DNA of 64,000 bases, taken from the NCBI RefSeq assembly GCF_003075095.1, contig NZ_QCZF01000009.1, positions 62,001-126,000 of the forward strand, in the 5' to 3' direction. Both the position numbers and the translations under genes were made by a program. This DNA is from Blastococcus litoris. Lineage in GTDB: Bacteria; Actinomycetota; Actinomycetes; Mycobacteriales; Geodermatophilaceae. Positions 1 through 64,000 of the stretch are shown one piece after another. The first letter of the stretch is position 1. Every line of letters begins with the position of its first letter. A model generated the notes under the pieces. It ran no database searches. It worked only from the letters and a program-made list of their open reading frames with translations, and was not told where the DNA came from.

Positions 1-426
1 GGCGAACAGGCCCAGGGGCTCCCGGACGGCCCAGCGGGTGCCCCGGGAGCCGGGGTCGTCCGGGCTGTCGGCGCGCGACCGCCGGTACGCGGTCACCGCG
101 GCGGCAGTCGTGGCGGCGATGGCGGGGAGCTGAAGCCGCGGCGGGTGCTGGAGGCGGACCCAGGCGCCGGCGAGCAGGTACCCCAGCGCAGCCGGCCATC
201 CGGTCCGACGCAGGAGCGGCCCGTCGCTCCTCCCCGGACGCAGGGTCCTCACCGCGTAGGCCAGTGAGCCGGCGTAGATCGGGATCCAGATCCCGAAGGC
301 GGCGTCGGCCGGCAGGACCACGCTCGGGCTCTCGTCGGACTCGCCGTAGTCCCCGGTCGCCCCGCTCACCAGACCGCCCACCACCGCGGCGGCCACCGCG
401 CCCTGCCTCGCCCGGTCCCGGTCCAT
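1..426 (-). CDS. Membrane protein, TspO/MBR-like, C-terminus off the window (partial)
   Basis: The reading frame is open from an ATG at 426 down to base 1 (142 codons), so the gene continues past the left edge. The N-terminus has an Ala/Gly/Val-rich hydrophobic stretch (about residues 10-22). It is followed by [16 protein letters not shown] (about residues 45-60), which resembles the FxIWxxIY pattern of TspO/tryptophan-rich sensory relatives. Two further hydrophobic stretches are separated by Arg-rich turns. The TspO link rests on this one motif, and a plain hypothetical membrane protein is the alternative. It is divergent from hisH. Confidence 0.55.
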
Positions 427-530
427 GCCCGCTCCTCCGTCGTCACCGCGACTGGTGCACCCGGCACTTCGGGACGCCCGGATCCGGTGGATGCGACGGG
501 AACAGACCGGGGCCCGATCCCGCTGGTGGG

Positions 531-536
531 TAGCGT
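531..536 (+). promoter_or_regulatory. -10 element, leaderless hisH promoter
   Basis: TAGCGT lies 7 bases before the hisH GTG. The 7-base gap has no Shine-Dalgarno sequence, so transcription probably starts at or next to the start codon. Confidence 0.6.
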
Positions 537-543
537 GGCAGGC

Positions 544-1182
544 GTGAAGAAGGTGACGATCCTCGACTACGGGTCGGGCAACCTCCGGTCCGCCGAGCGG
601 GCGCTGGCCCGCGTCGGCGCGGACGTGACGGTGACCGCGGACCCGCAGGCGGCGCTGGACGCCGACGGGCTGGTCGTCCCGGGCGTGGGTGCGTTCGCCG
701 CCTGCATGCAGGGTCTGCGCGCCGTCGACGGCCCGCGCATCATCGGCCGCCGGCTGGCCGGTGGCCGCCCGGTCCTCGGCATCTGCGTGGGCATGCAGAT
801 CCTGTTCGACCGCGGCGTCGAGCACGGCCACGACGCCGAGGGCTGCGGCGAGTGGCCGGGCGTCGTCGAGCCGCTCGAGGCGCCGGTGCTGCCGCACATG
901 GGCTGGAACACCGTCGAGGCGCCGCAGGACAGCGTGCTGTTCGACGGCCTGGCCGACCAGCGCTTCTACTTCGTGCACTCCTACGGCGTCCGCGAGTTCC
1001 CCCTCGCCGCCGACGGCCCGCCCAGCCCCCTGGCCAAGCCCAAGGTCACCTGGGCCGAGCACGGCGACAGGTTCGTCGCCGGTGTGGAGAACGGCACCCT
1101 CTCGGCCACGCAGTTCCACCCGGAGAAGAGCGGCGACGCGGGCGCCCAGCTGCTGACGAACTGGCTGCAGACACTCGACTGA
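544..1182 (+). CDS. hisH: Imidazole glycerol phosphate synthase, glutaminase subunit HisH
   Basis: HisH hydrolyses glutamine and channels ammonia to HisF, which makes imidazole glycerol phosphate in histidine synthesis. The 212-residue protein is a full-length class I glutamine amidotransferase. It has the N-terminal ILDYGSGNL strand-loop, the nucleophile Cys81 in GICVGMQ, and His192/Glu194 in FHPEKSG. The frame is open back to 487, but the GTG at 544 matches the family N-terminus and has a -10 hexamer just upstream. The partner hisF lies 5 kb downstream at 6080, separated by an M28 peptidase and a reverse-strand pair. Confidence 0.97.
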
Positions 1183-1210
1183 CCTGCGCGGGACGGCGCA
1201 TCCCCGCACC

Positions 1211-1216
1211 TAGGGT
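1211..1216 (+). promoter_or_regulatory. -10 element, leaderless peptidase promoter
   Basis: TAGGGT lies 6 bases before the GTG at 1223, with no ribosome binding site between them. Confidence 0.55.
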
Positions 1217-1222
1217 GACGCC

Positions 1223-3553
1223 GTGCGCGTCGAACGGTCACGGCCCGCCGCGCGCCCGAACCGTGTCGCCGGGCTGGTCGTCGTCGCCCTGCTGCTGGGC
1301 CTGGCCGGGTGGTCGGCCCTGGCGCTGTCACCGCCCGCACCCGCGCCGGCCGACGCCGCGCCGACGGACTTCAGCGCCACGCGGGCCTTCGCCCACGTCG
1401 AGCAGCTCGCCGCGGACGTGCACGTCGCCGGCAGCGCCGCGAGCGCCGACGTCGTCGACGGGCTCGTCGCCACCCTGAGCGGACTGGGCCTCGACACCCG
1501 CGTGCAGAGCGCCGTGGGTGCGGTCCGCACGGCGTCGGGGGAGACCCGGATGGCGCGGGTGCGCAACGTCGTCGCCGTCCTGCCGGGCAGCGCGCCCACC
1601 GGCCGGATCTTCCTCACCGCCCACCACGACTCCGTGGAGACCGGCCCGGGCGCAGCCGACGACGCGGCGGGTGTGGCCGCCGTCCTCGAGTCGGCGCGGG
1701 CCCTCGTCGCGGGCCCGCGGCTGCGCAACGACGTGGTGGTCGTCCTGACCGACGCCGAGGAGGCCTGCTCCTGCGGCGCGGAGGCGTTCGCCTCCGCGCA
1801 CCCGCTCGCCTCCGCCGGTGGGGTCGTCCTCAACCTGGAGGCCCGCGGCACCGGCGGGCCGCCGATCATGTTCGAGACGTCGCCGGGCAACGCCGCCCTC
1901 GCCGAGGTGTACGCCACCGCCGTCCCGCACCCGGTCGCGAGCAGCTTCGCCGTCGAGGTCTACCGGGTCATGCCGAACTTCACCGATTTCAGCGTCCTGC
2001 TGGACGACGGCGACTTCACCGGCCTGAACACCGCCTTCATCGACGGCGCCGCCGCCTACCACTCGCCGCAGGACGTGCCCGGGCGGCTGGACCGCGGCAC
2101 GCTCCAGGCCCTCGGCGACAACGCCCTGGCCACGGCGCGGGCGCTGGGCGAGGCCGACCTCGGCACGCTGTCCGAACCGGCCGAGGGCGACGCGACGTAC
2201 TTCCCGGTCCTCGGCGAGCTGGTCCGCTACCCCGGGACCCTGGTGTGGCCGGTGGCCGGCGCCGCGCTGGCCGCCGTCGGCCTGCTGGTCCTCGTGCTGC
2301 GGCGGCGCGGCACCAGCTCGCTGCGCCGGACGGCCGGCGCGACCCTGCTGGCCGCGCTGCCGCTGGTGCTCGCCCCGCTGGCCGCGCAGGGCCTCTGGGC
2401 GGCGCTGGTGCTGGTGCGCCCCGGGTACGGCCAGCTGGTCGACCCGTGGCGGCCCGGCTGGTTCCGGCTGGCGGTCGTCGCGCTGCTGGCCGCCGTGCTG
2501 CTGAGCTGGTACGCGCTGCTGCGGCGTCGGGTGGGCGCCGCGGCGCTGGCCGCCGGCGCGCTGGTGTGGCTCGCCGTCCTCGGTGCCGTGCTGGCCGCCG
2601 TCGCCCCGGGTGGCTCCTACCTGGCCGCCTGGCCGGCGCTGGCCGGCGCGCTGACCGGCCTGGTCGCCGCGGTGACCGCCTCGCCGGTGCTGCGGCTGCT
2701 CACCGCCCTGGCCGGGGGAGCGGTCGCCGTCGTCGTGCTCGCGCCCACGGTCGTCCTCTTCTTCCCGGCGCTGGGGCTCGCCACCGCGGCGGCGCCCGCG
2801 GCCGTGGCCACGATGCTGCTCGTCGCGCTGCTGCCCGCCGTCGAGCTGCTGTTCCCGTCCCCGGAAGACCGCCGCCCGTGGTCGGTGGCGCTGGTCCCGG
2901 CGGTCGCGCTCGGCCTGGCCGTCGCCTGCACGGCGACGGGCCTGTCCGTCGACGGGTTCGACGCCGACCACCCCGTCCCCAGCCGGCTGGCCTACGTGCT
3001 CGACGCCGACACCGGGCAGGCCTCCTGGGTGAGCACCGAGGGCTCGCCGGGTGCGTACACGGCGGAGGTCGTCGGAACCCGGGCGGAGCTCCCGGTGCGC
3101 CTGCCCTACCTGACCGGCGAGGTCTGGTCCGGTTCCGCGCAGCCGGCCGACCTCGCGCCGGCCGAGGTGAGCGCGGTGTCGGACTCCGTGCTCGGGAGCC
3201 GCCGGGAGCTGTCGGTCCGCGTCACCCCGCAGCGCCCCGGGGTGCGCGTCCTCGTCCTGGACCTGCGGGTGGAGAGCGGCACGGTCGCCGCCGCGCGCGT
3301 AGCCGGGCGGGCGGTGCCCGAGGAGGAGCTGGGGGAGGACCGGGCGTGGATCGTCTTCCACGCGCCACCGGACGGGGGGCTCCCGGCGTCGTTCAGCATC
3401 GAGGGCGGCGGCGCCGTCGAGCTGCGGGTGATCGACGTGAGCGACGGGCTGAGCGGCCTGCCGGGGTACCGGCCGCGTCCCGACGGCGTGGATGCCGCCG
3501 GATCGCACAGCTCCGACGTCGTCCTCGTGTCCGAGACCAGCGAACTGGGCTGA
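1223..3553 (+). CDS. M28-family zinc peptidase with multi-span membrane domain
   Basis: The 776-residue protein has an N-terminal signal anchor (about residues 14-35). An extracytoplasmic M28 aminopeptidase domain (about 50-320) follows, with the metal-site signatures HHD at 134-136, GAADDAAG, DAEEAC, LEARG and a final YHSPQD. About eight hydrophobic segments (about 330-590) come next, then a soluble C-terminal domain of about 170 residues. This matches actinobacterial M28 membrane peptidases related to Fxna/YfbL-type proteins. The substrate is not evident. It does not belong functionally to the his operon. It is transcribed from its own leaderless promoter and ends next to the convergent SDR gene. 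Confidence 0.88.
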   Translation: MRVERSRPAARPNRVAGLVVVALLLGLAGWSALALSPPAPAPADAAPTDFSATRAFAHVEQLAADVHVAGSAASADVVDGLVATLSGLGLDTRVQSAVGAVRTASGETRMARVRNVVAVLPGSAPTGRIFLTAHHDSVETGPGAADDAAGVAAVLESARALVAGPRLRNDVVVVLTDAEEACSCGAEAFASAHPLASAGGVVLNLEARGTGGPPIMFETSPGNAALAEVYATAVPHPVASSFAVEVYRVMPNFTDFSVLLDDGDFTGLNTAFIDGAAAYHSPQDVPGRLDRGTLQALGDNALATARALGEADLGTLSEPAEGDATYFPVLGELVRYPGTLVWPVAGAALAAVGLLVLVLRRRGTSSLRRTAGATLLAALPLVLAPLAAQGLWAALVLVRPGYGQLVDPWRPGWFRLAVVALLAAVLLSWYALLRRRVGAAALAAGALVWLAVLGAVLAAVAPGGSYLAAWPALAGALTGLVAAVTASPVLRLLTALAGGAVAVVVLAPTVVLFFPALGLATAAAPAAVATMLLVALLPAVELLFPSPEDRRPWSVALVPAVALGLAVACTATGLSVDGFDADHPVPSRLAYVLDADTGQASWVSTEGSPGAYTAEVVGTRAELPVRLPYLTGEVWSGSAQPADLAPAEVSAVSDSVLGSRRELSVRVTPQRPGVRVLVLDLRVESGTVAAARVAGRAVPEEELGEDRAWIVFHAPPDGGLPASFSIEGGGAVELRVIDVSDGLSGLPGYRPRPDGVDAAGSHSSDVVLVSETSELG

Positions 3554-4315
3554 TCAGCTGCGCAGGTACGAGGCGCCGTTGACGTCGACGATCGTGCCGG
3601 TGGAGAACCGGGCCTCCGGCGAGGCGAGCCACAGCACGGCGGAGGCGACCTCCGCAGGTCTCGCCACCCGGCCGTAGGGCGACTGCGCGCGGACGGCGTC
3701 GCCGCCGGGCCCGTCGAGCACCTCGCGCGCCATCTCGGTCTGCACGAACCCGGGCGCGACGCAGGTGACGGAGATGCCGTGCGGCGCGAGGGCCAGCGCC
3801 ATCGACTGGGCGAAGGCGTTGAGCCCGGCCTTGGAGGCGCCGTACGCGGGGTTGTCCGGCTCGCCGCGGAAGGCCCCGCGGCTCGAGACGTTGACCACCG
3901 CGCCGCCGCCGGCTGCGATCAGGTGCGGGACGGCGCGGAAGGTCGCGTTCGCCGCGCCCACCAGGTTGGTCGCCAGCGTCTGGGCCCACGCGGCCTGCCA
4001 CTGGTCGTAGGAGGTCTCCAGCGGCGGGCGGGCGGTGAAGACGCCCGCGTTGTTGACCAGCACGTCGAGGCCGCCGAGCGCGCCGGCCGCCTCGTCGACC
4101 ATCGACCCGACCTGGTCGGCGTCGGTCATGTCCGCCCGCACGAGGACGTGCCCCTCGCCCGGCAGCTCGGCCAGGACCGCCTCCGCCCGCTCGCGCGAGC
4201 TGCCCCAGTGCACCGCCACCCGGTCGCCCCGCTCGGCGAACGCGCCGGCGACCGCCCGGCCGATGCCGCGGGAGGCGCCGGTGACCAGCACCGCCCGTCC
4301 CTCACCAGCTGCCAC
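3554..4315 (-). CDS. SDR-family NAD(P)-dependent oxidoreductase
   Basis: A 253-residue classical short-chain dehydrogenase. The cofactor loop TGASRGIG is near the N-terminus, NNAG is at about residue 90, and the catalytic Ser and YGASK lie in the middle. The sequence resembles 3-oxoacyl-ACP reductase (FabG-like), but the substrate is unknown. The GTG at 4315 is chosen because the longer frame (to 4444) runs through the nitroreductase coding region, and a GGAGG ribosome site (complement of 4325-4329) sits nine bases before this GTG. It overlaps the nitroreductase stop by 14 bases, so the two form an operon. Confidence 0.9.
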
Positions 4316-4901
4316 GGTGCACGACCTCCTCGACGGGGCGCCGTCCACGGCGCAGCGAGGGGGAGCGGCGGTCGCCGTCCCCCGGGTAACCGACGGACAC
4401 GCAGCCGATCGGCCGGAAGCCCGCCGGGACGCCGAAGGCGGCACGGAACGCGTCCACCCGCTCCGGGGGGATGCCGAAGAAGCAGGCGCCGAGCCCCTCG
4501 TCGACGGCGGTGAGCAGCATCAGCAGCGACGCCATGCCGGCGTCGACGTCCCAGTACGGAACCGGCCAGCGCGACTCGTCGCGGTCGGTCCAGCCCTTGT
4601 CCGGCTCGGCGTACCGGTCCAGGTAGGCGTCCTTGTTCGCCAGCGGCACGACCAGCAGCGGCGCGCGGCGCATGCGGGTCAGCCACCCGTCCGGTGCGCC
4701 CTCCCCGCTGGTCGCGGTCCAGAAGCGGTCGCGCTCCTCCGGCGTCTCCAGCACCAGGAACGCCCAGCCCTGGCTGAACCCGGCCGAGGGCGCCCGGATG
4801 GCGTGCTCGAGCAGCCGCTCGCGGATCTCCGCGGGCACCGGCCGGTCCGGGTCGTAGTCGCGCACCATGCGCCGGCGGCGGACCACCTCGGCGAACTCCA
4901 T
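4302..4901 (-). CDS. Nitroreductase-family protein
   Basis: A 199-residue FMN-dependent nitroreductase-fold protein. It has the N-terminal [11 protein letters not shown] motif of the family, the [11 protein letters not shown] segment that contacts FMN, and the C-terminal [12 protein letters not shown] region. Members reduce nitro compounds, quinones or flavins with NAD(P)H, and the substrate here is unknown. It is the first gene of a two-gene unit with the SDR at 3554 and diverges from hisA, with 61 bases between the start codons. CAGGGT lies 6 bases before its ATG, a weak version of the leaderless -10 seen elsewhere. Confidence 0.9.
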
Positions 4902-4949
4902 GCCGACACCCTGCCGCAGGGTCCGGGGAGGGCCGCGCGCGGGCGTCCC

Positions 4950-4955
4950 TACGCT
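4950..4955 (+). promoter_or_regulatory. -10 element, leaderless hisA promoter
   Basis: TACGCT lies 7 bases before the hisA GTG. It would drive the hisA-ridA-hisF unit independently of hisH. Confidence 0.6.
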
Positions 4956-4962
4956 GTCCGTC

Positions 4963-5694
4963 GTGCCGAAGCTGCAGCTGCTCCCCGCCGTCGACGTCGC
5001 CGACGGCCAGGCCGTCCGTCTCGTGCAGGGGGAGGCCGGCAGCGAGACGTCCTACGGCGACCCGCTCGAGGCCGCGATGCAGTGGCAGACCGACGGCGCC
5101 GAGTGGGTCCACCTCGTCGACCTCGACGCCGCCTTCGGGCGAGGCTCGAACCGGGAGCTGCTCGCCCGCGTGGTCGGGGAGCTGGACGTCGACGTCGAGC
5201 TCTCCGGGGGGATCCGGGACGACGAGTCGCTGGCCGCCGCGCTGGCGACCGGCTGCCGCCGCGTGAACCTGGGCACCGCGGCGCTCGAGTCGCCCGAGTG
5301 GTGCGCCCGTGCGATCGCCGAGCACGGCGACCGGATCGCCGTCGGCCTCGACGTGCGCGGCACCCGGCTGGCCGCCCGCGGCTGGACGCAGGAGGGCGGC
5401 GAGCTCTACGAGACGCTCGCCCGCCTGGACGCCGAGGGCTGCGCGCGGTACGTCGTCACCGACATCACCAAGGACGGCACGCTGCGCGGACCCAATCTCG
5501 ACCTGCTGCGCGAGGTCTGCGCCGCCACGCCGAAGCCGGTCATCGCCTCCGGTGGCGTCAGCTCGCTCGACGACATCCGCGCGCTGGCCGGCCTGACCGC
5601 CGTCGGCGTCGAGGGTGCGATCGTCGGCAAGGCGCTCTACGCCGGCCAGTTCTCCCTGCCGGAGGCGCTGCGGGTCACCGAGGAGCTGGCGTGA
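4963..5694 (+). CDS. hisA: Phosphoribosyl isomerase, HisA or bifunctional PriA
   Basis: A 243-residue (beta-alpha)8 isomerase for ProFAR in histidine synthesis. Catalytic Asp11 (AVDV) and Asp130 (GLDVRGTRL) are at the expected places, and the phosphate loops SGGIRD and ASGGVSS are present. In many Actinobacteria this enzyme (PriA) also isomerises phosphoribosyl anthranilate in tryptophan synthesis, replacing trpF. No trpF lies among the trp genes downstream, which fits a dual role, although trpF could lie elsewhere. The GTG start overlaps nothing upstream and is preceded by a leaderless -10. Its stop overlaps the ridA start by four bases. Confidence 0.95.
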
Positions 5695-6083
5695 GCGTCA
5701 TCCGGCTCGGATCGGGGGCGCCGTGGGAGGGCGTCGTCGGCTACAGCCGCGTCGTCGTCCGCGGCGAGGCGGCGTGGGTGAGCGGGACGACGTCGGTCGT
5801 CGACGGCCAGGTGGTGCACCCGGGCGACGCCGGCGCGCAGGCCCGGCAGTGCCTGGCGACGATCGAGGAGTCGCTGGAGCGGGCCGGCTTCACGCTCAAC
5901 GACGTCGTCCGCACGCGGATGTTCGTCACCGACATCTCCCGGTGGGAGGAGGTCGGTCGGGCGCACGGCGAGTTCTTCGGCGACATCCGCCCGGCCACCA
6001 CGATGGTCCAGGTGGCCGCGCTCATCGACCCGGCGATGCTGGTCGAGATCGAGGCCGACGCGGTGCGCGGGGTGCCGGCGTGA
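5691..6083 (+). CDS. RidA (YjgF/YER057c) family protein
   Basis: A 130-residue Rid-family protein. RidA proteins hydrolyse reactive enamine/imine intermediates from PLP enzymes, and the conserved Arg in the [10 protein letters not shown] segment is the family active-site residue. The [22 protein letters not shown] tail is typical, although long family alignments are needed to place the subfamily. It sits between hisA and hisF with GTGA overlaps on both sides, so it is co-translated with histidine enzymes. In mycobacteria this slot holds a different gene (impA). Confidence 0.92.
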
Positions 6084-6877
6084 GTCTGGCCGTGCGGGTG
6101 ATCCCGTGCCTGGACGTCGACGCCGGCCGGGTCGTCAAGGGCGTGAACTTCGTCGACCTGCGCGACGCCGGCGACCCGGTGGAGATGGCCCGCGTGTACG
6201 ACGCCGAGGGCGCCGACGAGCTCACCTTCCTCGACATCACCGCGAGCTCCGGTGACCGGGCGACCACGTACGACGTGGTCAGCCGGACGGCGGAGAGCGT
6301 CTTCATCCCGCTGACCGTGGGCGGCGGCGTGCGCAGCCCCGAGGACGTCGACCGGCTGCTGCGCGCCGGGGCGGACAAGGTCGCGGTGAACACCGCCGCC
6401 GTCGCCCGGCCGGAGCTGATCGCCGAGATCGCCGACAGGTTCGGCAACCAGGTGCTGGTGCTCTCCCTCGACGCCCGCCGCGTCCGGGACGGCGCGGAGA
6501 CCGAGTCCGGCTTCGAGATCACCACGCACGGCGGGCGCCGCGGAACCGGTCAGGACGCCGTCGAGTGGTGCATCCGGGCGGCCGAGCTCGGGGCGGGGGA
6601 GATCCTGCTCAACTCGATGGACGCCGACGGCACCCGCGCGGGCTTCGACACGGAGCTGATCCGGCAGGTCCGCCGCGAGGTGCGGGTGCCGCTGATCGCC
6701 AGCGGGGGAGCGGGCGCCGCCGAGCACTTCCCCCCGGCGGTGGAGGCCGGCGCCGACGCCGTGCTCGCCGCGAGCGTCTTCCACTTCGGCGTCATGCGGA
6801 TCGGCGAGGTGAAGGACGCCCTGACGAAGGCCGGCGTGCCCGTCCGCCACGAGGCGGACAGGCCGCTGACCGACTGA
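6080..6877 (+). CDS. hisF: Imidazole glycerol phosphate synthase, cyclase subunit HisF
   Basis: A 265-residue (beta-alpha)8 cyclase that takes ammonia from HisH and converts PRFAR to imidazole glycerol phosphate and AICAR. Catalytic Asp12 (CLDVD) and Asp131 (LDARR) are present, with the phosphate-binding VGGGVRS and ASGGAG loops. The GTG overlaps the ridA stop by four bases. It is the last gene of this unit. No clear terminator is seen in the 24 bases before the convergent gene at 6902. Confidence 0.97.
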
Positions 6878-6901
6878 CGCCCGGTCGTCGGCGGCGTCGG
6901 G

Positions 6902-7423
6902 TCAGGGACGGCTTCCGTTCCGCCGCATCAGGAACGCGCTGGTGCCCATGACGGAGAGCGACAGGGCGGCCTGCGTCCAGGTCCACCAGCCCACGGGCGT
7001 GTGACCGGCCAACGGGCAGATCGTCGTCTCGATCGCCATGAACGACCCGGCGAGCGCGCCGAGCCGGGCGCTGCCCCGCCAGCCACGCCACAGGGCGGTC
7101 ACCGCGACCACGATCGACACGAGGGCGGCCAGGTCGATCGGCAGCTGCCACAGCGCGGGGCCGAGGTCCCCGCTGGGCATCGGCTCGATGGAGGGGCACA
7201 GGACGAAGGCGATCCCGAAGGCCGCCGCGGCGAGGCGACCGGCGTCCCGGCTCAGGCCGTCACGCCGGGGTGAGGGCCGTCGTTCCCAGGGCGCAGGCGC
7301 CTGTGGAGGGGGCGTGGGCCCGACCGGTCCGATCAGGGGCGCTGCAGGCGTCGACGGCGACCCGGGAACTGGGACGACCGGAGGGACGACCGAGAACGGA
7401 ACGGGCGCGTCGGCGACGGACAT
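6902..7423 (-). CDS. Hypothetical membrane protein with Pro-rich N-terminus
   Basis: A 173-residue protein. Residues 1-50 are Pro/Val-rich and probably disordered, and three to four hydrophobic helices follow (about 65-80, 93-110, 120-135 and 145-165). No catalytic motif is seen. The frame is open to 7507, but the ATG at 7423 is chosen because TACGGT lies six bases before it. The function is unknown. Confidence 0.7.
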   Translation of the reverse strand: MSVADAPVPFSVVPPVVPVPGSPSTPAAPLIGPVGPTPPPQAPAPWERRPSPRRDGLSRDAGRLAAAAFGIAFVLCPSIEPMPSGDLGPALWQLPIDLAALVSIVVAVTALWRGWRGSARLGALAGSFMAIETTICPLAGHTPVGWWTWTQAALSLSVMGTSAFLMRRNGSRP

Positions 7424-7429
7424 GCGCGC

Positions 7430-7435
7430 ACCGTA
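7430..7435 (-). promoter_or_regulatory. -10 element, leaderless promoter
   Basis: On the minus strand TACGGT lies 6 bases before the ATG at 7423. This decides the start of the membrane protein. Confidence 0.5.
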
Positions 7436-7496
7436 GAGGTCGGCGGCACCGGGGGGCACGCACCTCCGCCCCCGGTCCACCCGAAATGGCGGAGGG

Positions 7497-8108
7497 TCAG
7501 CCGACATCCACCCGCGCGATGTCGCGGCGGCCGGACACCCAGAGCAGGAGCTCGAGCGGTTCGCCCTCGACGGTGCGGCCGCCGGCGCCGTAGCGCTTCT
7601 CGACCCCCGGGACGTCGCTGCGCCGCAGCACCAGCCCGCGGCGGCCGGCCGCCCGCCGCGCGAACAGCTCCAGCGCCGTCCAGATCTGGTCCTGCTCGGC
7701 GCGGGGCAGCGTGCGGGCGGTCCAGCCCGGCTGGGCCCGGCGGACGTCCTCGTGGTGGATCGCGTACTCGGTCGTGTTCAGAATCCGCGCGACAGGCGGC
7801 CAGGCCATCGGCGACCATGGCGCCGGTCCCGACCGCACGCGGTCGACGACCTCCCGGAACGGCGTCGACTCCCGCAGCCGGTCCTCCAGCCGGTGGGACC
7901 ACGCGCTGAGCGGCTGGGCCACGCCCAGCTGCTCCACGCCGTAGCCGGGCAGGGCGTCGGGGCGGTTGTCGCGGACCACCAGGTGCGCGGCGAGGTGGGC
8001 GGTGGTCCAGCCCTCGCAGCACGTGGGGGCGTCCGGCCCGAGCTTCCCGAGCAGGTCGGCCAGGGCGGTGCGTTCGCTGTCGGCGACGGTGGGGGAAGAG
8101 GGAGCCAT
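7497..8108 (-). CDS. DinB/mycothiol-dependent maleylpyruvate isomerase-like protein (TIGR03085 type)
   Basis: A 203-residue four-helix-bundle protein of the DinB_2/MDMPI superfamily that is common in Actinobacteria. The CCEGWTTAHLAAHLVVRDNRP segment carries the conserved W-x-H pattern after helix 1, with EYAIHHEDVRRAQPGW near the middle; these His residues bind metal in characterised relatives. Many family members use mycothiol as a co-substrate, but the reaction of this one cannot be read from sequence. It diverges from the ABC exporter. Confidence 0.85.
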   Translation of the reverse strand: MAPSSPTVADSERTALADLLGKLGPDAPTCCEGWTTAHLAAHLVVRDNRPDALPGYGVEQLGVAQPLSAWSHRLEDRLRESTPFREVVDRVRSGPAPWSPMAWPPVARILNTTEYAIHHEDVRRAQPGWTARTLPRAEQDQIWTALELFARRAAGRRGLVLRRSDVPGVEKRYGAGGRTVEGEPLELLLWVSGRRDIARVDVG

Positions 8109-8114
8109 CGGCGG

Positions 8115-8120
8115 AGGTTA
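8115..8120 (-). promoter_or_regulatory. -10 element, leaderless promoter
   Basis: TAACCT (minus strand) lies 6 bases before the ATG at 8108. Confidence 0.5.
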
Positions 8121-8176
8121 CCGAGGAGCACCTGCTGCGGCGCGGCGAGGATCGTTTAGCCGCCCTAACCAACGCG

Positions 8177-8182
8177 TAGCAT
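8177..8182 (+). promoter_or_regulatory. -10 element, ABC exporter operon
   Basis: TAGCAT lies 28 bases before the GTG at 8211. Unlike the leaderless genes, this one has a short leader with an AAGGAG ribosome site at 8200-8205. Confidence 0.5.
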
Positions 8183-8210
8183 CGCCAGGCCTACGACCCG
8201 AAGGAGAACA

Positions 8211-9986
8211 GTGACCCGCCGCCGAGACGCCGTGGTCCGGCGCGGTCTCCGACACGTGCGGCGCGCCATCGTCGAGCAGCCCGGCATGTTCACCCTCGCC
8301 GTCCTGGCCAGCAGCGTCTACGGCGCGATGACCGTGGCCAGCGCCTACGTGATCGGCGAGATCACCGACCGGGTCCTCCTGCCCTCGTTCGCCGACGGCG
8401 CGACCACGGCCGCGGCCCTCTCGCTCGCCGCGGCGGCCATCATCGGGGTGGCGCTGCTCAAGATCGTCGGCATCCTCGGCCGCCGGCTGTTCGCCGGGAT
8501 CATGAGCTACCGGCTGCAGGCGGACTACCGGCGTCGGGTCACCCGCCAGTACCTGCGGCTGCCGCTCTCGTGGCACCAGCGCCACCCGACCGGTCAGCTG
8601 CTGTCGAACGCGAACTCCGACGTCGAGGCCGCCTGGTTCTTCGTGGCCCCGTTGCCCTTCGCCTGCGGCGCGATCGTGATGATCGCGATCACCGTCGTGG
8701 CGCTGTTCGTCACCGACCCGCTCATCGCGCTGGTCGGGCTCGTCGTCTTCCCCCTGGTCTTCGTCGTCAACGTCGTCTACTCGCAGGTGATGAGCCCGCG
8801 CATGCAGCGGGCCCAGCAGTTGCGCGCCGAGGTCAGCGAGATCGCGCACGAGAGCTTCGACGCCGGGCTGGTGGTCAAGACGCTGGGCCGGGAGGCCTCC
8901 GAGACCGAGCGCTTCGGGGCCCGTGCCGAGGAGCTCCGCGACGGGCTGGTCGCCGTCGGCCGGGTGCGCGGCCTGTTCGACCCGCTGATGGAGGCGCTGC
9001 CCAACCTCGGCACGCTCGCCGTCCTGCTCATCGGGGCCGGCCGGGTGGCCGACGGCAGCACCGACGCCGGCGAGCTGGTCTCCATCGCGTACCTGTTCAC
9101 CCTGCTGGCGCTGCCCATCCGGGCCATCGGCTGGGTGCTGGCCGACCTGCCCCGGGCGCTCGCCGGCTTCGACCGCGTCACGCCCGTCCTCGAGGCGACC
9201 GGCGAGACCCCGTATGGGTCCGAGTCGGCGACCGCCGCCGGCGGAGGTGCGGGAGTGGCCGTGGACGGCGTCGACTTCGCCTTCGCCGACGCCGCCGCAC
9301 CGACCCTGCGCGGGGTCACCTTCGACGTGCGGGCCGGCTCGACCGTCGCCGTCGTCGGCCCCACCGGGTCGGGCAAGTCGACGCTGGCCGGGCTGCTCGT
9401 CCGGCTGGTCGACCCGGCCGACGGGTCGGTCCTGCTCGACGGCGTCGACGTGCGCCGGCTGCGCGAGGGCGAGGTCAGCGGCCAGGCCGCCTTCGTGGCG
9501 CAGGGCACCTTCCTCTTCGACGACACGGTGCGCGGCAACATCACCCTCGACGAGCCGTTCGGCGACGACGAGGTCTGGGCCGCTCTGCGGGTCGCCGCGG
9601 CCGACGATTTCGTCGCCGCCCTGCCCGAGGGGCTCGACACCCGGGTCGGCGAGCGCGGCGCGACCCTCTCCGGCGGTCAGCGGCAGCGGCTGGCCCTCGC
9701 GCGGGCCGTCGTCCGCCGTCCGCGGCTCCTGGTCCTCGACGACGCGACCAGCGCCGTCGACCCTGCCGTGGAGGCGCGCATCCTCGACGCCCTGCGCGGC
9801 AGCGACGAGCCCTCGACGGTCGTGGTGATCGCCTACCGGCAGGCGACGATCTCGCTCGCGGACGAGGTGGTGTGGCTCGAGCACGGGCAGGTCCTGGCGC
9901 GCGGCACCCACGAGGAGCTGCTCGACGAGGTGCCCGGCTACGCCGCCCTCGTCCGTGCCTACTCGCAGGCGGAGGTGGCCGCGTGA
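8211..9986 (+). CDS. ABC exporter half-transporter, degenerate ATPase site subunit
   Basis: A 591-residue type IV (B-family) exporter half. It has about six membrane helices (about residues 25-300) and then a nucleotide-binding domain. Walker A Lys389 (GPTGSGKS) and signature LSGGQRQ are intact. The catalytic Glu after Walker B is Asp511 (LDDATS), and the switch His is Tyr542 (IAYR). It overlaps the next gene by GTGA. Together they look like a heterodimeric exporter in which this subunit supplies the non-hydrolysing site. The substrate (lipid, peptide or drug) is unknown. An AAGGAG site precedes the GTG. Confidence 0.92.
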   Translation: MTRRRDAVVRRGLRHVRRAIVEQPGMFTLAVLASSVYGAMTVASAYVIGEITDRVLLPSFADGATTAAALSLAAAAIIGVALLKIVGILGRRLFAGIMSYRLQADYRRRVTRQYLRLPLSWHQRHPTGQLLSNANSDVEAAWFFVAPLPFACGAIVMIAITVVALFVTDPLIALVGLVVFPLVFVVNVVYSQVMSPRMQRAQQLRAEVSEIAHESFDAGLVVKTLGREASETERFGARAEELRDGLVAVGRVRGLFDPLMEALPNLGTLAVLLIGAGRVADGSTDAGELVSIAYLFTLLALPIRAIGWVLADLPRALAGFDRVTPVLEATGETPYGSESATAAGGGAGVAVDGVDFAFADAAAPTLRGVTFDVRAGSTVAVVGPTGSGKSTLAGLLVRLVDPADGSVLLDGVDVRRLREGEVSGQAAFVAQGTFLFDDTVRGNITLDEPFGDDEVWAALRVAAADDFVAALPEGLDTRVGERGATLSGGQRQRLALARAVVRRPRLLVLDDATSAVDPAVEARILDALRGSDEPSTVVVIAYRQATISLADEVVWLEHGQVLARGTHEELLDEVPGYAALVRAYSQAEVAA

Positions 9987-11818
9987 CCGAGCCGCCCGTC
10001 CTGCCCGCCGACGACCGCCGCGAGGGCGCGCTCGCCACCCTGCGCCGCGGCCTGCGGATGATGCCCGAGTTCCGCCGGGGCCTGCCCGTCACGTTCGCGC
10101 TCGCCCTGGTCGCCACCGCCGGCCGGGTGGTCGTGCCGATCGCCGTCCAGCAGGTCATCGACCGGGGTCTCGCCGGCGGCGACCCCGACCTGGACCTCGT
10201 CACCCGCCTCGTCCTGCTCTGCGCGGTCGTCGTCCTGGTCACCGCGGTCGCGGTCTACCGGATGAACGTCCGCCTCTTCCGGACGACGGAGACCGCCCTG
10301 GCCGGGCTCCGGGTCCGGGCCTTCCGCCACGTGCACGACCTGTCGGTGCTCCACCAGCAGGGCGAGCGCCGTGGATCCCTGGTCTCCCGGGTGACCAGCG
10401 ACGTCGACCAGCTCTCGACGTTCATGCAGTGGGGCGGCGTCCTCGGCCTGGTCAGCGTCGGCCAGCTCGTCGTCGCGACGGTGGTCATGGCCGTCTACTC
10501 CTGGCAGCTGACCCTGCTCGTGCTCGTGTGCTTCGTGCCGCTGGCGATCGCCGTCCGGTGGTTCGCCCAGCGCCTGGCGGTCGCCTACGGCGTCGTCCGC
10601 GAGCGGGTCGGCGACGTGCTGGGCGCGGTCGCCGAGTCCGTCGTCGGTGCCTCGACGGTGCGGGCCTACGGCGTCCGCGCCCGGACGGCGGCCCGCATCG
10701 ACGGCGCCATCGACCGCCAGTACCGCGCCCAGGTGGACGCGCAGAAGGTGACCGCGGCGGTCTTCGTCAGCGGCGAGTTCGTCGCCGCCCTCGCCAACGC
10801 CGCGGTGGTCGTCGTCGGCGTGCTCCTCGGCCTGGCCGGGAACATCACCGCCGGGACCCTCGTCGCCTTCCTCTTCCTCGTCACCCTGTTCGTCGCCCCG
10901 GTCCAGACGGCGAGCGAGGTGCTCAACGAGGCGCAGAACGCCGTGGCCGGCTTCCGCCGCGTCCTCGACGTGATCGACACCGCCCCCGACGTCCGCGACC
11001 CTGCCATCGCCGACCCCGCGGGCGTGCGCGAGCTGCCGCCGGGGCCGCTGGGGGTCCGCTTCGACGCGGTGTCCTTCCGCTACGCCCCCGGCGCCCGCCT
11101 GGCGCTCGACGGCGTCGACCTCACCATCGCGCCGCGCCGGCGAGTGGCCGTCGTGGGGGAGACGGGGTCGGGCAAGACGACCTTCGCCAAGCTGGTCACC
11201 CGGCTGATGGACCCGGTGGACGGCCGCGTGCTGCTGGGGTCGGACGCCGCGGGGTGGGTGCCGCTCGACGAGGTGGCCTTCGGCTCGCTGCGCGCGCGGG
11301 TGGTCATGGTCCCGCAGGACGGGTTCCTGTTCGACGCCACGGTGGCCGAGAACGTGCGCTACGGCCGGCCCGGGATGACCGACGACCAGGTGGCCGCCGC
11401 CTTCGAGGAGCTGGAGCTCGGCGCCTGGCTCGAGGGCCTCCCCGACGGCGTGCGGACCCCGGTGGGACAGCGCGGCGAGTCGCTGTCCTCGGGCGAGCGG
11501 CAGCTGGTCGCGATCGCCCGCGCCTACGTCGCCGACCCCGACCTGCTGGTGCTCGACGAGGCCACGAGCGCGGTCGACCCGGCCACGGAGCAGCGGCTCA
11601 CCCGGGCGCTCGACCGGCTGACCACCGGCCGCACCACGCTGACGATCGCGCACCGGCTGTCGACGGCCGAGCGTGCCGACGAGGTGCTGGTCGTCGACGC
11701 CGGCCAGGTCGTCCAGCGGGGCACCCACGCGGAGCTGGTCGACGCCAACGGCCCGTACGCGCGGCTTCACGCGTCGTGGCGGCGCTCCGCTTCCGGTAGC
11801 CCCGCACCGACGGGCTGA
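9983..11818 (+). CDS. ABC exporter half-transporter, catalytic ATPase site subunit
   Basis: A 611-residue partner of the preceding gene, with the same layout: membrane helices at about residues 35-310, then an ATPase domain. Walker A Lys398 (GETGSGKT), catalytic Glu526 (LDEATS) and switch His557 (IAHRLS) are all intact, but the signature is LSSGERQ instead of LSGGQ. Its Walker motifs paired with the partner LSGGQ make one consensus site. Its own altered signature completes the degenerate site. The GTG overlaps the upstream stop by four bases. Confidence 0.93.
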   Translation: MTEPPVLPADDRREGALATLRRGLRMMPEFRRGLPVTFALALVATAGRVVVPIAVQQVIDRGLAGGDPDLDLVTRLVLLCAVVVLVTAVAVYRMNVRLFRTTETALAGLRVRAFRHVHDLSVLHQQGERRGSLVSRVTSDVDQLSTFMQWGGVLGLVSVGQLVVATVVMAVYSWQLTLLVLVCFVPLAIAVRWFAQRLAVAYGVVRERVGDVLGAVAESVVGASTVRAYGVRARTAARIDGAIDRQYRAQVDAQKVTAAVFVSGEFVAALANAAVVVVGVLLGLAGNITAGTLVAFLFLVTLFVAPVQTASEVLNEAQNAVAGFRRVLDVIDTAPDVRDPAIADPAGVRELPPGPLGVRFDAVSFRYAPGARLALDGVDLTIAPRRRVAVVGETGSGKTTFAKLVTRLMDPVDGRVLLGSDAAGWVPLDEVAFGSLRARVVMVPQDGFLFDATVAENVRYGRPGMTDDQVAAAFEELELGAWLEGLPDGVRTPVGQRGESLSSGERQLVAIARAYVADPDLLVLDEATSAVDPATEQRLTRALDRLTTGRTTLTIAHRLSTAERADEVLVVDAGQVVQRGTHAELVDANGPYARLHASWRRSASGSPAPTG

Positions 11819-11823
11819 CCGCC

Positions 11824-11829
11824 TAGGCT
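11824..11829 (+). promoter_or_regulatory. -10 element, leaderless promoter
   Basis: TAGGCT lies 7 bases before the GTG at 11837, just after the exporter stop codon. Confidence 0.5.
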
Positions 11830-11836
11830 CCGCGCT

Positions 11837-12244
11837 GTGGAGACAGTTCCCGGGCCGCTGAGCCGCATGCCGCCGATCCCGGCCATCGCCGCCGCTGTGC
11901 TCGGGCTGCTGAGCGCGTTCGTCCCGGCGGTCTTCCTGCTGGCGGCCGTCGCGTTCTCCGGCGGGGAGTTCGAGGGGAGCGGCTGGCTGCTGGTCGCCGT
12001 CCCGATCCTGCTGTTCGTCGGGCTGCTCGTCGGTGGCGTGCTGCTGCTCCTCGGCAGGGCGTGGTGGGTCCTGACCGTGACCGCCGGCGTCCTGACCGCC
12101 CTGCTCTTCTACGGCTTCGCGTCCGGTGGCTGGGGTGCCGGCGCGTTCGGCGTCCTGACCGTCGTCGTCCCGTTCGTCACCGCCGTGCTGGCGGCGCTGC
12201 CGCGGGTCCGGCAGTGGGTGGCCGCCCGGCGCGCGGCCCGCTAG
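11837..12244 (+). CDS. Small hypothetical membrane protein
   Basis: A 135-residue protein with four hydrophobic helices (about residues 14-36, 46-66, 70-90 and 98-120) and an Arg-rich C-terminus. There is no recognised motif. It could be a separate gene or an accessory to the exporter upstream. The leaderless-type -10 before it argues for its own transcript. Composition and layout resemble the 163-residue protein at 13521. Confidence 0.65.
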   Translation: METVPGPLSRMPPIPAIAAAVLGLLSAFVPAVFLLAAVAFSGGEFEGSGWLLVAVPILLFVGLLVGGVLLLLGRAWWVLTVTAGVLTALLFYGFASGGWGAGAFGVLTVVVPFVTAVLAALPRVRQWVAARRAAR

Positions 12245-12261
12245 CTCACCCCTCGCGCGGA

Positions 12262-12321
12262 CCTCACCGTCGGGTCGCCGTCCTCGTGCTCGAGCGCGAG
12301 GACGGCGACCCTGCGGCGAGG
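12262..12321. repeat. 60-base palindromic repeat, copy 1
   Basis: A perfect 15-bp stem (12272-12286 with 12297-12311) around a 10-base loop, within a 60-base unit that recurs at 13410-13469 with only two or three differences. It lies just downstream of the membrane protein stop. It may act as a terminator, although no T-run follows, or be a REP-like dispersed element. Confidence 0.8.
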
Positions 12322-12403
12322 TCGGTCGTCCCCAGGGGGCGGCGCGGTCCACAACCCCACCGGCTGCGGCGCGTCCGGTACGGGCGACCCCCAGCATGGG
12401 CCG

Positions 12404-13401
12404 ATGCATCCAGCCCTGCGCGCCGCATCGGAGAAGCGCCTGGGGGTCTTCAGCACTGCCGAGGCCCTCCGCGCCGGCTACGACGCCTCCGAGATCCGGG
12501 CCCTCCGTCGCTCCGGGACGTGGGTCGGCCTCCGACGCGGCATCCTCGTCGAGGCGGCGTCGCTGGCCGCGGCCGAGGCGCGCGGACGGCGCTACGACGT
12601 CGACTGCCTGGCCCTCGTCCTGGGCCTGGCCAGGCCCACGACGCTGCTGAGCCACGTCTCGGCCGCCCGCCTGTGGGAGCTGCCGACGCCGCGGACGGTC
12701 GATCCGGTCTTCCGGCTCACCGATCCACGGCAGTGGCGGCGGGGCAGTGACTACCTGATGACGTGCGCGCCGCTCACTCCGGCCGAGCGATGGCGGACGG
12801 GCTCGCTGCCGCTCACCTCTGCGTCGCGGACGCTCGTCGACTGCTCGCGGGAGTGGCCGCTGGAGGACGCCGTGGTCGCGATGACGCCGCCCTGCTGGCC
12901 GGCCGCACGACGCCGGCGGAGCTGCATCAGGCCACGGCCGCGGTCCGGCACTGGCGCGGGTCCGGACGCGCGGCACGGGCAACCGCCCTTGCCGACGGGC
13001 GGGCCGAATCGCCGCTGGAGACCCGCGGACGGCTGCGCATCCTCGGTGCCGGGCTCCCGGCTCCGGAGCTCCAGGTGGAGATCGAGGCCGGTGGACGACT
13101 CGTGGGGGTGGTCGACGCGTGGTTCGAGGCGGCCGCCGTCGCGGTGGAGTTCGACGGACAGGTCAAGTACACCGATCCCTGGCGGGGCCGGGATCCCCAG
13201 CGGGTGCTCTGGGAGGAGAAGCGCCGGGAGGACGAGCTGCGGGCCCTGGACATCCGCGTGGTCCGGCTCACCGATGCCGACACGCGAGCAGGCTGGCCCG
13301 CCGTCGAGCGGCGGTTGCGGGGCCTGCTCGCCGCGCCCGGCCCCGCGGTGCGGCAGTTCACCGCCGTGCCGCGGGTCCGTGGCGTGCGGCGGGCCGGCTG
13401 A
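12404..13401 (+). pseudogene. Frameshifted AbiEi-like / DUF559-type nuclease-fold protein
   Basis: Two frames make one protein. The first (12404 to about 12883) has an N-terminal winged-helix AbiEi-type antitoxin-like region (FSTAEALRAGY, then SGTWVGLRRG). The second (from about 12883 to 13401) has AALLAGRTTPAELH and a PD-(D/E)XK-like C-terminus with VEFDGQVKYTD, WEEKRREDEL and IRVVRLTDAD. Reading continues sensibly only if one base is restored near 12883, where ATGACGCC probably stood as ATGGACGCC. There is no slippery heptamer, so a one-base deletion or a sequencing error is more likely than programmed frameshifting. Intact relatives of about 300 residues are common in Actinobacteria. The gene is flanked by the two palindromic repeat copies. 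Confidence 0.8.
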
Positions 13402-13409
13402 CCCGCCGT

Positions 13410-13469
13410 CCTCACCGTCGGGTCGCCGTCCTCGTGCTCGAACGCGAGGACGGCGACCCTGCGGCGGGG
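13410..13469. repeat. 60-base palindromic repeat, copy 2
   Basis: Second copy of the repeat at 12262-12321, in the same orientation and eight bases after the stop of the broken gene. The stem 13420-13434 / 13445-13459 is identical to copy 1, and the loop differs at one base. Confidence 0.8.
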
Positions 13470-13508
13470 CCGAGGGCCGGCTCCCGGCCGATGTCCGGCC
13501 GGGCGTCC

Positions 13509-13514
13509 TAGTCT
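13509..13514 (+). promoter_or_regulatory. -10 element, leaderless promoter
   Basis: TAGTCT lies 6 bases before the ATG at 13521. Confidence 0.5.
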
Positions 13515-13520
13515 CCGGCC

Positions 13521-14012
13521 ATGCCGTCCTCCGCCTCGCGCAGCCGCGCCGCGGTGCGGCGCTCGCCCCGACCGGCACAGCGCACGACCGTGGCCCCGCC
13601 GCGCGAGCGCCCGCTCGCCGTCCCGTTCGCCGCGTTCTTCGGCCTGCTGCTCGCGGCCGAGGCGGTGTGGTTCGCCTGGCTGCTCCGAACACCGGGCGTC
13701 GGCTGGGACTGGTTCGTCGCCGTCCCGCTGGCCCTCGCGGTGCTCGCCCTGGTGGGTGCGGCCCTCGTGCTCGCCGGCCGGGGCCGGGGGTGGGCCGTCC
13801 TCGCCCTGGCCGCCCTGCTGTCCGCCGTGGGACTCCTGCTGGTCGCCCTGTTCTTCGCGGTGCTGGGCGGCGATCTCGCCGTGGGTGCGACCCTGCTGCT
13901 GCTCGTCGGTCCGGGAACCTCGCTGGTCCTGGCCCTGCGGCGCCCGGTCCGGGAGTGGACACGGGGGCATCGCCCACAGGAGGGAGAGCGCAGCGGCGCC
14001 TCGGCCCGCTAG
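13521..14012 (+). CDS. Hypothetical membrane protein
   Basis: A 163-residue protein. The basic N-terminus (about 30 residues, rich in Arg/Ser) is followed by four hydrophobic helices (about 33-54, 62-84, 88-112 and 116-136) and a basic tail. There is no recognisable domain. The TAG stop at 14010-14012 is also the first half of the -10 hexamer of the next gene. Confidence 0.65.
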   Translation: MPSSASRSRAAVRRSPRPAQRTTVAPPRERPLAVPFAAFFGLLLAAEAVWFAWLLRTPGVGWDWFVAVPLALAVLALVGAALVLAGRGRGWAVLALAALLSAVGLLLVALFFAVLGGDLAVGATLLLLVGPGTSLVLALRRPVREWTRGHRPQEGERSGASAR

Positions 14013-14015
14013 CGT
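14010..14015 (+). promoter_or_regulatory. -10 element overlapping a stop codon, leaderless promoter
   Basis: TAGCGT lies 7 bases before the GTG at 14023. Its TAG is the stop codon of the preceding gene. Confidence 0.55.
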
Positions 14016-14022
14016 CCTCGCC

Positions 14023-15696
14023 GTGACCAGCAACGAGACGGGCCGGGCGGAAGCAGACGTCGTCGTCGTGGGTGCGGGGCTGGCCGGCCTCGTCGCCACG
14101 GCCGAACTGGCCGACGCCGGCAAGCGCGTGATCCTCCTCGACCAGGAACCGGAGGCCTCCCTCGGCGGGCAGGCTTTCTGGAGCTTCGGCGGCCTGTTCC
14201 TGGTCGACTCGCCCGAGCAGCGCCGGCTGCGGGTGCACGACTCGCTCGAGCTCGCCCGCCAGGACTGGTTCGGCACGGCGGCCTTCGACCGCGACTCCGA
14301 CCACTGGCCCCGGCAGTGGGCCGAGGCGTACCTGCAGTTCGCGGCGGGGGAGAAGCGGTCCTGGCTCAAGGAGCAGGGCATCGGCTTCTTCCCGGTCGTG
14401 GGCTGGGCCGAGCGCGGTGGCTACACCGCCACCGGGCACGGCAACTCGGTGCCGCGGTTCCACATCGTGTGGGGCACCGGCCCCGCGATCGTCGAGGCGT
14501 TCGCGCGGCGGGTGCGCGCCGCCGCCGAGGCCGGCCGGGTGGAGCTGCGGTTCCGCCACCGGGTGGACGAGCTGGTCGTCACCGGTGGTGCGGTCACCGG
14601 CGTCCGCGGCGGGGTGCTCGAGCCCAGCCCGGTCGCCCGCGGCGAGGCCAGCTCGCGCACCCAGGTCGGCGACTTCGAGATCACCGCGCAAGCCGTCGTC
14701 GTCACCTCCGGCGGCATCGGCGGCAACCACGAGCTGGTGCGCAAGAACTGGCCGGCCCGCCTGGGCCCCGCCCCGAAGCGGATGCTCTCGGGCGTCCCGG
14801 CGCACGTCGACGGCCGCATGCTGCAGGCCACCCAGGACGCCGGCGCGAGCGTGGTGAACGGCGACCGCATGTGGCACTACACCGAGGGCATCGCCAACCA
14901 CTCGCCGGTCTGGGAGAACCACGGCATCCGCATCCTCCCGGGCCCCTCGTCGATGTGGTTCGACGCGACCGGCTCACGGCTGCCGGTGCCGCTGTTCCCG
15001 GGGTTCGACACCCTCGGCACCCTCGCCCACATCGGGACGACGGGCCACGAGCACACCTGGTTCATCGCGACGCACAAGATCGTGGAGAAGGAGTTCGGGC
15101 TCTCGGGCTCCGAGCAGAACCCCGACCTGACGGGGAAGGACATCCGGCTGCTCGCGACCCGCGTCAAGGCCGGGATGGCCGCTCCGGTGCAGGCGTTCCT
15201 CGACAAGGGCGAGGACTTCGTCGTCGCGGACACGCTCCCGGAGCTGGTCGCCGGCATGAACCGGATCACCGGCGGGAGGCCCGAGCTGGACCTGGGGCAG
15301 ATCGAGCGGGAGATCGTCTGCCGCGACCGGGAGATCGCCCACGAGTTCGGCAAGGACATGCAGATCAACGCCATGCGGGCCGCGCGCAACTACCTGGGCG
15401 ACAAGCTCATCCGCGTTGCCCAGCCGCACCGGATCCTGGACCCGGAGGCCGGCCCGCTGGTCGCCGTGCGGCTGAACATCATCACTCGCAAGACCCTCGG
15501 CGGGCTCGAGACCGACCTCTCCGCCCGGGTGCTGCGACCCGGTGGCGACGTCTTCCCCGGCCTGTACGCGGCCGGCGAGGTCGCCGGCTTCGGCGGTGGC
15601 GGCATGCACGGCTACCGCTCGCTCGAGGGGACGTTCCTCGGCGGCTGCATCTTCTCGGGCCGGGTCGCCGGCCGCGCGGCCGCGGCGGCGCTGTGA
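14023..15696 (+). CDS. FAD-binding dehydrogenase (KstD/fumarate reductase flavoprotein superfamily)
   Basis: A 557-residue flavoprotein. The N-terminal dinucleotide-binding motif VVVVGAGLAGLVA (about residues 11-23) and the following LLDQE bind FAD. A C-terminal GLYAAGEVAGFGGGGMHGYR segment is the second FAD-contact motif of the fumarate reductase/3-ketosteroid dehydrogenase superfamily. The middle is the substrate-capping domain. The actual substrate is unknown, and steroid activity should not be assumed. The GTG start is set by the -10 hexamer seven bases before it. The stop overlaps the next GTG by four bases. Confidence 0.88.
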   Translation: MTSNETGRAEADVVVVGAGLAGLVATAELADAGKRVILLDQEPEASLGGQAFWSFGGLFLVDSPEQRRLRVHDSLELARQDWFGTAAFDRDSDHWPRQWAEAYLQFAAGEKRSWLKEQGIGFFPVVGWAERGGYTATGHGNSVPRFHIVWGTGPAIVEAFARRVRAAAEAGRVELRFRHRVDELVVTGGAVTGVRGGVLEPSPVARGEASSRTQVGDFEITAQAVVVTSGGIGGNHELVRKNWPARLGPAPKRMLSGVPAHVDGRMLQATQDAGASVVNGDRMWHYTEGIANHSPVWENHGIRILPGPSSMWFDATGSRLPVPLFPGFDTLGTLAHIGTTGHEHTWFIATHKIVEKEFGLSGSEQNPDLTGKDIRLLATRVKAGMAAPVQAFLDKGEDFVVADTLPELVAGMNRITGGRPELDLGQIEREIVCRDREIAHEFGKDMQINAMRAARNYLGDKLIRVAQPHRILDPEAGPLVAVRLNIITRKTLGGLETDLSARVLRPGGDVFPGLYAAGEVAGFGGGGMHGYRSLEGTFLGGCIFSGRVAGRAAAAAL

Positions 15697-16373
15697 CGAC
15701 CGGCGGCTGGGGCCCGCCCGGGCGGAGTCCCTGGGCCGACCCGAGCACCCCGACGGAGCAGGGCGCCCCCTACGCGGGCCCGCCGCCGACGGCTCCGGTC
15801 TACGGTGCGCCGCCGCCGGCCTACGGCTACCCGCCGCCGTACGCCGCGCCGCCCTGGGGCGCTCCCTACGGCTACGCGACGCCACCCCGGCGACCGCAGC
15901 GGCCCGGCCAGGTCATCACCGCGGCGGTGCTCGCCTTCGCCCAGTCGGTCGTGGTGCTCATCGCCTCGGTCTACGTCTGGTTCTTCGCCTCCGTCGCCGA
16001 CATCGCCACCACCGGCGCCGACGGCGTCTACGACCCGGCCGCCATCGACGCGCTGGCCACCGAGGGCACCGTGCTGGCCATCGTGCAGCTGGTGTCGGTC
16101 GTGCTGCTCATCGGCGCCGGGGTCTGGGTGCTCAACAGCCGCCGCCGCGCCGCCGCGCTGCTGCTGGTCACCGGACTCGCCGTCCAGGTGGTGCTGGCCG
16201 CCTACTGGATGGTGCGGCTGCAGTCGGAGATCGGGGGCTTCGACACCGACGGCTCGATCATCGCCGTCTCCCTGTTCTTCGCCGCCGCGCCGCTCGTGGG
16301 GCTCGGCATGCTCCTGATCGGTCCGGGCCGCCGGTGGTTCGACGGCACCACCCCGGCCACCTGGCAGCCCTGA
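15693..16373 (+). CDS. Membrane protein with Pro/Gly/Tyr-rich N-terminus
   Basis: A 226-residue protein. Residues 1-72 are a low-complexity Pro/Tyr/Ala/Gly region (repeated PPP, YGAPPP, APYGYA), a cytoplasmic extension common in actinobacterial membrane proteins. About four helices follow (about 76-98, 122-142, 150-170 and 183-205). The function is unknown. It is coupled to the flavin dehydrogenase by a GTGA overlap and ends 25 bases before hisI. Confidence 0.75.
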
Positions 16374-16398
16374 CCCCCGAGCACGGCAGACTGGAGGC

Positions 16399-16761
16399 AT
16401 GCCCGAACCCGCGCTCGCCCCGGAGGTCGCCGCGCTGCTGAAGCACGACCCGGCCGGCCTGGTGGCCGCCGTCGTCCAGCAGCACGACACCGGCGAGGTG
16501 CTCATGGTCGCCTGGATGGACGACGAGGCCCTCCGCCGCACGCTCACCACCGGCCGGGCCACCTACTGGTCGCGCAGCCGCGGCGAGTACTGGGTCAAGG
16601 GCGAGACGTCGGGCAACCGGCAGTGGGTCCGCGAGGTCCGTCTCGACTGCGACGGCGACGCGCTGCTGGTCCTCGTCGACCAGGAGGGCGCCGCCTGCCA
16701 CACCGGCGAGCGCAGCTGCTTCCACCGCCCGCTCCCGGCCGTCGCGGGGCGGGCCTCGTGA
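16399..16761 (+). CDS. hisI: Phosphoribosyl-AMP cyclohydrolase HisI
   Basis: A 120-residue enzyme for the third histidine step, opening the adenine ring of PR-AMP. Zn/Mg ligands are visible: the DCDGDALL segment supplies the first Cys and the Asp residues, and [10 protein letters not shown] supplies two further Cys. The separate cyclohydrolase (no HisE fusion) is the actinobacterial form. The start is ATG at 16399. Upstream, CAGACT six bases away is a weak -10. The last four bases overlap trpE, which links histidine and tryptophan genes in one transcript. Confidence 0.95.
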
Positions 16762-18254
16762 GGTTCGGCTTCACCAGCCCGACCGCGGAGGAGTACGCCG
16801 CGCTGGACCAGGCGGTCGTCCCCGTCACCCGGCGGCTGCTCGCCGACAGCGAGACCGCCGTCGGCATCTACCGCAAGCTCGCCGGCAACCGGCCGGGCAC
16901 GGTGCTGCTGGAGTCGGCCGAGCAGGGCAAGCGCTGGGCGCGCTACAGCTTCGTCGGGGTGCGCAGCGCCGGTGTCCTCACCGAGCGGGACGGCGTCACG
17001 CAGTGGCTGGGCGAGCAGGTCCCCGGGCTCACCGACGACCTGCCCGCCGACCCGCTCGCCGCCGTCCGCACGCTGGCCCGCCGGTTCCGGTCACCGCGTC
17101 ACGAGGACCTGCCGCCGCTCACCGGCGGCCTGGTCGGCTACCTCGGGTACGACGTCGTCCGGCGGCTGGAGCGGCTGCCCTCGACGAGCGCCGCCGACCT
17201 GGGCATGCCCGAGCTGGCGATGATGCTCGTGACCGACCTGGCGGTGCTCGACCACACCGACGGCTCGGTGCTGCTCATCGCCAACGCGCTGCGCGGGGGA
17301 GCGGGGTACGAGGACGCCGTCGCCCGGCTGGACGCGATGGCCGCCGACCTCACGAAGGCGGTGCCCCCGGGCCTCGCCGTGTTCGAGCGGGCCGACCCGC
17401 CGCCGGTCACCAGCAACCTCGCGCCGGGCCTGTTCGAGGACGGCGTCGAGCGGATCCGCGAGCACATCCGGGCCGGCGACGCCTTCCAGGTCGTGCTCGC
17501 CCAGCGCTTCGAGCTGGCCACCGACGTCGAGGCGCTGGACCTCTACCGGGTGCTGCGGGCGACCAACCCGTCGCCGTACATGTACCTGCTGCGCTTCGCC
17601 GGCCGCGAGTCGCCGTTCGACGTCGTCGGCTCCTCGCCCGAGGCCCTGGTGACCGTCACGGGCACCTCGGCGGTGGTGCACCCGCCGGCCGGCACCCGGC
17701 CGCGTGGCGCGACGCCGGAGGAGGACGTCCGGCTGGCCGACGGCCTGCTCGCCGACCCGAAGGAGCGGGCCGAGCACGTCATGCTCGTCGACCTCGCCCG
17801 CAACGACCTGGGGCGGGTGTGCGTGCCGGGCACCGTGGAGGTGCCCGACTTCATGCGGGTCGAGCACTACAGCCACGTCATGCACCTGGTCTCGACCGTG
17901 ACCGGCACGGTGGCGCCCGAGCACGATGCGCTCGACGTCTTCGACGCCACCTTCCCGGCGGGGACCGTCTCCGGCGCCCCGAAGCCGAGGGCCATGGAGA
18001 TCATCGAGTCGCTGGAGCCGACCCGGCGGGCGCTCTACGCCGGCACCGTCGGCTACGTCGACTCCAGCGGGGACATGGACATGGCGATCGCCATCCGCAC
18101 CGCCGTCCTCCACCAGGGCCGGGCGTACGTGCAGGCCGGCGCCGGGGTCGTCGCCGACAGCGACCCCGCGACCGAGGAGGCGGAGACCCGCCACAAGGCC
18201 CGGGCGGTGCTCTCGGCGATCGCCACGGCCGAAGGACTGCGGGAGCTCCGGTGA
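16758..18254 (+). CDS. trpE: Anthranilate synthase component I TrpE
   Basis: A 498-residue enzyme making anthranilate from chorismate, the first step to tryptophan. It shows the N-terminal LLES motif (about residue 52) used for tryptophan feedback inhibition. The chorismate-binding C-terminal domain has the segments [32 protein letters not shown] and [19 protein letters not shown] glutaminase partner (TrpG) is not in the window. The GTG overlaps hisI, and the stop overlaps the following membrane gene. Confidence 0.97.
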
Positions 18255-18805
18255 GCGCCGCACGGCGGGAGCTCGGCGCCGCCGTCGTCGGGGCGGTGCT
18301 GGCGGGCGCTCTGGCCCTCGTGGCCGGTGGCCAGGCGTGGGCGGAGACCACCGTCGACCGGCGGCCGCCGCTGCCGCCGGTGGTCGAGACCCTGTCGGGG
18401 GCCGACGCCGCGCCGCTGGTCCCCGCGACGGGGCTGGTCCTGCTCGCGGCGGCGGTGGCGCTGCTCGCCGTGCGCTCCGCCGGCCGCGTCGTCGTCGGGC
18501 TGCTGATGGCGGTCGCCGGTGGCGTGCTGGCCTGGTCGGGGGTCCGGGCGCTCGCCGGAGGGCTCGACGTCGACGGCGCCGCCGTCGACGTCACTGCGTC
18601 CTGGCCGGTCCTGGCCGTGCTGGCCGGTGTGCTGGGCGTCGCCGCAGGAGTCGTCGTCGTGCTGCGCGGCCGGTCCTGGCCCGGCATGGGCCGCCGGTAC
18701 GAGCGGGCGCCGGCGGACGCACCGCCCGCCCGGGAGCAGACCGACGAGGACAGGTCGCAGGCCGCCTGGAAGGCCCTCGACCGGGGCGAGGACCCGACCG
18801 CATAG
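18251..18805 (+). CDS. Trp operon-associated membrane protein (TIGR02234 type)
   Basis: A 184-residue protein with four hydrophobic helices (about residues 8-28, 55-75, 78-98 and 120-142) and an acidic/basic soluble tail. A membrane protein of this size directly between trpE and trpC is a conserved actinobacterial arrangement (TIGR02234/Trp_oprn_chp). No function is established, although involvement in tryptophan or precursor transport or regulation is often guessed from location. It starts with GTG in a four-base overlap with trpE. Confidence 0.85.
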
Positions 18806-18863
18806 CCGAACGCGACCCGCTCGGTCCACCCGCCCCCCGGCCGGGGCGCCGGACCACCGCCCT

Positions 18864-18869
18864 TACAGT
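18864..18869 (+). promoter_or_regulatory. Candidate -10 element for trpC
   Basis: TACAGT lies in the 160-base gap after the TIGR02234 gene and would give a leader of about 90 bases. No matching -35 is seen. The leader holds the 13-codon frame at 18928. Confidence 0.35.
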
Positions 18870-18927
18870 GGATCTCGCCCATCCGCCCGGCGAGGGGACG
18901 TGTTTCGTGCGACATCCGGAGGACCGC

Positions 18928-18969
18928 GTGAGCAGCCGCGCAGCGCTGTCGACAGGCGCGCGACCGTGA
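18928..18969 (+). CDS. Candidate 13-residue leader peptide coupled to trpC
   Basis: GTG at 18928 is preceded by GGAGG at 18918-18922 (five-base spacing). It opens a 13-codon frame ending in TGA at 18967-18969. That stop overlaps the trpC GTG as GTGA, the same joint used between true operon partners here. trpC itself has no good ribosome site. The peptide has no Trp codon, so this is not a classic attenuator. It may only deliver ribosomes to trpC. It could also be coincidence in GC-rich sequence. Confidence 0.4.
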
Positions 18970-19775
18970 ACGTGCTCGACGAGATCGTCGCCGGCGTCCG
19001 CGAGGACCTCGCCGCGCGCGAGGCCGTCACCCCGCTCGAGGAGATCAAGGCCGCCGCGCGCGACGCCCGTCCCTCCCTGGACGCGCTCGCCGCGCTGCGC
19101 GCCCCTGGCGTCGGCGTGATCGCCGAGGTCAAGCGGCGCAGCCCGTCCAAGGGCGAGCTCGCCGACATCCCCGACCCCGCCCAGCTCGCCGTCCAGTACG
19201 CGGCCGGCGGCGCCCGGGTGATCAGCGTCCTGACCGAGCAGCGGCGTTTCGGCGGCTCGCAGGCCGACCTCGACGCCGTCCGGGCCGTGGTCGACGTGCC
19301 GATCCTGTGCAAGGACTTCGTCGTCAGCAGCTACCAGGTCCACGAGGCGCGGGCGCACGGGGCCGACGTGGTCCTGCTGATCGTGGCCGCGCTCGAGCAG
19401 AACGCCCTGGTCGGTCTGCTGGAGCGGGTGGAGTCGCTCGGCATGACCGCGCTGGTCGAGGTGCACACCGAGGCCGAGGCAGACCGCGCCCTGGACGCCG
19501 GCGCCTCCGTGATCGGGGTCAACGCCCGCGACCTGACCACGCTGCAGGTCGACCGCTCCACCTTCGAGAAGATCGCCCCCGGCCTGCCGTCGGGCGTGGT
19601 GAAGGTGGCCGAGTCCGGTGTCCGGGGGCCGCACGACCTGATCGGGTACGCCGCGGCCGGCGCGGACGCCGTCCTCGTCGGCGAGGGGCTGGTGACCGCC
19701 GGCGACGCCCGCCAGGCCGTCGCCGACCTCGTCACGGCGGGCGCGCACCCCGCTACGCCGAGAACCAGCCGCTGA
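18966..19775 (+). CDS. trpC: Indole-3-glycerol phosphate synthase TrpC
   Basis: A 269-residue (beta-alpha)8 enzyme closing the indole ring from CdRP. It has [10 protein letters not shown] (about residue 55), [30 protein letters not shown] and the ESGV phosphate loop. The GTG at 18966 gives the usual VLDEIV family N-terminus. Longer frames upstream have no homology-like sequence. It is separated from trpE by the TIGR02234 gene and a 160-base leader, so it may be regulated separately from trpE. Confidence 0.96.
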
Positions 19776-19779
19776 TCCC

Positions 19780-19785
19780 TACTCT
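19780..19785 (+). promoter_or_regulatory. -10 element, leaderless trpB promoter
   Basis: TACTCT lies 6 bases before the trpB ATG, in a 16-base gap after trpC. trpBA can thus be transcribed apart from trpC. Confidence 0.55.
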
Positions 19786-19791
19786 GGTCGC

Positions 19792-21144
19792 ATGACGACG
19801 ACCAGCCCAGCGACGCAGACCGGAGAACTCCCGCTCCCGGCGCGCCCGGGCTGGCCCGACGCGACCGGCCACTTCGGCGTCTTCGGCGGCCGCTTCGTGC
19901 CCGAGGCGCTGATCGCCGCGCTCGACGAGCTGACCGAGGCCTACGAGGCCATGCGGGTGGACCCCGCGTTCCTCGCCGAGTTCGCCCGGCTGCAGCGCGA
20001 CTACACGGGGCGGCCGAGCCCGATCACCGAGGTGCCCAAGTTCGCCGAGCACTGCGGCGGCGCCCGTGTGCTGCTCAAGCGCGAGGACCTCAACCACACC
20101 GGCTCGCACAAGATCAACAACGTGCTGGGCCAGGCGCTGCTGACGCGTCGGATCGGCAAGACGCGGGTCATCGCCGAGACCGGCGCCGGGCAGCACGGCG
20201 TGGCGACAGCGACGGCAGCCGCGCTCATGGGGCTCTCCTGCACCGTCTACATGGGCGAGGAGGACACCCGCCGGCAGGCCCTGAACGTCGCGCGCATGCG
20301 GCTGCTCGGTGCAGAGGTCATCCCGGTGACCACCGGCTCGCGCACCCTCAAGGACGCGATCAACGAGGCGTTCCGCGACTGGGTCACCAACGTGGAGACG
20401 ACCAACTACGTGTTCGGCACCGTCGCCGGTCCGCACCCGTTCCCGGCGATGGTGCGCGACTTCCAGCGGGTGATCGGCGACGAGGCCCGTGTCCAGCTGC
20501 TCGAGCGGGAGGGGCGGCTGCCCGACGCCGTGCTCGCCTGCGTCGGCGGCGGCTCCAACGCGATCGGCATCTTCACCGCCTTCGTCCCCGACGACGGCGT
20601 CCGGCTGGTCGGGCTGGAGGCGGCCGGGGACGGCGTGGAGAGCGGGCGGCACGCGGCGACGATCACCGGCGGCACGCCCGGTGTGCTGCACGGTGCACGC
20701 TCGTACCTGCTGCAGGACGAGCACGGCCAGACCATCGAGTCGCACTCGATCAGCGCCGGGCTGGACTACCCGGGCGTCGGGCCGGAGCACTCCTACCTGC
20801 ACGACATCGGCCGCGCCGAGTACCGGCCGGTGACCGACGCCGAGGCCATGGAGGCCTTCGCCCTCCTGTGCCGCACCGAGGGCATCATCCCGGCGATCGA
20901 GTCCGCGCACGCCCTCGCCGGCGCGATGACGCTCGGCCAGGAGCTCGGGCGGGACGCCCTGCTCCTGGTGAACCTCTCCGGCCGGGGCGACAAGGACGTG
21001 GAGACGGCGTCGCGCTGGTTCGGGCTGGGCGACCGCGAGGAGGTCGACCCGGGGCCCGGTCTGGACACCGACCAGCAGCCGACCGAGGGCGCGGTCAGCA
21101 ACGACGAGGGCGTGAGCGGCCAGGACGCGGGGGAGACGGCGTGA
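19792..21144 (+). CDS. trpB: Tryptophan synthase beta chain TrpB
   Basis: A 450-residue PLP enzyme condensing indole with serine. GRFVPEAL near the start, the PLP lysine in [27 protein letters not shown] and LSGRGDKD are all present. The C-terminus carries about 30 extra acidic residues ([12 protein letters not shown], then QPTEGAVSN) beyond the usual end, probably disordered. The ATG has a leaderless -10. The stop overlaps trpA by GTGA, matching the alpha2beta2 complex. Confidence 0.97.
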
Positions 21145-21926
21145 GCGCGCTGGCCGACCGCATCGCCGCGGCGAAGTCGCACGACCGGGCCGCGCTGGTC
21201 GCCTACCTGCCGGTGGGCTACCCCGACGTCGACACGTCGATCGCGGCGATGGTCGCGGCCGTCGAGGGCGGGGCCGACGTCGTCGAGATCGGCGTCCCCT
21301 ACAGCGACCCCGGCATGGACGGCCCCGTCATCCAGGAGGCGGTGGACGTCGCCGTCCGGGCCGGGGTCGGCATGCGCGACGTGCTGCGTGCGGTCTCGGC
21401 GGTCGCCGACGCGGGCGCTGTCCCGGTGGTGATGAGCTACTGGAACCCGATCGAGCGGTACGGGGTGGCGCGGTTCGCCGCCGACCTCGCCGCGGCCGGC
21501 GGAGCGGGCGCGATCACCCCCGACCTCATCCCCGACGAGGCCGCCGAGTGGCTGGCGGCCTCGGACGAGCACGGGCTGGACCGGGTGTTCCTCGTCGCGC
21601 CGTCCTCGACCGGCGCCCGCCTGCGCTCGACCACCGCGGCGTGCCGGGGCTTCGTCTACGCCGCCTCGACCATGGGCGTCACCGGCACGCGGGAGACCGT
21701 GGGTGACACGGCCGAGGCGCTGGTCGCCCGGACCCGCGAGGCGGCGCCCGGTCTCGCCGTCTGCGTCGGGCTAGGCGTCTCGAACGGTCAGCAGGCCGCC
21801 GAGGTCGCGGGCTTCGCCGACGGCGTGATCGTGGGGTCCGCCTACGTCCGCGAGCTGCTCGAGGGGCGGGGCGTCGACGGCGTCCGGGCGCTGTCGGAGG
21901 ACCTGGCGAAGGGAGTCCGGGCATGA
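21141..21926 (+). CDS. trpA: Tryptophan synthase alpha chain TrpA
   Basis: A 261-residue (beta-alpha)8 lyase releasing indole from indole-3-glycerol phosphate. The catalytic Glu ([11 protein letters not shown]) and Asp ([10 protein letters not shown]) are visible. The segment after SDP reads GMDGPVIQ where most TrpA have DPLADGPVIQ, a common actinobacterial variant. The start is GTG in a four-base overlap with trpB, and the stop overlaps the lgt ATG by four bases. Confidence 0.96.
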
Positions 21927-22807
21927 TCCTGGCGAGCATCCCCAGCCCCACGCAGGGCGTCTGGGAGCTGGGCCCGCTGCCGCTGCGGGCCTACGCCCTG
22001 TGCATCGTCGCCGGCATCGTCGCCGCGGTGCTGATCACCGAGAAGCGGTGGGTGGCCCGGGGTGGCGCGCCCGGCGACGTCCTCGACATCGCCGTCTGGG
22101 CGGTGCCCTTCGGGATCATCGGCGGGCGGCTGTACCACGTGATCTCCAGCCCGCGCGCCTACTTCGGCGAGGGCGGCGACCCGCTGCGGGCCTTCGCCAT
22201 CTGGGAGGGCGGCTTGGGCATCTGGGGCGCCATCGCCCTCGGTGGCGTCGGTGCCTGGATCGCCTGCCGGCGCCGCGGCATCCCGCTGCCGGCGTTCGCC
22301 GACGCGCTGGCTCCGGGTCTGCTGGTCGCGCAGGCGATCGGCCGCCTCGGCAACTGGTTCAACAACGAGCTCTACGGCGGGGCGACCGACCTCCCCTGGG
22401 CGCTGAAGATCTACGAGTGGGACGGCGGCCGGGCGGTGCTCGACGCCGACGGCCAGCCGGTGCTGCTCGGCACCTTCCACCCGACGTTCCTCTACGAGCT
22501 GCTGTGGAACCTGGCGGCGGCTGCCTTCGTGGTCTGGGCCGACCGCCGGTTCCGGCTGGGTCACGGCCGGGCGTTCGCCCTGTACGTGGCCTCCTACTGC
22601 GCAGGCCGCCTGTGGATCGAGCTGCTCCGCACCGACCCGGCGGAGACCTTCTTCGGCGTCCGCATCAACGTCTTCACGTCCGTCGTCGTGGGTGTGCTCG
22701 CGCTGGCCTACTTCTTCTGGCAGCGCGGCCGCCCGCGGGAGGTCATCACGCGCGGTCAGGACGTGGCCGCCCGCGAGGACGATCCCCGGCCCGCCGAGCC
22801 GGGCTGA
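21923..22807 (+). CDS. lgt: Prolipoprotein diacylglyceryl transferase Lgt
   Basis: A 294-residue integral membrane enzyme that adds diacylglycerol to the lipobox Cys of lipoproteins. It has about seven helices and the Lgt signature regions GGRLYHV, EGGLGIWGA and GRLGNWFNNELYGG. Lgt directly after trpA is a conserved actinobacterial order. Its clients in this window include the lipoproteins at 34462, 52854, 54262 and 55840. The ATG overlaps trpA, and an Arg/Asp-rich tail of about 30 residues follows the last helix. Confidence 0.96.
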   Translation: MILASIPSPTQGVWELGPLPLRAYALCIVAGIVAAVLITEKRWVARGGAPGDVLDIAVWAVPFGIIGGRLYHVISSPRAYFGEGGDPLRAFAIWEGGLGIWGAIALGGVGAWIACRRRGIPLPAFADALAPGLLVAQAIGRLGNWFNNELYGGATDLPWALKIYEWDGGRAVLDADGQPVLLGTFHPTFLYELLWNLAAAAFVVWADRRFRLGHGRAFALYVASYCAGRLWIELLRTDPAETFFGVRINVFTSVVVGVLALAYFFWQRGRPREVITRGQDVAAREDDPRPAEPG

Positions 22808-22828
22808 TCAGCCGTTCCCGCCAGGCAA

Positions 22829-22849
22829 CGCGTCGATCCTGCCGACGCG
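22829..22849 (+). terminator. Possible stem-loop terminator after lgt
   Basis: A 7-bp stem CGCGTCG/CGACGCG with a 7-base loop, 22 bases after the lgt stop. No T-run follows. Confidence 0.35.
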
Positions 22850-22881
22850 CCGGATGTGAGGTTTATCCGGCCTGAGCCCGT

Positions 22882-22899
22882 GTTACGGCTGTGTACCCT
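22882..22899 (+). promoter_or_regulatory. Candidate gltB promoter with GlnR-like half sites
   Basis: TACCCT at 22894-22899 could be the -10. GTTAC-N6-GTACC overlaps it. GlnR sites have the general form GTNAC-N6-GNAAC, so the second half is imperfect. Confidence 0.3.
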
Positions 22900-23152
22900 T
22901 CGCGTCAGGCCCGCCAGTGATCCTGGTCGGGCCGAACAGTCGGACCGGGCCAGCGTCGCCCCGCGGACGACAGCTCGTCGGCACCACACCCGACGGGCTC
23001 CAGCCAGCCGCAGCCGGGGCCGACGTCCCCCCGGCAGCCGGCCTCCGCAGTGCCGCCCCCTCCGACCACCGGCCCCTTGACCACCGGCCAGGGCTCCGTG
23101 CCCCCGTCCGCGACCTGCCCAGGCGTGGACGGCCGCCGACGACGGGAGTGAC

Positions 23153-26100
23153 ATGCCCGACCTCACCGCCCCCGCCGCTGCGACGTCAGCAGTCCCGTTC
23201 TCCGCCGTCCCGGCGAAGACCGGCCTCTACGACCCGGCGAACGACAAGGACGCCTGCGGCGTCGCCTTCGTGGCCGACGCCCGCGGCCGTCGTTCCCGGG
23301 CGATCGTGGCCCAGGGCCTCACGGCGCTGCACAACCTCGACCACCGCGGTGCCGCGGGCTCCGAGCCCAACTCGGGCGACGGCGCCGGCATCCTCACCCA
23401 GGTGCCCGACGCGCTGCTGCGCGCGGGCGTCGACTTCGACCTGCCGCCGCAGGGGGAGTACTCGGTCGGCATCGCCTTCCTCCCGACCGACGACGCCGAG
23501 CGGGCCGCCCGCTACGAGGACGTCGCCCGGCTCGCCGAGGAGGAGGGGCTGACCGTCCTCGGCTGGCGCGACGTGCCGATCGACCCCGACGGCGCCGACC
23601 TCGGTCCCACCGCCCGCGCGGTCATGCCGCACTTCGCCCAGCTGTTCGTCGCCGAGACGATGGGTGCGCGGGCCGACGAGAAGGCCTTCGGCGGCAACGT
23701 CGAGTGCAACGGCGTCACGCGGCTGGAGCGGCGCTCCTTCGTGCTGCGCAAGCGGGCCGAGCGCGCCGCCGTCGAGGCCGGCAGCTCCCTCTACATCGCC
23801 TCGCTGTCGTCCCGGACGATCACCTACAAGGGCATGCTGACCACCGACCAGCTGCCGCTGTTCTTCCCCGACCTGCGCGACGAGCGCTACGAGTCGGCGA
23901 TCGCCCTGGTGCACAGCCGCTTCTCGACCAACACCTTCCCGAGCTGGCCGCTGGCCCACCCGTTCCGCTTCATCGCGCACAACGGGGAGATCAACACGAT
24001 CAAGGGCAACCGCAACCGCATGCGGGCCCGTGAGGCGAAGCTCGACACCCAGCTGTTCGACGGCCCGGCCGGTCCCGCCTCCGAGCTCGGCCTGGAGCGG
24101 ATCTTCCCGGTCACCGCCAGCGACTTCAGCGACTCCGCGACGTTCGACGAGGTGCTCGAGCTGCTGCACCTGTCGGGCCGGTCGCTGCCGCACGCCGTCC
24201 TGATGATGATCCCGGAGGCGTGGGAGAACCACGACGAGATGGACCCGGCCCGCCGGGCCTTCTACCGGTTCCACTCCTCGATCATGGAGCCGTGGGACGG
24301 GCCGGCCGCGGTCTGCTTCACCGACGGCACGCTCATCGGCGCCGTCCTCGACCGCAACGGTCTGCGCCCGGGTCGCTGGTGGCACACCAAGGACGACCTG
24401 GTGGTGCTGGCCAGCGAGGTCGGTGTCCTCGACATCCCGCCGGCCGACATCGTGGCCAAGGGCCGCCTGCAGCCCGGTCGCATGTTCCTGGTCGACACCA
24501 GCTCGGGGAAGATCGTCTCCGACGAGGAGGTCAAGGGGGCCCTCGCGGCCGAGCACCCCTACGAGGACTGGCTGCACGCCGGCCTGGTGCACCTGCCCTC
24601 GCTGCCCGAGCGCCGCCGCTCGCGGCCCAGCCACGAGTCCGTCGTCCGCCGGCAGATGCTGTTCGGCTACACGGAGGAGGAGCTGCGGGTCCTGGTGACG
24701 CCGATGGCGTCCTCGGGTGCCGAGCCGATCGGCTCCATGGGCACCGACACCCCGGTCGCGGCGCTGTCGGACCGCTCGCGGCTGCTCTACGACTACTTCG
24801 GGCAGCTGTTCGCCCAGGTGACCAACCCGCCGCTGGACGCCATCCGCGAGGAGCTGGTGACCAGCCTGGGGCGCACCTTCGGGCCGGAGCAGAACCTGCT
24901 GCAGGCCACCCCGGCATCCTGCCGGCAGGTGTACCTGCCGTTCCCGGTCATCGACAACGACGAGCTGGCCAAGATCCTGCACATCGACGACGACGGCGAC
25001 CTGCCCGGCTACGCCGCCGTCCGGATCACCGGTCACTTCGACGTCGACGGCGGCGGTGCCGCGCTCGCCGAGGCCGTCGAGCAGCTGCGCACCAAGGTCT
25101 CCAAGGCGATCGCCGCCGGGGCGCGGATCATCGTGCTCTCCGACCGCGACTGCGACGAGAAGCGCGCCCCGATCCCGTCGCTGCTGATGACCGCGGCGGT
25201 CCACCACCACCTGGTGCGCGAGAAGACCCGCATGGAGGTCGGCCTCGTCGTCGAGTCCGGCGACTGCCGCGAGGTGCACCACGTCGCGCTGCTGCTCGGC
25301 TACGGCGCCGCCGCGGTCAACCCGTACCTGGCGTTCGAGTCGATCGAGGACCTGATTCGCGACGGCGCGCTCACCGGCGTGGAGCCGGCCCAGGCAGTCC
25401 GCAACATGGTCAAGGCGCTCGGCAAGGGCGTCCTCAAGGTCATGAGCAAGATGGGCATCTCGACCGCCGGGTCGTACACGATGGCGCAGATCTTCGAGGC
25501 CGTCGGGCTCTCGCAGGACCTCGTCGAGGAGTACTTCACCGGCACCTCCTGCCCGCTGGGTGGCGTCGGCATCGACGTCCTCGCCGAAGAGGTGGCCATG
25601 CGCCACCGCCGCGCCTACCCCGTGAACCCGACCGAGCGGGCCCACCGCCGGCTGGAGACCGGTGGCGAGTACCAGTGGCGCCGCGAGGGCGAGGTGCACC
25701 TGTTCAACCCGGAGACGGTGTTCCTGCTCCAGCACGCCACCCGCTCGCGGCAGTACGACGTCTTCGAGAAGTACACGCAGACTGTCGACAAGCTGTCGGA
25801 GGAGGCCGCGACGCTGCGCGGGCTCTTCACCCTGAAGACCGGCGTGCGCGAGCCCGTCCCGCTCGACGAGGTCGAGCCGGCCAGCGAGATCGTCAAGCGG
25901 TTCAACACCGGAGCCATGAGCTACGGCTCGATCTCGGCGGAGGCGCACCAGACCCTCGCCATCGCGATGAACCGGCTCGGTGGCCGCTCCAACACCGGTG
26001 AGGGCGGCGAGGACCCCGACCGCTTCACGCCCGACGCGAACGGCGACCTGCGCCGCTCGGCGATCAAGCAGGTCGCCTCGGGGCGCTTCGGCGTGACCAG

Positions 26101-27808
26101 CGAGTACCTGGTCAACGCCGACGACATCCAGATCAAGATGGCGCAGGGCGCCAAGCCCGGCGAGGGCGGCCAGCTGCCCGGCAGCAAGGTCTACCCGTGG
26201 GTGGCGCGCACCCGGCACTCGACGCCGGGCGTCGGGCTGATCAGCCCTCCGCCGCACCACGACATCTACTCGATCGAGGACCTCAAGCAGCTCATCCACG
26301 ACCTCAAGAACGCCAACAACGACGCGCGCGTGCACGTCAAGCTGGTGTCCGAGGTCGGGGTCGGCACGGTCGCGGCGGGTGTGAGCAAGGCGCACGCCGA
26401 CGTCGTCCTGATCTCCGGGCACGACGGCGGCACCGGGGCCGCGCCGCTCACCTCGCTCAAGCACGCCGGTTCCCCGTGGGAGCTGGGCCTGGCCGAGACG
26501 CAGCAGACGCTGCTGGCCAACGGGCTGCGCGACCGGATCGTCGTGCAGGTCGACGGGCAGATGAAGACCGGCCGCGACGTCGTGATCGCCGCGCTGCTGG
26601 GCGCCGAGGAGTTCGGGTTCGCGACCGCGCCGCTGGTGGTCTCCGGCTGCGTGATGATGCGGGTCTGCCACCTCGACACCTGCCCGGTCGGCGTCGCGAC
26701 CCAGAACCCGGAGCTGCGCAAGCGGTTCACCGGGCAGCCGGAGTTCGTCGTCACGTTCTTCGAGTTCCTCGCCGAGCAGGTGCGCAGCTACCTGGCCGAG
26801 CTGGGCTTCCGGTCGATCGACGAGGCGGTGGGCCACGCCGAGCTGCTCGACACCCGCAAGGCCGTGGGCCACTGGAAGGCGCAGGGGCTGGACCTCTCGC
26901 CGATGCTGGTCGTGCCGGAGCTGCCCGAGGGCGCGCCGCTGCGCCAGGTGAAGAACCAGGACCACGGGCTGGACGTCGCCCTCGACCAGACCCTCATCCA
27001 GCTGTGCGAGGGCGCGCTGCTCGACGCGCGGCCGGTCACCCTCGAGCTGCCGGTGCGCAACGTCAACCGCACCGTCGGCACGATGCTGGGCTCGATGGTC
27101 ACCCGCCGCTTCGGCGGCGAGGGCTTGCCCGACGGCACGATCGACCTCACCTTCGGCGGGTCGGCCGGGCAGTCGTTCGGCGCCTTCCTGCCGCGCGGGG
27201 TCACGATGCGGCTGTTCGGCGACGCCAACGACTACGTCGGCAAGGGCCTGTCGGGCGGCCGGATCATCGTCCGGCCGCACCGCGAGGCGCCCTTCGCCGC
27301 CGAGGACAACGTCATCGCCGGGAACGTCATCGGCTACGGGGCGACGGGCGGGGAGATCTTCCTGCGCGGCCGGGTCGGCGAGCGGTTCTGCGTGCGCAAC
27401 TCCGGTGCGCTGGCCGTCGTGGAGGGCGTGGGCGACCACGCGCTGGAGTACATGACCGGTGGCCGCGCGGTGATCCTCGGCGCGACCGGGCGGAACATCG
27501 CCGCGGGCATGTCGGGCGGCATCGGCTACGTGCTCGACCTCGCCCGGCACCGGGTGAACACCGAGATGGTCGACGTCGAGCCGCTGGACGGGGAGTCCGC
27601 GCAGTGGCTGCGCGACGTGCTGGTCCGGTACGCGGGCGACACCGAGTCGACGGTGGCGCAGGCGCTGCTGGCCGACTGGGGACGCTGGTCGGAGCAGTTC
27701 AGCGTGATCATGCCGCGCGACTACAAGCGGGCCCTGGACGCCCAGCGGATGGCCGAGGCGAACGGGACAGACGTCGACCTCGCAGTGATGGAGGCCGCTC
27801 GTGGGTGA
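23153..27808 (+). CDS. gltB: Glutamate synthase large subunit GltB
   Basis: At 1551 residues this is full length for NADPH-GOGAT alpha chains. The first 34 residues are a propeptide, and Cys35 (DACGVAF) would be the exposed N-terminal nucleophile of the glutaminase domain. The central and FMN domains follow, with [10 protein letters not shown] and [12 protein letters not shown]. The 3Fe-4S cluster Cys are in [15 protein letters not shown] (about residue 1165). The C-terminal GXGXG beta-helix is last. It makes glutamate from glutamine and 2-oxoglutarate with GltD. A long leader precedes it. Confidence 0.98.
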
Positions 27809-27811
27809 CAC
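27790..27811 (+). repeat. 22-base direct repeat, copy 1 (gltB end)
   Basis: Covers the last codons and stop of gltB. It matches 27851-27872 at 20 of 22 bases. Both copies contain GGAGGC, then GCTCGTGG, then TGACAC. Confidence 0.75.
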
Positions 27812-27850
27812 GCGCTGCGCAACCGGATGTCTCACGCAACTCGCGCAGGA

Positions 27851-27872
27851 GGAGGCAGCTCGTGGCTGACAC
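27851..27872 (+). repeat. 22-base direct repeat, copy 2 (gltD start)
   Basis: Covers the gltD ribosome site and first codons, with the same 22-base unit as 27790-27811. A 22-codon frame from GTG 27801 to TGA 27869 joins the two copies and ends in the same four residues (AARG) as gltB. Confidence 0.75.
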
Positions 27873-29352
27873 CACCGGATTCCTGAAGTACGAGCGGGAG
27901 CTCCCGCCGCGCCGTCCGGTCGACGTCCGGATCATGGACTGGAAGGACGTCTACCTGTCCCGCCAGAACGGGGAGGACGCCGTCTTCCCGGTCGCCGCGG
28001 TGCGCAAGCAGGCGGCCCGCTGCATGGACTGCGGCATCCCGTTCTGCCACCACGCATGCCCGGTGGCGAACCTGATCCCGGAGTGGAACGACCTCGCCCG
28101 CCGCGACGACTGGCACGAGGCGATCGAGCGGCTGCACTCGACCAACAACTTCCCGGAGTTCACCGGGAAGCTCTGCCCCGCGCCGTGCGAGGGCTCCTGC
28201 GTGCTGAACCTGCAGGAGTCGCCGGTGACGATCAAGCAGATCGAGTGGGAGATCATCGACCGCGCCTACGACGAGGGCTGGGTGCAGCCGCAGACCCCGG
28301 CCGAGCGGACCGGCAAGAAGGTCGCCGTCATCGGCTCGGGCCCCGCGGGCCTGGCCGCCGCGCAGCAGCTCACCCGCGCGGGGCACGACGTCACCGTCTT
28401 CGAGCGGGCCGACCGGGTGGGCGGGCTGCTGCGCTACGGCATCCCCGAGTTCAAGATGGAGAAGGCGCTCCTCGACCGGCGGCTGGACCAGATGCGCGCC
28501 GAGGGCACCCGCTTCGTGACCGGTGTCGAGGTCGGTGGCTCGGGGGAGCACGACCTGTCCACCGAGCAGCTGCGGGCGGAGTACGACGCCGTCGTCCTGG
28601 CCGGTGGCGCCACCATCGGCCGCGACCTGCCGGCGCCCGGGCGCGAGCTGCGCGGCATCCACCTGGCGATGGAGTACCTGCCCTACGGCAACCTCCAGGC
28701 GCTCGGCGAGCTCGACGACCCGCCGATCAACGCCCATGGCAAGCACGTCGTGATCATCGGTGGCGGCGACACCGGAGCGGACTGCCTCGGCACCTCGCAC
28801 CGCCAGGGCGCGGCCTCGGTGACGCAGCTGGAGATCATGCCGGCGCCGCCGGACCGCCGGGACGCGGGCGCCAACCCCTGGCCGACCTACCCGATGATCA
28901 TGCGCGTCTCCAGCGCGCACGAGGAGGGCGGCGAGCGGCTCTACTCGGTGAACACCGAGCGGTTCCTCGACGACGGCAACGGCAACGTGCGGGCGCTGCT
29001 GCTGCACGAGGTCGAGCGGGTCGAGGGGCGCTTCCAGAAGATCGAGGGCAGCGAGCGGGAGCTGCCGGCGGACCTGGTGTTCCTGGCCATGGGCTTCACC
29101 GGGGCGCAGCGCGAAGGTCTGGTCGACTCCCTCGGCGTCGAGGTCGACGGTCGCGGCAACGTGGCCCGGGACGCGGAGTTCATGTCCACCGAGCCGGGCG
29201 TCTTCGTGGCCGGGGACATGGGTCGTGGCCAGTCCCTGATCGTCTGGGCCATCGCCGAGGGCCGGGCCGCGGCAGCGGCCGCCGACACCTGGCTCACCGG
29301 CAACTCGATGCTGCCCGCGCCGGTGGCCCCGACGACGGTCGCGCTGCGATGA
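27862..29352 (+). CDS. gltD: Glutamate synthase small subunit GltD
   Basis: A 496-residue NADPH-oxidising partner of GltB. The N-terminal 4Fe-4S region has Cys residues in CMDCGIPFCHHACP and LCPAPCEGSC. FAD binding is at GSGPAGLAAA (about residue 156) and NADPH binding at IIGGGDTGADCLG (about residue 298). The C-terminal AGDMGRGQSLIVWAI is the closing FAD motif. The GTG at 27862 is chosen for the AGGAGGAGG six bases upstream and the family N-terminus. A 53-base gap separates it from gltB. Confidence 0.97.
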   Translation: MADTTGFLKYERELPPRRPVDVRIMDWKDVYLSRQNGEDAVFPVAAVRKQAARCMDCGIPFCHHACPVANLIPEWNDLARRDDWHEAIERLHSTNNFPEFTGKLCPAPCEGSCVLNLQESPVTIKQIEWEIIDRAYDEGWVQPQTPAERTGKKVAVIGSGPAGLAAAQQLTRAGHDVTVFERADRVGGLLRYGIPEFKMEKALLDRRLDQMRAEGTRFVTGVEVGGSGEHDLSTEQLRAEYDAVVLAGGATIGRDLPAPGRELRGIHLAMEYLPYGNLQALGELDDPPINAHGKHVVIIGGGDTGADCLGTSHRQGAASVTQLEIMPAPPDRRDAGANPWPTYPMIMRVSSAHEEGGERLYSVNTERFLDDGNGNVRALLLHEVERVEGRFQKIEGSERELPADLVFLAMGFTGAQREGLVDSLGVEVDGRGNVARDAEFMSTEPGVFVAGDMGRGQSLIVWAIAEGRAAAAAADTWLTGNSMLPAPVAPTTVALR

Positions 29353-29356
29353 CACC

Positions 29357-29396
29357 GCTCGCGGCCCGGCCGACACACCGGGGCCGGGCCGCGAGC
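29357..29396 (+). terminator. Strong stem-loop terminator after gltD
   Basis: A perfect 15-bp GC stem (29357-29371 / 29382-29396) with a 10-base loop, five bases after the gltD stop and followed by the AT-rich ATCATTTC. It separates gltBD from pyk. Confidence 0.85.
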
Positions 29397-29417
29397 GAGA
29401 TCATTTCGGCTAGCCAC

Positions 29418-29423
29418 TAGCGT
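29418..29423 (+). promoter_or_regulatory. -10 element, leaderless pyk promoter
   Basis: TAGCGT lies 7 bases before the pyk ATG, just after the gltD terminator. Confidence 0.6.
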
Positions 29424-29430
29424 TATCGCC

Positions 29431-30846
29431 ATGTCCCGCCGCGCGAAGATCGTCTGCACCCTCGGACCTGCCACCAGTTCGCTGGAGCAGATCACCTCCC
29501 TCGTCGAGGCAGGGATGGACGTCGCCCGGCTGAACTTCAGCCACGGCGCCCACGAGCACCACGCCACCGCGTACGGCAACGTGCGGCAGGCCTCGGACTC
29601 CACCGGTCACGCCGTCGCCGTCCTGGCCGACCTGCAGGGCCCCAAGATCCGGCTGGGCACCTTCGCCGACGGGCCGGTCGAGTGGCCGACCGGGGCGCAG
29701 GTCTGCATCACCGTCGAGGACGTGCAGGGCACCGCCGAGCGGGTCTCCACGACGTACAAGAACCTGTCCGACGACGTCCGGGTCGGCGACCGCCTGCTCG
29801 TCGACGACGGCAAGCTCGCGCTGACCGTCGTCCGCGTCGAGGGGCCCGACGTCTTCTGCCTGGTGGTCGAGGGCGGCGAGGTCTCCAACAACAAGGGGCT
29901 GTCGCTGCCCGGCGTCGCCGTCAGCGTGCCGGCCCTCTCGGACAAGGACGAGGAGGACCTGCGCTTCGCGCTGCAGCTGGGCGTCGACTTCATCGCCCTG
30001 TCCTTCGTCCGCTCGCCGGACGACGTCGAGCTGGTGCGCGACATCATGCGCCAGGAGGACATCACCGTCCCGGTGATCGCCAAGCTCGAGAAGCCGGAGG
30101 CGGTCGAGAACCTCGAGGCGATCGTCGAGGCCTTCGACGGCATCATGGTCGCCCGCGGCGACCTCGGCGTGGAGCTGGCCCTCGAGCAGGTGCCGCTGGT
30201 GCAGAAGCGGGCGATCCAGGCAGCGCGCGAGCGCAACAAGCCGGTCATCGTCGCCACCCAGATGCTCGAGTCCATGATCCAGAACTCGCGGCCCACGCGC
30301 GCCGAGGCCTCCGACGTCGCCAACGCCGTTCTCGACGGGGCCGACGCGGTGATGCTGTCCGGCGAGACCTCCGTCGGCGCCCACCCGATCGGCGCGGTGC
30401 GGACGATGGAGCGGATCATCGACGCCGTCGAGAGCGACCAGCTGTGGGTGCCCGACGTGGTCCGGCGCTCCCGGTCGCGCTCGGGCGCCATCGTGCGCGC
30501 GGCCCGCGACATCAGCGAGAGCCTCGACGTGAAGGCGCTCGCCACGTTCACGCAGACCGGCGAGACCGCTCGCCGGCTCGCCGCCCTGCACCCGCGCCAG
30601 CCGCTGCTCGCCTTCACCGTCGACGCGCGGGTGCGCAGCCAGCTGGCGCTGTCGTGGGGCGTCGAGACGTTCCTGGTGCCGATGGTCGAGCACACCGACG
30701 ACATGGTCGACCAGGTCGACTTCTCCCTGCTGTCGATCGGCCGGCTGAAGGTCGGCGACCGCGTCGTCGTCGTCGCCGGCAGCCCGCCCAACACGGTGGG
30801 CTCGACCAACCTGATCCGCGTGCACGAGGTGGGCACCGACTCGTGA
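29431..30846 (+). CDS. pyk: Pyruvate kinase
   Basis: At 471 residues this is full length. It converts phosphoenolpyruvate and ADP to pyruvate and ATP. It has ARLNFSHG (about residue 32), the B-domain between about 70 and 170, the catalytic Lys region IAKLEKPEAVENL, the metal motif MVARGDLGVEL, TQMLESMI and MLSGETSVG. The C-terminal domain (about 340-471) is the allosteric domain. The ATG has a leaderless -10. The stop overlaps tesB by four bases. Confidence 0.97.
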   Translation: MSRRAKIVCTLGPATSSLEQITSLVEAGMDVARLNFSHGAHEHHATAYGNVRQASDSTGHAVAVLADLQGPKIRLGTFADGPVEWPTGAQVCITVEDVQGTAERVSTTYKNLSDDVRVGDRLLVDDGKLALTVVRVEGPDVFCLVVEGGEVSNNKGLSLPGVAVSVPALSDKDEEDLRFALQLGVDFIALSFVRSPDDVELVRDIMRQEDITVPVIAKLEKPEAVENLEAIVEAFDGIMVARGDLGVELALEQVPLVQKRAIQAARERNKPVIVATQMLESMIQNSRPTRAEASDVANAVLDGADAVMLSGETSVGAHPIGAVRTMERIIDAVESDQLWVPDVVRRSRSRSGAIVRAARDISESLDVKALATFTQTGETARRLAALHPRQPLLAFTVDARVRSQLALSWGVETFLVPMVEHTDDMVDQVDFSLLSIGRLKVGDRVVVVAGSPPNTVGSTNLIRVHEVGTDS

Positions 30847-31712
30847 CCGGTGGCAGCCAGGCCGCGGCGCTGCTGGCCGTGCTGGAACTGGAGGAGCGCA
30901 AGCCCGACGTCTTCGTCGGGCAGACCCCGAGCACCGAGCGGCAGCGCATCTTCGGCGGCCAGGTCGCCGGGCAGGCGCTGATGGCGGCGGAGCGCACCGC
31001 TCCCGAGGACCGCGCCGTGCACTCGCTGCACTCGTACTTCCTGCGGCCCGGGGACCCCTTCGAGGAGATCCGCTACGAGGTCGACCGCATCCGCGACGGG
31101 CGGTCGTTCACCACGCGCCGGGTCGTGGCCCGGCAGTACCGCAAGGGCGAGGACGTCGCGATCTTCGCCCTGACCGCGGACTTCCACGCGGGCGAGGAGC
31201 CGGTCGCGGAACACTGCCTGCCCATGCCGGAGGTGCCGCGGCCGGACACCCTCCCGGGCACCGACGAGATCGTCGCCCGCCACGGGGAGCGCGCCGCGTG
31301 GATGGCCGCGATGGGCAAGGTCGTGGAGCAGCGGTTCCTGCAGGACCCGTTCACCGCGCCGCCCAAGTCGCCACCGGACACCAAGAGCTACACCTGGCTG
31401 CGGGTCGCGGGGGAGCTGGGGGAGGACCGGGCCGCGCACGCGGCGGCGCTGACCTTCGTCAGCGACCTGACGCTGCTCTCGGCCGGGTTCGCCCGGCTGG
31501 GCGGGGGCTGGCCGGACTTCATCGGCGCCAGCCTCGACCACGCCGTGTGGTTCCACCGGCCGGTGCGTGCCGACGACTGGTTCCTCTACGAGACCGACAG
31601 CCCGGCGGCGTCCTCCGGGCGGGCCCTGTGCTTCGGGCAGATCTGGTCGGCCGACGGGACGCACGTCGCCACGGTGGCCCAGGAGGGCCTGATCAGGTCG
31701 CTGAAGGACTGA
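30843..31712 (+). CDS. tesB: Acyl-CoA thioesterase II TesB
   Basis: A 289-residue double-hotdog thioesterase hydrolysing acyl-CoA to free acid and CoA. FGGQVAGQAL in the first hotdog and SLDHAVWFH with the catalytic Asp in the second are present, and the closing AQEGLIR supplies the conserved Gln. It is co-translated with pyk through GTGA, a pairing also seen in mycobacteria. Its last 20 bases overlap the convergent decarboxylase gene. Confidence 0.94.
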   Translation: MTGGSQAAALLAVLELEERKPDVFVGQTPSTERQRIFGGQVAGQALMAAERTAPEDRAVHSLHSYFLRPGDPFEEIRYEVDRIRDGRSFTTRRVVARQYRKGEDVAIFALTADFHAGEEPVAEHCLPMPEVPRPDTLPGTDEIVARHGERAAWMAAMGKVVEQRFLQDPFTAPPKSPPDTKSYTWLRVAGELGEDRAAHAAALTFVSDLTLLSAGFARLGGGWPDFIGASLDHAVWFHRPVRADDWFLYETDSPAASSGRALCFGQIWSADGTHVATVAQEGLIRSLKD

Positions 31713-33327
31713 GCTCCTCCGGCGTGGGCTCCTCCGGCGTGGGCTCCTCGGCCGCCGGCGCCTCCTGAGCGGCCTCGGCCCGCTCCTGCTCGGCCCGTTC
31801 CAGCTCTGCCCGCTCGCGCTCCCGACGGCGCTCCTCCTCGAGCTCCGCGGCCGCCGCCGCGAAGTCGGTGGCGAGGAAGTCGTGGTGCTCGCACAGCAGC
31901 GCCCACAGCCGGTCGACGTGGGCCGGCGTGGTCGCCGGGGAGCCGACCGCGACGCGCAGCACCGCCTTCCCACCGACGTTGGTGTGGGTCAGGAACACCT
32001 CACCGCCGTCGTTGAGCCGCTCGAGCAGCGTCATGGTGGCGACGTCGGCGTCGACCTCGCCGTCCCACCGCGGGCGCAGGCACACCAGCGAGAACGGGTG
32101 CTTGGTGACGACGTCGAACCGCTCGTCGGCCTCGGCGCGGGCAGCGAGGTCCTGCGCCATGGCGACGTGCGAGCGGATGTGCGCGCGCAGCCCGTCGGCG
32201 CCGTACCAGCGGAGGACGAACCACAGCTTGAGCGCGCGGAACCGGCGGCCGAGCGGGATCTGCCAGTCGCGGAGGTCGACGACCGCGCCGGCGTCGGTGG
32301 CGGCGTTGCGCAGGTACTCGGGGAGGATCGCCAGGGCGCCGGTGAGGGCGCCGCGGTCGGCGACCCAGAAGAGCGTCGCGTCGAAGCCGGTGAGCAGCCA
32401 CTTGTGCGCGTCGGTGGTGTAGCTGTCCGCCCACTCCACGCCCGCCTGCAGCTCCCGCAGCTCGGGGACGACGGCGCTGACCCCCGCGTAGGCGGCGTCG
32501 ACGTGCAGCCAGACGCCGTGCTCCCGGCAGATGGGGCCCAGCGCGGCCAACGGGTCGATCGCCGTCGTCGACGTCGTCCCGACCGTCGCGCAGACGAGGA
32601 CGGGGGTGTAGCCCCGGGCGACGTCCCGTTCCAGCCGGGCGGCCAGCGCGGCGGGGCGCATGGCCAGGTCGTCGTCGACCTCGACGATGCGGACGGCGTC
32701 GCTGCCCAGCCCGGCGATCCGCGCCGCCTTCACCATCGAGGAGTGGGTCTCGGCGGAGACGTAGACGGTGGCGCGGTCGGGGTCGACGCCGTGGCGGACG
32801 GTGGCGCCCGTGCTCGCCCGGTGCAGGGCGGCCAGCAGGGCGACGAGGTTGGCGCCCGAGCTCGAGTCCTGGACGACGCCACCGCCGGTACCGGTGGAGA
32901 GGAAGGACTCGGGGAGCCCGAGCAGGCCGGCGAACCAGTCCATGACGTGCTGCTCGAGCTCGGTGGCAGCGGGGCTGGTCACCCACGACATGCCCTGGAC
33001 TCCGAGCCCGGCGGAGACCAGGTCGCCCAGGACGGACGGCCCGGACGTGTTCGCCGGGAAGTAGCCGAAGAAGCCGGGGTGCTGCCAGTGCGTGGTGCCC
33101 GGCAGGACGACGCGCTCGAGGTCGGAGAGGACGGCGGAGAAGGGCTCGCCCTGCTCGGGGGGCGCGGCCGGGAGGGACGCGCGGACGTCGCCGGGGGAGA
33201 CCTGCGACCGCACGGGGAACTCGCCGATCCGCGTCCAGTAGTCGGCGATCCAGTCGACCACCTCGTGGCCGTGCTGCCGGAACTGCTCGGGCGTCATGTG
33301 CGGGACAGGCACGTCAGAGGCGCTCAC
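31693..33327 (-). CDS. Pyridoxal-dependent aromatic-L-amino-acid-type decarboxylase
   Basis: A 544-residue group II PLP decarboxylase. HPGFFGYFPAN near residue 80, HSSMVKAA, HVDAAYAG and the PLP lysine in DAHKWLLTGFD are clear. The family acts on aromatic amino acids such as tryptophan, DOPA or tyrosine; which one is not readable here. The last 50 residues are a charged coiled-coil-like Glu/Arg tail ending in PTPEE repeats, unusual for the family. The GTG at 33327 is chosen because TACCGT lies six bases upstream. A longer frame begins at 33354. Confidence 0.92.
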   Translation of the reverse strand: MSASDVPVPHMTPEQFRQHGHEVVDWIADYWTRIGEFPVRSQVSPGDVRASLPAAPPEQGEPFSAVLSDLERVVLPGTTHWQHPGFFGYFPANTSGPSVLGDLVSAGLGVQGMSWVTSPAATELEQHVMDWFAGLLGLPESFLSTGTGGGVVQDSSSGANLVALLAALHRASTGATVRHGVDPDRATVYVSAETHSSMVKAARIAGLGSDAVRIVEVDDDLAMRPAALAARLERDVARGYTPVLVCATVGTTSTTAIDPLAALGPICREHGVWLHVDAAYAGVSAVVPELRELQAGVEWADSYTTDAHKWLLTGFDATLFWVADRGALTGALAILPEYLRNAATDAGAVVDLRDWQIPLGRRFRALKLWFVLRWYGADGLRAHIRSHVAMAQDLAARAEADERFDVVTKHPFSLVCLRPRWDGEVDADVATMTLLERLNDGGEVFLTHTNVGGKAVLRVAVGSPATTPAHVDRLWALLCEHHDFLATDFAAAAAELEEERRRERERAELERAEQERAEAAQEAPAAEEPTPEEPTPEELSPSAT

Positions 33328-33333
33328 GGGCCC

Positions 33334-33339
33334 ACGGTA
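33334..33339 (-). promoter_or_regulatory. -10 element, leaderless decarboxylase promoter
   Basis: TACCGT (minus strand) lies 6 bases before the GTG at 33327. This sets the start. Confidence 0.5.
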
Positions 33340-33439
33340 TTCACCGCACGGCATCGTCGTGCCGAGTGGGGCCCGGCGGGTCCCGCGCAGGAGCGACGCA
33401 ACGGCTCATCGAGCCAGGGGGACGGCGCGTGGCCGCGGT

Positions 33440-33458
33440 GCCGATCCGGAGGATCGGC
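33440..33458 (-). terminator. Stem-loop after the tRNA
   Basis: An 8-bp stem GCCGATCC/GGATCGGC with a 3-base loop, about 10 bases past the tRNA 3' end on the minus strand. No T-run. Confidence 0.45.
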
Positions 33459-33469
33459 GATCCAGCAGG

Positions 33470-33543
33470 TGCCCCCGGTGCGACTCGAACGCACACTGCG
33501 CGGGTTTTGAATCCGCTCCCTCTGCCGATTGGGGTACGGGGGC
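33470..33543 (-). tRNA. tRNA with CAA (Leu) anticodon and short variable arm
   Basis: A full cloverleaf: 7-bp acceptor GCCCCCG/CGGGGGC, D-arm with GG at 18-19, anticodon loop TTCAAAA (anticodon CAA, reads UUG), five-base variable region GCAGT, perfect T-arm GTGCG-TTCGAGT-CGCAC, and A73. Only C is mismatched opposite A31. CCA is not encoded in full (CC then T). A tRNA-Leu normally has a long variable arm, so although the anticodon says leucine the body is class I. The charging identity is uncertain. Confidence 0.85.
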
Positions 33544-33569
33544 GTGCCGGGGTGCCCGGCCGCCCGAGC

Positions 33570-33575
33570 AGCGTA
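33570..33575 (-). promoter_or_regulatory. Candidate -10 for the tRNA
   Basis: TACGCT on the minus strand lies 26 bases before the tRNA 5' end. The -35 region is weak. Confidence 0.35.
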
Positions 33576-33604
33576 GCGGTGAGGTGCCGGCAGCCCGACG
33601 TCGC

Positions 33605-33610
33605 TAGGCT
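33605..33610 (+). promoter_or_regulatory. -10 element, leaderless response regulator promoter
   Basis: TAGGCT lies 7 bases before the GTG at 33618. Confidence 0.55.
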
Positions 33611-33617
33611 TCCGCCC

Positions 33618-34241
33618 GTGAGCAGCGAGACGATCCGGGTCATCATCGCCGAGGACGAGGCCCTCATCCGCCTCGACCTCAAGGAGATGCTCGAGGAGGA
33701 GGGCTACTCCGTCGTCGCCGAGGTGGGGGACGGCCAGCAGGCCGTGGACCGCGCCACCGAGCTGCGGCCGGACCTGGTCATCCTCGACATCCAGATGCCC
33801 GTGCTCGACGGGTTGTCGGCCGCCGAGCAGATCGCGTCCGCCCGCGTCGCGCCCGTCATCGTGCTCACCGCCTTCAGCCAGCGGGAGCTGGTGGAACGGG
33901 CGCGTGACGCGGGTGCCATGGCCTACCTCGTGAAGCCCTTCTCCAAGAACGACCTGGTCCCGGCCATCGAGGTCGCGCGGGCGCGATTCACCGAGATGAC
34001 GGCGCTGGACGGCGAGGTGCGGACGCTCGAGGAGCGGCTGGAGACCCGGAAGGTCGTCGAGAAGGCCAAGGGGCAGCTGATGGCCGAGCAGGGCATCACC
34101 GAGGCCGAGGCGTTCCGCTGGATCCAGCGGACCGCGATGAACCAGCGGACGTCGATGAAGGCCCTGGCCCAGTCGATCATCGACGCGGGCGCCGTCGCCG
34201 ACGCCGTCCCGGGTGCGACGGGCGAGGGCCCGACCGCCTGA
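33618..34241 (+). CDS. pdtaR: ANTAR-domain response regulator (PdtaR/AmiR-NasT type)
   Basis: A 207-residue protein. The N-terminal receiver domain has the acidic pair AEDE, the phospho-acceptor Asp in VILDIQMP, the Thr in LTAF and the Lys in VKPF. The C-terminal ANTAR domain (about residues 130-190) has the RKVVEKAKGQLM and EAFRWIQRTAMNQRTSM signature that binds RNA hairpins and antiterminates. This matches mycobacterial PdtaR, which partners the histidine kinase PdtaS. No kinase is in the window. The GTG at 33618 follows its own -10 hexamer. Confidence 0.93.
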   Translation: MSSETIRVIIAEDEALIRLDLKEMLEEEGYSVVAEVGDGQQAVDRATELRPDLVILDIQMPVLDGLSAAEQIASARVAPVIVLTAFSQRELVERARDAGAMAYLVKPFSKNDLVPAIEVARARFTEMTALDGEVRTLEERLETRKVVEKAKGQLMAEQGITEAEAFRWIQRTAMNQRTSMKALAQSIIDAGAVADAVPGATGEGPTA

Positions 34242-34371
34242 ACCGTCGGGAGCGCGGCGGTTCCCGAGGAGCCGGTGACCCCGCGTCCGGGGGCCGGATC
34301 GCCGGTAAATCCGTAGATCACAACCCCATCACTATCGGTTGAACGCCGGGTGCATCGCTTCGCGGGCCAGT

Positions 34372-34377
34372 TAGGTT
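34372..34377 (+). promoter_or_regulatory. Candidate -10 for the substrate-binding protein
   Basis: TAGGTT lies 85 bases before the ATG in a relatively AT-rich gap. The leader carries GGGAG at 34450-34454 as ribosome site. No convincing -35. Confidence 0.45.
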
Positions 34378-34461
34378 CTCCGCACCGATCGGCGTCCGAG
34401 CGGCGGATTTCCTGTGAATCCTCCCGGCGACGCAGAGAACGATGACACTGGGAGTTGCTTG

Positions 34462-35790
34462 ATGCGCACTGGCACCACTGCCCGCAGCATCGCCCTCGCC
34501 GGTGCCGCCCTGCTCGCTCTCACCGCCTGTGGCGGCGGCAGCGACGACGAGGGTGACACCGGCTCGGCCGACAGCGGTGAGAAGCAGGTCAACATCTACG
34601 GCACCGACGGCAACATGGGTAACGCCCTCGGCGAGGACTTCTCCGAAGAGGGTGCCCTGGCCGGCATGAAGGGCACCACGCCCCTCACCGACCTGTCGTC
34701 GGACTTCAAGGACCGGCTGCTCGCGGTCGACCCCGAGCTGCAGGACTACAACTACGCGGGTGAGACCTACGACGCCGTGGTCCTGACGGCGCTGGCGGCC
34801 CAGGCGGCCGGCACCAACCAGGCCAACACGTTCAAGGACTACGTCAACGGTCTGACCTTCGGTGGCGACGCCTGCACCGACTACGCCAGCTGCGCCGAGA
34901 TCCTGGCCGGCGGCGGCAACGTCGACTACGACGGTGCGTCGGGCCCGCTGAGCTTCGCCGACGCCGGTGAGCCGGCCGAGGCCAGCTTCGGCATCCTCCA
35001 GTTCGGTGACGACAACACCCTCGACGACGACGCCACGGAGTTCGTGCTCGCCGGCGACGAGGCCAACGCCGCCACCGACGAGGGCCCGGACCCGGTCCCG
35101 ACCGCCACGGCCGGCGCTCCGCTGGTCATCGGCACCCTGCTCCCGCTGACCGGGAACCTCGCGTTCCTCGGCCCGCCGGAGGTCGCCGGTGCCAAGCTCG
35201 CCGTCCAGGACATCAACGAGGCCGGCGGCGTCTTCGGGCAGCCCGTCCAGCTCGTCGAGGGTGACTCCGGCGACGCCTCGACCGACACCGCCACGCAGAC
35301 CGTCGACCGCCTGCTCCAGTCCGGCGTCAACGCGATCGTCGGTGCCGCGTCCTCGGGCGTGAGCCTCACCGTCATCGACGCCATCACGCAGGCCGGCGTC
35401 ATGCAGATCTCCCCGGCGAACACGTCCGACCAGTTCACGACCTACAACGACAACGGGCTGTACTTCCGCACGGCCCCGCCGGACACGCTGCAGGCTCGGG
35501 CCCTGGCCGACCTGATCATCGAGGACGGCAACAACACGGTCGGGATCCTGGCCCTCAACGACCCGTACGGCACGGGTCTGGCGGAGAACACCCTCAACAA
35601 CCTGGTTGACGCGGGTCTCTCCGAGGACGACATCCAGAGCATCACCTACGACCCGCAGGCGGCGAACTTCGACTCCGAGGTCCAGCGGATGGTGGACTTC
35701 AACCCCGACGCCATCGTGGTCATCGGTTTCGAGGAGTCCTCGCGGATCCTCGAGGGCCTCAACGCGAACGGCGTCGGCCCGCAGCGTTGA
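34462..35790 (+). CDS. Branched-chain amino acid-type ABC substrate-binding lipoprotein, circularly permuted
   Basis: A 442-residue lipoprotein with lipobox LTAC (Cys23). The two halves of a type I periplasmic-binding fold are in reversed order. Residues 41-198 (from KQVNIYGTDGN to SGPLSFADAGEP and LQFGDDNT) match what is normally the C-terminal half of LivK-like proteins. A Pro/Thr/Ala linker (199-218) follows. Residues 219-442 then start with VIGTLLPLTGNLAFLGP, which is normally the N-terminus, and stop at LNANGVGPQR, where the usual protein would continue into KQV. GGGAG precedes the ATG. The liv permease and ATPase genes lie just downstream on the other strand, so it probably feeds that transporter. 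Confidence 0.88.
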   Translation: MRTGTTARSIALAGAALLALTACGGGSDDEGDTGSADSGEKQVNIYGTDGNMGNALGEDFSEEGALAGMKGTTPLTDLSSDFKDRLLAVDPELQDYNYAGETYDAVVLTALAAQAAGTNQANTFKDYVNGLTFGGDACTDYASCAEILAGGGNVDYDGASGPLSFADAGEPAEASFGILQFGDDNTLDDDATEFVLAGDEANAATDEGPDPVPTATAGAPLVIGTLLPLTGNLAFLGPPEVAGAKLAVQDINEAGGVFGQPVQLVEGDSGDASTDTATQTVDRLLQSGVNAIVGAASSGVSLTVIDAITQAGVMQISPANTSDQFTTYNDNGLYFRTAPPDTLQARALADLIIEDGNNTVGILALNDPYGTGLAENTLNNLVDAGLSEDDIQSITYDPQAANFDSEVQRMVDFNPDAIVVIGFEESSRILEGLNANGVGPQR

Positions 35791-35827
35791 TCCCCGCTGC
35801 CGGATCCTGATCCGGTAGGAGCCACCA

Positions 35828-35862
35828 CAGTGGCCCGGCACCCTCGCGGTGCCGGGCCACTG
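35828..35862 (+). terminator. Strong stem-loop terminator after the binding protein
   Basis: A perfect 15-bp stem (35828-35842 / 35848-35862) with a 5-base loop, 38 bases after the stop. Confidence 0.85.
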
Positions 35863-35930
35863 TGCTGTCCACAGCCGTCCTCTCCGCTGGTGAGGGCGGC
35901 GCGCGCACCAGGACCGGACGCGTTTTCGAC

Positions 35931-36530
35931 ATGCCGTCCGACGGCGCCGCCTCCGGCGTGGAGCAGCGGCTGCCCAGCTGGCGCGAGGCCCGACCGCAGC
36001 GCATCGACCCGCTGATCCCGCGCCGGACCGTGCTGGTGGACCTGCCGCTCCGGCATGTGGCCGTGGAGCCGGAAGGCGCCCGGCCGGCGTCGCTGCTGGA
36101 GACCGGCGGGCCGCACCTGTCAGGTGCGCGAAGGCCGCGCAGCGGCGCGCGTGGCGGGACGCGGCGGTGCACGCCCGGGCACGGGCGGCGGTCGCCGGGG
36201 CGCGTCCGGCTGCCGAGCTGGACCGCCCCGACGGCGAGATGGGCGCGGCTGCGGTGGCCACCCCGGCGGCGCGGCCGTCGGCGCTGACCGCGGGCGGTGA
36301 GCGGGCGGTGGACGAGGTGATGGCGCGCTCGCGCTGTCGGCGCCCTGGTGGAGCTGCTGCCGGCCACGCTGACCGCGCTGGGGGCCGGGGTGGTCACGCC
36401 GGCGCACGCCCGCATGCTGACCGAGGTGCTCGCACCGGTCGCCGACGACGGGATCCGTGCCAGGTGGAGGCCGCGGTGCTGGCTCGGGCGGCCGGCGCCC
36501 CGACCCGGCGACGGACCGGCACCCTTCGAA
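35931..36530 (+). pseudogene. Decayed DUF222/HNH-endonuclease (13E12-type) gene
   Basis: Recognisable pieces occur in changing frames. ATG 35931 opens LPSWREARPQRIDPLIPRR and VLVDLPLRHVAVEPEGA. After a shift near 36120 come ARARAAVAGARPAAELDRPDGEMG and then AVDEVMARSR. After another near 36340 come LVELLPATLTALGAGVVTPAHARM and APVADDGIRA. A third near 36462 leads to VEAAVLARAAGAPT. The C-terminal HNH half is absent. These multicopy actinobacterial genes are often linked to rearrangements. It does not encode a working protein. Confidence 0.8.
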
Positions 36531-36544
36531 GAAGGGTGGAACGA

Positions 36545-36580
36545 CCCGGCGCCGGCCCCCCGAGGGGAGCCGGCGCCGGG
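36545..36580 (-). terminator. Stem-loop terminator after livF
   Basis: A perfect 12-bp GC stem (36545-36556 / 36569-36580), 20 bases past the livF stop on the minus strand. It is symmetrical, so it could also stop plus-strand transcription. Confidence 0.7.
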
Positions 36581-36600
36581 AGCGGTGCTGTGCGGTCCGG

Positions 36601-37455
36601 TCAGGTGGCCTTGGCCAGCGTCCCGAGGTAGAGCTCGATGACCTTCGGGTCGTGCATCAGCGACTCCCCGGTGTTCGTGTAGGCGTTCCGCCCCTGGTCC
36701 AGGACGTAGCCGCGGTCGCAGATCTGCAGGCACCGGCGCGCGTTCTGCTCGACCATGATGATCGAGACGCCCGTCGCGTTGATCCGGCGGCAGCGGATGA
36801 AGACCTCGTCCTGGTACGCGGGGGAGAGGCCGGCCGACGGCTCGTCGAGCAGCAGCACCGACGGGTCCATCATCAGCGCCCGGCCCATCGCGACCATCTG
36901 CCGCTCACCGCCCGACAGCGTCCCGGCCTTCGCCTTGCGGCGCTCCCCGAGCAGCGGGAAGAGGTCCACGACGTAGTCGAAGCGGTCCTTGAACGTCTTC
37001 GGCCGCAGGTAGACGCCCATCTGCATGTTCTCCTCGAGGGTGAGCGAGGGGAACACGTTGTTGTTCTGCGGCACGTAGCCGACCCCGAGCGACACGAGCC
37101 GGTGGGCCGGCGCCGAGGTGATGTCCTCTCCGCGCAGCGTCACGGTGCCCGAGCGCACCGGGATCAGCCCGAAGAGCGCCTTCAGCAGCGTCGACTTGCC
37201 GGCACCGTTGGGGCCGATGATGCCGACCAGCTCGCCGTCCTGGAGGTAGAAGTCGCAGCCCCGCAGGATGTTGACGCCGGGCACGTACCCCGCGACCAGG
37301 TCGTCGGCACGCACGAGCGCGCCTTCCGCCAGGCGCACGTGCTCCTCGCGGGTGGCTGCCTTCTCCGCGGGCGACATCTCCGTCGTCGTCGACGCGCTGT
37401 CGGCGCGGGTCAGGTCCTCGCCGGACTCGTCGACCGTGAACAAGGGGTCGCTCAT
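36601..37455 (-). CDS. livF: Branched-chain amino acid-type ABC transporter ATPase LivF
   Basis: A 284-residue ATPase. Walker A GPNGAGKS, Q-loop VPQNNNVFPSLT, signature LSGGERQ and Walker B LLLDEPSAG are intact, and the C-terminal LYLGTLAKA is typical of LivF. The first 45 residues are an acidic, Thr/Ser-rich extension not needed for the fold. It is the last gene of the livHMGF unit, and its ATG overlaps the livG stop by four bases. The substrate may be branched-chain amino acids, amides or urea, which share this family. Confidence 0.93.
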   Translation of the reverse strand: MSDPLFTVDESGEDLTRADSASTTTEMSPAEKAATREEHVRLAEGALVRADDLVAGYVPGVNILRGCDFYLQDGELVGIIGPNGAGKSTLLKALFGLIPVRSGTVTLRGEDITSAPAHRLVSLGVGYVPQNNNVFPSLTLEENMQMGVYLRPKTFKDRFDYVVDLFPLLGERRKAKAGTLSGGERQMVAMGRALMMDPSVLLLDEPSAGLSPAYQDEVFIRCRRINATGVSIIMVEQNARRCLQICDRGYVLDQGRNAYTNTGESLMHDPKVIELYLGTLAKAT

Positions 37456-38555
37456 CGGTCGTTCCTCCGGTCGTCTGCGGACGCGGTCTCGGTGCTCAGG
37501 ACCTCGCCGTCGGTCGCCTCCTCGCGGGCGATCGCCCGCTCGGCCTGGGCGAGGACCTGGTCCTCCTCCTCGACCGTCAGCGGAGCGTCGTGGTGGGCAC
37601 CGAGGTAGGCGTCGACCACGGCCTGGTTCTGGCTGATGGACTCCGGTGGCCCCTCGGCGATGATCCGGCCCGCAGCCATGACCACCACCCAGTCGCTGAT
37701 GTCCCGGACGACGTCCATGTCGTGCTCGACGAAGATCACCGTCATGCCCTGCTCGCGCAGGTCCTTGACGTGCCCGAGCAGGCTCTGCGTCAGCGCCGGG
37801 TTCACCCCGGCCATCGGCTCGTCGAGCATGACGACCTGCGGGTCGCTCATGAGCGCCCGCGCCATCTCCAGCAGCTTGCGCTGACCACCGGACAGGGTTC
37901 CGGCGAAGTCGTCCTTCTTGGCATCCAGCTTGAACCGCTTGAGCAGGTCCATCGCCTTCTCGGTGTTGGCCTTCTCCTGCGCCCGCCAGGTGCCGGGCAC
38001 CAGCGCGCGGAAGAAGCTCTCACCGCGCTGCCCCTGCGCGCCGAGCAGCATGTTCTGCAGCACGGTGAGGCGGGACAGCGCCTTGGTCAGCTGGAACGTC
38101 CGGACCACACCGAGCCGCGCCACCTGGTGCGGCGACATCTTGCCCAGGTCCTTGCCGTTGAACGACCAGGTCCCCGTGTCGGGCTGGTCGAACCCGGTCA
38201 GCAGGTTGAACAGCGTCGTCTTGCCGGCACCGTTCGGACCGATCAGGCCGGTGATGCCGCCGCGCTGGACCTCCAGGTGGTCGACCGCGACGGCGGTCAG
38301 GCCACCGAAGGTCCGCGTGACGCCGTCGACGACGACGGCCGCATCCGGCTTGGCGACACCGACCTCCCACGGGAGGTCCTTGAGCGCGGTCTGCGCCAAG
38401 CGCTGGGGAGCGTCGCCGCTGTGCCAGCCGCCGGACCGCTCCGGTCGGTAGCCGGTCTCGTCGCCGCCGACGCGGGAAGCGCCGGCCCCGGACGAGCCGG
38501 CGGAGGAACCAGCACCGGATGCCGAAGCACCGTGGGGTGTGGGCTCAGCGGGCAT
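37452..38555 (-). CDS. livG: Branched-chain amino acid-type ABC transporter ATPase LivG
   Basis: A 367-residue protein, longer than the usual 255-residue LivG. The first 75 residues are a Gly/Ser/Ala-rich linker (GASASGAGSSAGSSGAGAS) plus YRPERSGGW, and about 35 residues follow the ATPase core. The core has GPNGAGKTT, the LTKALSRLTVLQN loop, LSGGQRKLLEMARALM, MLDEPMAGVNP and the switch His in VEHDMD. It pairs with LivF. The ATG overlaps the end of livM by 11 bases, so the long N-terminus could be partly untranslated if an internal start is used. Confidence 0.92.
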   Translation of the reverse strand: MPAEPTPHGASASGAGSSAGSSGAGASRVGGDETGYRPERSGGWHSGDAPQRLAQTALKDLPWEVGVAKPDAAVVVDGVTRTFGGLTAVAVDHLEVQRGGITGLIGPNGAGKTTLFNLLTGFDQPDTGTWSFNGKDLGKMSPHQVARLGVVRTFQLTKALSRLTVLQNMLLGAQGQRGESFFRALVPGTWRAQEKANTEKAMDLLKRFKLDAKKDDFAGTLSGGQRKLLEMARALMSDPQVVMLDEPMAGVNPALTQSLLGHVKDLREQGMTVIFVEHDMDVVRDISDWVVVMAAGRIIAEGPPESISQNQAVVDAYLGAHHDAPLTVEEEDQVLAQAERAIAREEATDGEVLSTETASADDRRNDR

Positions 38556-39543
38556 CGAGCATCACCTCTCGTCGATCGCCGAAGATGCCCTGCGGGCGGA
38601 AGATCAGCAGCAGCATCAGTCCGACACCCACCAGGATGAACCGGATCTGCGCCACGTCGGTGGACGACAGCAGGTCCTCGGGGATGATGCCGTTGCTGAT
38701 CAGCAGGCGGAGCCCGGTGTCGGCGAACTGCAGGATGAACAGCAGGATCATCGCGCCCACGACCGGACCGAGGACGCGGGCGGCCCCGCCCAGGATCAGG
38801 GCGGCGTAGGCGAGGAACGTGTTGGCGTTCTGGTACTGGTCCGGCACGGCCGACCCGGTGCCCACGGCGTAGACCATGCCGCCGAACGCACCGAGCACAC
38901 CGCCCAGCACGAGCGCCTGCATCTTGTAGACGTAGACGTTCTTGCCCAGCGAGCGGACGGCGTCCTCGTCCTCGCGGATGGACTTCAGCACGCGTCCCCA
39001 CGGGCTGCGCATGAGCGCCCACACCAGGAGGCTGGCCAGGATCACCAGGAGCCAGCCGATCAGCGCCACCCAGAGCTCACCGCCCGACCAGCTGGTGCCG
39101 AGGATCCGGTACCGCTGGGAGGTGTTCCACGGTGCCAGCGAGATGAAGTCCTGGTTGAAGCCGGACAGCCCTCGCGTGCCGTTGGTGACCGGCGTCGCCG
39201 AGACCGACCGGAACAGCAGCCGTAGCCCCTCGGCCGTCGCGATGGTCGCGATGGCCAGGTAGTCGGCGCGCAGGCGCAGCGTCGGCAGACCGAGCAGCAG
39301 GGCCAGCACGACGGCGGCCGCGACGCCGACGAGGACACCGACCCAGAAGTTCAGGCCCCACTTGCTCACCGAGATCGCGATGCCGAACCCACCGAGCATC
39401 GCGAAGGCGATCTGGCCGAAGTTCAGCAGCCCGGCGTAACCGAACTGCACGTTGATGCCGATGGCCAGCAGCGCGAAGAAGATCGCCTGGAACCCGAGCG
39501 CGGACTTGCCGGCGACGGCCAGGGCGTTGACGAGGTCAGCCAT
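38545..39543 (-). CDS. livM: Branched-chain amino acid-type ABC permease LivM
   Basis: A 332-residue permease with about nine to ten helices. It has the GYAGLLNFGQIAF segment near the N-terminus, the [22 protein letters not shown] region and the cytoplasmic EAA-like loop SPWGRVLKSIREDEDAVRSLGKN. It heterodimerises with LivH. It begins four bases after livH and runs into livG. Confidence 0.94.
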   Translation of the reverse strand: MADLVNALAVAGKSALGFQAIFFALLAIGINVQFGYAGLLNFGQIAFAMLGGFGIAISVSKWGLNFWVGVLVGVAAAVVLALLLGLPTLRLRADYLAIATIATAEGLRLLFRSVSATPVTNGTRGLSGFNQDFISLAPWNTSQRYRILGTSWSGGELWVALIGWLLVILASLLVWALMRSPWGRVLKSIREDEDAVRSLGKNVYVYKMQALVLGGVLGAFGGMVYAVGTGSAVPDQYQNANTFLAYAALILGGAARVLGPVVGAMILLFILQFADTGLRLLISNGIIPEDLLSSTDVAQIRFILVGVGLMLLLIFRPQGIFGDRREVMLDAR

Positions 39544-39547
39544 CGCC

Positions 39548-40909
39548 TCAGCCGATCCGTACCCGGCTGCCCAGGATGCCCTGGGGCCTGATGACGAGGA
39601 TGACGATCAAGAGCAGCAGCCCTCCGACGTACTTCACGTCATTCGGAATGACGAGGGTCGACATCTGCACGAACACGCCCACGATGAGGCTCCCGACGAG
39701 CGCGCCGTAGGCGGTGCCCAGACCGCCCAGCGTGACGCCGGCGAACATGAGCAGCAGCAGGCGGAAGCCCATGTCCCACTGCACCTGGTCGGACAGCCCC
39801 AGGAGCACGCCGCCCAGCGCCGCCAGCGCCCCACCCATCATCCAGACCACCAGGATCACCCGGTTGACGTCGATGCCGGAGGAGGCAGCCAGGTCGCGGT
39901 TGTCGGAGACGGCCCGCATGGCCTTGCCGATCTTGGTGCGCTGGAGCATCACCGCGACCAGCACGAGGACGACGACGGAGATGACCACCGACACGAGGTC
40001 CTTGTTGGTCATCGTGAACAGGCCGTAGTCGACGGCGCGCCCGCCCTGGTAGCCCTGGTACGGGCTGGACCGCCCGCCGTAGATGACCTGGATCAGGTAG
40101 CGCAGCAGGAGCGACAGGCCGATCGAGACGACGAGCGCGGCGATCAGGCCGGTACCGCGCCGGCGCAGCGGCCGCCACAGGCCGAGCTCGTTCAACGCGC
40201 CGACCGCGGCGCCGACGATCATCGCGAGGATCGTCGCGACGATCAGGTTCACCCCGCCCGAGACGTTGATGTACCAGGCGGCGACCGCGCCGATGGTCAC
40301 CAGCTCGCCGTGCGCGAAGTTCGTCAGCCCCGTCGTCCCGAAGATCAGGGACAGGCCGACGGCGGCCATCGCGATCAGGAGGCCGAACCGGATGCCGTCG
40401 ACGAGCAGCTGCACGGCGCGCACCGAGCCGCCGCCGGAGTTCCGGCTGCCGTCGCTGAGGCCGATGATCACCGCCTGCCGGCGGCCCTCGTCGACGGTGA
40501 CGGTCCGGTTGTCCTCACCGGCCAGCTCCACGCCGTCGGGCAGGTCGTCGGCGTCGATGGAGACCGTGTACTCACCCGGCCCGGGCAGGTCGACCGACCA
40601 GCGACCGTTCTCGTCGGTCTCGACCTCGTCGATCCGCTCGCCGCTCGCGTCCTCGACGAGGACCTCGACGCCCTCGATCGGGCCGCTCCGGCTGGTCTGC
40701 AGGGTTCCGGCCACCTGCTCGCTCGCCTCTTCGGCCTGGGCGACGCCCGGCGTGAAGGCCGCCAGGCCGAGTCCGAAGGCCAGGACCAGCAGCAGCCGGA
40801 CGACGACGTGCCCTCCGGGCGGCCGACCGCGACCTCCCGGTCGCTGCAGGAACCCGGCGGGTCCCGATCGTCGACCGTGCCGGCGGGCACGGTTTCCCGC
40901 GTGCGTCAC
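39548..40909 (-). CDS. livH: Branched-chain amino acid-type ABC permease LivH with extracytoplasmic N-terminal domain
   Basis: A 453-residue protein. A basic N-terminus and hydrophobic segment (about residues 35-52), with a likely cleavage at AQA (about 59), form a signal peptide. A beta-sandwich resembling carboxypeptidase-regulatory/Cna-B-like domains (about 65-150; GPIEGVEVLVEDASG, DENGRWSVDLPGPGEYTV) follows. The normal LivH permease starts at about 166, with GTTGLTNFAHGELVTIGA and the EAA-like loop TKIGKAMRAVSDNRDLAASSGID. The added domain would face outside and could contact the binding protein. The GTG at 40909 has GGGAGG four bases upstream. Confidence 0.92.
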   Translation of the reverse strand: MTHAGNRARRHGRRSGPAGFLQRPGGRGRPPGGHVVVRLLLVLAFGLGLAAFTPGVAQAEEASEQVAGTLQTSRSGPIEGVEVLVEDASGERIDEVETDENGRWSVDLPGPGEYTVSIDADDLPDGVELAGEDNRTVTVDEGRRQAVIIGLSDGSRNSGGGSVRAVQLLVDGIRFGLLIAMAAVGLSLIFGTTGLTNFAHGELVTIGAVAAWYINVSGGVNLIVATILAMIVGAAVGALNELGLWRPLRRRGTGLIAALVVSIGLSLLLRYLIQVIYGGRSSPYQGYQGGRAVDYGLFTMTNKDLVSVVISVVVLVLVAVMLQRTKIGKAMRAVSDNRDLAASSGIDVNRVILVVWMMGGALAALGGVLLGLSDQVQWDMGFRLLLLMFAGVTLGGLGTAYGALVGSLIVGVFVQMSTLVIPNDVKYVGGLLLLIVILVIRPQGILGSRVRIG

Positions 40910-40940
40910 TCGACCTCCCAGGGCGGATGATTGAGCACGG

Positions 40941-40946
40941 ACCCTA
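40941..40946 (-). promoter_or_regulatory. Candidate -10 for the liv operon
   Basis: TAGGGT on the minus strand, 31 bases before the livH GTG, giving a leader of about 25 bases with a GGGAGG ribosome site. The -35 is unclear. Confidence 0.5.
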
Positions 40947-41097
40947 ACCCGCGGTGGTTGTCCTGCTGTCCCTTCGTGCTGACCTGTGACCTTTCCGCGA
41001 CACGCCGCGGTGGTGACGGTGCGTGCCGTTGCGGCGCGTCGGCGTGATCACGGCAGTTCAGCGGTGCAGTCTTCCCCCACTTCCAGGGGAGGTTCCG

Positions 41098-41721
41098 GTG
41101 CCAGGTTCGGGTTCGCGGTCCCGCGTGGTCACGCGTACGGCTCGTGCGGGTGACCTGCCCGCCGTCCTGGCCCTCGTCCGCCAGCACCGCGCCGACGCGC
41201 ACGCCGAGGACGTCCTCACCGGCCACACCTCGCTGAACGCCGCCGCCTCCGGCTTCCGCCGGCTGCTCGAGGACCCGGGTCACCGCGTCGTCCTCGCCGT
41301 CCTCCCCGGGCCCTACGCGGCGGACGGCGCGTCCGGCGCCGAGGTCCCCGTCGGCCTCGCGGTGCTGGGGCTCGACCCGCTGTCCCTCGTGCTCGGCAAC
41401 CCGCAGGTCACGGTGGACACCTTCGTCGTCCACCGCGAGCACCGGCGGCGGGGTGCCGGCGCCGTCCTGCTGGAGGCAGCCGCGGCCTACGCGCGGGAGA
41501 ACGGCGCGGCGTACGTGGTCGCCGCCGCAGGCGGCCACGAGGCGGAGCGGCAGCGCTTCTTCGCCCGCATGGGCTTCGCGCCGCTCACCACCCGCCGGGT
41601 CGTGGCGGTCGACTCGCTCGTCAGGTCGCTGGCGTCGTGGCAGCGCGGTGGGGTGCCCCTGCCGTCGCCGCGTCGGCCGGCCGCCCGGCGACGGCCGGTC
41701 CCGCGCGGCCTCACCGCCTGA
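41098..41721 (+). CDS. GNAT-family N-acetyltransferase
   Basis: A 207-residue protein with a GNAT domain. VTRTARAGDLPAVLALVRQH opens the fold, and VDTFVVHREHRRRGAGAVLLEAA is the acetyl-CoA-binding motif A (R-x-x-G-x-G/A). YARENGAAYVVAAA and RFFARMGFAPL close it. The target (small molecule or protein) is unknown. The C-terminus is a basic Arg/Pro-rich tail. GTG at 41098 is chosen over the longer frame (41023) for GGGGAGG five bases upstream. Confidence 0.88.
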   Translation: MPGSGSRSRVVTRTARAGDLPAVLALVRQHRADAHAEDVLTGHTSLNAAASGFRRLLEDPGHRVVLAVLPGPYAADGASGAEVPVGLAVLGLDPLSLVLGNPQVTVDTFVVHREHRRRGAGAVLLEAAAAYARENGAAYVVAAAGGHEAERQRFFARMGFAPLTTRRVVAVDSLVRSLASWQRGGVPLPSPRRPAARRRPVPRGLTA

Positions 41722-41725
41722 GTGC

Positions 41726-42127
41726 TCAGTCCTTCGTCAGGGTCGTGAGCCGGCCGGTGGCGGTGGGCCGGCCCTGGTCGTCGGTGATCTCGATGAGGAA
41801 CGTCGAGAGCGTCCGACCGCGGCGGACCGGGGTGCAGACCGCGGTGACGACGCCGGACGTCGCCCCGCGCAGGTAGCTGGCGTTCAGCTCGATGCCGACC
41901 ACCTGCTTGTCCGGGCCGGCGTGGATCGCGCCGGCCCACGAGCCGATCGTCTCCATGAGGGCGCAGCTGGCGCCGCCGTGCAGCAGGCCGAAGGGCTGCT
42001 CGTTGCCCTCGACCGGCATGGTCGCGACCATCCGGTCGGGGTTGTAGTCGGTGATCCGGATGCCCAGCTTGTCGTCGAGCGGGCTGAGCTTGTCGGCGGG
42101 GATCCAGTCCGGGCGAGCTGTGGTCAC
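41726..42127 (-). CDS. PaaI-family hotdog thioesterase
   Basis: A 133-residue single-hotdog protein. FGLLHGGASCALMETIGSW is the family active-site helix (HGG), and GIELNASYLRGATSG is the hotdog strand. These enzymes hydrolyse acyl- or aryl-CoA thioesters, and the substrate is unknown. It is convergent with the GNAT gene (four bases between stops) and divergent from polA. GTG 42127 is chosen because TACCGT lies seven bases upstream. Confidence 0.88.
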   Translation of the reverse strand: MTTARPDWIPADKLSPLDDKLGIRITDYNPDRMVATMPVEGNEQPFGLLHGGASCALMETIGSWAGAIHAGPDKQVVGIELNASYLRGATSGVVTAVCTPVRRGRTLSTFLIEITDDQGRPTATGRLTTLTKD

Positions 42128-42134
42128 GGAAGGC

Positions 42135-42140
42135 ACGGTA
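42135..42140 (-). promoter_or_regulatory. -10 element, leaderless thioesterase promoter
   Basis: TACCGT (minus) lies 7 bases before GTG 42127. It lies back to back with the polA -10, 19 bases away. Confidence 0.5.
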
Positions 42141-42159
42141 ATCAGTCCGACCCCCCACC

Positions 42160-42165
42160 TAGGAT
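42160..42165 (+). promoter_or_regulatory. -10 element, leaderless polA promoter
   Basis: TAGGAT lies 8 bases before the polA ATG. Confidence 0.5.
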
Positions 42166-42173
42166 CGGCCCCG

Positions 42174-44912
42174 ATGTCCGCACCGGTCTCCACCTCCGCG
42201 CCCGCCGTCCCGTCGAGCACTGGCGAACGCCCGCGCCTGCTCCTCCTCGACGGCCACTCGCTGGCCTACCGCGCCTTCTTCGCCCTGCCGGTCGAGAACT
42301 TCTCCACGACCACCGGCCAGCCGACCAACGCGGTCTACGGCTTCACCTCGATGCTGATCAACATCCTGCGCGACGAGAAGCCCAGCCACCTCGCGGTCGC
42401 CTTCGACGTCGGGCGGAAGACCTTCCGCAGCGAGATCTACGCCGAGTACAAGGCGAACAGGTCCGAGAGCCCGACCGACTTCCGCGGGCAGGTGAGCCTG
42501 GTCCAGGAGGTGCTCGCCGCGTTGCACGTCCCGGTGATCACCGCCGAGGGGTACGAGGCCGACGACGTCATCGCGACGCTGACGGTGCAGGCCGTGGAGC
42601 AGGGCATGGACGTGCTGATCGCGACCGGTGACCGCGACGCCCTGCAGCTGGTCAACGAGCACGTCACCGTGCTGTACCCGCGCAAGGGCGTCTCGGACAT
42701 GACCCGTTTCACGCCGGAGGAGGTCGAGACCAAGTACGGCCTGAGCCCGGTCCAGTACCCCGACTTCGCGGCCCTGCGGGGCGACCCGAGCGACAACCTC
42801 CCCAGCATCCCGAGCGTCGGCGAGAAGACGGCCGCCAAGTGGGTGCGGGAGTACGGCTCGCTCGACGCGCTGGTCGACCAGGTCGACACGGTGAAGGGAA
42901 AGGTCGGCGAGAAGCTGCGCGAGCACCTGTCCTCGGTGCTGCAGAACCGGCGGCTCACCGAGCTCGACCGCGCCGTCCCCCTCGACCTCGGTCCGGCCGA
43001 CCTCGGCGTCCAGCCGTGGGACCGCAACGAGGTGCACACGCTCTTCGACAACCTGCAGTTCCGGGTGCTGCGCGACCGCCTCTTCGCCACCCTGACCAGC
43101 GCCGAGCCGGAGGTCGAGGGCGGCTTCGACGTCGCCGAGGACGAGCTGGAGCCCGGGGGCCTGGGGGCGTGGCTGGACGCGAACGCCCGCAGCGGCCGCA
43201 CCGGCCTGATCTTCCGCGGCACCTGGGGGCGGGGCACCGGCGAGCTGACCGGGCTGGGCCTGGCCGCCGCCAACGACCGTGCCACCTTCGTCGACCTGGG
43301 CCCCGACCTCGACACCGCCGACGAGCAGGCGCTGGCCGCCTGGCTGGCCGACCCGTCGGCGCCCAAGGTGGCGCACGAGGTCAAGGGCCCGCTGCTGGCG
43401 GTCTGGTCCCGGGGCTGGGAGCTGGAGGGCCTGGTCAGCGACACCGCGCTCGCCGCCTACCTGGCCAACCCCGGCCAGCGGTCGTTCGACCTCGGAGACC
43501 TCTCCGTCCGCTACCTGAAGCGGGAGCTCAAGGACGCCGCCGAACCCGAGGGCCAGCTCACCCTGGACGGGCTCGGGCCCACCGAGGACGACGTCGCCCG
43601 CGAGGCGGCGCACGCCGACGTCCTCAAGGCGGTCGCCGTCAACGACCTGTCCGACGCGCTGGAGTCGGTGCTCGGCCAGCGGGGCGGGGACGCGCTGCTG
43701 GGCGGCATCGAGCTGCCGCTGACCCGTGTGCTCGCGGCGATGGAGCACCGCGGGATCGCCGCCGACCTCGACTTCCTGCACGACCTGCAGAAGGAGTTCG
43801 CCGACGGCGTCGCCGCCGCGGCCGCCGAGTGCTACGCGGTGATCGGCCGCGAGGTGAACCTCGGCTCGCCGAAGCAGCTGCAGGCGGTGCTCTTCGACGA
43901 GCTGGGTCTGCCCAAGACCAAGAAGAACAAGACCGGCTACACGACCGACGCCGAGGCCCTCACGTCGCTGCTGGCCACCACCGGCCACCCGTTCCTCGAG
44001 CACCTGCTGCGGCACCGCGACGTCACCCGGCTGCGCACCGTCATCGACGGGCTCATCCCGATGGTCGACGACGCCGGGCGCATCCACACCACGTACCAGC
44101 AGACGATCGCCGCCACCGGCCGGCTGTCGTCCACCGACCCGAACCTGCAGAACATCCCGATCCGCACCGCCGAGGGCCGTCGCATCCGGCAGGCGTTCGT
44201 CGTCGGCCAGGGCTACGAGTCCCTGATGACGGCCGACTACAGCCAGATCGAGATGCGGATCATGGCGCACCTCTCCGGCGACGAGGGCCTGATCGAGGCG
44301 TTCACGTCGGGGGAGGACCTGCACTCCTTCGTCGCGTCCCGGGCCTACGACATCCCGATCGAGGACGTCGACCCGGAGATGCGCCGCCGCATCAAGGCGA
44401 TGAGCTACGGCCTGGCCTACGGGCTCTCGGCCTACGGCCTGTCGCAGCAGCTGCGGATCACCCCGGAGGAGGCGCGCGGCCAGATGCACGCCTACTTCGA
44501 GCGCTTCGGCGGGATCCGCGACTACCTCGACACCGTCGTCGAGGAGGCCCGGCTCACCGGCTACACCGAGACGACCCTCGGCCGCCGTCGGTACCTCCCC
44601 GACCTCACCAGCGACAACCGCCAGCGGCGCGAGATGGCCGAGCGGATGGCGCTCAACGCGCCCATCCAGGGCTCCGCCGCCGACGTCATCAAGGTGGCCA
44701 TGCTGAACGTCGAGAAGGCGATCGCCGCCGAGGGGCTCCGCTCGCGGATGCTGCTCCAGGTCCACGACGAGCTGGTCCTCGAGGTGGCCGCGGGGGAGCG
44801 AGAGGCGCTCGAGGCCCTCGTCCGGCGCGAGATGGCCGGCGCGGCGGAGCTGTCGGTCGCCCTGGAGGTCTCCGTGGGCTTCGGCGAGAGCTGGGACGCC
44901 GCGGCCCACTAG
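42174..44912 (+). CDS. polA: DNA polymerase I
   Basis: A 912-residue enzyme for Okazaki-fragment processing and repair synthesis. The N-terminal 5' nuclease (about residues 15-310; LLLDGHSLAYRAFF, ATGDRDALQLV, GVGEKTAAKW-type helix-hairpin-helix) and the C-terminal polymerase (about 510-912; motif A DYSQIEMRI, motif B KAMSYGLAYGLS, motif C QVHDELVLEV) are intact. The middle region, normally the 3'-5' exonuclease, lacks the DxE motif (GLIFRGTW in its place), so proofreading is probably lost, as in other actinobacterial Pol I. ATG 42174 is set by the -10 hexamer. Confidence 0.98.
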   Translation: MSAPVSTSAPAVPSSTGERPRLLLLDGHSLAYRAFFALPVENFSTTTGQPTNAVYGFTSMLINILRDEKPSHLAVAFDVGRKTFRSEIYAEYKANRSESPTDFRGQVSLVQEVLAALHVPVITAEGYEADDVIATLTVQAVEQGMDVLIATGDRDALQLVNEHVTVLYPRKGVSDMTRFTPEEVETKYGLSPVQYPDFAALRGDPSDNLPSIPSVGEKTAAKWVREYGSLDALVDQVDTVKGKVGEKLREHLSSVLQNRRLTELDRAVPLDLGPADLGVQPWDRNEVHTLFDNLQFRVLRDRLFATLTSAEPEVEGGFDVAEDELEPGGLGAWLDANARSGRTGLIFRGTWGRGTGELTGLGLAAANDRATFVDLGPDLDTADEQALAAWLADPSAPKVAHEVKGPLLAVWSRGWELEGLVSDTALAAYLANPGQRSFDLGDLSVRYLKRELKDAAEPEGQLTLDGLGPTEDDVAREAAHADVLKAVAVNDLSDALESVLGQRGGDALLGGIELPLTRVLAAMEHRGIAADLDFLHDLQKEFADGVAAAAAECYAVIGREVNLGSPKQLQAVLFDELGLPKTKKNKTGYTTDAEALTSLLATTGHPFLEHLLRHRDVTRLRTVIDGLIPMVDDAGRIHTTYQQTIAATGRLSSTDPNLQNIPIRTAEGRRIRQAFVVGQGYESLMTADYSQIEMRIMAHLSGDEGLIEAFTSGEDLHSFVASRAYDIPIEDVDPEMRRRIKAMSYGLAYGLSAYGLSQQLRITPEEARGQMHAYFERFGGIRDYLDTVVEEARLTGYTETTLGRRRYLPDLTSDNRQRREMAERMALNAPIQGSAADVIKVAMLNVEKAIAAEGLRSRMLLQVHDELVLEVAAGEREALEALVRREMAGAAELSVALEVSVGFGESWDAAAH

Positions 44913-45097
44913 GACGTGATCGGTCTCCGGCCCGCACCGACGCGATGGCGAGCACGGCCGACGGGATCACCGCCCACCCAGGGCCTCTCGGGGATCACGG
45001 AGAGGGTCCTCGACGGGTTCTCGCGGACGTCGGTCGGCTCAGCCGCCGCTGTGCCGCGGTGCCGTGACCGCTGCGACAGGACCGCGCGCGCTCCCGG

Positions 45098-45940
45098 TCA
45101 CCGCGGCTTCCTCGTCACCAGGACCAGCGTGCCCGGCACCAGGGCGCCTCGTTCGGGGGACCACTGGCCCCAGTGCTGCGTGCGCCCCGGCGTCCACTCG
45201 GGCTCGACGAGGTCCTCCAGCACCAGGCCGGCACCGACCACCGCGCGCACCCAGTCGCCCACGGTGCGGTGGTGCTCCACGTAGACCGCCCGGCCGGCGC
45301 CGTCGGTCTCGACGTACGGCGTGCGGTCGAAGTACGAGGAAACGATGCGCAGGTCCTCGGGGTCGGGGGAGTCCGGGAAGGGCCAGCGCATCGGGTGGTT
45401 GACCGACGCGACGAAGCGCCCGCCGGGCCGCAGCACGCGGGCGACCTCCGCCAGCGCCCCCTCGACGTCGGCCACGAACGGCAGGCCGCCGAACGCGGAG
45501 CAGGCGAGGTCCACGGCCCCGTCGGCGAGCGGGAGGGCCCCGGCGTCCGCCTGCAGCAGCGGCACCGCGATGCCGGTCGACCGGTTCAGCTCGGCGGCCC
45601 GCGCGAGCATCCCCGCCGAGAGGTCGAGAGCCACGACGTCGGCACCGGCCGAGCGCAGCCAGCGCGAGCACGGCGCCGATCCGCAGCCGATCTCCAGCAC
45701 GCGGCGGCCGGCGACGTCCCCGAGCAGGTGCGCGTCGGCCTCCCGCAACCCTTCCGGGCACCACAGGAAGTCGGCGTCCCCGAGGTCGGAGCCGTGCTCG
45801 GCCAGGTACGCGGGCGCGGCGGCGTCCCACCAGCGGCGGTTGGCCCGCGTCGACTCCTCACTGCCCGCGGACCGGCGGGCGACGCCGCCTGCCGCCGGGT
45901 AGCCGTCGTCGGCGAGGGGGAGGGGGGAAGGGCGGTCCAT
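45098..45940 (-). CDS. Class I SAM-dependent methyltransferase
   Basis: A 280-residue methyltransferase. The SAM-binding glycine motif LEIGCGSAPCSRWL (about residue 80), ALDLSAGMLARA and the LQADAGALPLADGAVD acidic loop are typical of the Methyltransf_11 group. The N-terminal WWDAAAPAYLAEHG segment and C-terminal HHRTVGDWVRAV resemble actinobacterial small-molecule methyltransferases. The substrate is unknown. It is convergent with polA across 185 bases in which I see no other gene. Confidence 0.9.
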   Translation of the reverse strand: MDRPSPLPLADDGYPAAGGVARRSAGSEESTRANRRWWDAAAPAYLAEHGSDLGDADFLWCPEGLREADAHLLGDVAGRRVLEIGCGSAPCSRWLRSAGADVVALDLSAGMLARAAELNRSTGIAVPLLQADAGALPLADGAVDLACSAFGGLPFVADVEGALAEVARVLRPGGRFVASVNHPMRWPFPDSPDPEDLRIVSSYFDRTPYVETDGAGRAVYVEHHRTVGDWVRAVVGAGLVLEDLVEPEWTPGRTQHWGQWSPERGALVPGTLVLVTRKPR

Positions 45941-45992
45941 GACGCGCCGATGGTGACACGCCGCGGCGGCCGATCGCGGACCGGAACCCAGG

Positions 45993-46022
45993 TGGACCCG
46001 GGCGTGCGCGCGTCCGTACCAT
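45993..46022 (+). promoter_or_regulatory. rpsA promoter
   Basis: TGGACC (45993-45998), 18 bases, then TACCAT (46017-46022). This gives a leader of about 130 bases before the rpsA ATG, one of the few clear -35/-10 pairs here. The long leader could host autoregulation, but no known fold is recognised. Confidence 0.55.
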
Positions 46023-46160
46023 GGGGAATGCGCCAGAGGTCTGTCGTGCTCTTCCCCACAGGGAAGGCCCGCGCCGGTTCTCCCCGCTGATCATCCCCAC
46101 GGCCGAACGGCCGAGGGTCGTCCTGTCCCTACGCATAAACCGTCCGGAGCAACCAACCAC

Positions 46161-47627
46161 ATGACCTCCACCCAGGTCCGTCCTTCCAGCACCCCCCAGG
46201 TCGCCGTCAACGACATCGGCTCCGCCGAGGACTTCCTCGCGGCGATCGACCAGACGATCAAGTACTTCAACGATGGCGACATCGTCGAGGGCGTCATCGT
46301 CAAGGTCGACCGGGACGAGGTGCTGCTGGACATCGGCTACAAGACCGAGGGCGTCATCCCCTCGCGCGAACTCTCCATCAAGCACGACGTCGACCCGAAC
46401 GAGGTCGTCAAGGTCGGCGACGAGGTGGAAGCCCTGGTTCTCCAGAAGGAGGACAAGGAAGGGCGTCTGATCCTGTCCAAGAAGCGCGCGCAGTACGAGC
46501 GCGCCTGGGGCACGATCGAGGCCAAGAAGGAAGCCGACGAGGTCGTCACCGGCACCGTCATCGAGGTCGTCAAGGGTGGCCTCATCCTCGACATCGGCCT
46601 GCGCGGGTTCCTCCCCGCCTCGCTGGTCGAGATGCGCCGCGTGCGCGACCTGCAGCCCTACGTGGGCCGCGAGCTCGAGGCGAAGATCATCGAGCTCGAC
46701 AAGAACCGCAACAACGTCGTGCTCTCCCGTCGCCAGTGGCTGGAGCAGACCCAGTCCGAGGTGCGCAGCGAGTTCCTCAACAAGCTCGCCAAGGGCCAGG
46801 TCCGCACGGGCGTCGTCTCCTCGATCGTCAACTTCGGTGCGTTCGTGGACCTCGGCGGCGTCGACGGCCTGGTGCACGTCTCCGAGCTGTCCTGGAAGCA
46901 CATCGACCACCCGTCCGAGGTCGTCGAGGTGGGCCAGGAGGTCACCGTCGAGGTCCTCGACGTCGACCTCGACCGCGAGCGGGTCTCCCTGTCGCTGAAG
47001 GCGACGCAGGAGGACCCGTGGCGTCAGTTCGCGCGCACGCACCAGATCGGTCAGGTCGTCCCGGGCAAGGTCACCAAGCTCGTCCCGTTCGGTGCGTTCG
47101 TGCGCGTCGACGAGGGCATCGAGGGCCTGGTCCACATCTCCGAGCTGGCCGAGCGCCACGTCGAGATCCCCGAGCAGGTCGTGCAGGTCGGCGACGAGAT
47201 CCTCGTCAAGGTCATCGACATCGACCTCGACCGCCGTCGCATCTCGCTGTCGCTCAAGCAGGCCAACGAGGGCGTCGTCGGCGAGGACGACCAGTTCGAC
47301 CCGGCCGCCTACGGCATGGCCGCGTCCTACGACGAGCAGGGCAACTACCTGTACCCGGAGGGCTTCGACCCCGACACGGGCGAGTGGCGCGAGGGCTTCG
47401 ACGCGCAGCGCGAGGAGTGGGAGCGGCAGTACGCCGAGGCCCAGGCCCGTTTCGAGGCGCACCGCAAGCAGATCGCCGCGGCCAAGGAGGCCGACGCCGA
47501 GGCCGCCGCTGGGGGCAACTACTCCAGCGACGGCGCCGAGTCGGTCGGCGCCGAGGTCTCCGGCGGCACGCTGGCCAGCGACGAGGCCCTGGCCGCGCTG
47601 CGGGCCAAGCTCGCCGGCGGCGAGTGA
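46161..47627 (+). CDS. rpsA: 30S ribosomal protein S1
   Basis: A 488-residue protein with four S1 RNA-binding domains (about residues 36-105, 122-190, 208-278 and 294-364), as in other Actinobacteria; enterobacterial S1 has six. Domains 3 and 4 carry the best matches ([21 protein letters not shown] and [22 protein letters not shown]). A Glu/Ala-rich tail of about 110 residues follows. It delivers mRNA to the 30S subunit, although leaderless mRNAs do not need it. The ATG at 46161 has little Shine-Dalgarno sequence. Confidence 0.97.
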
Positions 47628-47645
47628 GCACCTAGCTCCACGAGT

Positions 47646-47685
47646 CCGGAGGCCCGGCACCCCCTCGGGGGTGCCGGGCCTCCGG
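47646..47685 (+). terminator. rpsA terminator hairpin 1
   Basis: An 18-bp perfect stem with a 4-base loop, 18 bases after the rpsA stop. Confidence 0.85.
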
Positions 47686-47701
47686 CGTTCCGCGGGCACG
47701 A

Positions 47702-47736
47702 GAGAGGCCCCACGGACGTCGTCCGTGGGGCCTCTC
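47702..47736. terminator. Terminator hairpin 2, between convergent genes
   Basis: A 16-bp perfect stem with a 3-base loop. It probably serves the minus-strand gene ending at 47746 and backs up hairpin 1. Confidence 0.8.
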
Positions 47737-47745
47737 GTCGTCCGG

Positions 47746-48021
47746 CTACAGGCTGAGGATGATCGCGAACGCGGTGCGGGGGCGGCCGCCGGAACCGGCG
47801 AGGAAGCTCCACGTGTGGCGACCGGCCGGCGGGGCCTGGAACAGCCACTCCACGAACGAGCTGCGGCGCCGCGTCGCGGGGCGCTGGAACTCCATCCGCT
47901 CCCGGACCGCGGGGATGTCGGCGCAGCGGATCCCGGAGGCCGAGCCCAGGCGGTGCCGGCCCGCGCCCTGTCGGCGGGCGGCGCGCGTCGCGGTGGGTGC
48001 GTCAGCGGTGGTACGGGACAT
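47746..48021 (-). CDS. Small basic hypothetical protein
   Basis: A 91-residue Arg-rich protein. The N-terminus is Arg/Ala-rich, the middle carries [19 protein letters not shown], and the end is hydrophobic (TAFAIILSL). The strand is chosen because it has AGAGG about 11 bases before the ATG, a -10-like TAACGT at 48065-48070, and a terminator just after the stop. The opposite frame (47759-48079) has none of these. No function can be assigned. Confidence 0.5.
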
Positions 48022-48170
48022 GTCGGGTTCTGCCTCTCTCGGCGGGGGAAGATCGCCGAGGCGGACGTTATGCGCGTGACGCGTGTGACTGGTGCGACGC
48101 GCCGGACGAGCGGGGCGGCTGTTACCCGGCCGTGACCTCGGCCCGTCCCGAGGGCGTCCGCGCGGGCAAC

Positions 48171-48176
48171 TACTGT
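48171..48176 (+). promoter_or_regulatory. -10 element, leaderless coaE promoter
   Basis: TACTGT lies 6 bases before the GTG at 48183. Confidence 0.5.
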
Positions 48177-48182
48177 CCGGTC

Positions 48183-48779
48183 GTGCTGCGGATCGGGCTG
48201 ACCGGCGGGATCGGATCGGGCAAGAGCACCGTCGCAGGCCTCCTGGCCGCGCGCGGTGCCGTCGTCGTGGACGCCGACCGCATCGCCCGTGAGGTGGTGG
48301 AGCCCGGGACGCCCGGCCTGGCGCAGGTCGTCGAGGCGTTCGGCGACGGCGTCCTGACCGCCGACGGTGCCCTCGACCGGGCCGCGCTGGCCGCGGTGGT
48401 GTTCAGCGACCCCGCCGCCCGAGCCCGGCTCGACGGCATCGTGCACCCGCTGGTGCGCGCCCGGACCGCTGAGCTCGTCGCTGCGGCCCCCGAGGGCGCC
48501 GTCCTGGTCAACGACGTCCCCCTGCTGGTCGAGACCGGTCAGGCGGGCTCCTACGACCTCGTGCTGGTCGTCGAGGCCGACCCCGAGATCCGCGTGCGCA
48601 GGCTCGTGGGCCGCGGCATGTCCGAGGAGGACGCCCGTGCCCGCATCGCGGCGCAGGCGTCGGACGAGCAGCGGCGCGCGGTCGCCGACGTGGTGCTCGA
48701 CAACAGCGGCAGCTCCGAGCAGCTCGCCGGGCAGGTCGCCGGCTTCTGGGCCGAGCACGTCGCCCCGGTGGCGGGATGA
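48183..48779 (+). CDS. coaE: Dephospho-CoA kinase CoaE
   Basis: A 198-residue kinase for the last step of coenzyme A synthesis. P-loop [12 protein letters not shown] (residues 5-16), [22 protein letters not shown] and [11 protein letters not shown] (CoA-binding helix) are typical. Mycobacterial CoaE has an extra C-terminal UPF0157 domain, which is absent here. The frame is open to 47997, but GTG 48183 matches the family start and has a -10 just upstream. It follows rpsA, a conserved actinobacterial order. Confidence 0.95.
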
Positions 48780-48994
48780 CCCGCCCGGCAGGGGAGGTCG
48801 TGCCGCCCGAGGTCCGGCGGGCGCAGACCGGGACGTGGGTGGGTCTGCTCCTGATCACCGTGGGGACTGCGTTCGGGGCCTTCTTCGTGGACGCGGACGT
48901 CGACCCGCTCGTGCCTGGGCTGTTCGCCGTCGTCGCCGCCGTGGAGGTGTGGCTGGCCCTGCGGTGGTGGCGGTCGCGCCGCCGCCGGCGCTGA
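48776..48994 (+). CDS. Small two-helix membrane protein
   Basis: A 72-residue protein with a short polar N-terminus, two hydrophobic helices (about residues 22-38 and 45-63) and a terminal Arg cluster (WWRSRRRRR) expected inside the cell. The ATG overlaps the coaE stop by four bases, which supports it as a real gene. The function is unknown. Confidence 0.65.
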
Positions 48995-49001
48995 GAACGA
49001 G

Positions 49002-49032
49002 AGAACCCCCAGGCCGAGGGCCTGGGGGTTCT
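49002..49032 (+). terminator. Terminator after coaE operon
   Basis: A 14-bp stem (49002-49015 / 49019-49032) with a GAG loop, followed by the T-rich TCTCTGTG. It sits seven bases from the tRNA-Val 3' end on the other strand and may serve both. Confidence 0.85.
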
Positions 49033-49038
49033 TCTCTG

Positions 49039-49110
49039 TGGGCGATACTGGGATCGAACCAGTGACCTCTTCCGTGTCAGGGAAGCGCGCTACCGCTGCG
49101 CCAATCGCCC
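49039..49110 (-). tRNA. tRNA-Val (GAC)
   Basis: 72 bases. Acceptor GGGCGAT/ATCGCCC, anticodon loop CTGACAC (GAC), A73, T-arm ACTGG-TTCGATC-CCAGT. Last of three tRNAs transcribed from the right. Confidence 0.95.
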
Positions 49111-49164
49111 GTCCCGGCCTCGCGACCGGACCCTCCTCCGCGCTCGTGCTCCGCAGAGGAGACG

Positions 49165-49235
49165 AGGTGGAGACGGGATTTGAACCCGTGTAGACGGCTT
49201 TGCAGGCCGTTGCCTCGCCTCTCGGCCACTCCACC
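49165..49235 (-). tRNA. tRNA-Cys (GCA)
   Basis: 71 bases. Acceptor GGTGGAG/CTCCACC, anticodon loop CTGCAAA (GCA), and T73, the cysteine discriminator. It is the middle gene of the cluster. Confidence 0.95.
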
Positions 49236-49276
49236 GCACGCGGGCGCCAGTCTCTCGACCAGCGCCCGAGGTTCCG

Positions 49277-49349
49277 AGCGGACGACGGGATTCGAACCCG
49301 CGACCCTCACCTTGGCAAGGTGATGCTCTACCAGCTGAGCCACGTCCGC
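49277..49349 (-). tRNA. tRNA-Gly (GCC)
   Basis: 73 bases. Acceptor GCGGACG/CGTCCGC, anticodon loop TTGCCAA (GCC), T73. First gene of the cluster. Confidence 0.95.
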
Positions 49350-49361
49350 GTTGCGAGGAGA

Positions 49362-49390
49362 ACTCTAACCGACGGCCCTGAGCCCTCCAA
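49362..49390 (-). promoter_or_regulatory. Promoter of the Gly-Cys-Val tRNA operon
   Basis: On the minus strand TTGGAG (49385-49390), 17 bases, then TAGAGT (49362-49367), 12 bases before tRNA-Gly. This is the best -35/-10 pair in the window. Confidence 0.7.
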
Positions 49391-49444
49391 GCAGGGGGGT
49401 CTCCACGGGCCCGTCAGGGGCCGGCGGGAGACCGAAACCGCAGG

Positions 49445-49912
49445 TCAACGGCCCGAGGGGTCCGCCCCGCCGTTGGAGAGGAGCACGTGCAGCTCGTCGT
49501 CGAGGTCCAGCAGCTCGCTCTCGCTGCCGGACGGCACGAGCGCCTCCGTCTGCCGGAGGAAGGCGGCCACGGTCGCCCGCGACAGCTCGAACAGCGCCTC
49601 GCCCGACGGTGCGCGCAAATGGAGGAACAGGACGTCGGTCGCCGCGTGGGCCGGCCAGAGCCGGACGTCGCCGTCGCCGGCGGGGCCCTCGAGGCCGGCC
49701 TGCAGGAGCTCGCGGCTCAGCAGCCAGGCGATGCCGCCGTCATCGGGGTCGACGACGCCGTTCTCGTCGCCCACGTCGCCGAAGGCGATCCGGACGGCGA
49801 ACGGGTCGGCCGCGTCGTAGCAGAGCAACGCCGGTACCTCGGTCCACGACTGCGGACCGACCAGCTGGAGCGTGATGGGGGACGAGTACCCGGGGGTCCA
49901 ACCGCTGCGCAT
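49445..49912 (-). CDS. SsgA-family sporulation/cell-division regulator
   Basis: A 155-residue SsgA-like protein. VPALLCYDAADPFAVRIAF, WLLSRELLQAGL, GDGDVRLWP and FLHLRAPSGEALFELSRATVAAFL are family hallmarks. SsgA-like proteins exist only in Actinobacteria and guide septum placement and cell-wall remodelling. It is single in this window, so which SALP it is cannot be said. The ATG at 49912 lies divergently from the sigma-factor operon. It ends about 95 bases from the tRNA-Gly gene. Confidence 0.9.
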   Translation of the reverse strand: MRSGWTPGYSSPITLQLVGPQSWTEVPALLCYDAADPFAVRIAFGDVGDENGVVDPDDGGIAWLLSRELLQAGLEGPAGDGDVRLWPAHAATDVLFLHLRAPSGEALFELSRATVAAFLRQTEALVPSGSESELLDLDDELHVLLSNGGADPSGR

Positions 49913-50096
49913 GTCAGGTCAACGACCGTCGGTTCTCGAAGGTACGAGGCATTGCACTTCCTTCACATCCGTCCCACCCGTCACACGCGGGCGGGGCTTG
50001 TCGCCCCCTGCCATGCCCGGACGGGGGGCCGGCGAACCCCGAACACCCGCAGGAATGAACCGCTGTGGCAGCAGTGCACGAACGGGACGTGTGATC

Positions 50097-50738
50097 ATGG
50101 GAGCCGTGACCTCCCCGGTGCGGCGTCCGGACGACGCCTCCGGGGACGCCGACGTCATGCGCCGCATCCGCGCGGGCGACCGCGGCGCGATCGACGACCT
50201 CTACGCGCGGTTCCGCCGACCGGCCTTCGCCCTGGCCCGCCGGATCCTCGCCGACGACGCGCTCGCCGAGGACGTGCTCCAGGAGGTGTTCCTCAGCGTG
50301 TGGCGGGACCCGTCGGCGTTCGACCGGGCGCGGGGGAGCGTGGCGTCGTGGTTGCTCGCGGTCGTCCACCACAAGGCGGTGGACGCGGTGCGGCGTGAGG
50401 AGTCCCAGCGGCGCAGGCAGGCGCAGGCGGAGGACGAGATGGCGCTGGACGCCCCCACGGCCACCCGCGACGTGGAGGAGGACGCCTGGTCCCGGGTGGT
50501 CGCCGAGCAGGTCCGGACGGCGATGGCCGCGCTGTCCCACCCGCAGCGCGAAGCCCTGACGCTGGCGTACTACGGCGGCTACACGCAGCGCGAGGTCGCC
50601 GCGCTCACCGGCACCCCGCTGGGAACGGTGAAGACCCGGATGCTGGCCGGGATGCGGCGGCTCCGCGAAGAGCTCGGTGGTCCGGCGGGGGCGGGAGCCC
50701 TCGGCGGGGTCCGGCCGGCAGAGGAGACGCAGCGATGA
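50097..50738 (+). CDS. ECF sigma factor (SigK-like)
   Basis: A 213-residue sigma-70 family protein. Region 2 (about residues 25-90; DDLYARFRRPAFALARRIL, AEDVLQEVFLSVWRDP) binds the -10, and region 4 (about 140-195; LSHPQREALTLAYYGGYTQREVAALTGTPLGTVKTRM) binds the -35. It overlaps an RskA-type anti-sigma gene by ATGA, so it is probably held inactive at the membrane. The start is uncertain between GTG 50091, ATG 50097 and GTG 50106. An upstream longer frame has no sigma-like sequence. Confidence 0.9.
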   Translation: MGAVTSPVRRPDDASGDADVMRRIRAGDRGAIDDLYARFRRPAFALARRILADDALAEDVLQEVFLSVWRDPSAFDRARGSVASWLLAVVHHKAVDAVRREESQRRRQAQAEDEMALDAPTATRDVEEDAWSRVVAEQVRTAMAALSHPQREALTLAYYGGYTQREVAALTGTPLGTVKTRMLAGMRRLREELGGPAGAGALGGVRPAEETQR

Positions 50739-51574
50739 GCGCCGACCACCAGCGGTTCGACGAACTCGCCGTGGGCTGGGCGTTGCGCGCGCTGGAGCCC
50801 GAGGACGAGGCGGTCTTCGCCCGGCACCTGCCCGGCTGCACCCGGTGCACGGCGACGGTCGCGGAGACGACCGAGGTCATGGGTGCACTGGCCGCGGACC
50901 TACCGGCCGTCGAGCCCTCCGACGCCCTGGCCGTGCGGATCCGGGAGGCCGTGGCGGCCACCGAGCAGGTGGACCCGGCGCCCGCAGCGACGCCTGTGCC
51001 TGGCATGCCTCCGTCCGCCGTGCCCCCGACCGCCGTGCGCCCGACGGCCGTTCCCGCGAGCGCCACGCCTGCGCCCCTCGTCCCGGCGCCCCGCCGCCGC
51101 CCCCGTTCCCTGGCGCTCGGCCTCGTGGCCGCTGCCGTCGCCGCCGTCCTCGGCCTGGGCGTCTGGAACGTCGTGCTGCGCTCGGACCGCGCCGAGCTGA
51201 GCTCCACGGTGGCCGCGCAGCAGGACGCCGTCGAGGCGTTGCTGGACCCCTCCGCGACGGTCGCGCCGCTCGGCGACGAGGGCGCCCCCGTCGCCACCGT
51301 CGTGGCCCGGGACGGCGAGCTGCAGGTGATCACGCTGGGCCTCCCGGCCAACGACACCGACGACTCGACCTACGTGGTCTGGGGTCTGGGTGGCGACGCT
51401 CCGGAGGCTCTCGGCACCTTCGACGTGGATGGGTCACAGATGGCGCTGCGAACCGTAGAGTCCCGGCTGACCGGCCTCGACGGGTTCGCCACCTACGGCA
51501 TCAGCATCGAAGCCGGTCGGGAAGCTCCGTCGGAACCGACGGAGGTGGTGGCGACCGGGCAGGTGACCAGCTGA
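50735..51574 (+). CDS. RskA-type membrane anti-sigma factor
   Basis: A 279-residue protein. The N-terminal zinc-anti-sigma (ZAS) motif H31-x3-C35-x2-C38 and the LRALEPEDEAVFARHL helix bind the sigma factor. A Pro/Ala/Thr-rich linker (about 75-120) leads to one membrane helix (about 127-146). An RskA-like extracytoplasmic domain (about 160-279) follows. Release would need regulated proteolysis. The ATG overlaps the sigma gene. The stop overlaps the next frame as CTGA. Confidence 0.9.
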   Translation: MSADHQRFDELAVGWALRALEPEDEAVFARHLPGCTRCTATVAETTEVMGALAADLPAVEPSDALAVRIREAVAATEQVDPAPAATPVPGMPPSAVPPTAVRPTAVPASATPAPLVPAPRRRPRSLALGLVAAAVAAVLGLGVWNVVLRSDRAELSSTVAAQQDAVEALLDPSATVAPLGDEGAPVATVVARDGELQVITLGLPANDTDDSTYVVWGLGGDAPEALGTFDVDGSQMALRTVESRLTGLDGFATYGISIEAGREAPSEPTEVVATGQVTS

Positions 51575-52056
51575 GCGAGCACGGGACAGCGGCTCCCCCC
51601 GAGCACGGGCACCGGGAGACCCGCGACGAGCGGCGGGCTCGCTACGACGCCGACGAGGTGCGCAGCCTCCGCGAGCGCGTGGCCGACACGAAGTGGCGCC
51701 GCCGGCTGGCCGCGCGCCGCAGCGTCAACCACGGCTACCGCGTCGCCGTGGGGATCGTCGGCGGTCTGATCGTGGCCCTGGGCCTCGCGACGATCCCGCT
51801 GCCCGGTCCGGGGTGGCTGACCGTCATCGCCGGCCTGTTCGTCCTCGCCACCGAGTTCACCTGGGCCGAGCGGCTGCTCGAGTTCACCAAGGAGCACGTC
51901 AAGCGCTGGACCGACTGGGTCACGGCCCAGCCGGTCTGGGTGCGGCTGCTGATCGCGGCGGCCACGGCCGCGTTCGTGTACGGCGTCCTGGTCGTGACCC
52001 TGCACCTCACCGGGGTGCCCGACTGGGTGCCGGGGTGGGTGCCGCTCTGGCGGTGA
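51571..52056 (+). CDS. TIGR02611-type small membrane protein, apparent CTG start
   Basis: A 161-residue protein. A charged N-terminus (RETRDERRARYDADEVRSL) is followed by two helices around PLPGPGWLTVIAGLFVLATEF (PGPGW signature) and a third at the C-terminus. No ATG, GTG or TTG lies in frame before GTG 51658, which would cut off 29 residues of family-like sequence. CTG 51571 overlaps the anti-sigma stop as CTGA, has AGGTG five bases upstream, and reads LSEHG where relatives are expected to begin MSE. The function is unknown. Confidence 0.75.
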   Translation: MSEHGTAAPPEHGHRETRDERRARYDADEVRSLRERVADTKWRRRLAARRSVNHGYRVAVGIVGGLIVALGLATIPLPGPGWLTVIAGLFVLATEFTWAERLLEFTKEHVKRWTDWVTAQPVWVRLLIAAATAAFVYGVLVVTLHLTGVPDWVPGWVPLWR

Positions 52057-52099
52057 CCTTCTGGCACAATCACAGTGCGCGGTCGTCGATGGCCGCAGC

Positions 52100-52171
52100 G
52101 GGCGATTGGCTCAGTGGTAGAGCGCTTCGTTCACACCGAAGAGGTCACTGGTTCGAACCCAGTATCGCCCA
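52100..52171 (+). tRNA. tRNA-Val (CAC)
   Basis: 72 bases. Acceptor GGGCGAT/ATCGCCC, anticodon loop TTCACAC (CAC), A73. Acceptor and T-arm are nearly the same as in the tRNA-Val (GAC) at 49039, so they are close relatives with different anticodons. Confidence 0.95.
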
Positions 52172-52177
52172 CCGGAT

Positions 52178-52221
52178 CGAAGGGCCAGGGCACCCCGGGG
52201 GTGGGGTGCCCTGGCCCTTCG
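52178..52221 (+). terminator. Strong terminator after tRNA-Val
   Basis: A 19-bp perfect stem (52178-52196 / 52203-52221) with a 6-base loop. It lies between convergent genes and may also stop the DHFR-fold gene. Confidence 0.85.
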
Positions 52222-52225
52222 TCGT

Positions 52226-52786
52226 TCACCGGGGTCGGTAGCGGGCGTGGATCAGCCCGCTGGCGAAGGCGCGCTGCTCCACCAGGTCGAGCTCGAGGCG
52301 CACGCCGTCGGGGAAGAAGCGCTTCCCGCCGCCGACCACGGTGCTCGTCAGGAACAGGTGGTACTCGTCGACCAGGCCGGCCGCGATCGCCTGGGCGGCC
52401 AGGGTCGGGCCGTCGACGGTCAGGTCGGACTCCGACGCCTCCTTGAGCCGGCGGACGGCCTCGGGGTCGAAGGTCCGCTCGATCCGGGTCCGCTCGCTCG
52501 ACACCGACTCCAGCGTCGTGGAGTGCACGACCTTCTCGGCGGCCTGCCAGTCCCGCGCGTACTGCACGACGTGCGGCGGCGCACCGGGCTCGGTGTGCGC
52601 GGTCTCCCAGAACACCATCGTCTCGTACATGCGCCGGCCGTAGAGGTACGTGCCGACGTGCCGGAAGGTGTCGCCGATGAAGCTGTGCACCTCCTCGTCG
52701 TCGGCCGCTCCCCACCCGAGGTCGCCCTCGGCGGCCTCGGCGTAGCCGTCGAGCGAGGTGATCATCCCGTAGATGAGCTTGCCCAT
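52226..52786 (-). CDS. Dihydrofolate reductase-fold (RibD C-terminal-like) protein
   Basis: A 186-residue RibD_C/DHFR-like protein. KLIYGMITSLDGYAE opens the fold, GRRMYETM is the nucleotide-site loop, DGPTLAAQAIAAGLVDEYHLFL follows, and the end has VGGGKRFFPDG. These small reductases are common in Actinobacteria and their substrates are unknown. The ATG at 52786 is chosen over 52843 because GGGAG precedes it and the family begins MGKL. Confidence 0.88.
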   Translation of the reverse strand: MGKLIYGMITSLDGYAEAAEGDLGWGAADDEEVHSFIGDTFRHVGTYLYGRRMYETMVFWETAHTEPGAPPHVVQYARDWQAAEKVVHSTTLESVSSERTRIERTFDPEAVRRLKEASESDLTVDGPTLAAQAIAAGLVDEYHLFLTSTVVGGGKRFFPDGVRLELDLVEQRAFASGLIHARYRPR

Positions 52787-52853
52787 GCGTCTCCCGTCCC
52801 CGTGGTCGTCGGGGTTGTGACCTGCGGGAGGCGCGGAAGTCATCGAACGGGGG

Positions 52854-54248
52854 TCAGCCCCGGCCGTACTCCACGAGCCGGAGCATGCCGTCCTCCATGT
52901 GGTGGTGGTTGTGGCAGTGGAACAGCCACCGGCCCGGGTTGGTCGCCAGGAAGTCGAAGGTCACCTCGCCACCCCGGGCGGGGACGGCCACGGTGTCCTT
53001 CACCGGCCCGCGGCCGGACGGCGTCAGCACCTGGAAGTGGTGGCCGTGCAGGTGCATCGGGTGCCACTTCGCGCTCGTGTTGCGCATGGTGAAGCGCACC
53101 CACTCACCCTCTGCCACGGGGAGCGGGTCGGCGTCCGGGTAGCTCTGCCCGCCGATCTGCGTCCCGGTGAGCGTGAGGTCGTACACGCGGTCCGGGCTGC
53201 CCGACGGCAGGTCGAGCGGCTCCCGCGCGAGCAGGTCCTCGTACCTGACCAGCTGCCCATCCAGCTCCGCCGGCCGCTCGGCGACCGCGGGCGCGCTCGA
53301 GGCGTCGCTGCCGGTGTAGCGCAGCACCGCCCGGCCCCACCCGTCGCGGCCCTCCGGACGCACGCCGACCTGCCAGACGCCACCGGGCTGCGCCGCGTCG
53401 ACGAGGACGTCGTACCGCTCGCCCATGCCCAGCCGCAGCGCGTCGACCGTGACCGGCTCGACCGGCATGCCGTCGGAGTGCGTGACCGTGAGCCGGTGAC
53501 CGGCGATGGCGAACCGGAAGCCGGTGTCGGCGGCGATGTTCATGACCCGCAGCCGCAGCCGGTCACCCGGCCTCGCCTCCAGGACCGGCGGGTCGTCGGG
53601 TGGACGGCCGTTGACCAGGAGCAGCGGGTAGGAGCGGCCGCCGAAGGAGACGGCGTCCGCAGGGTCGGGGTCCCCCGAGCCGGCGTCGTCGCTCCCGGAG
53701 CCGGCGTCGTGCCCGGCGTGGTCGTCCATCCCGTCCCGCCAGTCGTCGAGCATCAGCGTGTACTCGCGGTCGTAGGCCAGCTCCTCGGTCCGCGGTTCCA
53801 CGATCAGCGGCCCGTACAGCCCGCGGTCCAGCTGCATGCCCACGTGCGCGTGGTACATGAACGAGCCGGGGATCGGCGTCTCGAACTCGTAGCTGAAGCC
53901 GGCGCCGGGAGCCACCGGGTCCTGGGTGATCCGCGGGACGCCGTCCATGGCGTTCGGGGGCGCCAGGCCGTGCCAGTGGACGGTGGTGTCCTCGGGCAGC
54001 TCGTTCTCCAGCTGCACCCGGAGCACGTCCCCGGCCCGGAGGCGGAGCTCCGGGCCGGGGACGGTGCCGTAGCCCCAGGTCGGGACGGGGTGCCCGGCCA
54101 GGTCCAGCCGCATCGGTGCGGCCGTGAGCCGCAGGGCCCCCGCGGAGGAGGGACCTGCGGCCGAGGGCTCCCGGCCGGAGCAGCTGGTGACCAGTGCGAG
54201 CCCCGCGGCGGCGGTCAGCCCCAGGAACTGGCGTCGGGTCGCCGGCAT
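52854..54248 (-). CDS. Multicopper oxidase, Tat-exported lipoprotein
   Basis: A 464-residue three-domain cupredoxin oxidase. The twin-arginine signal TRRQFLGL and lipobox-like VTSC (Cys23) place it outside, on the membrane. Copper motifs are complete: HWHG (domain 1), HAH, HPMHLHGH and HCHNHHHMEDGM, giving type 1, 2 and 3 sites. A His/Asp/Gly insertion (DDHAGHDAGSGSDD) lies between domains 1 and 2. It probably oxidises Cu(I), Mn or phenolics with oxygen. It follows the cupredoxin lipoprotein gene by 13 bases on the minus strand. Confidence 0.93.
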   Translation of the reverse strand: MPATRRQFLGLTAAAGLALVTSCSGREPSAAGPSSAGALRLTAAPMRLDLAGHPVPTWGYGTVPGPELRLRAGDVLRVQLENELPEDTTVHWHGLAPPNAMDGVPRITQDPVAPGAGFSYEFETPIPGSFMYHAHVGMQLDRGLYGPLIVEPRTEELAYDREYTLMLDDWRDGMDDHAGHDAGSGSDDAGSGDPDPADAVSFGGRSYPLLLVNGRPPDDPPVLEARPGDRLRLRVMNIAADTGFRFAIAGHRLTVTHSDGMPVEPVTVDALRLGMGERYDVLVDAAQPGGVWQVGVRPEGRDGWGRAVLRYTGSDASSAPAVAERPAELDGQLVRYEDLLAREPLDLPSGSPDRVYDLTLTGTQIGGQSYPDADPLPVAEGEWVRFTMRNTSAKWHPMHLHGHHFQVLTPSGRGPVKDTVAVPARGGEVTFDFLATNPGRWLFHCHNHHHMEDGMLRLVEYGRG

Positions 54249-54261
54249 CCGGAGAACCTCG

Positions 54262-55095
54262 TCACTCGACGGTGAACTCGGCGAACATCCCGAGGGTGAA
54301 GTGCGGCGGCCCTTCGCCCTCGTGGTCGTGCGTCGTCCCCTGCGGGATGAAGCACGCGGCGCCGTACCGTCCGGGCTCCATGCGCAGGAAGGTCGTCTCC
54401 GACTCCCCGGGCATGGCGAACGTGACGCCGGCCAGCTGGATCATCGAGAAGACCTGCTCCTCGGGCTGGGCCAGCACCTCCTCGACGGGCATCGTGACGT
54501 CGTCGTTGATGCGGGCCAGACCGATCTCGTGCATCTCCTCGCCCTCGTTGGTGAAGGTGATCGCGACCACGCCGCCGGGGATGGTGTCCGGAAGGCCCTC
54601 GTACTCGTAGTCGACGCCGGTCGCCTCGACCTGCTCGTAGCCGCACTCGGCGAGCATGTACTCGTCGATCTCGTCGTCGGCCTGCTGGAACTCCGGGCCC
54701 TCCAGGATCGAGGGGTCGCCGCCGGACAGCGCCTCGCGAACGATGCCGGTGGCCTGGGTGACGGTGTCGGAGATCTCCTCGGGCGCGGTGTCCTCGACGT
54801 CCCCGAGCAGCGGTTCGACGGTGGCGCCGAACTCCTCGAGTGCGGCCTGCTGCTCCTCGGGCGGTGCGGTCTCGTCGGCCCCGGGCCCCATGGAGAACGC
54901 CGCCTCCAGGTCGACCGACGCCTCGCAGAACTCGGCCGGATCGGCGCTCGCCTCCGAGGCGCTGGTCCCTGCGGCCGAGGTGTCCTCACCGCCGGAGTCG
55001 TCCGATCCGCAGGCCACCATCGTGGCCGCGAGCGCGAGCGACGCGCCCCCGAGGACCCAGCGGCGGATGCCCCGGGTCCCAGTCGTCCTGTGCAT
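54262..55095 (-). CDS. Cupredoxin-like lipoprotein
   Basis: A 277-residue lipoprotein with lipobox MVAC (Cys29), then an acidic Ser/Glu-rich region. A C-terminal cupredoxin-like domain (about residues 175-277) carries candidate type 1 copper ligands: His in EMHEIGL, Cys in AACFIP, His in TTHDHEGEGPPH and Met in LGMFAEF. The middle (about 60-160) is a helical domain of unknown kind. It lies 13 bases upstream of the multicopper oxidase, so the two may exchange electrons. ATG 55095 is chosen for GGGAG before it. Confidence 0.82.
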   Translation of the reverse strand: MHRTTGTRGIRRWVLGGASLALAATMVACGSDDSGGEDTSAAGTSASEASADPAEFCEASVDLEAAFSMGPGADETAPPEEQQAALEEFGATVEPLLGDVEDTAPEEISDTVTQATGIVREALSGGDPSILEGPEFQQADDEIDEYMLAECGYEQVEATGVDYEYEGLPDTIPGGVVAITFTNEGEEMHEIGLARINDDVTMPVEEVLAQPEEQVFSMIQLAGVTFAMPGESETTFLRMEPGRYGAACFIPQGTTHDHEGEGPPHFTLGMFAEFTVE

Positions 55096-55256
55096 GGTCT
55101 CCCAACCTCTCTCCTGGTGGCGGCGGACGCCGGCCGATAGCGGTGCAGGTTCGCGAGGAGGAGCGGCACGTGGCGGTGCCGGATACACGGTCGGTAGCCG
55201 ATCCGGTGACTTCCCAGCGATCCGTCACGCGACGTCAGGGCGTGAGCCCGCTGCGT

Positions 55257-55272
55257 GGTACCGCTCGGTACC
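55257..55272. promoter_or_regulatory. Inverted repeat GGTACC-N4-GGTACC, possible operator
   Basis: A 16-base dyad in the -35 region of the MOSC gene promoter, between divergent transcription units. Confidence 0.35.
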
Positions 55273-55283
55273 GGAGGGCCCGG

Positions 55284-55289
55284 TAGCGT
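55284..55289 (+). promoter_or_regulatory. -10 element, leaderless MOSC promoter
   Basis: TAGCGT lies 7 bases before the GTG at 55297. Confidence 0.55.
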
Positions 55290-55296
55290 CGCGGGG

Positions 55297-55830
55297 GTGA
55301 CGGCGGAGCAGGCGGTGGGCCGGGTCGCGGAGATCCGCATCTACCCGGTGCGGTCCCTGGCCGGCACCGCGGTCGACCTGGCCCAGGCCGGGCCGGACGG
55401 CCTGGACGGTGACCGCGTCTGGACGGTGGTGGGCGAGGACGGGCCGGTCCGCGCGAAGGACGCGCCCGCCCTCGCGTCGCTGACCCCGGCCGAGGCCGAT
55501 CCCGCGACCCTCTCCGCGGCGCTCGGCCGGCCCGTGCACCTCGAGCAGCTCCCTCCGCAGCCGGGCGTGGCGCCCGTGCACCTCGTGTCCCGCGCGGCCG
55601 TCGACCGCGCCGCCGCGGGCGAGGTGCCCGAGGGGTGCTCGGCCGACGACCCGCGCGCCAACCTGCTCCTCGACCTCGACGGCGACGAGCGGGCGTGGGT
55701 CGGCCGCCACCTCCGCATCGGGGAGGCCGTCCTGCAGCTCACCCGCAGGCCGAAGCACTGCCTGGGCGTCTACGCCGACGTCCTGACCCCCGGCGTGGTG
55801 CGCACCGGGGACCCGGTCGTCCTCGTCTAG
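55297..55830 (+). CDS. MOSC-domain protein
   Basis: A 177-residue molybdenum-cofactor-sulfurase C-terminal (MOSC) family protein. IRIYPVRSLAG opens the MOSC_N beta-barrel, DPRANLLLD lies in the middle, and PKHCLGVYADV holds the conserved Cys thought to transfer sulfur or contact molybdopterin. It is shorter than many relatives (about 210-270 residues). The substrate is unknown. The TAG stop at 55828-55830 is also the first half of the next -10 hexamer. Confidence 0.88.
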   Translation: MTAEQAVGRVAEIRIYPVRSLAGTAVDLAQAGPDGLDGDRVWTVVGEDGPVRAKDAPALASLTPAEADPATLSAALGRPVHLEQLPPQPGVAPVHLVSRAAVDRAAAGEVPEGCSADDPRANLLLDLDGDERAWVGRHLRIGEAVLQLTRRPKHCLGVYADVLTPGVVRTGDPVVLV

Positions 55831-55833
55831 GTT
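55828..55833 (+). promoter_or_regulatory. -10 element overlapping a stop codon, leaderless promoter
   Basis: TAGGTT lies 6 bases before the GTG at 55840. Its TAG is the MOSC gene stop. Confidence 0.55.
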
Positions 55834-55839
55834 CCCGCC

Positions 55840-56937
55840 GTGGCTCGCAGGCCGGCGGCACTGGCCGCCCTCGCTTTGGTGCTGGCGGCGTGCTCGGCGG
55901 ACCCCGTCGCCGCCCCGGCGCCGTCGTCGTCGGAGCCACCACCCGCGCCGCAGTCGTTCACGCTCCTCGCCACCGGCGACGTCCTGGTGCACCAGGACCG
56001 GGCGCTCACCGCCGGCGCCGAGCAGCCCGACGGCGGCTACGACTTCTCGGGGGTGCTCGCACCGGTGGCCCCGATGATCGGTGACGCCGACCTGGCGATC
56101 TGCCACCTCGAGACCCCGGTCGCCCCGGCGGGCGGCCCGTACCGCGGCTACCCCAGCTTCGCCGTCCAGCCCGAGATCGTGGACGCGCTGGCCGGTGCCG
56201 GGTACGACCTGTGCTCGACCGCGTCGAACCACTCGCTGGACGACGGCGTCGACGGGCTCGTCCGGACTCTCGACGTCCTCGACGCCGCCGGCATCCGGCA
56301 CACCGGCACCTACCGGACGCAGGCCGAGGCGCTCGAGCCCACGCTCGTCGACGTCGGCGGGGTGACCGTCGGGCACGTGGCGGGCACGTTCGGGCTCAAC
56401 GGGGTGCCGCTGCCGGCCGGGCGGGAGTGGTCGGTGGACGTCGCCGACGTCCCGGACGTCTCCGGGATGCTGGCGGCCGCCGCGCGGGCGCGGGCCGCCG
56501 GCGCCGAGGTGGTCGTCGCCAGCCTGCACTGCTGCGTCGAGTACCGGAACGACCCGACGGAGACCCAGGTGGCCGCGGTGCAGGCGCTGCTGGCCTCGCC
56601 GGACGTCGACCTCGTGCTGGGCCACCACGCGCACGTCGTGCAGCCCGTCGAGCGGATCGCGGGGGAGTGGGTCGCCTACGGCCTCGGCAACCACGTCGCC
56701 GAGCACGCCACGCGCGGCTACCCGACCGAGGACTCGCTGGCGGCCCGGTTCACCTTCACCCGGGGCGCCGACGGCCGTTTCGCGGTGACCACGGCCGAGG
56801 CGGTGCCGCTCACCATCGACCTGGGGGAGGACGCCGTGTCGGTGCGGCCCGCCGACCCGGAGACGTTCGACCGGGTCGCCGAGGTGCTCGGCCGCCGGGG
56901 CGGCGTCGGGGCGGGACTCCAGGTCGTCCCGCACTAG
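55840..56937 (+). CDS. CapA-family (poly-gamma-glutamate synthesis type) lipoprotein
   Basis: A 365-residue lipoprotein with lipobox LAAC (Cys18) and a PGA_cap metallophosphatase-like domain. [12 protein letters not shown] (metal site), [22 protein letters not shown] and a late [14 protein letters not shown] match the family, and the Asn-His pair and late His residues are metal ligands in relatives. CapA proteins take part in poly-gamma-glutamate export in Bacillus, but without capB/capC nearby that role should not be assumed. The TAG stop at 56935 begins the thrS -10. Confidence 0.9.
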
Positions 56938-56940
56938 GCT
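56935..56940 (+). promoter_or_regulatory. -10 element overlapping a stop codon, thrS promoter
   Basis: TAGGCT starts inside the CapA-gene stop, 34 bases before the thrS GTG. The short leader has CTGGAG at 56964-56969, so thrS is not leaderless. Confidence 0.5.
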
Positions 56941-56974
56941 CAGGGCGACTGTCCGTCGATCCTCTGGAGTCCTC

Positions 56975-59017
56975 GTGTCCGCCCCGCCCTCTCCCACCGC
57001 CGTCACCCCGATCCGGGTCCCGGCCGGGACGACGGCGCTGCAGGCGCTCAAGGACGCCGGGATCCCGCTGAAGGGCGCCGACGGCGCCGTCGTCGTCCGC
57101 GAGGTCGCCACCGGTGAGCTCAAGGACCTCGCCTGGGTGCCCGACGCCGAGGCGGAGGTCGAGCCGGTCCCGGCCGCCAGCGCGGACGGCCGCGCCGTCA
57201 TCCGGCACTCGACGGCGCACGTGCTCGCCCAGGCGGTGCAGGAGCTGTTCCCCGGCACCAAGCTGGGCATCGGCCCGCCGGTCGAGAACGGCTTCTACTA
57301 CGACTTCGACCCCGAGCGGCCCTTCACGCCCGAGGACCTGCAGGCCCTCGAGAAGAAGATGACCGAGATCGTCCGCGCCGGGCAGAACTTCTCCCGGCGC
57401 GAGATCAGCGACGCCGACGCGCAGGTCGAGCTGGCGCAGGAGCCCTACAAACTGGAGCTGATCGGGCTCAAGGGCGGTGCCGGCGAGGACGCCGAGGGCG
57501 CCGACGTGGAGGTCGGCGGCGCCCAGCTGACCATGTACGACAACCTGGACCCGCGCACGGGCGAGCGGATCTGGACCGACCTGTGCCGCGGCCCGCACCT
57601 GCCGCGCACGAACGCCATCCCGGCGTTCAGCCTGACCCGGAGCGCCGCCGCGTACTGGCGCGGGAGCGAGAAGAACCCGCAGCTGCAGCGGATCTACGGC
57701 ACCGCCTGGGAGAGCAAGGACGCCCACAAGGCCTACCTCGAGCACCTCGCGGAGGCCGAGCGGCGCGACCACCGGCGCCTGGGCGTCGAGCTGGACCTGT
57801 TCAGCTTCCCCGACGAGATCGGCTCGGGGCTGGCCGTGTTCCACCCCAAGGGCGGTGTGGTCAAGCGGGAGATGGAGGACTACGTCCGCCGTCGGCACAT
57901 CGAGGAGGGCTTCGACTACGTCGGCACCCCGCACATCACCAAGGAGCACGTCTTCGAGCTCTCGGGTCACCTGCCGTACTACGCCGACACCATGTTCCCG
58001 CCGATGGAGCTGGACAACGCGCAGTACTACCTCAAGGCCATGAACTGCCCGATGCACAACTTGATCTTCCGGTCGCGCGGGCGGTCCTACCGCGAGCTGC
58101 CGCTGCGGTTCTTCGAGTTCGGCACCGTCTACCGGTACGAGAAGTCCGGCGTGGTCCACGGTCTGACCCGCGTGCGCGGCCTGACCCAGGACGACTCGCA
58201 CAGCTACGTCACCCCCGAGCAGGCGCCGGGGGAGGTGCGCCACCTGCTGGCGTTCGTCCTCGGCCTGCTGAGCGACTTCGGCCTCGACGACTACTACCTG
58301 GAGCTGTCCACCCGCGGCGACGACGCCGGCAAGCAGGACAAGTTCATCGGGTCCGACGAGCAGTGGGCCGTCGCCACGGCCGTCCTCGAGGAGGCGGCGA
58401 AGGAGACCGGCCTGGAGCTCGTGCCCGACCCCGGCGGCGCGGCGTTCTACGGCCCCAAGATCTCGGTGCAGGCGCGCGACGCCATCGGCCGCACCTGGCA
58501 GATGTCCACCATCCAGTACGACTTCAACCAGCCCGCCGGCTTCGGCCTGGAGTACAGCGCCGCCGACGGCACCCGCCAGCAGCCGGTGATGATCCACTCG
58601 GCGAAGTTCGGCTCGATCGAGCGCTTCTTCGGCGTCCTCACCGAGCACTACGCCGGCGCGTTCCCGGCCTGGCTCGCGCCGGTGCAGGTCGTGGGCATCC
58701 CGGTCACCGACGAGCAGGTGCCGTACCTGACCGACGTCGCGCTGAAGCTCAAGGCGCGCGGCCTGCGGGTGGAGATCGACGACTCCGACGACCGGATGCA
58801 GAAGAAGATCCGGACGGCGAGCAAGCAGAAGGTGCCCTTCGTGCTCATCGCCGGCGCGACCGACGCCGAGGCGGGCGCGGTGTCCTTCCGCTACCGCGAC
58901 GGCTCGCAGCAGAACGGCGTGCCGGTCGACGAGGCGGTCGAGCAGATCGCGGCCTGGGTCGCCTCCCGCTCCAACGCCGACCCCACCGCCGCCGACCTGC
59001 CGGAGGCCGCCGGATGA
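56975..59017 (+). CDS. thrS: Threonyl-tRNA synthetase
   Basis: A 680-residue class II synthetase. TGS domain (about residues 10-70), editing domain with [16 protein letters not shown] (about 77-92; HxxxH), then the catalytic core with zinc ligands in MNCPMHN, DDSHSYV and [13 protein letters not shown]. The anticodon-binding domain is last ([16 protein letters not shown]). It charges tRNA-Thr and edits Ser. The GTG at 56975 is preceded by CTGGAG. It overlaps the HIT gene by ATGA and leads the PIM-lipid operon. Confidence 0.97.
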
Positions 59018-59565
59018 CCGACGACGGGCCGGGCAAGCCGTTCGAGCACCTGTGGACGCCCTACCGGATGGCCTACATCCAGGGCGAGGGCAAGCCCACG
59101 GGAGCCCACGACTGCCCGTTCTGCGTCATCCCGACCATGAGCGACGAGGACGGGCTGGTCGTGGCCCGGGGGGCGACGGTCTACGCCGTCCTCAACCTCT
59201 ACCCGTACAACGCCGGCCACCTGATGCTGGTCCCGTACCGGCACGTGCCCGACTACACCGACCTCACCGCCGAGGAGGTCGCCGAGCTCGGGGCCTTCAC
59301 GCAGACGGCGATGCGCACGGTGCGGGCGGTCAGCGGCGCCCACGGCTTCAACATCGGCATGAACCAGGGCTCGGTCGCCGGTGCCGGCATCGCCGACCAC
59401 CTGCACCAGCACGCCGTGCCGCGCTGGGGCGGCGACACCAACTTCATGCCGGTGATCGGGCTGACCCGGGTGCTGCCGCAGGTGCTGGCGGAGACGCGCA
59501 CGCTGCTGGCCGGGGCCTGGTCCCAGGAAGCGGCCGAGCAGGCGGTCCCGGTGCGGGGCGCCTGA
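59014..59565 (+). CDS. HIT-family hydrolase/phosphorylase (Ap4A phosphorylase-like)
   Basis: A 183-residue HIT protein. CPFC near the N-terminus, [12 protein letters not shown], and the catalytic histidine triad [10 protein letters not shown] are clear. The mycobacterial protein at this position (Rv2613c) is an Ap4A phosphorylase, so the same activity is likely but inferred from synteny. It starts in an ATGA overlap with thrS and shares TGATG with pgsA. Confidence 0.92.
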
Positions 59566-60203
59566 TGCTCGGCAGCAACGCACGCCCGGCCGTCGCCCGT
59601 TTCTGGGCGCCGGTCGTGGCCCGTCTCGCCCGGGCCGGGGTCACCCCCGACATGGTGACGGTCACCGGCACGGTCGGCGCCGTCCTGTCGGCGGTCCTCC
59701 TCATCGCCGACGGGGAGCTGTGGTGGGGGGCCGTCGCCGTCACCGCCTTCGTCCTGCTCGACATGCTCGACGGGGCGCTGGCGCGGGCCCGCGGCAGCGG
59801 CTCGGTGTTCGGCGCCGTCCTCGACTCGGTCGGCGACCGGGCCGCCGACGCCGCGGTGTTCGGCGCCCTCGTCTGGTGGTACTCCGGGGACGGCGACAAC
59901 CGGCTGCTCGTGCTCCTCGCCCTCGTCTGCCTGGTGCTCGGCGTCCTGACCTCCTACATCAAGGCGCGCGCCGAAGGGGTGGGCCTGTCCGCCGACGTGG
60001 GCGTCGTCGAGCGCACCGAGCGGCTCATCCTCGTGCTCGTCGGAACCGGGTTCGCCGGCCTCGGCATCCCATACGCCCTGCACGTCACCCTGTGGGTGCT
60101 GCTCGTCGGCAGCGCGGTTACGGTCGGGCAGCGGTTCCTGGCCGTCCGTCGGGAGGCCGGCGGTCGTGCCGTCCCCGTCGAGCCGTCCCCGCCGGCGTCG
60201 TGA
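59565..60203 (+). CDS. pgsA: CDP-alcohol phosphatidyltransferase (phosphatidylinositol phosphate synthase type)
   Basis: A 212-residue integral membrane enzyme with about five helices. The CDP-OH signature DGALARARGSG, then VFGAVLDSVGD (DGx2ARx8Gx3Dx3D) is exact. Between HIT and patA/pimA this is the actinobacterial phosphatidylinositol phosphate synthase (mycobacterial PgsA1), which joins CDP-diacylglycerol to inositol phosphate for PI and PIM lipids. The start is ATG in TGATG. It is co-translated with patA through GTGA. Confidence 0.93.
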   Translation: MLGSNARPAVARFWAPVVARLARAGVTPDMVTVTGTVGAVLSAVLLIADGELWWGAVAVTAFVLLDMLDGALARARGSGSVFGAVLDSVGDRAADAAVFGALVWWYSGDGDNRLLVLLALVCLVLGVLTSYIKARAEGVGLSADVGVVERTERLILVLVGTGFAGLGIPYALHVTLWVLLVGSAVTVGQRFLAVRREAGGRAVPVEPSPPAS

Positions 60204-61144
60204 GCGCCCTGAACGCCCGGCTCACCGATGCCGGGTTCGCCGCCGGCTGGCACGCCGTCCGGCTGCTGCCCGAGCCGGTGGCCCGCGGTGCGTTCGACCG
60301 GGCCGGCCGGTGGGCGGCCGGGCGCGACGGCAAGGGCACGCGGCAGCTGCGGGCCAACCTGCGGGTGGTCACCGGGGGAGCGCTGGACGAGGACGGGCTC
60401 GCCGAGCTGACCGCGCGGGCCGTGCGCTCCTACGCCCGCTACTGGCAGGAGGCGTTCCGGCTGCCGTCGCTGCGCAGCGAGCGGATCGTGGCCGGGACCG
60501 AGGTCGTCGGCCTCGAGCACCTGGAGAAGGCGCGTGCGGGCGGCCGGCCGGTGATCATGGCCCTGCCGCACAGCGGCAACTGGGACGCCGCCGGGGTCTG
60601 GTTCATCGACTGGCTCGGCGGGCCGTTCATGACCGTGGCCGAGCGGCTCGAGCCCGAGTCGCTGTACGAGCGCTTCGTCGCGTTCCGTGAGTCGCTCGGC
60701 TTCCGGGTCGTCCCGCTCACCGGCGGCTCGCGCCCGAGCACCGAGGTCCTCCGCGAGTGGCTGGGCGACGGTGGCGCCGCCTGCCTGCTGGTCGACCGGA
60801 ACCTGGGCAGCGGGGGAGTGCCGGTCGAGTTCTTCGGTCGGCCGGCCGGCCTCCCCGGCGGCGCGGCGCTGCTGGCCGACCGGACCGGTGCGGCCGTCGT
60901 CCCGACCGTCTGCCAGTTCACCGCCGACGGCTGGCGCCTGGTGTTCTCCCCGGAGGTGCCCGTCGCCGGCCCCGGCCGGCTGCGGGACCGGGTGACCACC
61001 GCCATGCAGGGCGTCGCCGACGCGTTCGCCGCCTCGATCGCCGACCGGCCGGAGGACTGGCACATGCTCGGCCGGATCTGGGCGGACGTACCACCGGACC
61101 CGCCCGCCCGCCCCGCACCCCCGGACCCGCCCGGGCGGCCCTGA
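60200..61144 (+). CDS. patA: Phosphatidylinositol mannoside acyltransferase
   Basis: A 314-residue LpxL/HtrB-type acyltransferase. The catalytic H-x4-D pattern is in PHSGNWD (about residue 117), the Glu follows in DRNLGSGGVPVEFFGRPAGLPGG, and basic and Pro-rich tails flank the fold. The mycobacterial orthologue (PatA, Rv2611c) acylates mannose of PIM1/PIM2 on the inner membrane face. GTG in a four-base overlap with pgsA, and TGATG with pimA. Confidence 0.93.
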   Translation: MSALNARLTDAGFAAGWHAVRLLPEPVARGAFDRAGRWAAGRDGKGTRQLRANLRVVTGGALDEDGLAELTARAVRSYARYWQEAFRLPSLRSERIVAGTEVVGLEHLEKARAGGRPVIMALPHSGNWDAAGVWFIDWLGGPFMTVAERLEPESLYERFVAFRESLGFRVVPLTGGSRPSTEVLREWLGDGGAACLLVDRNLGSGGVPVEFFGRPAGLPGGAALLADRTGAAVVPTVCQFTADGWRLVFSPEVPVAGPGRLRDRVTTAMQGVADAFAASIADRPEDWHMLGRIWADVPPDPPARPAPPDPPGRP

Positions 61145-62316
61145 TGCGCATCGGCCTGGTCTGCCCCTACCAGTGGGACGTCCCCGGTGGGGTCCAGTAC
61201 CACGTGCGGGACCTGGCCGAGACGCTGCGCGGCATGGGGCACCACGTCGAGATCCTGACGCCGGCCGAGCGCGAGGAGTCGCTCACCGACCCGTGGATCA
61301 CCTTCGCCGGGCGCACGGTCCCGATCCCGTACAACGGCTCGATGGCCAGCGTGCAGTTCGGCCCCGTGTCGGCCGCGCGGGTCCGACGCTGGCTGCGGGA
61401 GGGCCGCTTCGACGTCGTCCACGTGCACGAGCCGGCGCCTCCGTCGGTGGGGCTGCTCGTCTGCATGATCGCCGACGGGCCGATCGTGGCCACCTTCCAC
61501 GCCGCGACCACGCGCTCGAAGTGGCTGGCGGCCTGGGGACCGGTCGTGCGCCCCTGGCTGGAGCGGATCAGCGGGCGGATCGCCGTCTCCGACTTCGCCC
61601 GGCGGGTCCAGGTCGAGCACCTGGGCGGCGACGCGGTGATCATCCCGAACGGCGTGCACGTCGGCTTCTTCGCCGACGGGCCGACGCTGCCCGGGTACGC
61701 GCGCGGCGTCGACGGGCCGACCATCGGCTTCCTGGGCCGCTACCTCGAGCCGCGCAAGGGCCTGCCCGTCCTGCTGGCGGCCATGCGCTCCGTCGTCCGG
61801 GAGCACCCCGGTGCCCGCCTGCTGATCGCCGGCCGCGGCCACGCCGACGAGCTGTGGCAGCTGGTCGGCGAGGACCTGCGACCGCACGTCTCGCTGCTCG
61901 GCGAGATCTCGGAGGCGGACAAGGCGGCCCTCCTGCGCTCGGTCGACGTGTACTGCGCCCCGAACCTGCTCGGCGAGTCCTTCGGCGTCATCCTGATCGA
62001 GGCCATGGCCGCCGGCGCGCCGATCGTGGCCAGCGACCTCGACGCGTTCGCCCGGGTGCTGGAGGACGGGCAGGCCGGGGTGCTGGTGCGGCGCGGCGAC
62101 GCCGCCGCGCTCGCCCGGGCGCTGTCCGGGCTGCTCGCCGACCCGGCGCGCCGGGCCGAGCTCGCCGCCGCGGGTCCGCGCGCCGCGGCGGCCTACGACT
62201 GGCAGGTGCTGGCCCGCCGGATCCTCGCCGTCTACGAGACCGTGGTGCTGCCCGGCGGCGGGGCGGTCAGCGCGGCGGAGGACGCGGACGTCCCACCGGG
62301 GCCGACGCACCGCTAG
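61144..62316 (+). CDS. pimA: Phosphatidylinositol alpha-mannosyltransferase PimA
   Basis: A 390-residue GT4 (GT-B fold) glycosyltransferase transferring mannose from GDP-mannose to the 2-position of PI. The N-terminal [11 protein letters not shown] glycine loop, the VVHVHEP motif, the [10 protein letters not shown] nucleotide site and the [17 protein letters not shown] Ex7E motif are intact. The order thrS-HIT-pgsA-patA-pimA matches mycobacteria. The TAG stop at 62314 also begins the next -10 hexamer. Confidence 0.96.
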
Positions 62317-62319
62317 CCT
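62314..62319 (+). promoter_or_regulatory. -10 element overlapping a stop codon, leaderless promoter
   Basis: TAGCCT lies 8 bases before the GTG at 62328. Its TAG is the pimA stop. Confidence 0.5.
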
Positions 62320-62327
62320 CCGTCCCC

Positions 62328-62864
62328 GTGACGCCCGACGCCTGGTTGCTGCTCGTCGGCGCGCTCGTGCTCCTGCTCGCCGCCTGGGTCGCCTGGACGC
62401 TCACCCGGCTCGGCCGGCTGGAGGACCGCGTCGAGCGGGCCTGGCTGGCCCTCGACACCCAGCTGCAGCGGCGCGCCGGCCTGGCCGAGGAGCTGGCCCG
62501 CGACTACCCGGCGGCCGTCGGGGAGGACCGCGCCGAGTACCTGGCCGCCTTCGCGGCGGACGCCCGCCGGCCGGTGGACGGCGACCGCGAGCTGTCCGAG
62601 AACGCCCTCGGCCGCGAGCTGCGCGAGCTGCCGGGGGACCTGCGGGGGGTGCCGCACTCGCTCCGGACCGACCTGGAGGGCACCGGGATCCGGGTGGGCC
62701 TCGCCCGGCGCTTCTACAACGACGCGGTGCGCGACACCCGCGCGCTGCGCCGCTCGCGGCTGGCCCGCCTGCTGCGCCTGCACGGCCGCCGCCCGGTGCC
62801 GCGTTTCTTCGACATCGACGACCGCGTCGAGCAGGCGGCCGGGGCCGGTCGGCCCGCTCGCTGA
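62328..62864 (+). CDS. LemA-like membrane-anchored protein
   Basis: A 178-residue protein with one N-terminal helix (about residues 5-24). A helical domain follows with NRx-like [26 protein letters not shown] and [24 protein letters not shown], which resemble LemA family helices (the RFYNDAV motif). The C-terminus has PRFFDIDD, as in many LemA proteins. The function is unknown. Its position in the PIM operon next to pdxS suggests envelope work, but nothing in the sequence proves it. Confidence 0.75.
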
Positions 62865-62870
62865 CCGCCG

Positions 62871-62876
62871 TAGGAT
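62871..62876 (+). promoter_or_regulatory. Candidate -10 for pdxS
   Basis: TAGGAT lies 47 bases before the pdxS GTG, which has TTAGG as a weak ribosome site at 62906-62910. Confidence 0.4.
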
Positions 62877-62917
62877 CGGCCTTCCGAAGATCGTCCGACG
62901 ACCGGTTAGGCATCCCC

Positions 62918-63814
62918 GTGTCCGCGCAGACCCCCTCCACCGGCACCGACCGCGTCAAGCGCGGCATGGCCGAGCAGCTCAAGGGCGGCGTCATCATGGA
63001 CGTCGTCACGCCCGACCAGGCGAAGATCGCCGAGGACGCCGGCGCGGTGGCCGTCATGGCCCTGGAGCGGGTCCCCGCCGACATCCGGGCCCAGGGCGGC
63101 ATCGCGCGGATGAGCGACCCCGACATGATCGAGGGCATCATCGGCGCCGTCTCGATCCCGGTGATGGCGAAGGCCCGCATCGGCCACTTCGTCGAGGCGC
63201 AGGTCCTGCAGGCGCTCGGGGTCGACTACATCGACGAGTCCGAGGTGCTGACCCCGGCCGACGAGGCGCACCACATCGCCAAGTCGCAGTTCACGGTGCC
63301 GTTCGTGTGCGGTGCCACCGACCTCGGCGAGGCGCTCCGGCGGATCTCCGAGGGCGCGGCGATGATCCGCTCCAAGGGCGAGGCCGGCACCGGCAACGTC
63401 GTCGAGGCCACCCGGCACATGCGCTCGATCCGTGCCGGAATCAAGGCGCTCGGCACGCTCGACGAGACCGAGCTCTTCGTCGCGGCCAAGGAGCTGCGCG
63501 CGCCCTACGACCTCGTCGTCGAGGTGGCGCGGCTGGGCAAGCTGCCCGTCGTCCTGTTCACCGCCGGCGGCATCGCCACGCCCGCGGACGCCGCGATGAT
63601 GATGCAGCTCGGCGCCGAGGGCGTCTTCGTCGGTTCCGGCATCTTCAAGTCCGGCGACCCCGCGCAGCGGGCCGCCGCGATCGTGCAGGCGACGACGTTC
63701 CACGACGACCCCGACGTCATCGCCAAGGTGTCGCGCGGCCTGGGCGAGCCCATGGTCGGCATCAACGTCTCCACGCTCCCGGAGAGCGAGCGGTACGCCA
63801 CTCGGGGCTGGTGA
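62918..63814 (+). CDS. pdxS: Pyridoxal 5'-phosphate synthase subunit PdxS
   Basis: A 298-residue (beta-alpha)8 subunit that makes PLP from ribose 5-phosphate, glyceraldehyde 3-phosphate and ammonia from PdxT. Catalytic lysines lie in VMAKARIGH and [11 protein letters not shown], with Asp in VDYIDESE and the phosphate loop AGGIATP. PdxT is not within the window; in mycobacteria it follows a little further on. Full length for the family. GTG 62918, with a GTGA overlap into the next gene. Confidence 0.97.
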
Positions 63815-64000
63815 GCACCGCGGGCGACGACCGCGTCCGGGGGATCGACCTCGCCCGCGGTCTCGCCGTCCTCGGCATGTTCGGGGCGCACCTGCGGATC
63901 GGCACCGAGCTGACGGCCGATCCGTCGAGCTGGGCGGCGGTCGTCGACGGCCGCTCGTCGGTCCTGTTCGCCACGCTCGCCGGCGTGTCGATGGCCCTGC
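63811..64000 (+). CDS. Heparan-alpha-glucosaminide N-acetyltransferase-like/DUF1624 membrane protein (partial)
   Basis: 63 codons run off the right edge. GTG 63811 overlaps the pdxS stop. [21 protein letters not shown] is the RxxGIDxxRGxAVLGM opening shared by DUF418/DUF1624 acyltransferase-like membrane proteins, followed by the start of a second hydrophobic segment ([12 protein letters not shown]). The C-terminal part needed to tell the two families apart is outside the window. Confidence 0.75.

Follow-up and report, generated by a model that had tools for sequence, protein, structure and literature searches.

The gene at positions 34462–35790 of the window, by which we mean the whole stretch of 64,000 nucleotides analysed here, adjoins livHMGF and appears to encode the binding protein of that transporter with the two halves of its chain exchanged. 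This raises the questions of whether such a protein is a working importer subunit, how many times the order of the halves has changed at this locus, and by which route. Most of the natural circular permutations known are old, and their making can no longer be observed.

Order of the halves in the window protein

Translation of the frame on the forward strand gave 442 residues without an internal stop, in line with the initial annotation of a single 442-codon frame. That annotation had also described a normal lipoprotein signal and a Pro/Thr/Ala linker between the halves, and both were recovered, the former as a signal peptide followed by the lipobox LTAC with Cys23 and the latter at residues 199–218. 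The gene and its parts are given below, with the basis of each in brackets.

34462..35790, + strand: circularly permuted LivJ/LivK-type substrate-binding lipoprotein, 442 aa (frame, Pfam, tblastn order, structure model)
34462..34527, + strand: lipoprotein signal peptide, residues 1–22 (sequence reading; LTA end before Cys23)
34528..34530, + strand: lipobox cysteine, residue 23, predicted lipid anchor (conservation)
34531..34581, + strand: disordered tether, residues 24–40 (low pLDDT; dN/dS)
34582..35055, + strand: residues 41–198, first in this chain and C-terminal in the normal protein (ANF_receptor 226–351; tblastn order)
34606..34608, + strand: Asp49 in the YGTDGN motif, aligned with Atu2422 receptor residue Asp226 and predicted to contact the ligand ammonium (alignment via the normal ortholog L061)
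35056..35115, + strand: Pro/Thr/Ala linker, residues 199–218, bridging the original C and N termini (sequence, relatives, model)
35116..35787, + strand: residues 219–442, last in this chain and N-terminal in the normal protein (Peripla_BP_6 2–216 of 343; LivJ-type crystal match)

Residues A22, C23 and G24 were invariant across 19 aligned permuted sequences, the window protein among them. The stretch of the structure model with pLDDT below 50 comprised residues 1–38, and in 10 of 12 comparisons dN/dS was higher for residues 1–40 than for the C-part. The frame and both parts of the gene were under purifying selection.

In the Pfam search, positions 2–216 of the 343 positions of Peripla_BP_6 matched residues 221–439 with 126.5 bits (E 2.5e-36), above the gathering cut-off of 31.7, and the second half of this profile was unmatched in the window protein. 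The profile was not matched from start to end, the remaining homology preceding the N-part match in the chain. When residues 41–198 were searched alone, they matched positions 226–351 of 353 of ANF_receptor (E 1.9e-5) at 24.3 bits, slightly below the family cut-off of 25.4. The start of one profile on the later residues and the end of the other on the earlier ones indicate that the halves are reversed. NCBIfam recognised only the N-part of the window protein as a binding protein, and the best stretches of the best 60 solved structures retrieved by sequence all lay within residues 208–438. Using tblastn, we found the C-part followed by the N-part in all 56 loci L004–L059, and the N-part followed by the C-part in all 22 loci L060–L081. 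The identity of these normal loci to the window protein was 44–60% (N) and 35–48% (C), with a second, remote normal copy in L078 below these ranges. A reversal of this consistency is far beyond chance. Pfam and tblastn agree with the original assignment of residues 41–198 to the C-terminal half and 219–442 to the N-terminal half, and the interpretation as a circularly permuted LivK-type lipoprotein is supported.

The break itself can be read in normal relatives, which are continuous across it (for example ...AGVGPQ-DVQTYFVDGN... in L192); the window protein ends with ...GVGPQR-stop, and its folded part starts with KQVNIYGTDGN. This read-through bears out the earlier statement that the chain stops at GVGPQ, where normal proteins continue. 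The cut had further been placed where the chain crosses between the lobes, a position that did not hold: mapping located it instead in a second-lobe loop, from which approximately 28 residues lead to the next hinge crossing. The lobe limits and hinge positions used for placing the cut and the superposed residues are those that we take to apply to this fold. No leftover copy of either half was detected by tblastn beside the gene in L001 and L004–L059 (81 loci searched), each half being present in one copy. Structure prediction gave one confident single model, of which 220 residues, covering parts of both lobes, superposed on 3ip5 at 2.3 Å in a match of the N-part, and the N-part matched LivJ-type crystals structurally. 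The structure-library searches compare in chain order, and 2 of the 50 best structural matches started far before residue 210 (4evq_B at 148 and 4n03 at 115).

The genomic slot and its occupants

When loci were compared side by side, permuted and normal forms had a common gene order, namely pyruvate kinase, a PdtaR-like ANTAR regulator, the binding protein, and the converging livF-livG-livM-livH. The members of this slot that surround the window gene are the following.

29431..30846, + strand: pyruvate kinase, marking the outer limit of the conserved slot (presumably so named, from sequence and family knowledge)
33606..34241, + strand: PdtaR-like response regulator with an ANTAR domain, conserved upstream neighbour (domain and locus comparison; start codon unsettled; PdtaR is the name that we assume for it)
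36601..37455, − strand: LivF-like ATPase, converging (domain and locus comparison)
37452..38555, − strand: LivG-like ATPase (domain and locus comparison)
38545..39543, − strand: LivM-like permease (domain and locus comparison)
39548..40909, − strand: LivH-like permease with an extra N-terminal CarboxypepD_reg domain (domain and locus comparison)

A scan of one genome per species, covering 84,980 species, yielded at least 78 loci, and among the 78 listed the order was permuted in 56 and normal in 22. By record title, all permuted loci except L004 came from Blastococcus, Geodermatophilus, Modestobacter, Klenkia or Geodermatophilaceae, and the normal ones from Microbispora, Planotetraspora, Actinoplanes or Paractinoplanes, Nocardioides, Saccharomonospora, Myceligenerans, Curtobacterium and two Actinomycetota MAGs. 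Locus L004 belongs to a record with the title Bacillus sp. AZ43 (unverified organism); its permuted gene is 91% identical and has the neighbours seen in the window, and the strain is probably a mislabelled Blastococcus-like one. We then considered single families, with f1 denoting the window's own, taken as Geodermatophilaceae because some f1 matches coincide in contig coordinates with the named loci of that family (for example G036 with L043). When 397 genomes of the order were searched at E 1e-20, a match was found in 68 of the 77 f1 genomes listed and none in the other 9; each f1 match spanned query residues 1 or 2 to 440 or 442, and 11 of the 68 genomes consist of one contig. The full-length matches listed for f16 were 43–49% identical. 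A full-length permuted relative was present in 21 of 294 genomes of f37, the other matches listed there being normal (in two pieces) or partial, and in 10 of 85 genomes of f44, where 2 further genomes had a high-identity fragment; in f76 the match extended over the full permuted query in 72 of 200 genomes. Four more permuted cases, in other classes, appeared in a 296-genome sample of the phylum. Out of 72,556 records of a plasmid collection, 455 matched, one of them over 80% or more of the query and split into two pieces.

Permuted genes were sorted into groups P1–P5, which were named after inspection of the first tree, and distinct genes (149 permuted and 91 normal) were defined by their last 150 residues. 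Loci L201–L210 and L300 were excluded from the slot counts and from the classification of cuts and ORFs. Among distinct genes, pdtaR before and livF after the gene were found for 61 of 73 in P1, 1 of 1 in P1b, 6 of 13 in P3, 16 of 18 in P4 and 42 of the 91 normal ones, counts in which many fetched stretches were too short for both neighbours. For the genes with the second cut site described below (cut B), livF was present in 27 of 33 and pdtaR in 0 of 33. Group P2 lies outside the slot, with neither pdtaR nor livF in 11 of 11 genes, and two P2 loci with approximately 7 kb per side contained no liv genes and no pdtaR. As a separate observation, the permuted paralogs L204 and L205 (f16) and L206 (f1) had no liv genes or pdtaR within the 15 kb fetched, so that permuted forms may have been put to use outside the slot too.

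Cut sites and number of changes of order

Among 199 permuted ORFs, a number that includes genes fetched twice, 1–7 residues followed the N-part in 159 and 21–25 in 39, the sole outlier being L276, which ends at a contig edge. Cut A, found in the window protein and in groups P1–P4, lies between ...GVGPQ and the strand YGTDGN. Cut B, found in group P5 (L211–L214 and relatives), lies past this strand, and the chain starts with ALAGMKGT and ends in outline with ...YGVDGNMGNALGEDF-AGK-stop. On Atu2422 (3ipc), alignment placed cut A at approximately residue 220 and cut B at approximately residue 242; the two sites are discrete, some 22 residues apart, and flank an acidic residue predicted to bind the ligand. 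This conserved residue, 226 (Asp49), comes early in the chain of cut-A proteins and late in that of cut-B proteins. Asp49 was invariant in the alignment of 19 permuted sequences, and we presume that it makes the acidic contact to the ligand as Asp226 does. The predicted amino-acid recognition residues Ser297, Ala319, Thr321 and Asp49 were conserved. The LivJ ligand contacts used for matching residues were taken from the accessible part of PMC6983066.

For the trees, each protein was divided into its two parts, which were aligned independently and rejoined in normal order, after near-identical rows had been thinned by identity thresholds (170 to 67 rows, 46 rows, 60 rows, and 241 to 62 rows). 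The remote paralogs L002_0 and L078_1 were dropped from the 46-, 60- and 62-row trees, L077_0, for its long branch, from the 60- and 62-row trees and from the tree without the longest row, and the fragmentary L276_0 from the 62-row tree. In that tree the L297 genes were entered as L278, and L301 and L302 probably as L296 and L291. Permuted forms were scattered among normal ones. In the 46-row IQ-TREE the order of the halves changed four times, three of these changes being forced by starred branches, and 0 of 200 bootstrap trees had a single change. A single origin of all permuted forms was rejected by AU tests: forcing them into one clade cost 224 log units (p 6e-53, 46 rows), and the result was retained without the longest row (p 2e-58), with the N half alone (p 1.9e-4), with the C half alone (p 1.3e-9, four changes forced), and in the 62-row tree that includes the cut-B forms (p 2e-57, five changes forced).

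Smaller groupings gave mixed results in the same test. P3 with P4 was rejected (AU p 7e-39 with 46 rows, 1.5e-4 with 62 rows, 0.007 for the N half and 0.005 for the C half), as were all cut-A forms as one clade (4e-10, 62-row tree), P1+P1b+P2+P3 (8.8e-7) and P1+P1b+P2+P4 (3.5e-35). Not rejected as clades were P1+P1b (0.31), P1+P1b+P2 (0.30), all cut-B forms (0.30, 62-row tree), and P1+P2+P1b together with the cut-B forms minus L211 (0.087; 0.017 with L211). Because these groupings were not rejected and the N half alone forces only two changes, we set the count at a minimum of three and not at five. The safe reading is that at least three changes of order would be needed, five being uncertain, unless gene conversion misleads. 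The counts do not distinguish gain from reversal; gains are the likelier, since the normal order is that of the wider family.

The permutation might nevertheless have occurred once, or once per cut, and have spread by descent or lateral transfer, with gene conversion or reversals mimicking local normal genes. Actinobacteria often exchange genes, permuted and normal copies stand side by side in L297, and the normal form L138 falls inside the P1/P2 group. The C half of the window protein (P1) was 53–57% identical to cut-B forms and 47% to L138, its N part being 65% identical to L138 and 54–58% to cut-B forms; from the likeness of the C halves, cuts A and B of the window's lineage could share one origin. 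Linkers are also alike in length across groups (medians of 28–32 over all groups, the sequence varying between them), a narrow conservation that fits a shared constraint and equally a shared origin. Against a single event, each half separately rejects one clade, and P3 with P4, and the cuts fall in two discrete places. Moreover, P4 (L145, L151) was 67–71% (N) and 59–65% (C) identical to the normal genes of its own family (L192, L194), as compared with 51–54% (N) and 39–50% (C) to P1/P1b, and the permuted copy of L297 (row L278_1) grouped with permuted P3 genes and not with its neighbour. We therefore consider one origin followed by spread unlikely, and favour at least three separate changes.

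Function, route and relation to known proteins

The window gene most likely encodes a working amino-acid-binding lipoprotein of LivHMGF with a moved anchor, the predicted substrate-binding subunit of the adjacent LivH-LivM-LivG-LivF importer. After the lipid-anchored Cys the chain would start in the second lobe, pass through the old C terminus and the linker of approximately 20 residues to the old N terminus, and stop one loop before its own start. Such a protein would be expected to fold, to close around its ligand and to dock in the usual way, and would be attached to the membrane through a second-lobe loop instead of the first strand of the first lobe. It could also be proposed that the permuted lipoprotein is an extracellular sensor or scavenger, its anchor changed for another partner, and not an importer subunit. 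It adjoins an ANTAR response regulator, P2 and second f1 copies have no liv genes nearby in the stretches fetched, and its structural matches include AmiC, which we take to be a Peripla_BP-fold partner or sensor of an ANTAR protein. However, the regulator contains its own receiver domain, normal and permuted forms alike occupy the conserved slot beside livFGMH, and a search of the window's genome with the window protein returned only two remote relatives (29 and 33% identity). We regard a sensory or scavenging role as quite unlikely, and retain the importer subunit.

Two normal copies were found in the slot in f37 (L201), f29 (L202 and L203) and f44 (L301 and L302). In L297 (G1508, f44) a permuted copy and then a normal copy lay head to tail between pdtaR and livF, and L298 (G1315, f76) contained a tandem of two divergent cut-B copies in a stretch that lacked liv genes. 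These tandem copies, once a permuted with a normal one, fit and point to permutation by duplication. Most likely, the permutation would have arisen at least three times in Actinomycetota by tandem duplication of the gene in the slot, after which one copy would have lost its first half and the next its second half. Among the 302 ORFs classified, a limited sample, none was a fused N-C-N-C form or a partly duplicated intermediate. A C-half and an N-half of two different paralogs might have been fused without rotation of one protein, given that tandem paralogs are present in the slot and that permutation by duplication itself draws on two copies; we find this very unlikely, as both half-trees show the scattered pattern, the halves together are predicted to make one complete domain, and no ORF among the 302 has a half twice. 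The collapse of a tandem normal pair into a false chimera during assembly, an alternative raised in the initial annotation and conceivable from the normal pairs in other families, has practically no chance of being correct and was rejected, given that the order recurs in 56 loci and in 68 of the 77 f1 genomes listed, of which 11 are single-contig, and that the frame and both parts are under selection. Taken together, a functional LivJ/LivK-type importer subunit, permuted, with its anchor moved and with at least three origins through tandem duplication in Actinomycetota, is the explanation that we consider probable.

Judged from its sequence, the window protein is a member of the Leu/Ile/Val-binding lineage that breaks the chain order of the family. 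It shares with LivJ/LivK and Atu2422 (3ip5, 3ipc, 4n0q, 3td9) the family, the fold of the matched part, the predicted contacts and the livFGMH neighbours, and differs from them in its reversed halves, its extra linker and an anchor predicted on the other lobe. According to the accessible part of PMC4990184, TpMglB-2 (Tp0684) of Treponema pallidum ('Type Ic / Cluster Bc') is a naturally permuted, lipidated Type I binding protein in which the first three strands of the first lobe have moved to the end. Its authors showed glucose binding and ligand-induced closing, suggested that anchoring possibly favoured the new topology, and, the moved part having a weak sequence match, left open its origin from another gene (PMC4990184). 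As far as that part of the article goes, the window protein is of the same kind, a naturally circularly permuted binding protein, predicted to be lipidated and of Type I; TpMglB-2 is a sugar-binding MglB relative cut after strand 3 of the first lobe, whereas the window protein is cut in the second lobe and has close normal orthologs in the same slot that show both halves. In the literature searched, which lay outside most subscription journals, TpMglB-2 was the only natural permuted binding protein found, and no permuted Leu/Ile/Val-type protein was found; nor did the literature yield a report of recurrent permutation at one locus.

Permutation by duplication is described for saposin/swaposin and for DNA methyltransferases in the accessible part of a review, which states that intermediates are documented for the latter (PMC3320104). 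The same route is proposed here, with tandem copies seen at the liv locus. Unlike those cases, as far as they are covered there, the present one concerns a predicted secreted, membrane-anchored transport subunit at one locus, with nearly the same cut reused, and, unlike the DNA methyltransferases, it shows no fused intermediate among the 302 ORFs. Normal and permuted orthologs occupy one slot and are up to 71% identical in one half. With the slot shared and tandem copies still present in some genomes, it becomes possible to test the route, which cut points are tolerated and what a moved lipid anchor does. We propose tentatively, as little better or worse than an even guess, that one Actinomycetota transporter locus is a natural hot spot for permutation, where the parallel changes reflect selection on the geometry of the tether and are made easier by frequent tandem duplication in the slot. 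Annotation with whole profiles can miss permuted proteins, which appear as half matches, and for sensor engineering these genes represent natural designs of permuted Leu/Ile/Val-binding domains.

The CarboxypepD_reg domain of the LivH-like permease in the window was detected at residues 65–142 (35.0 bits, cut-off 32.3), and might touch the binding protein. The LivH of the permuted loci L207–L209 matched from query residue 50–57, and that of the normal locus L210 from residue 77.
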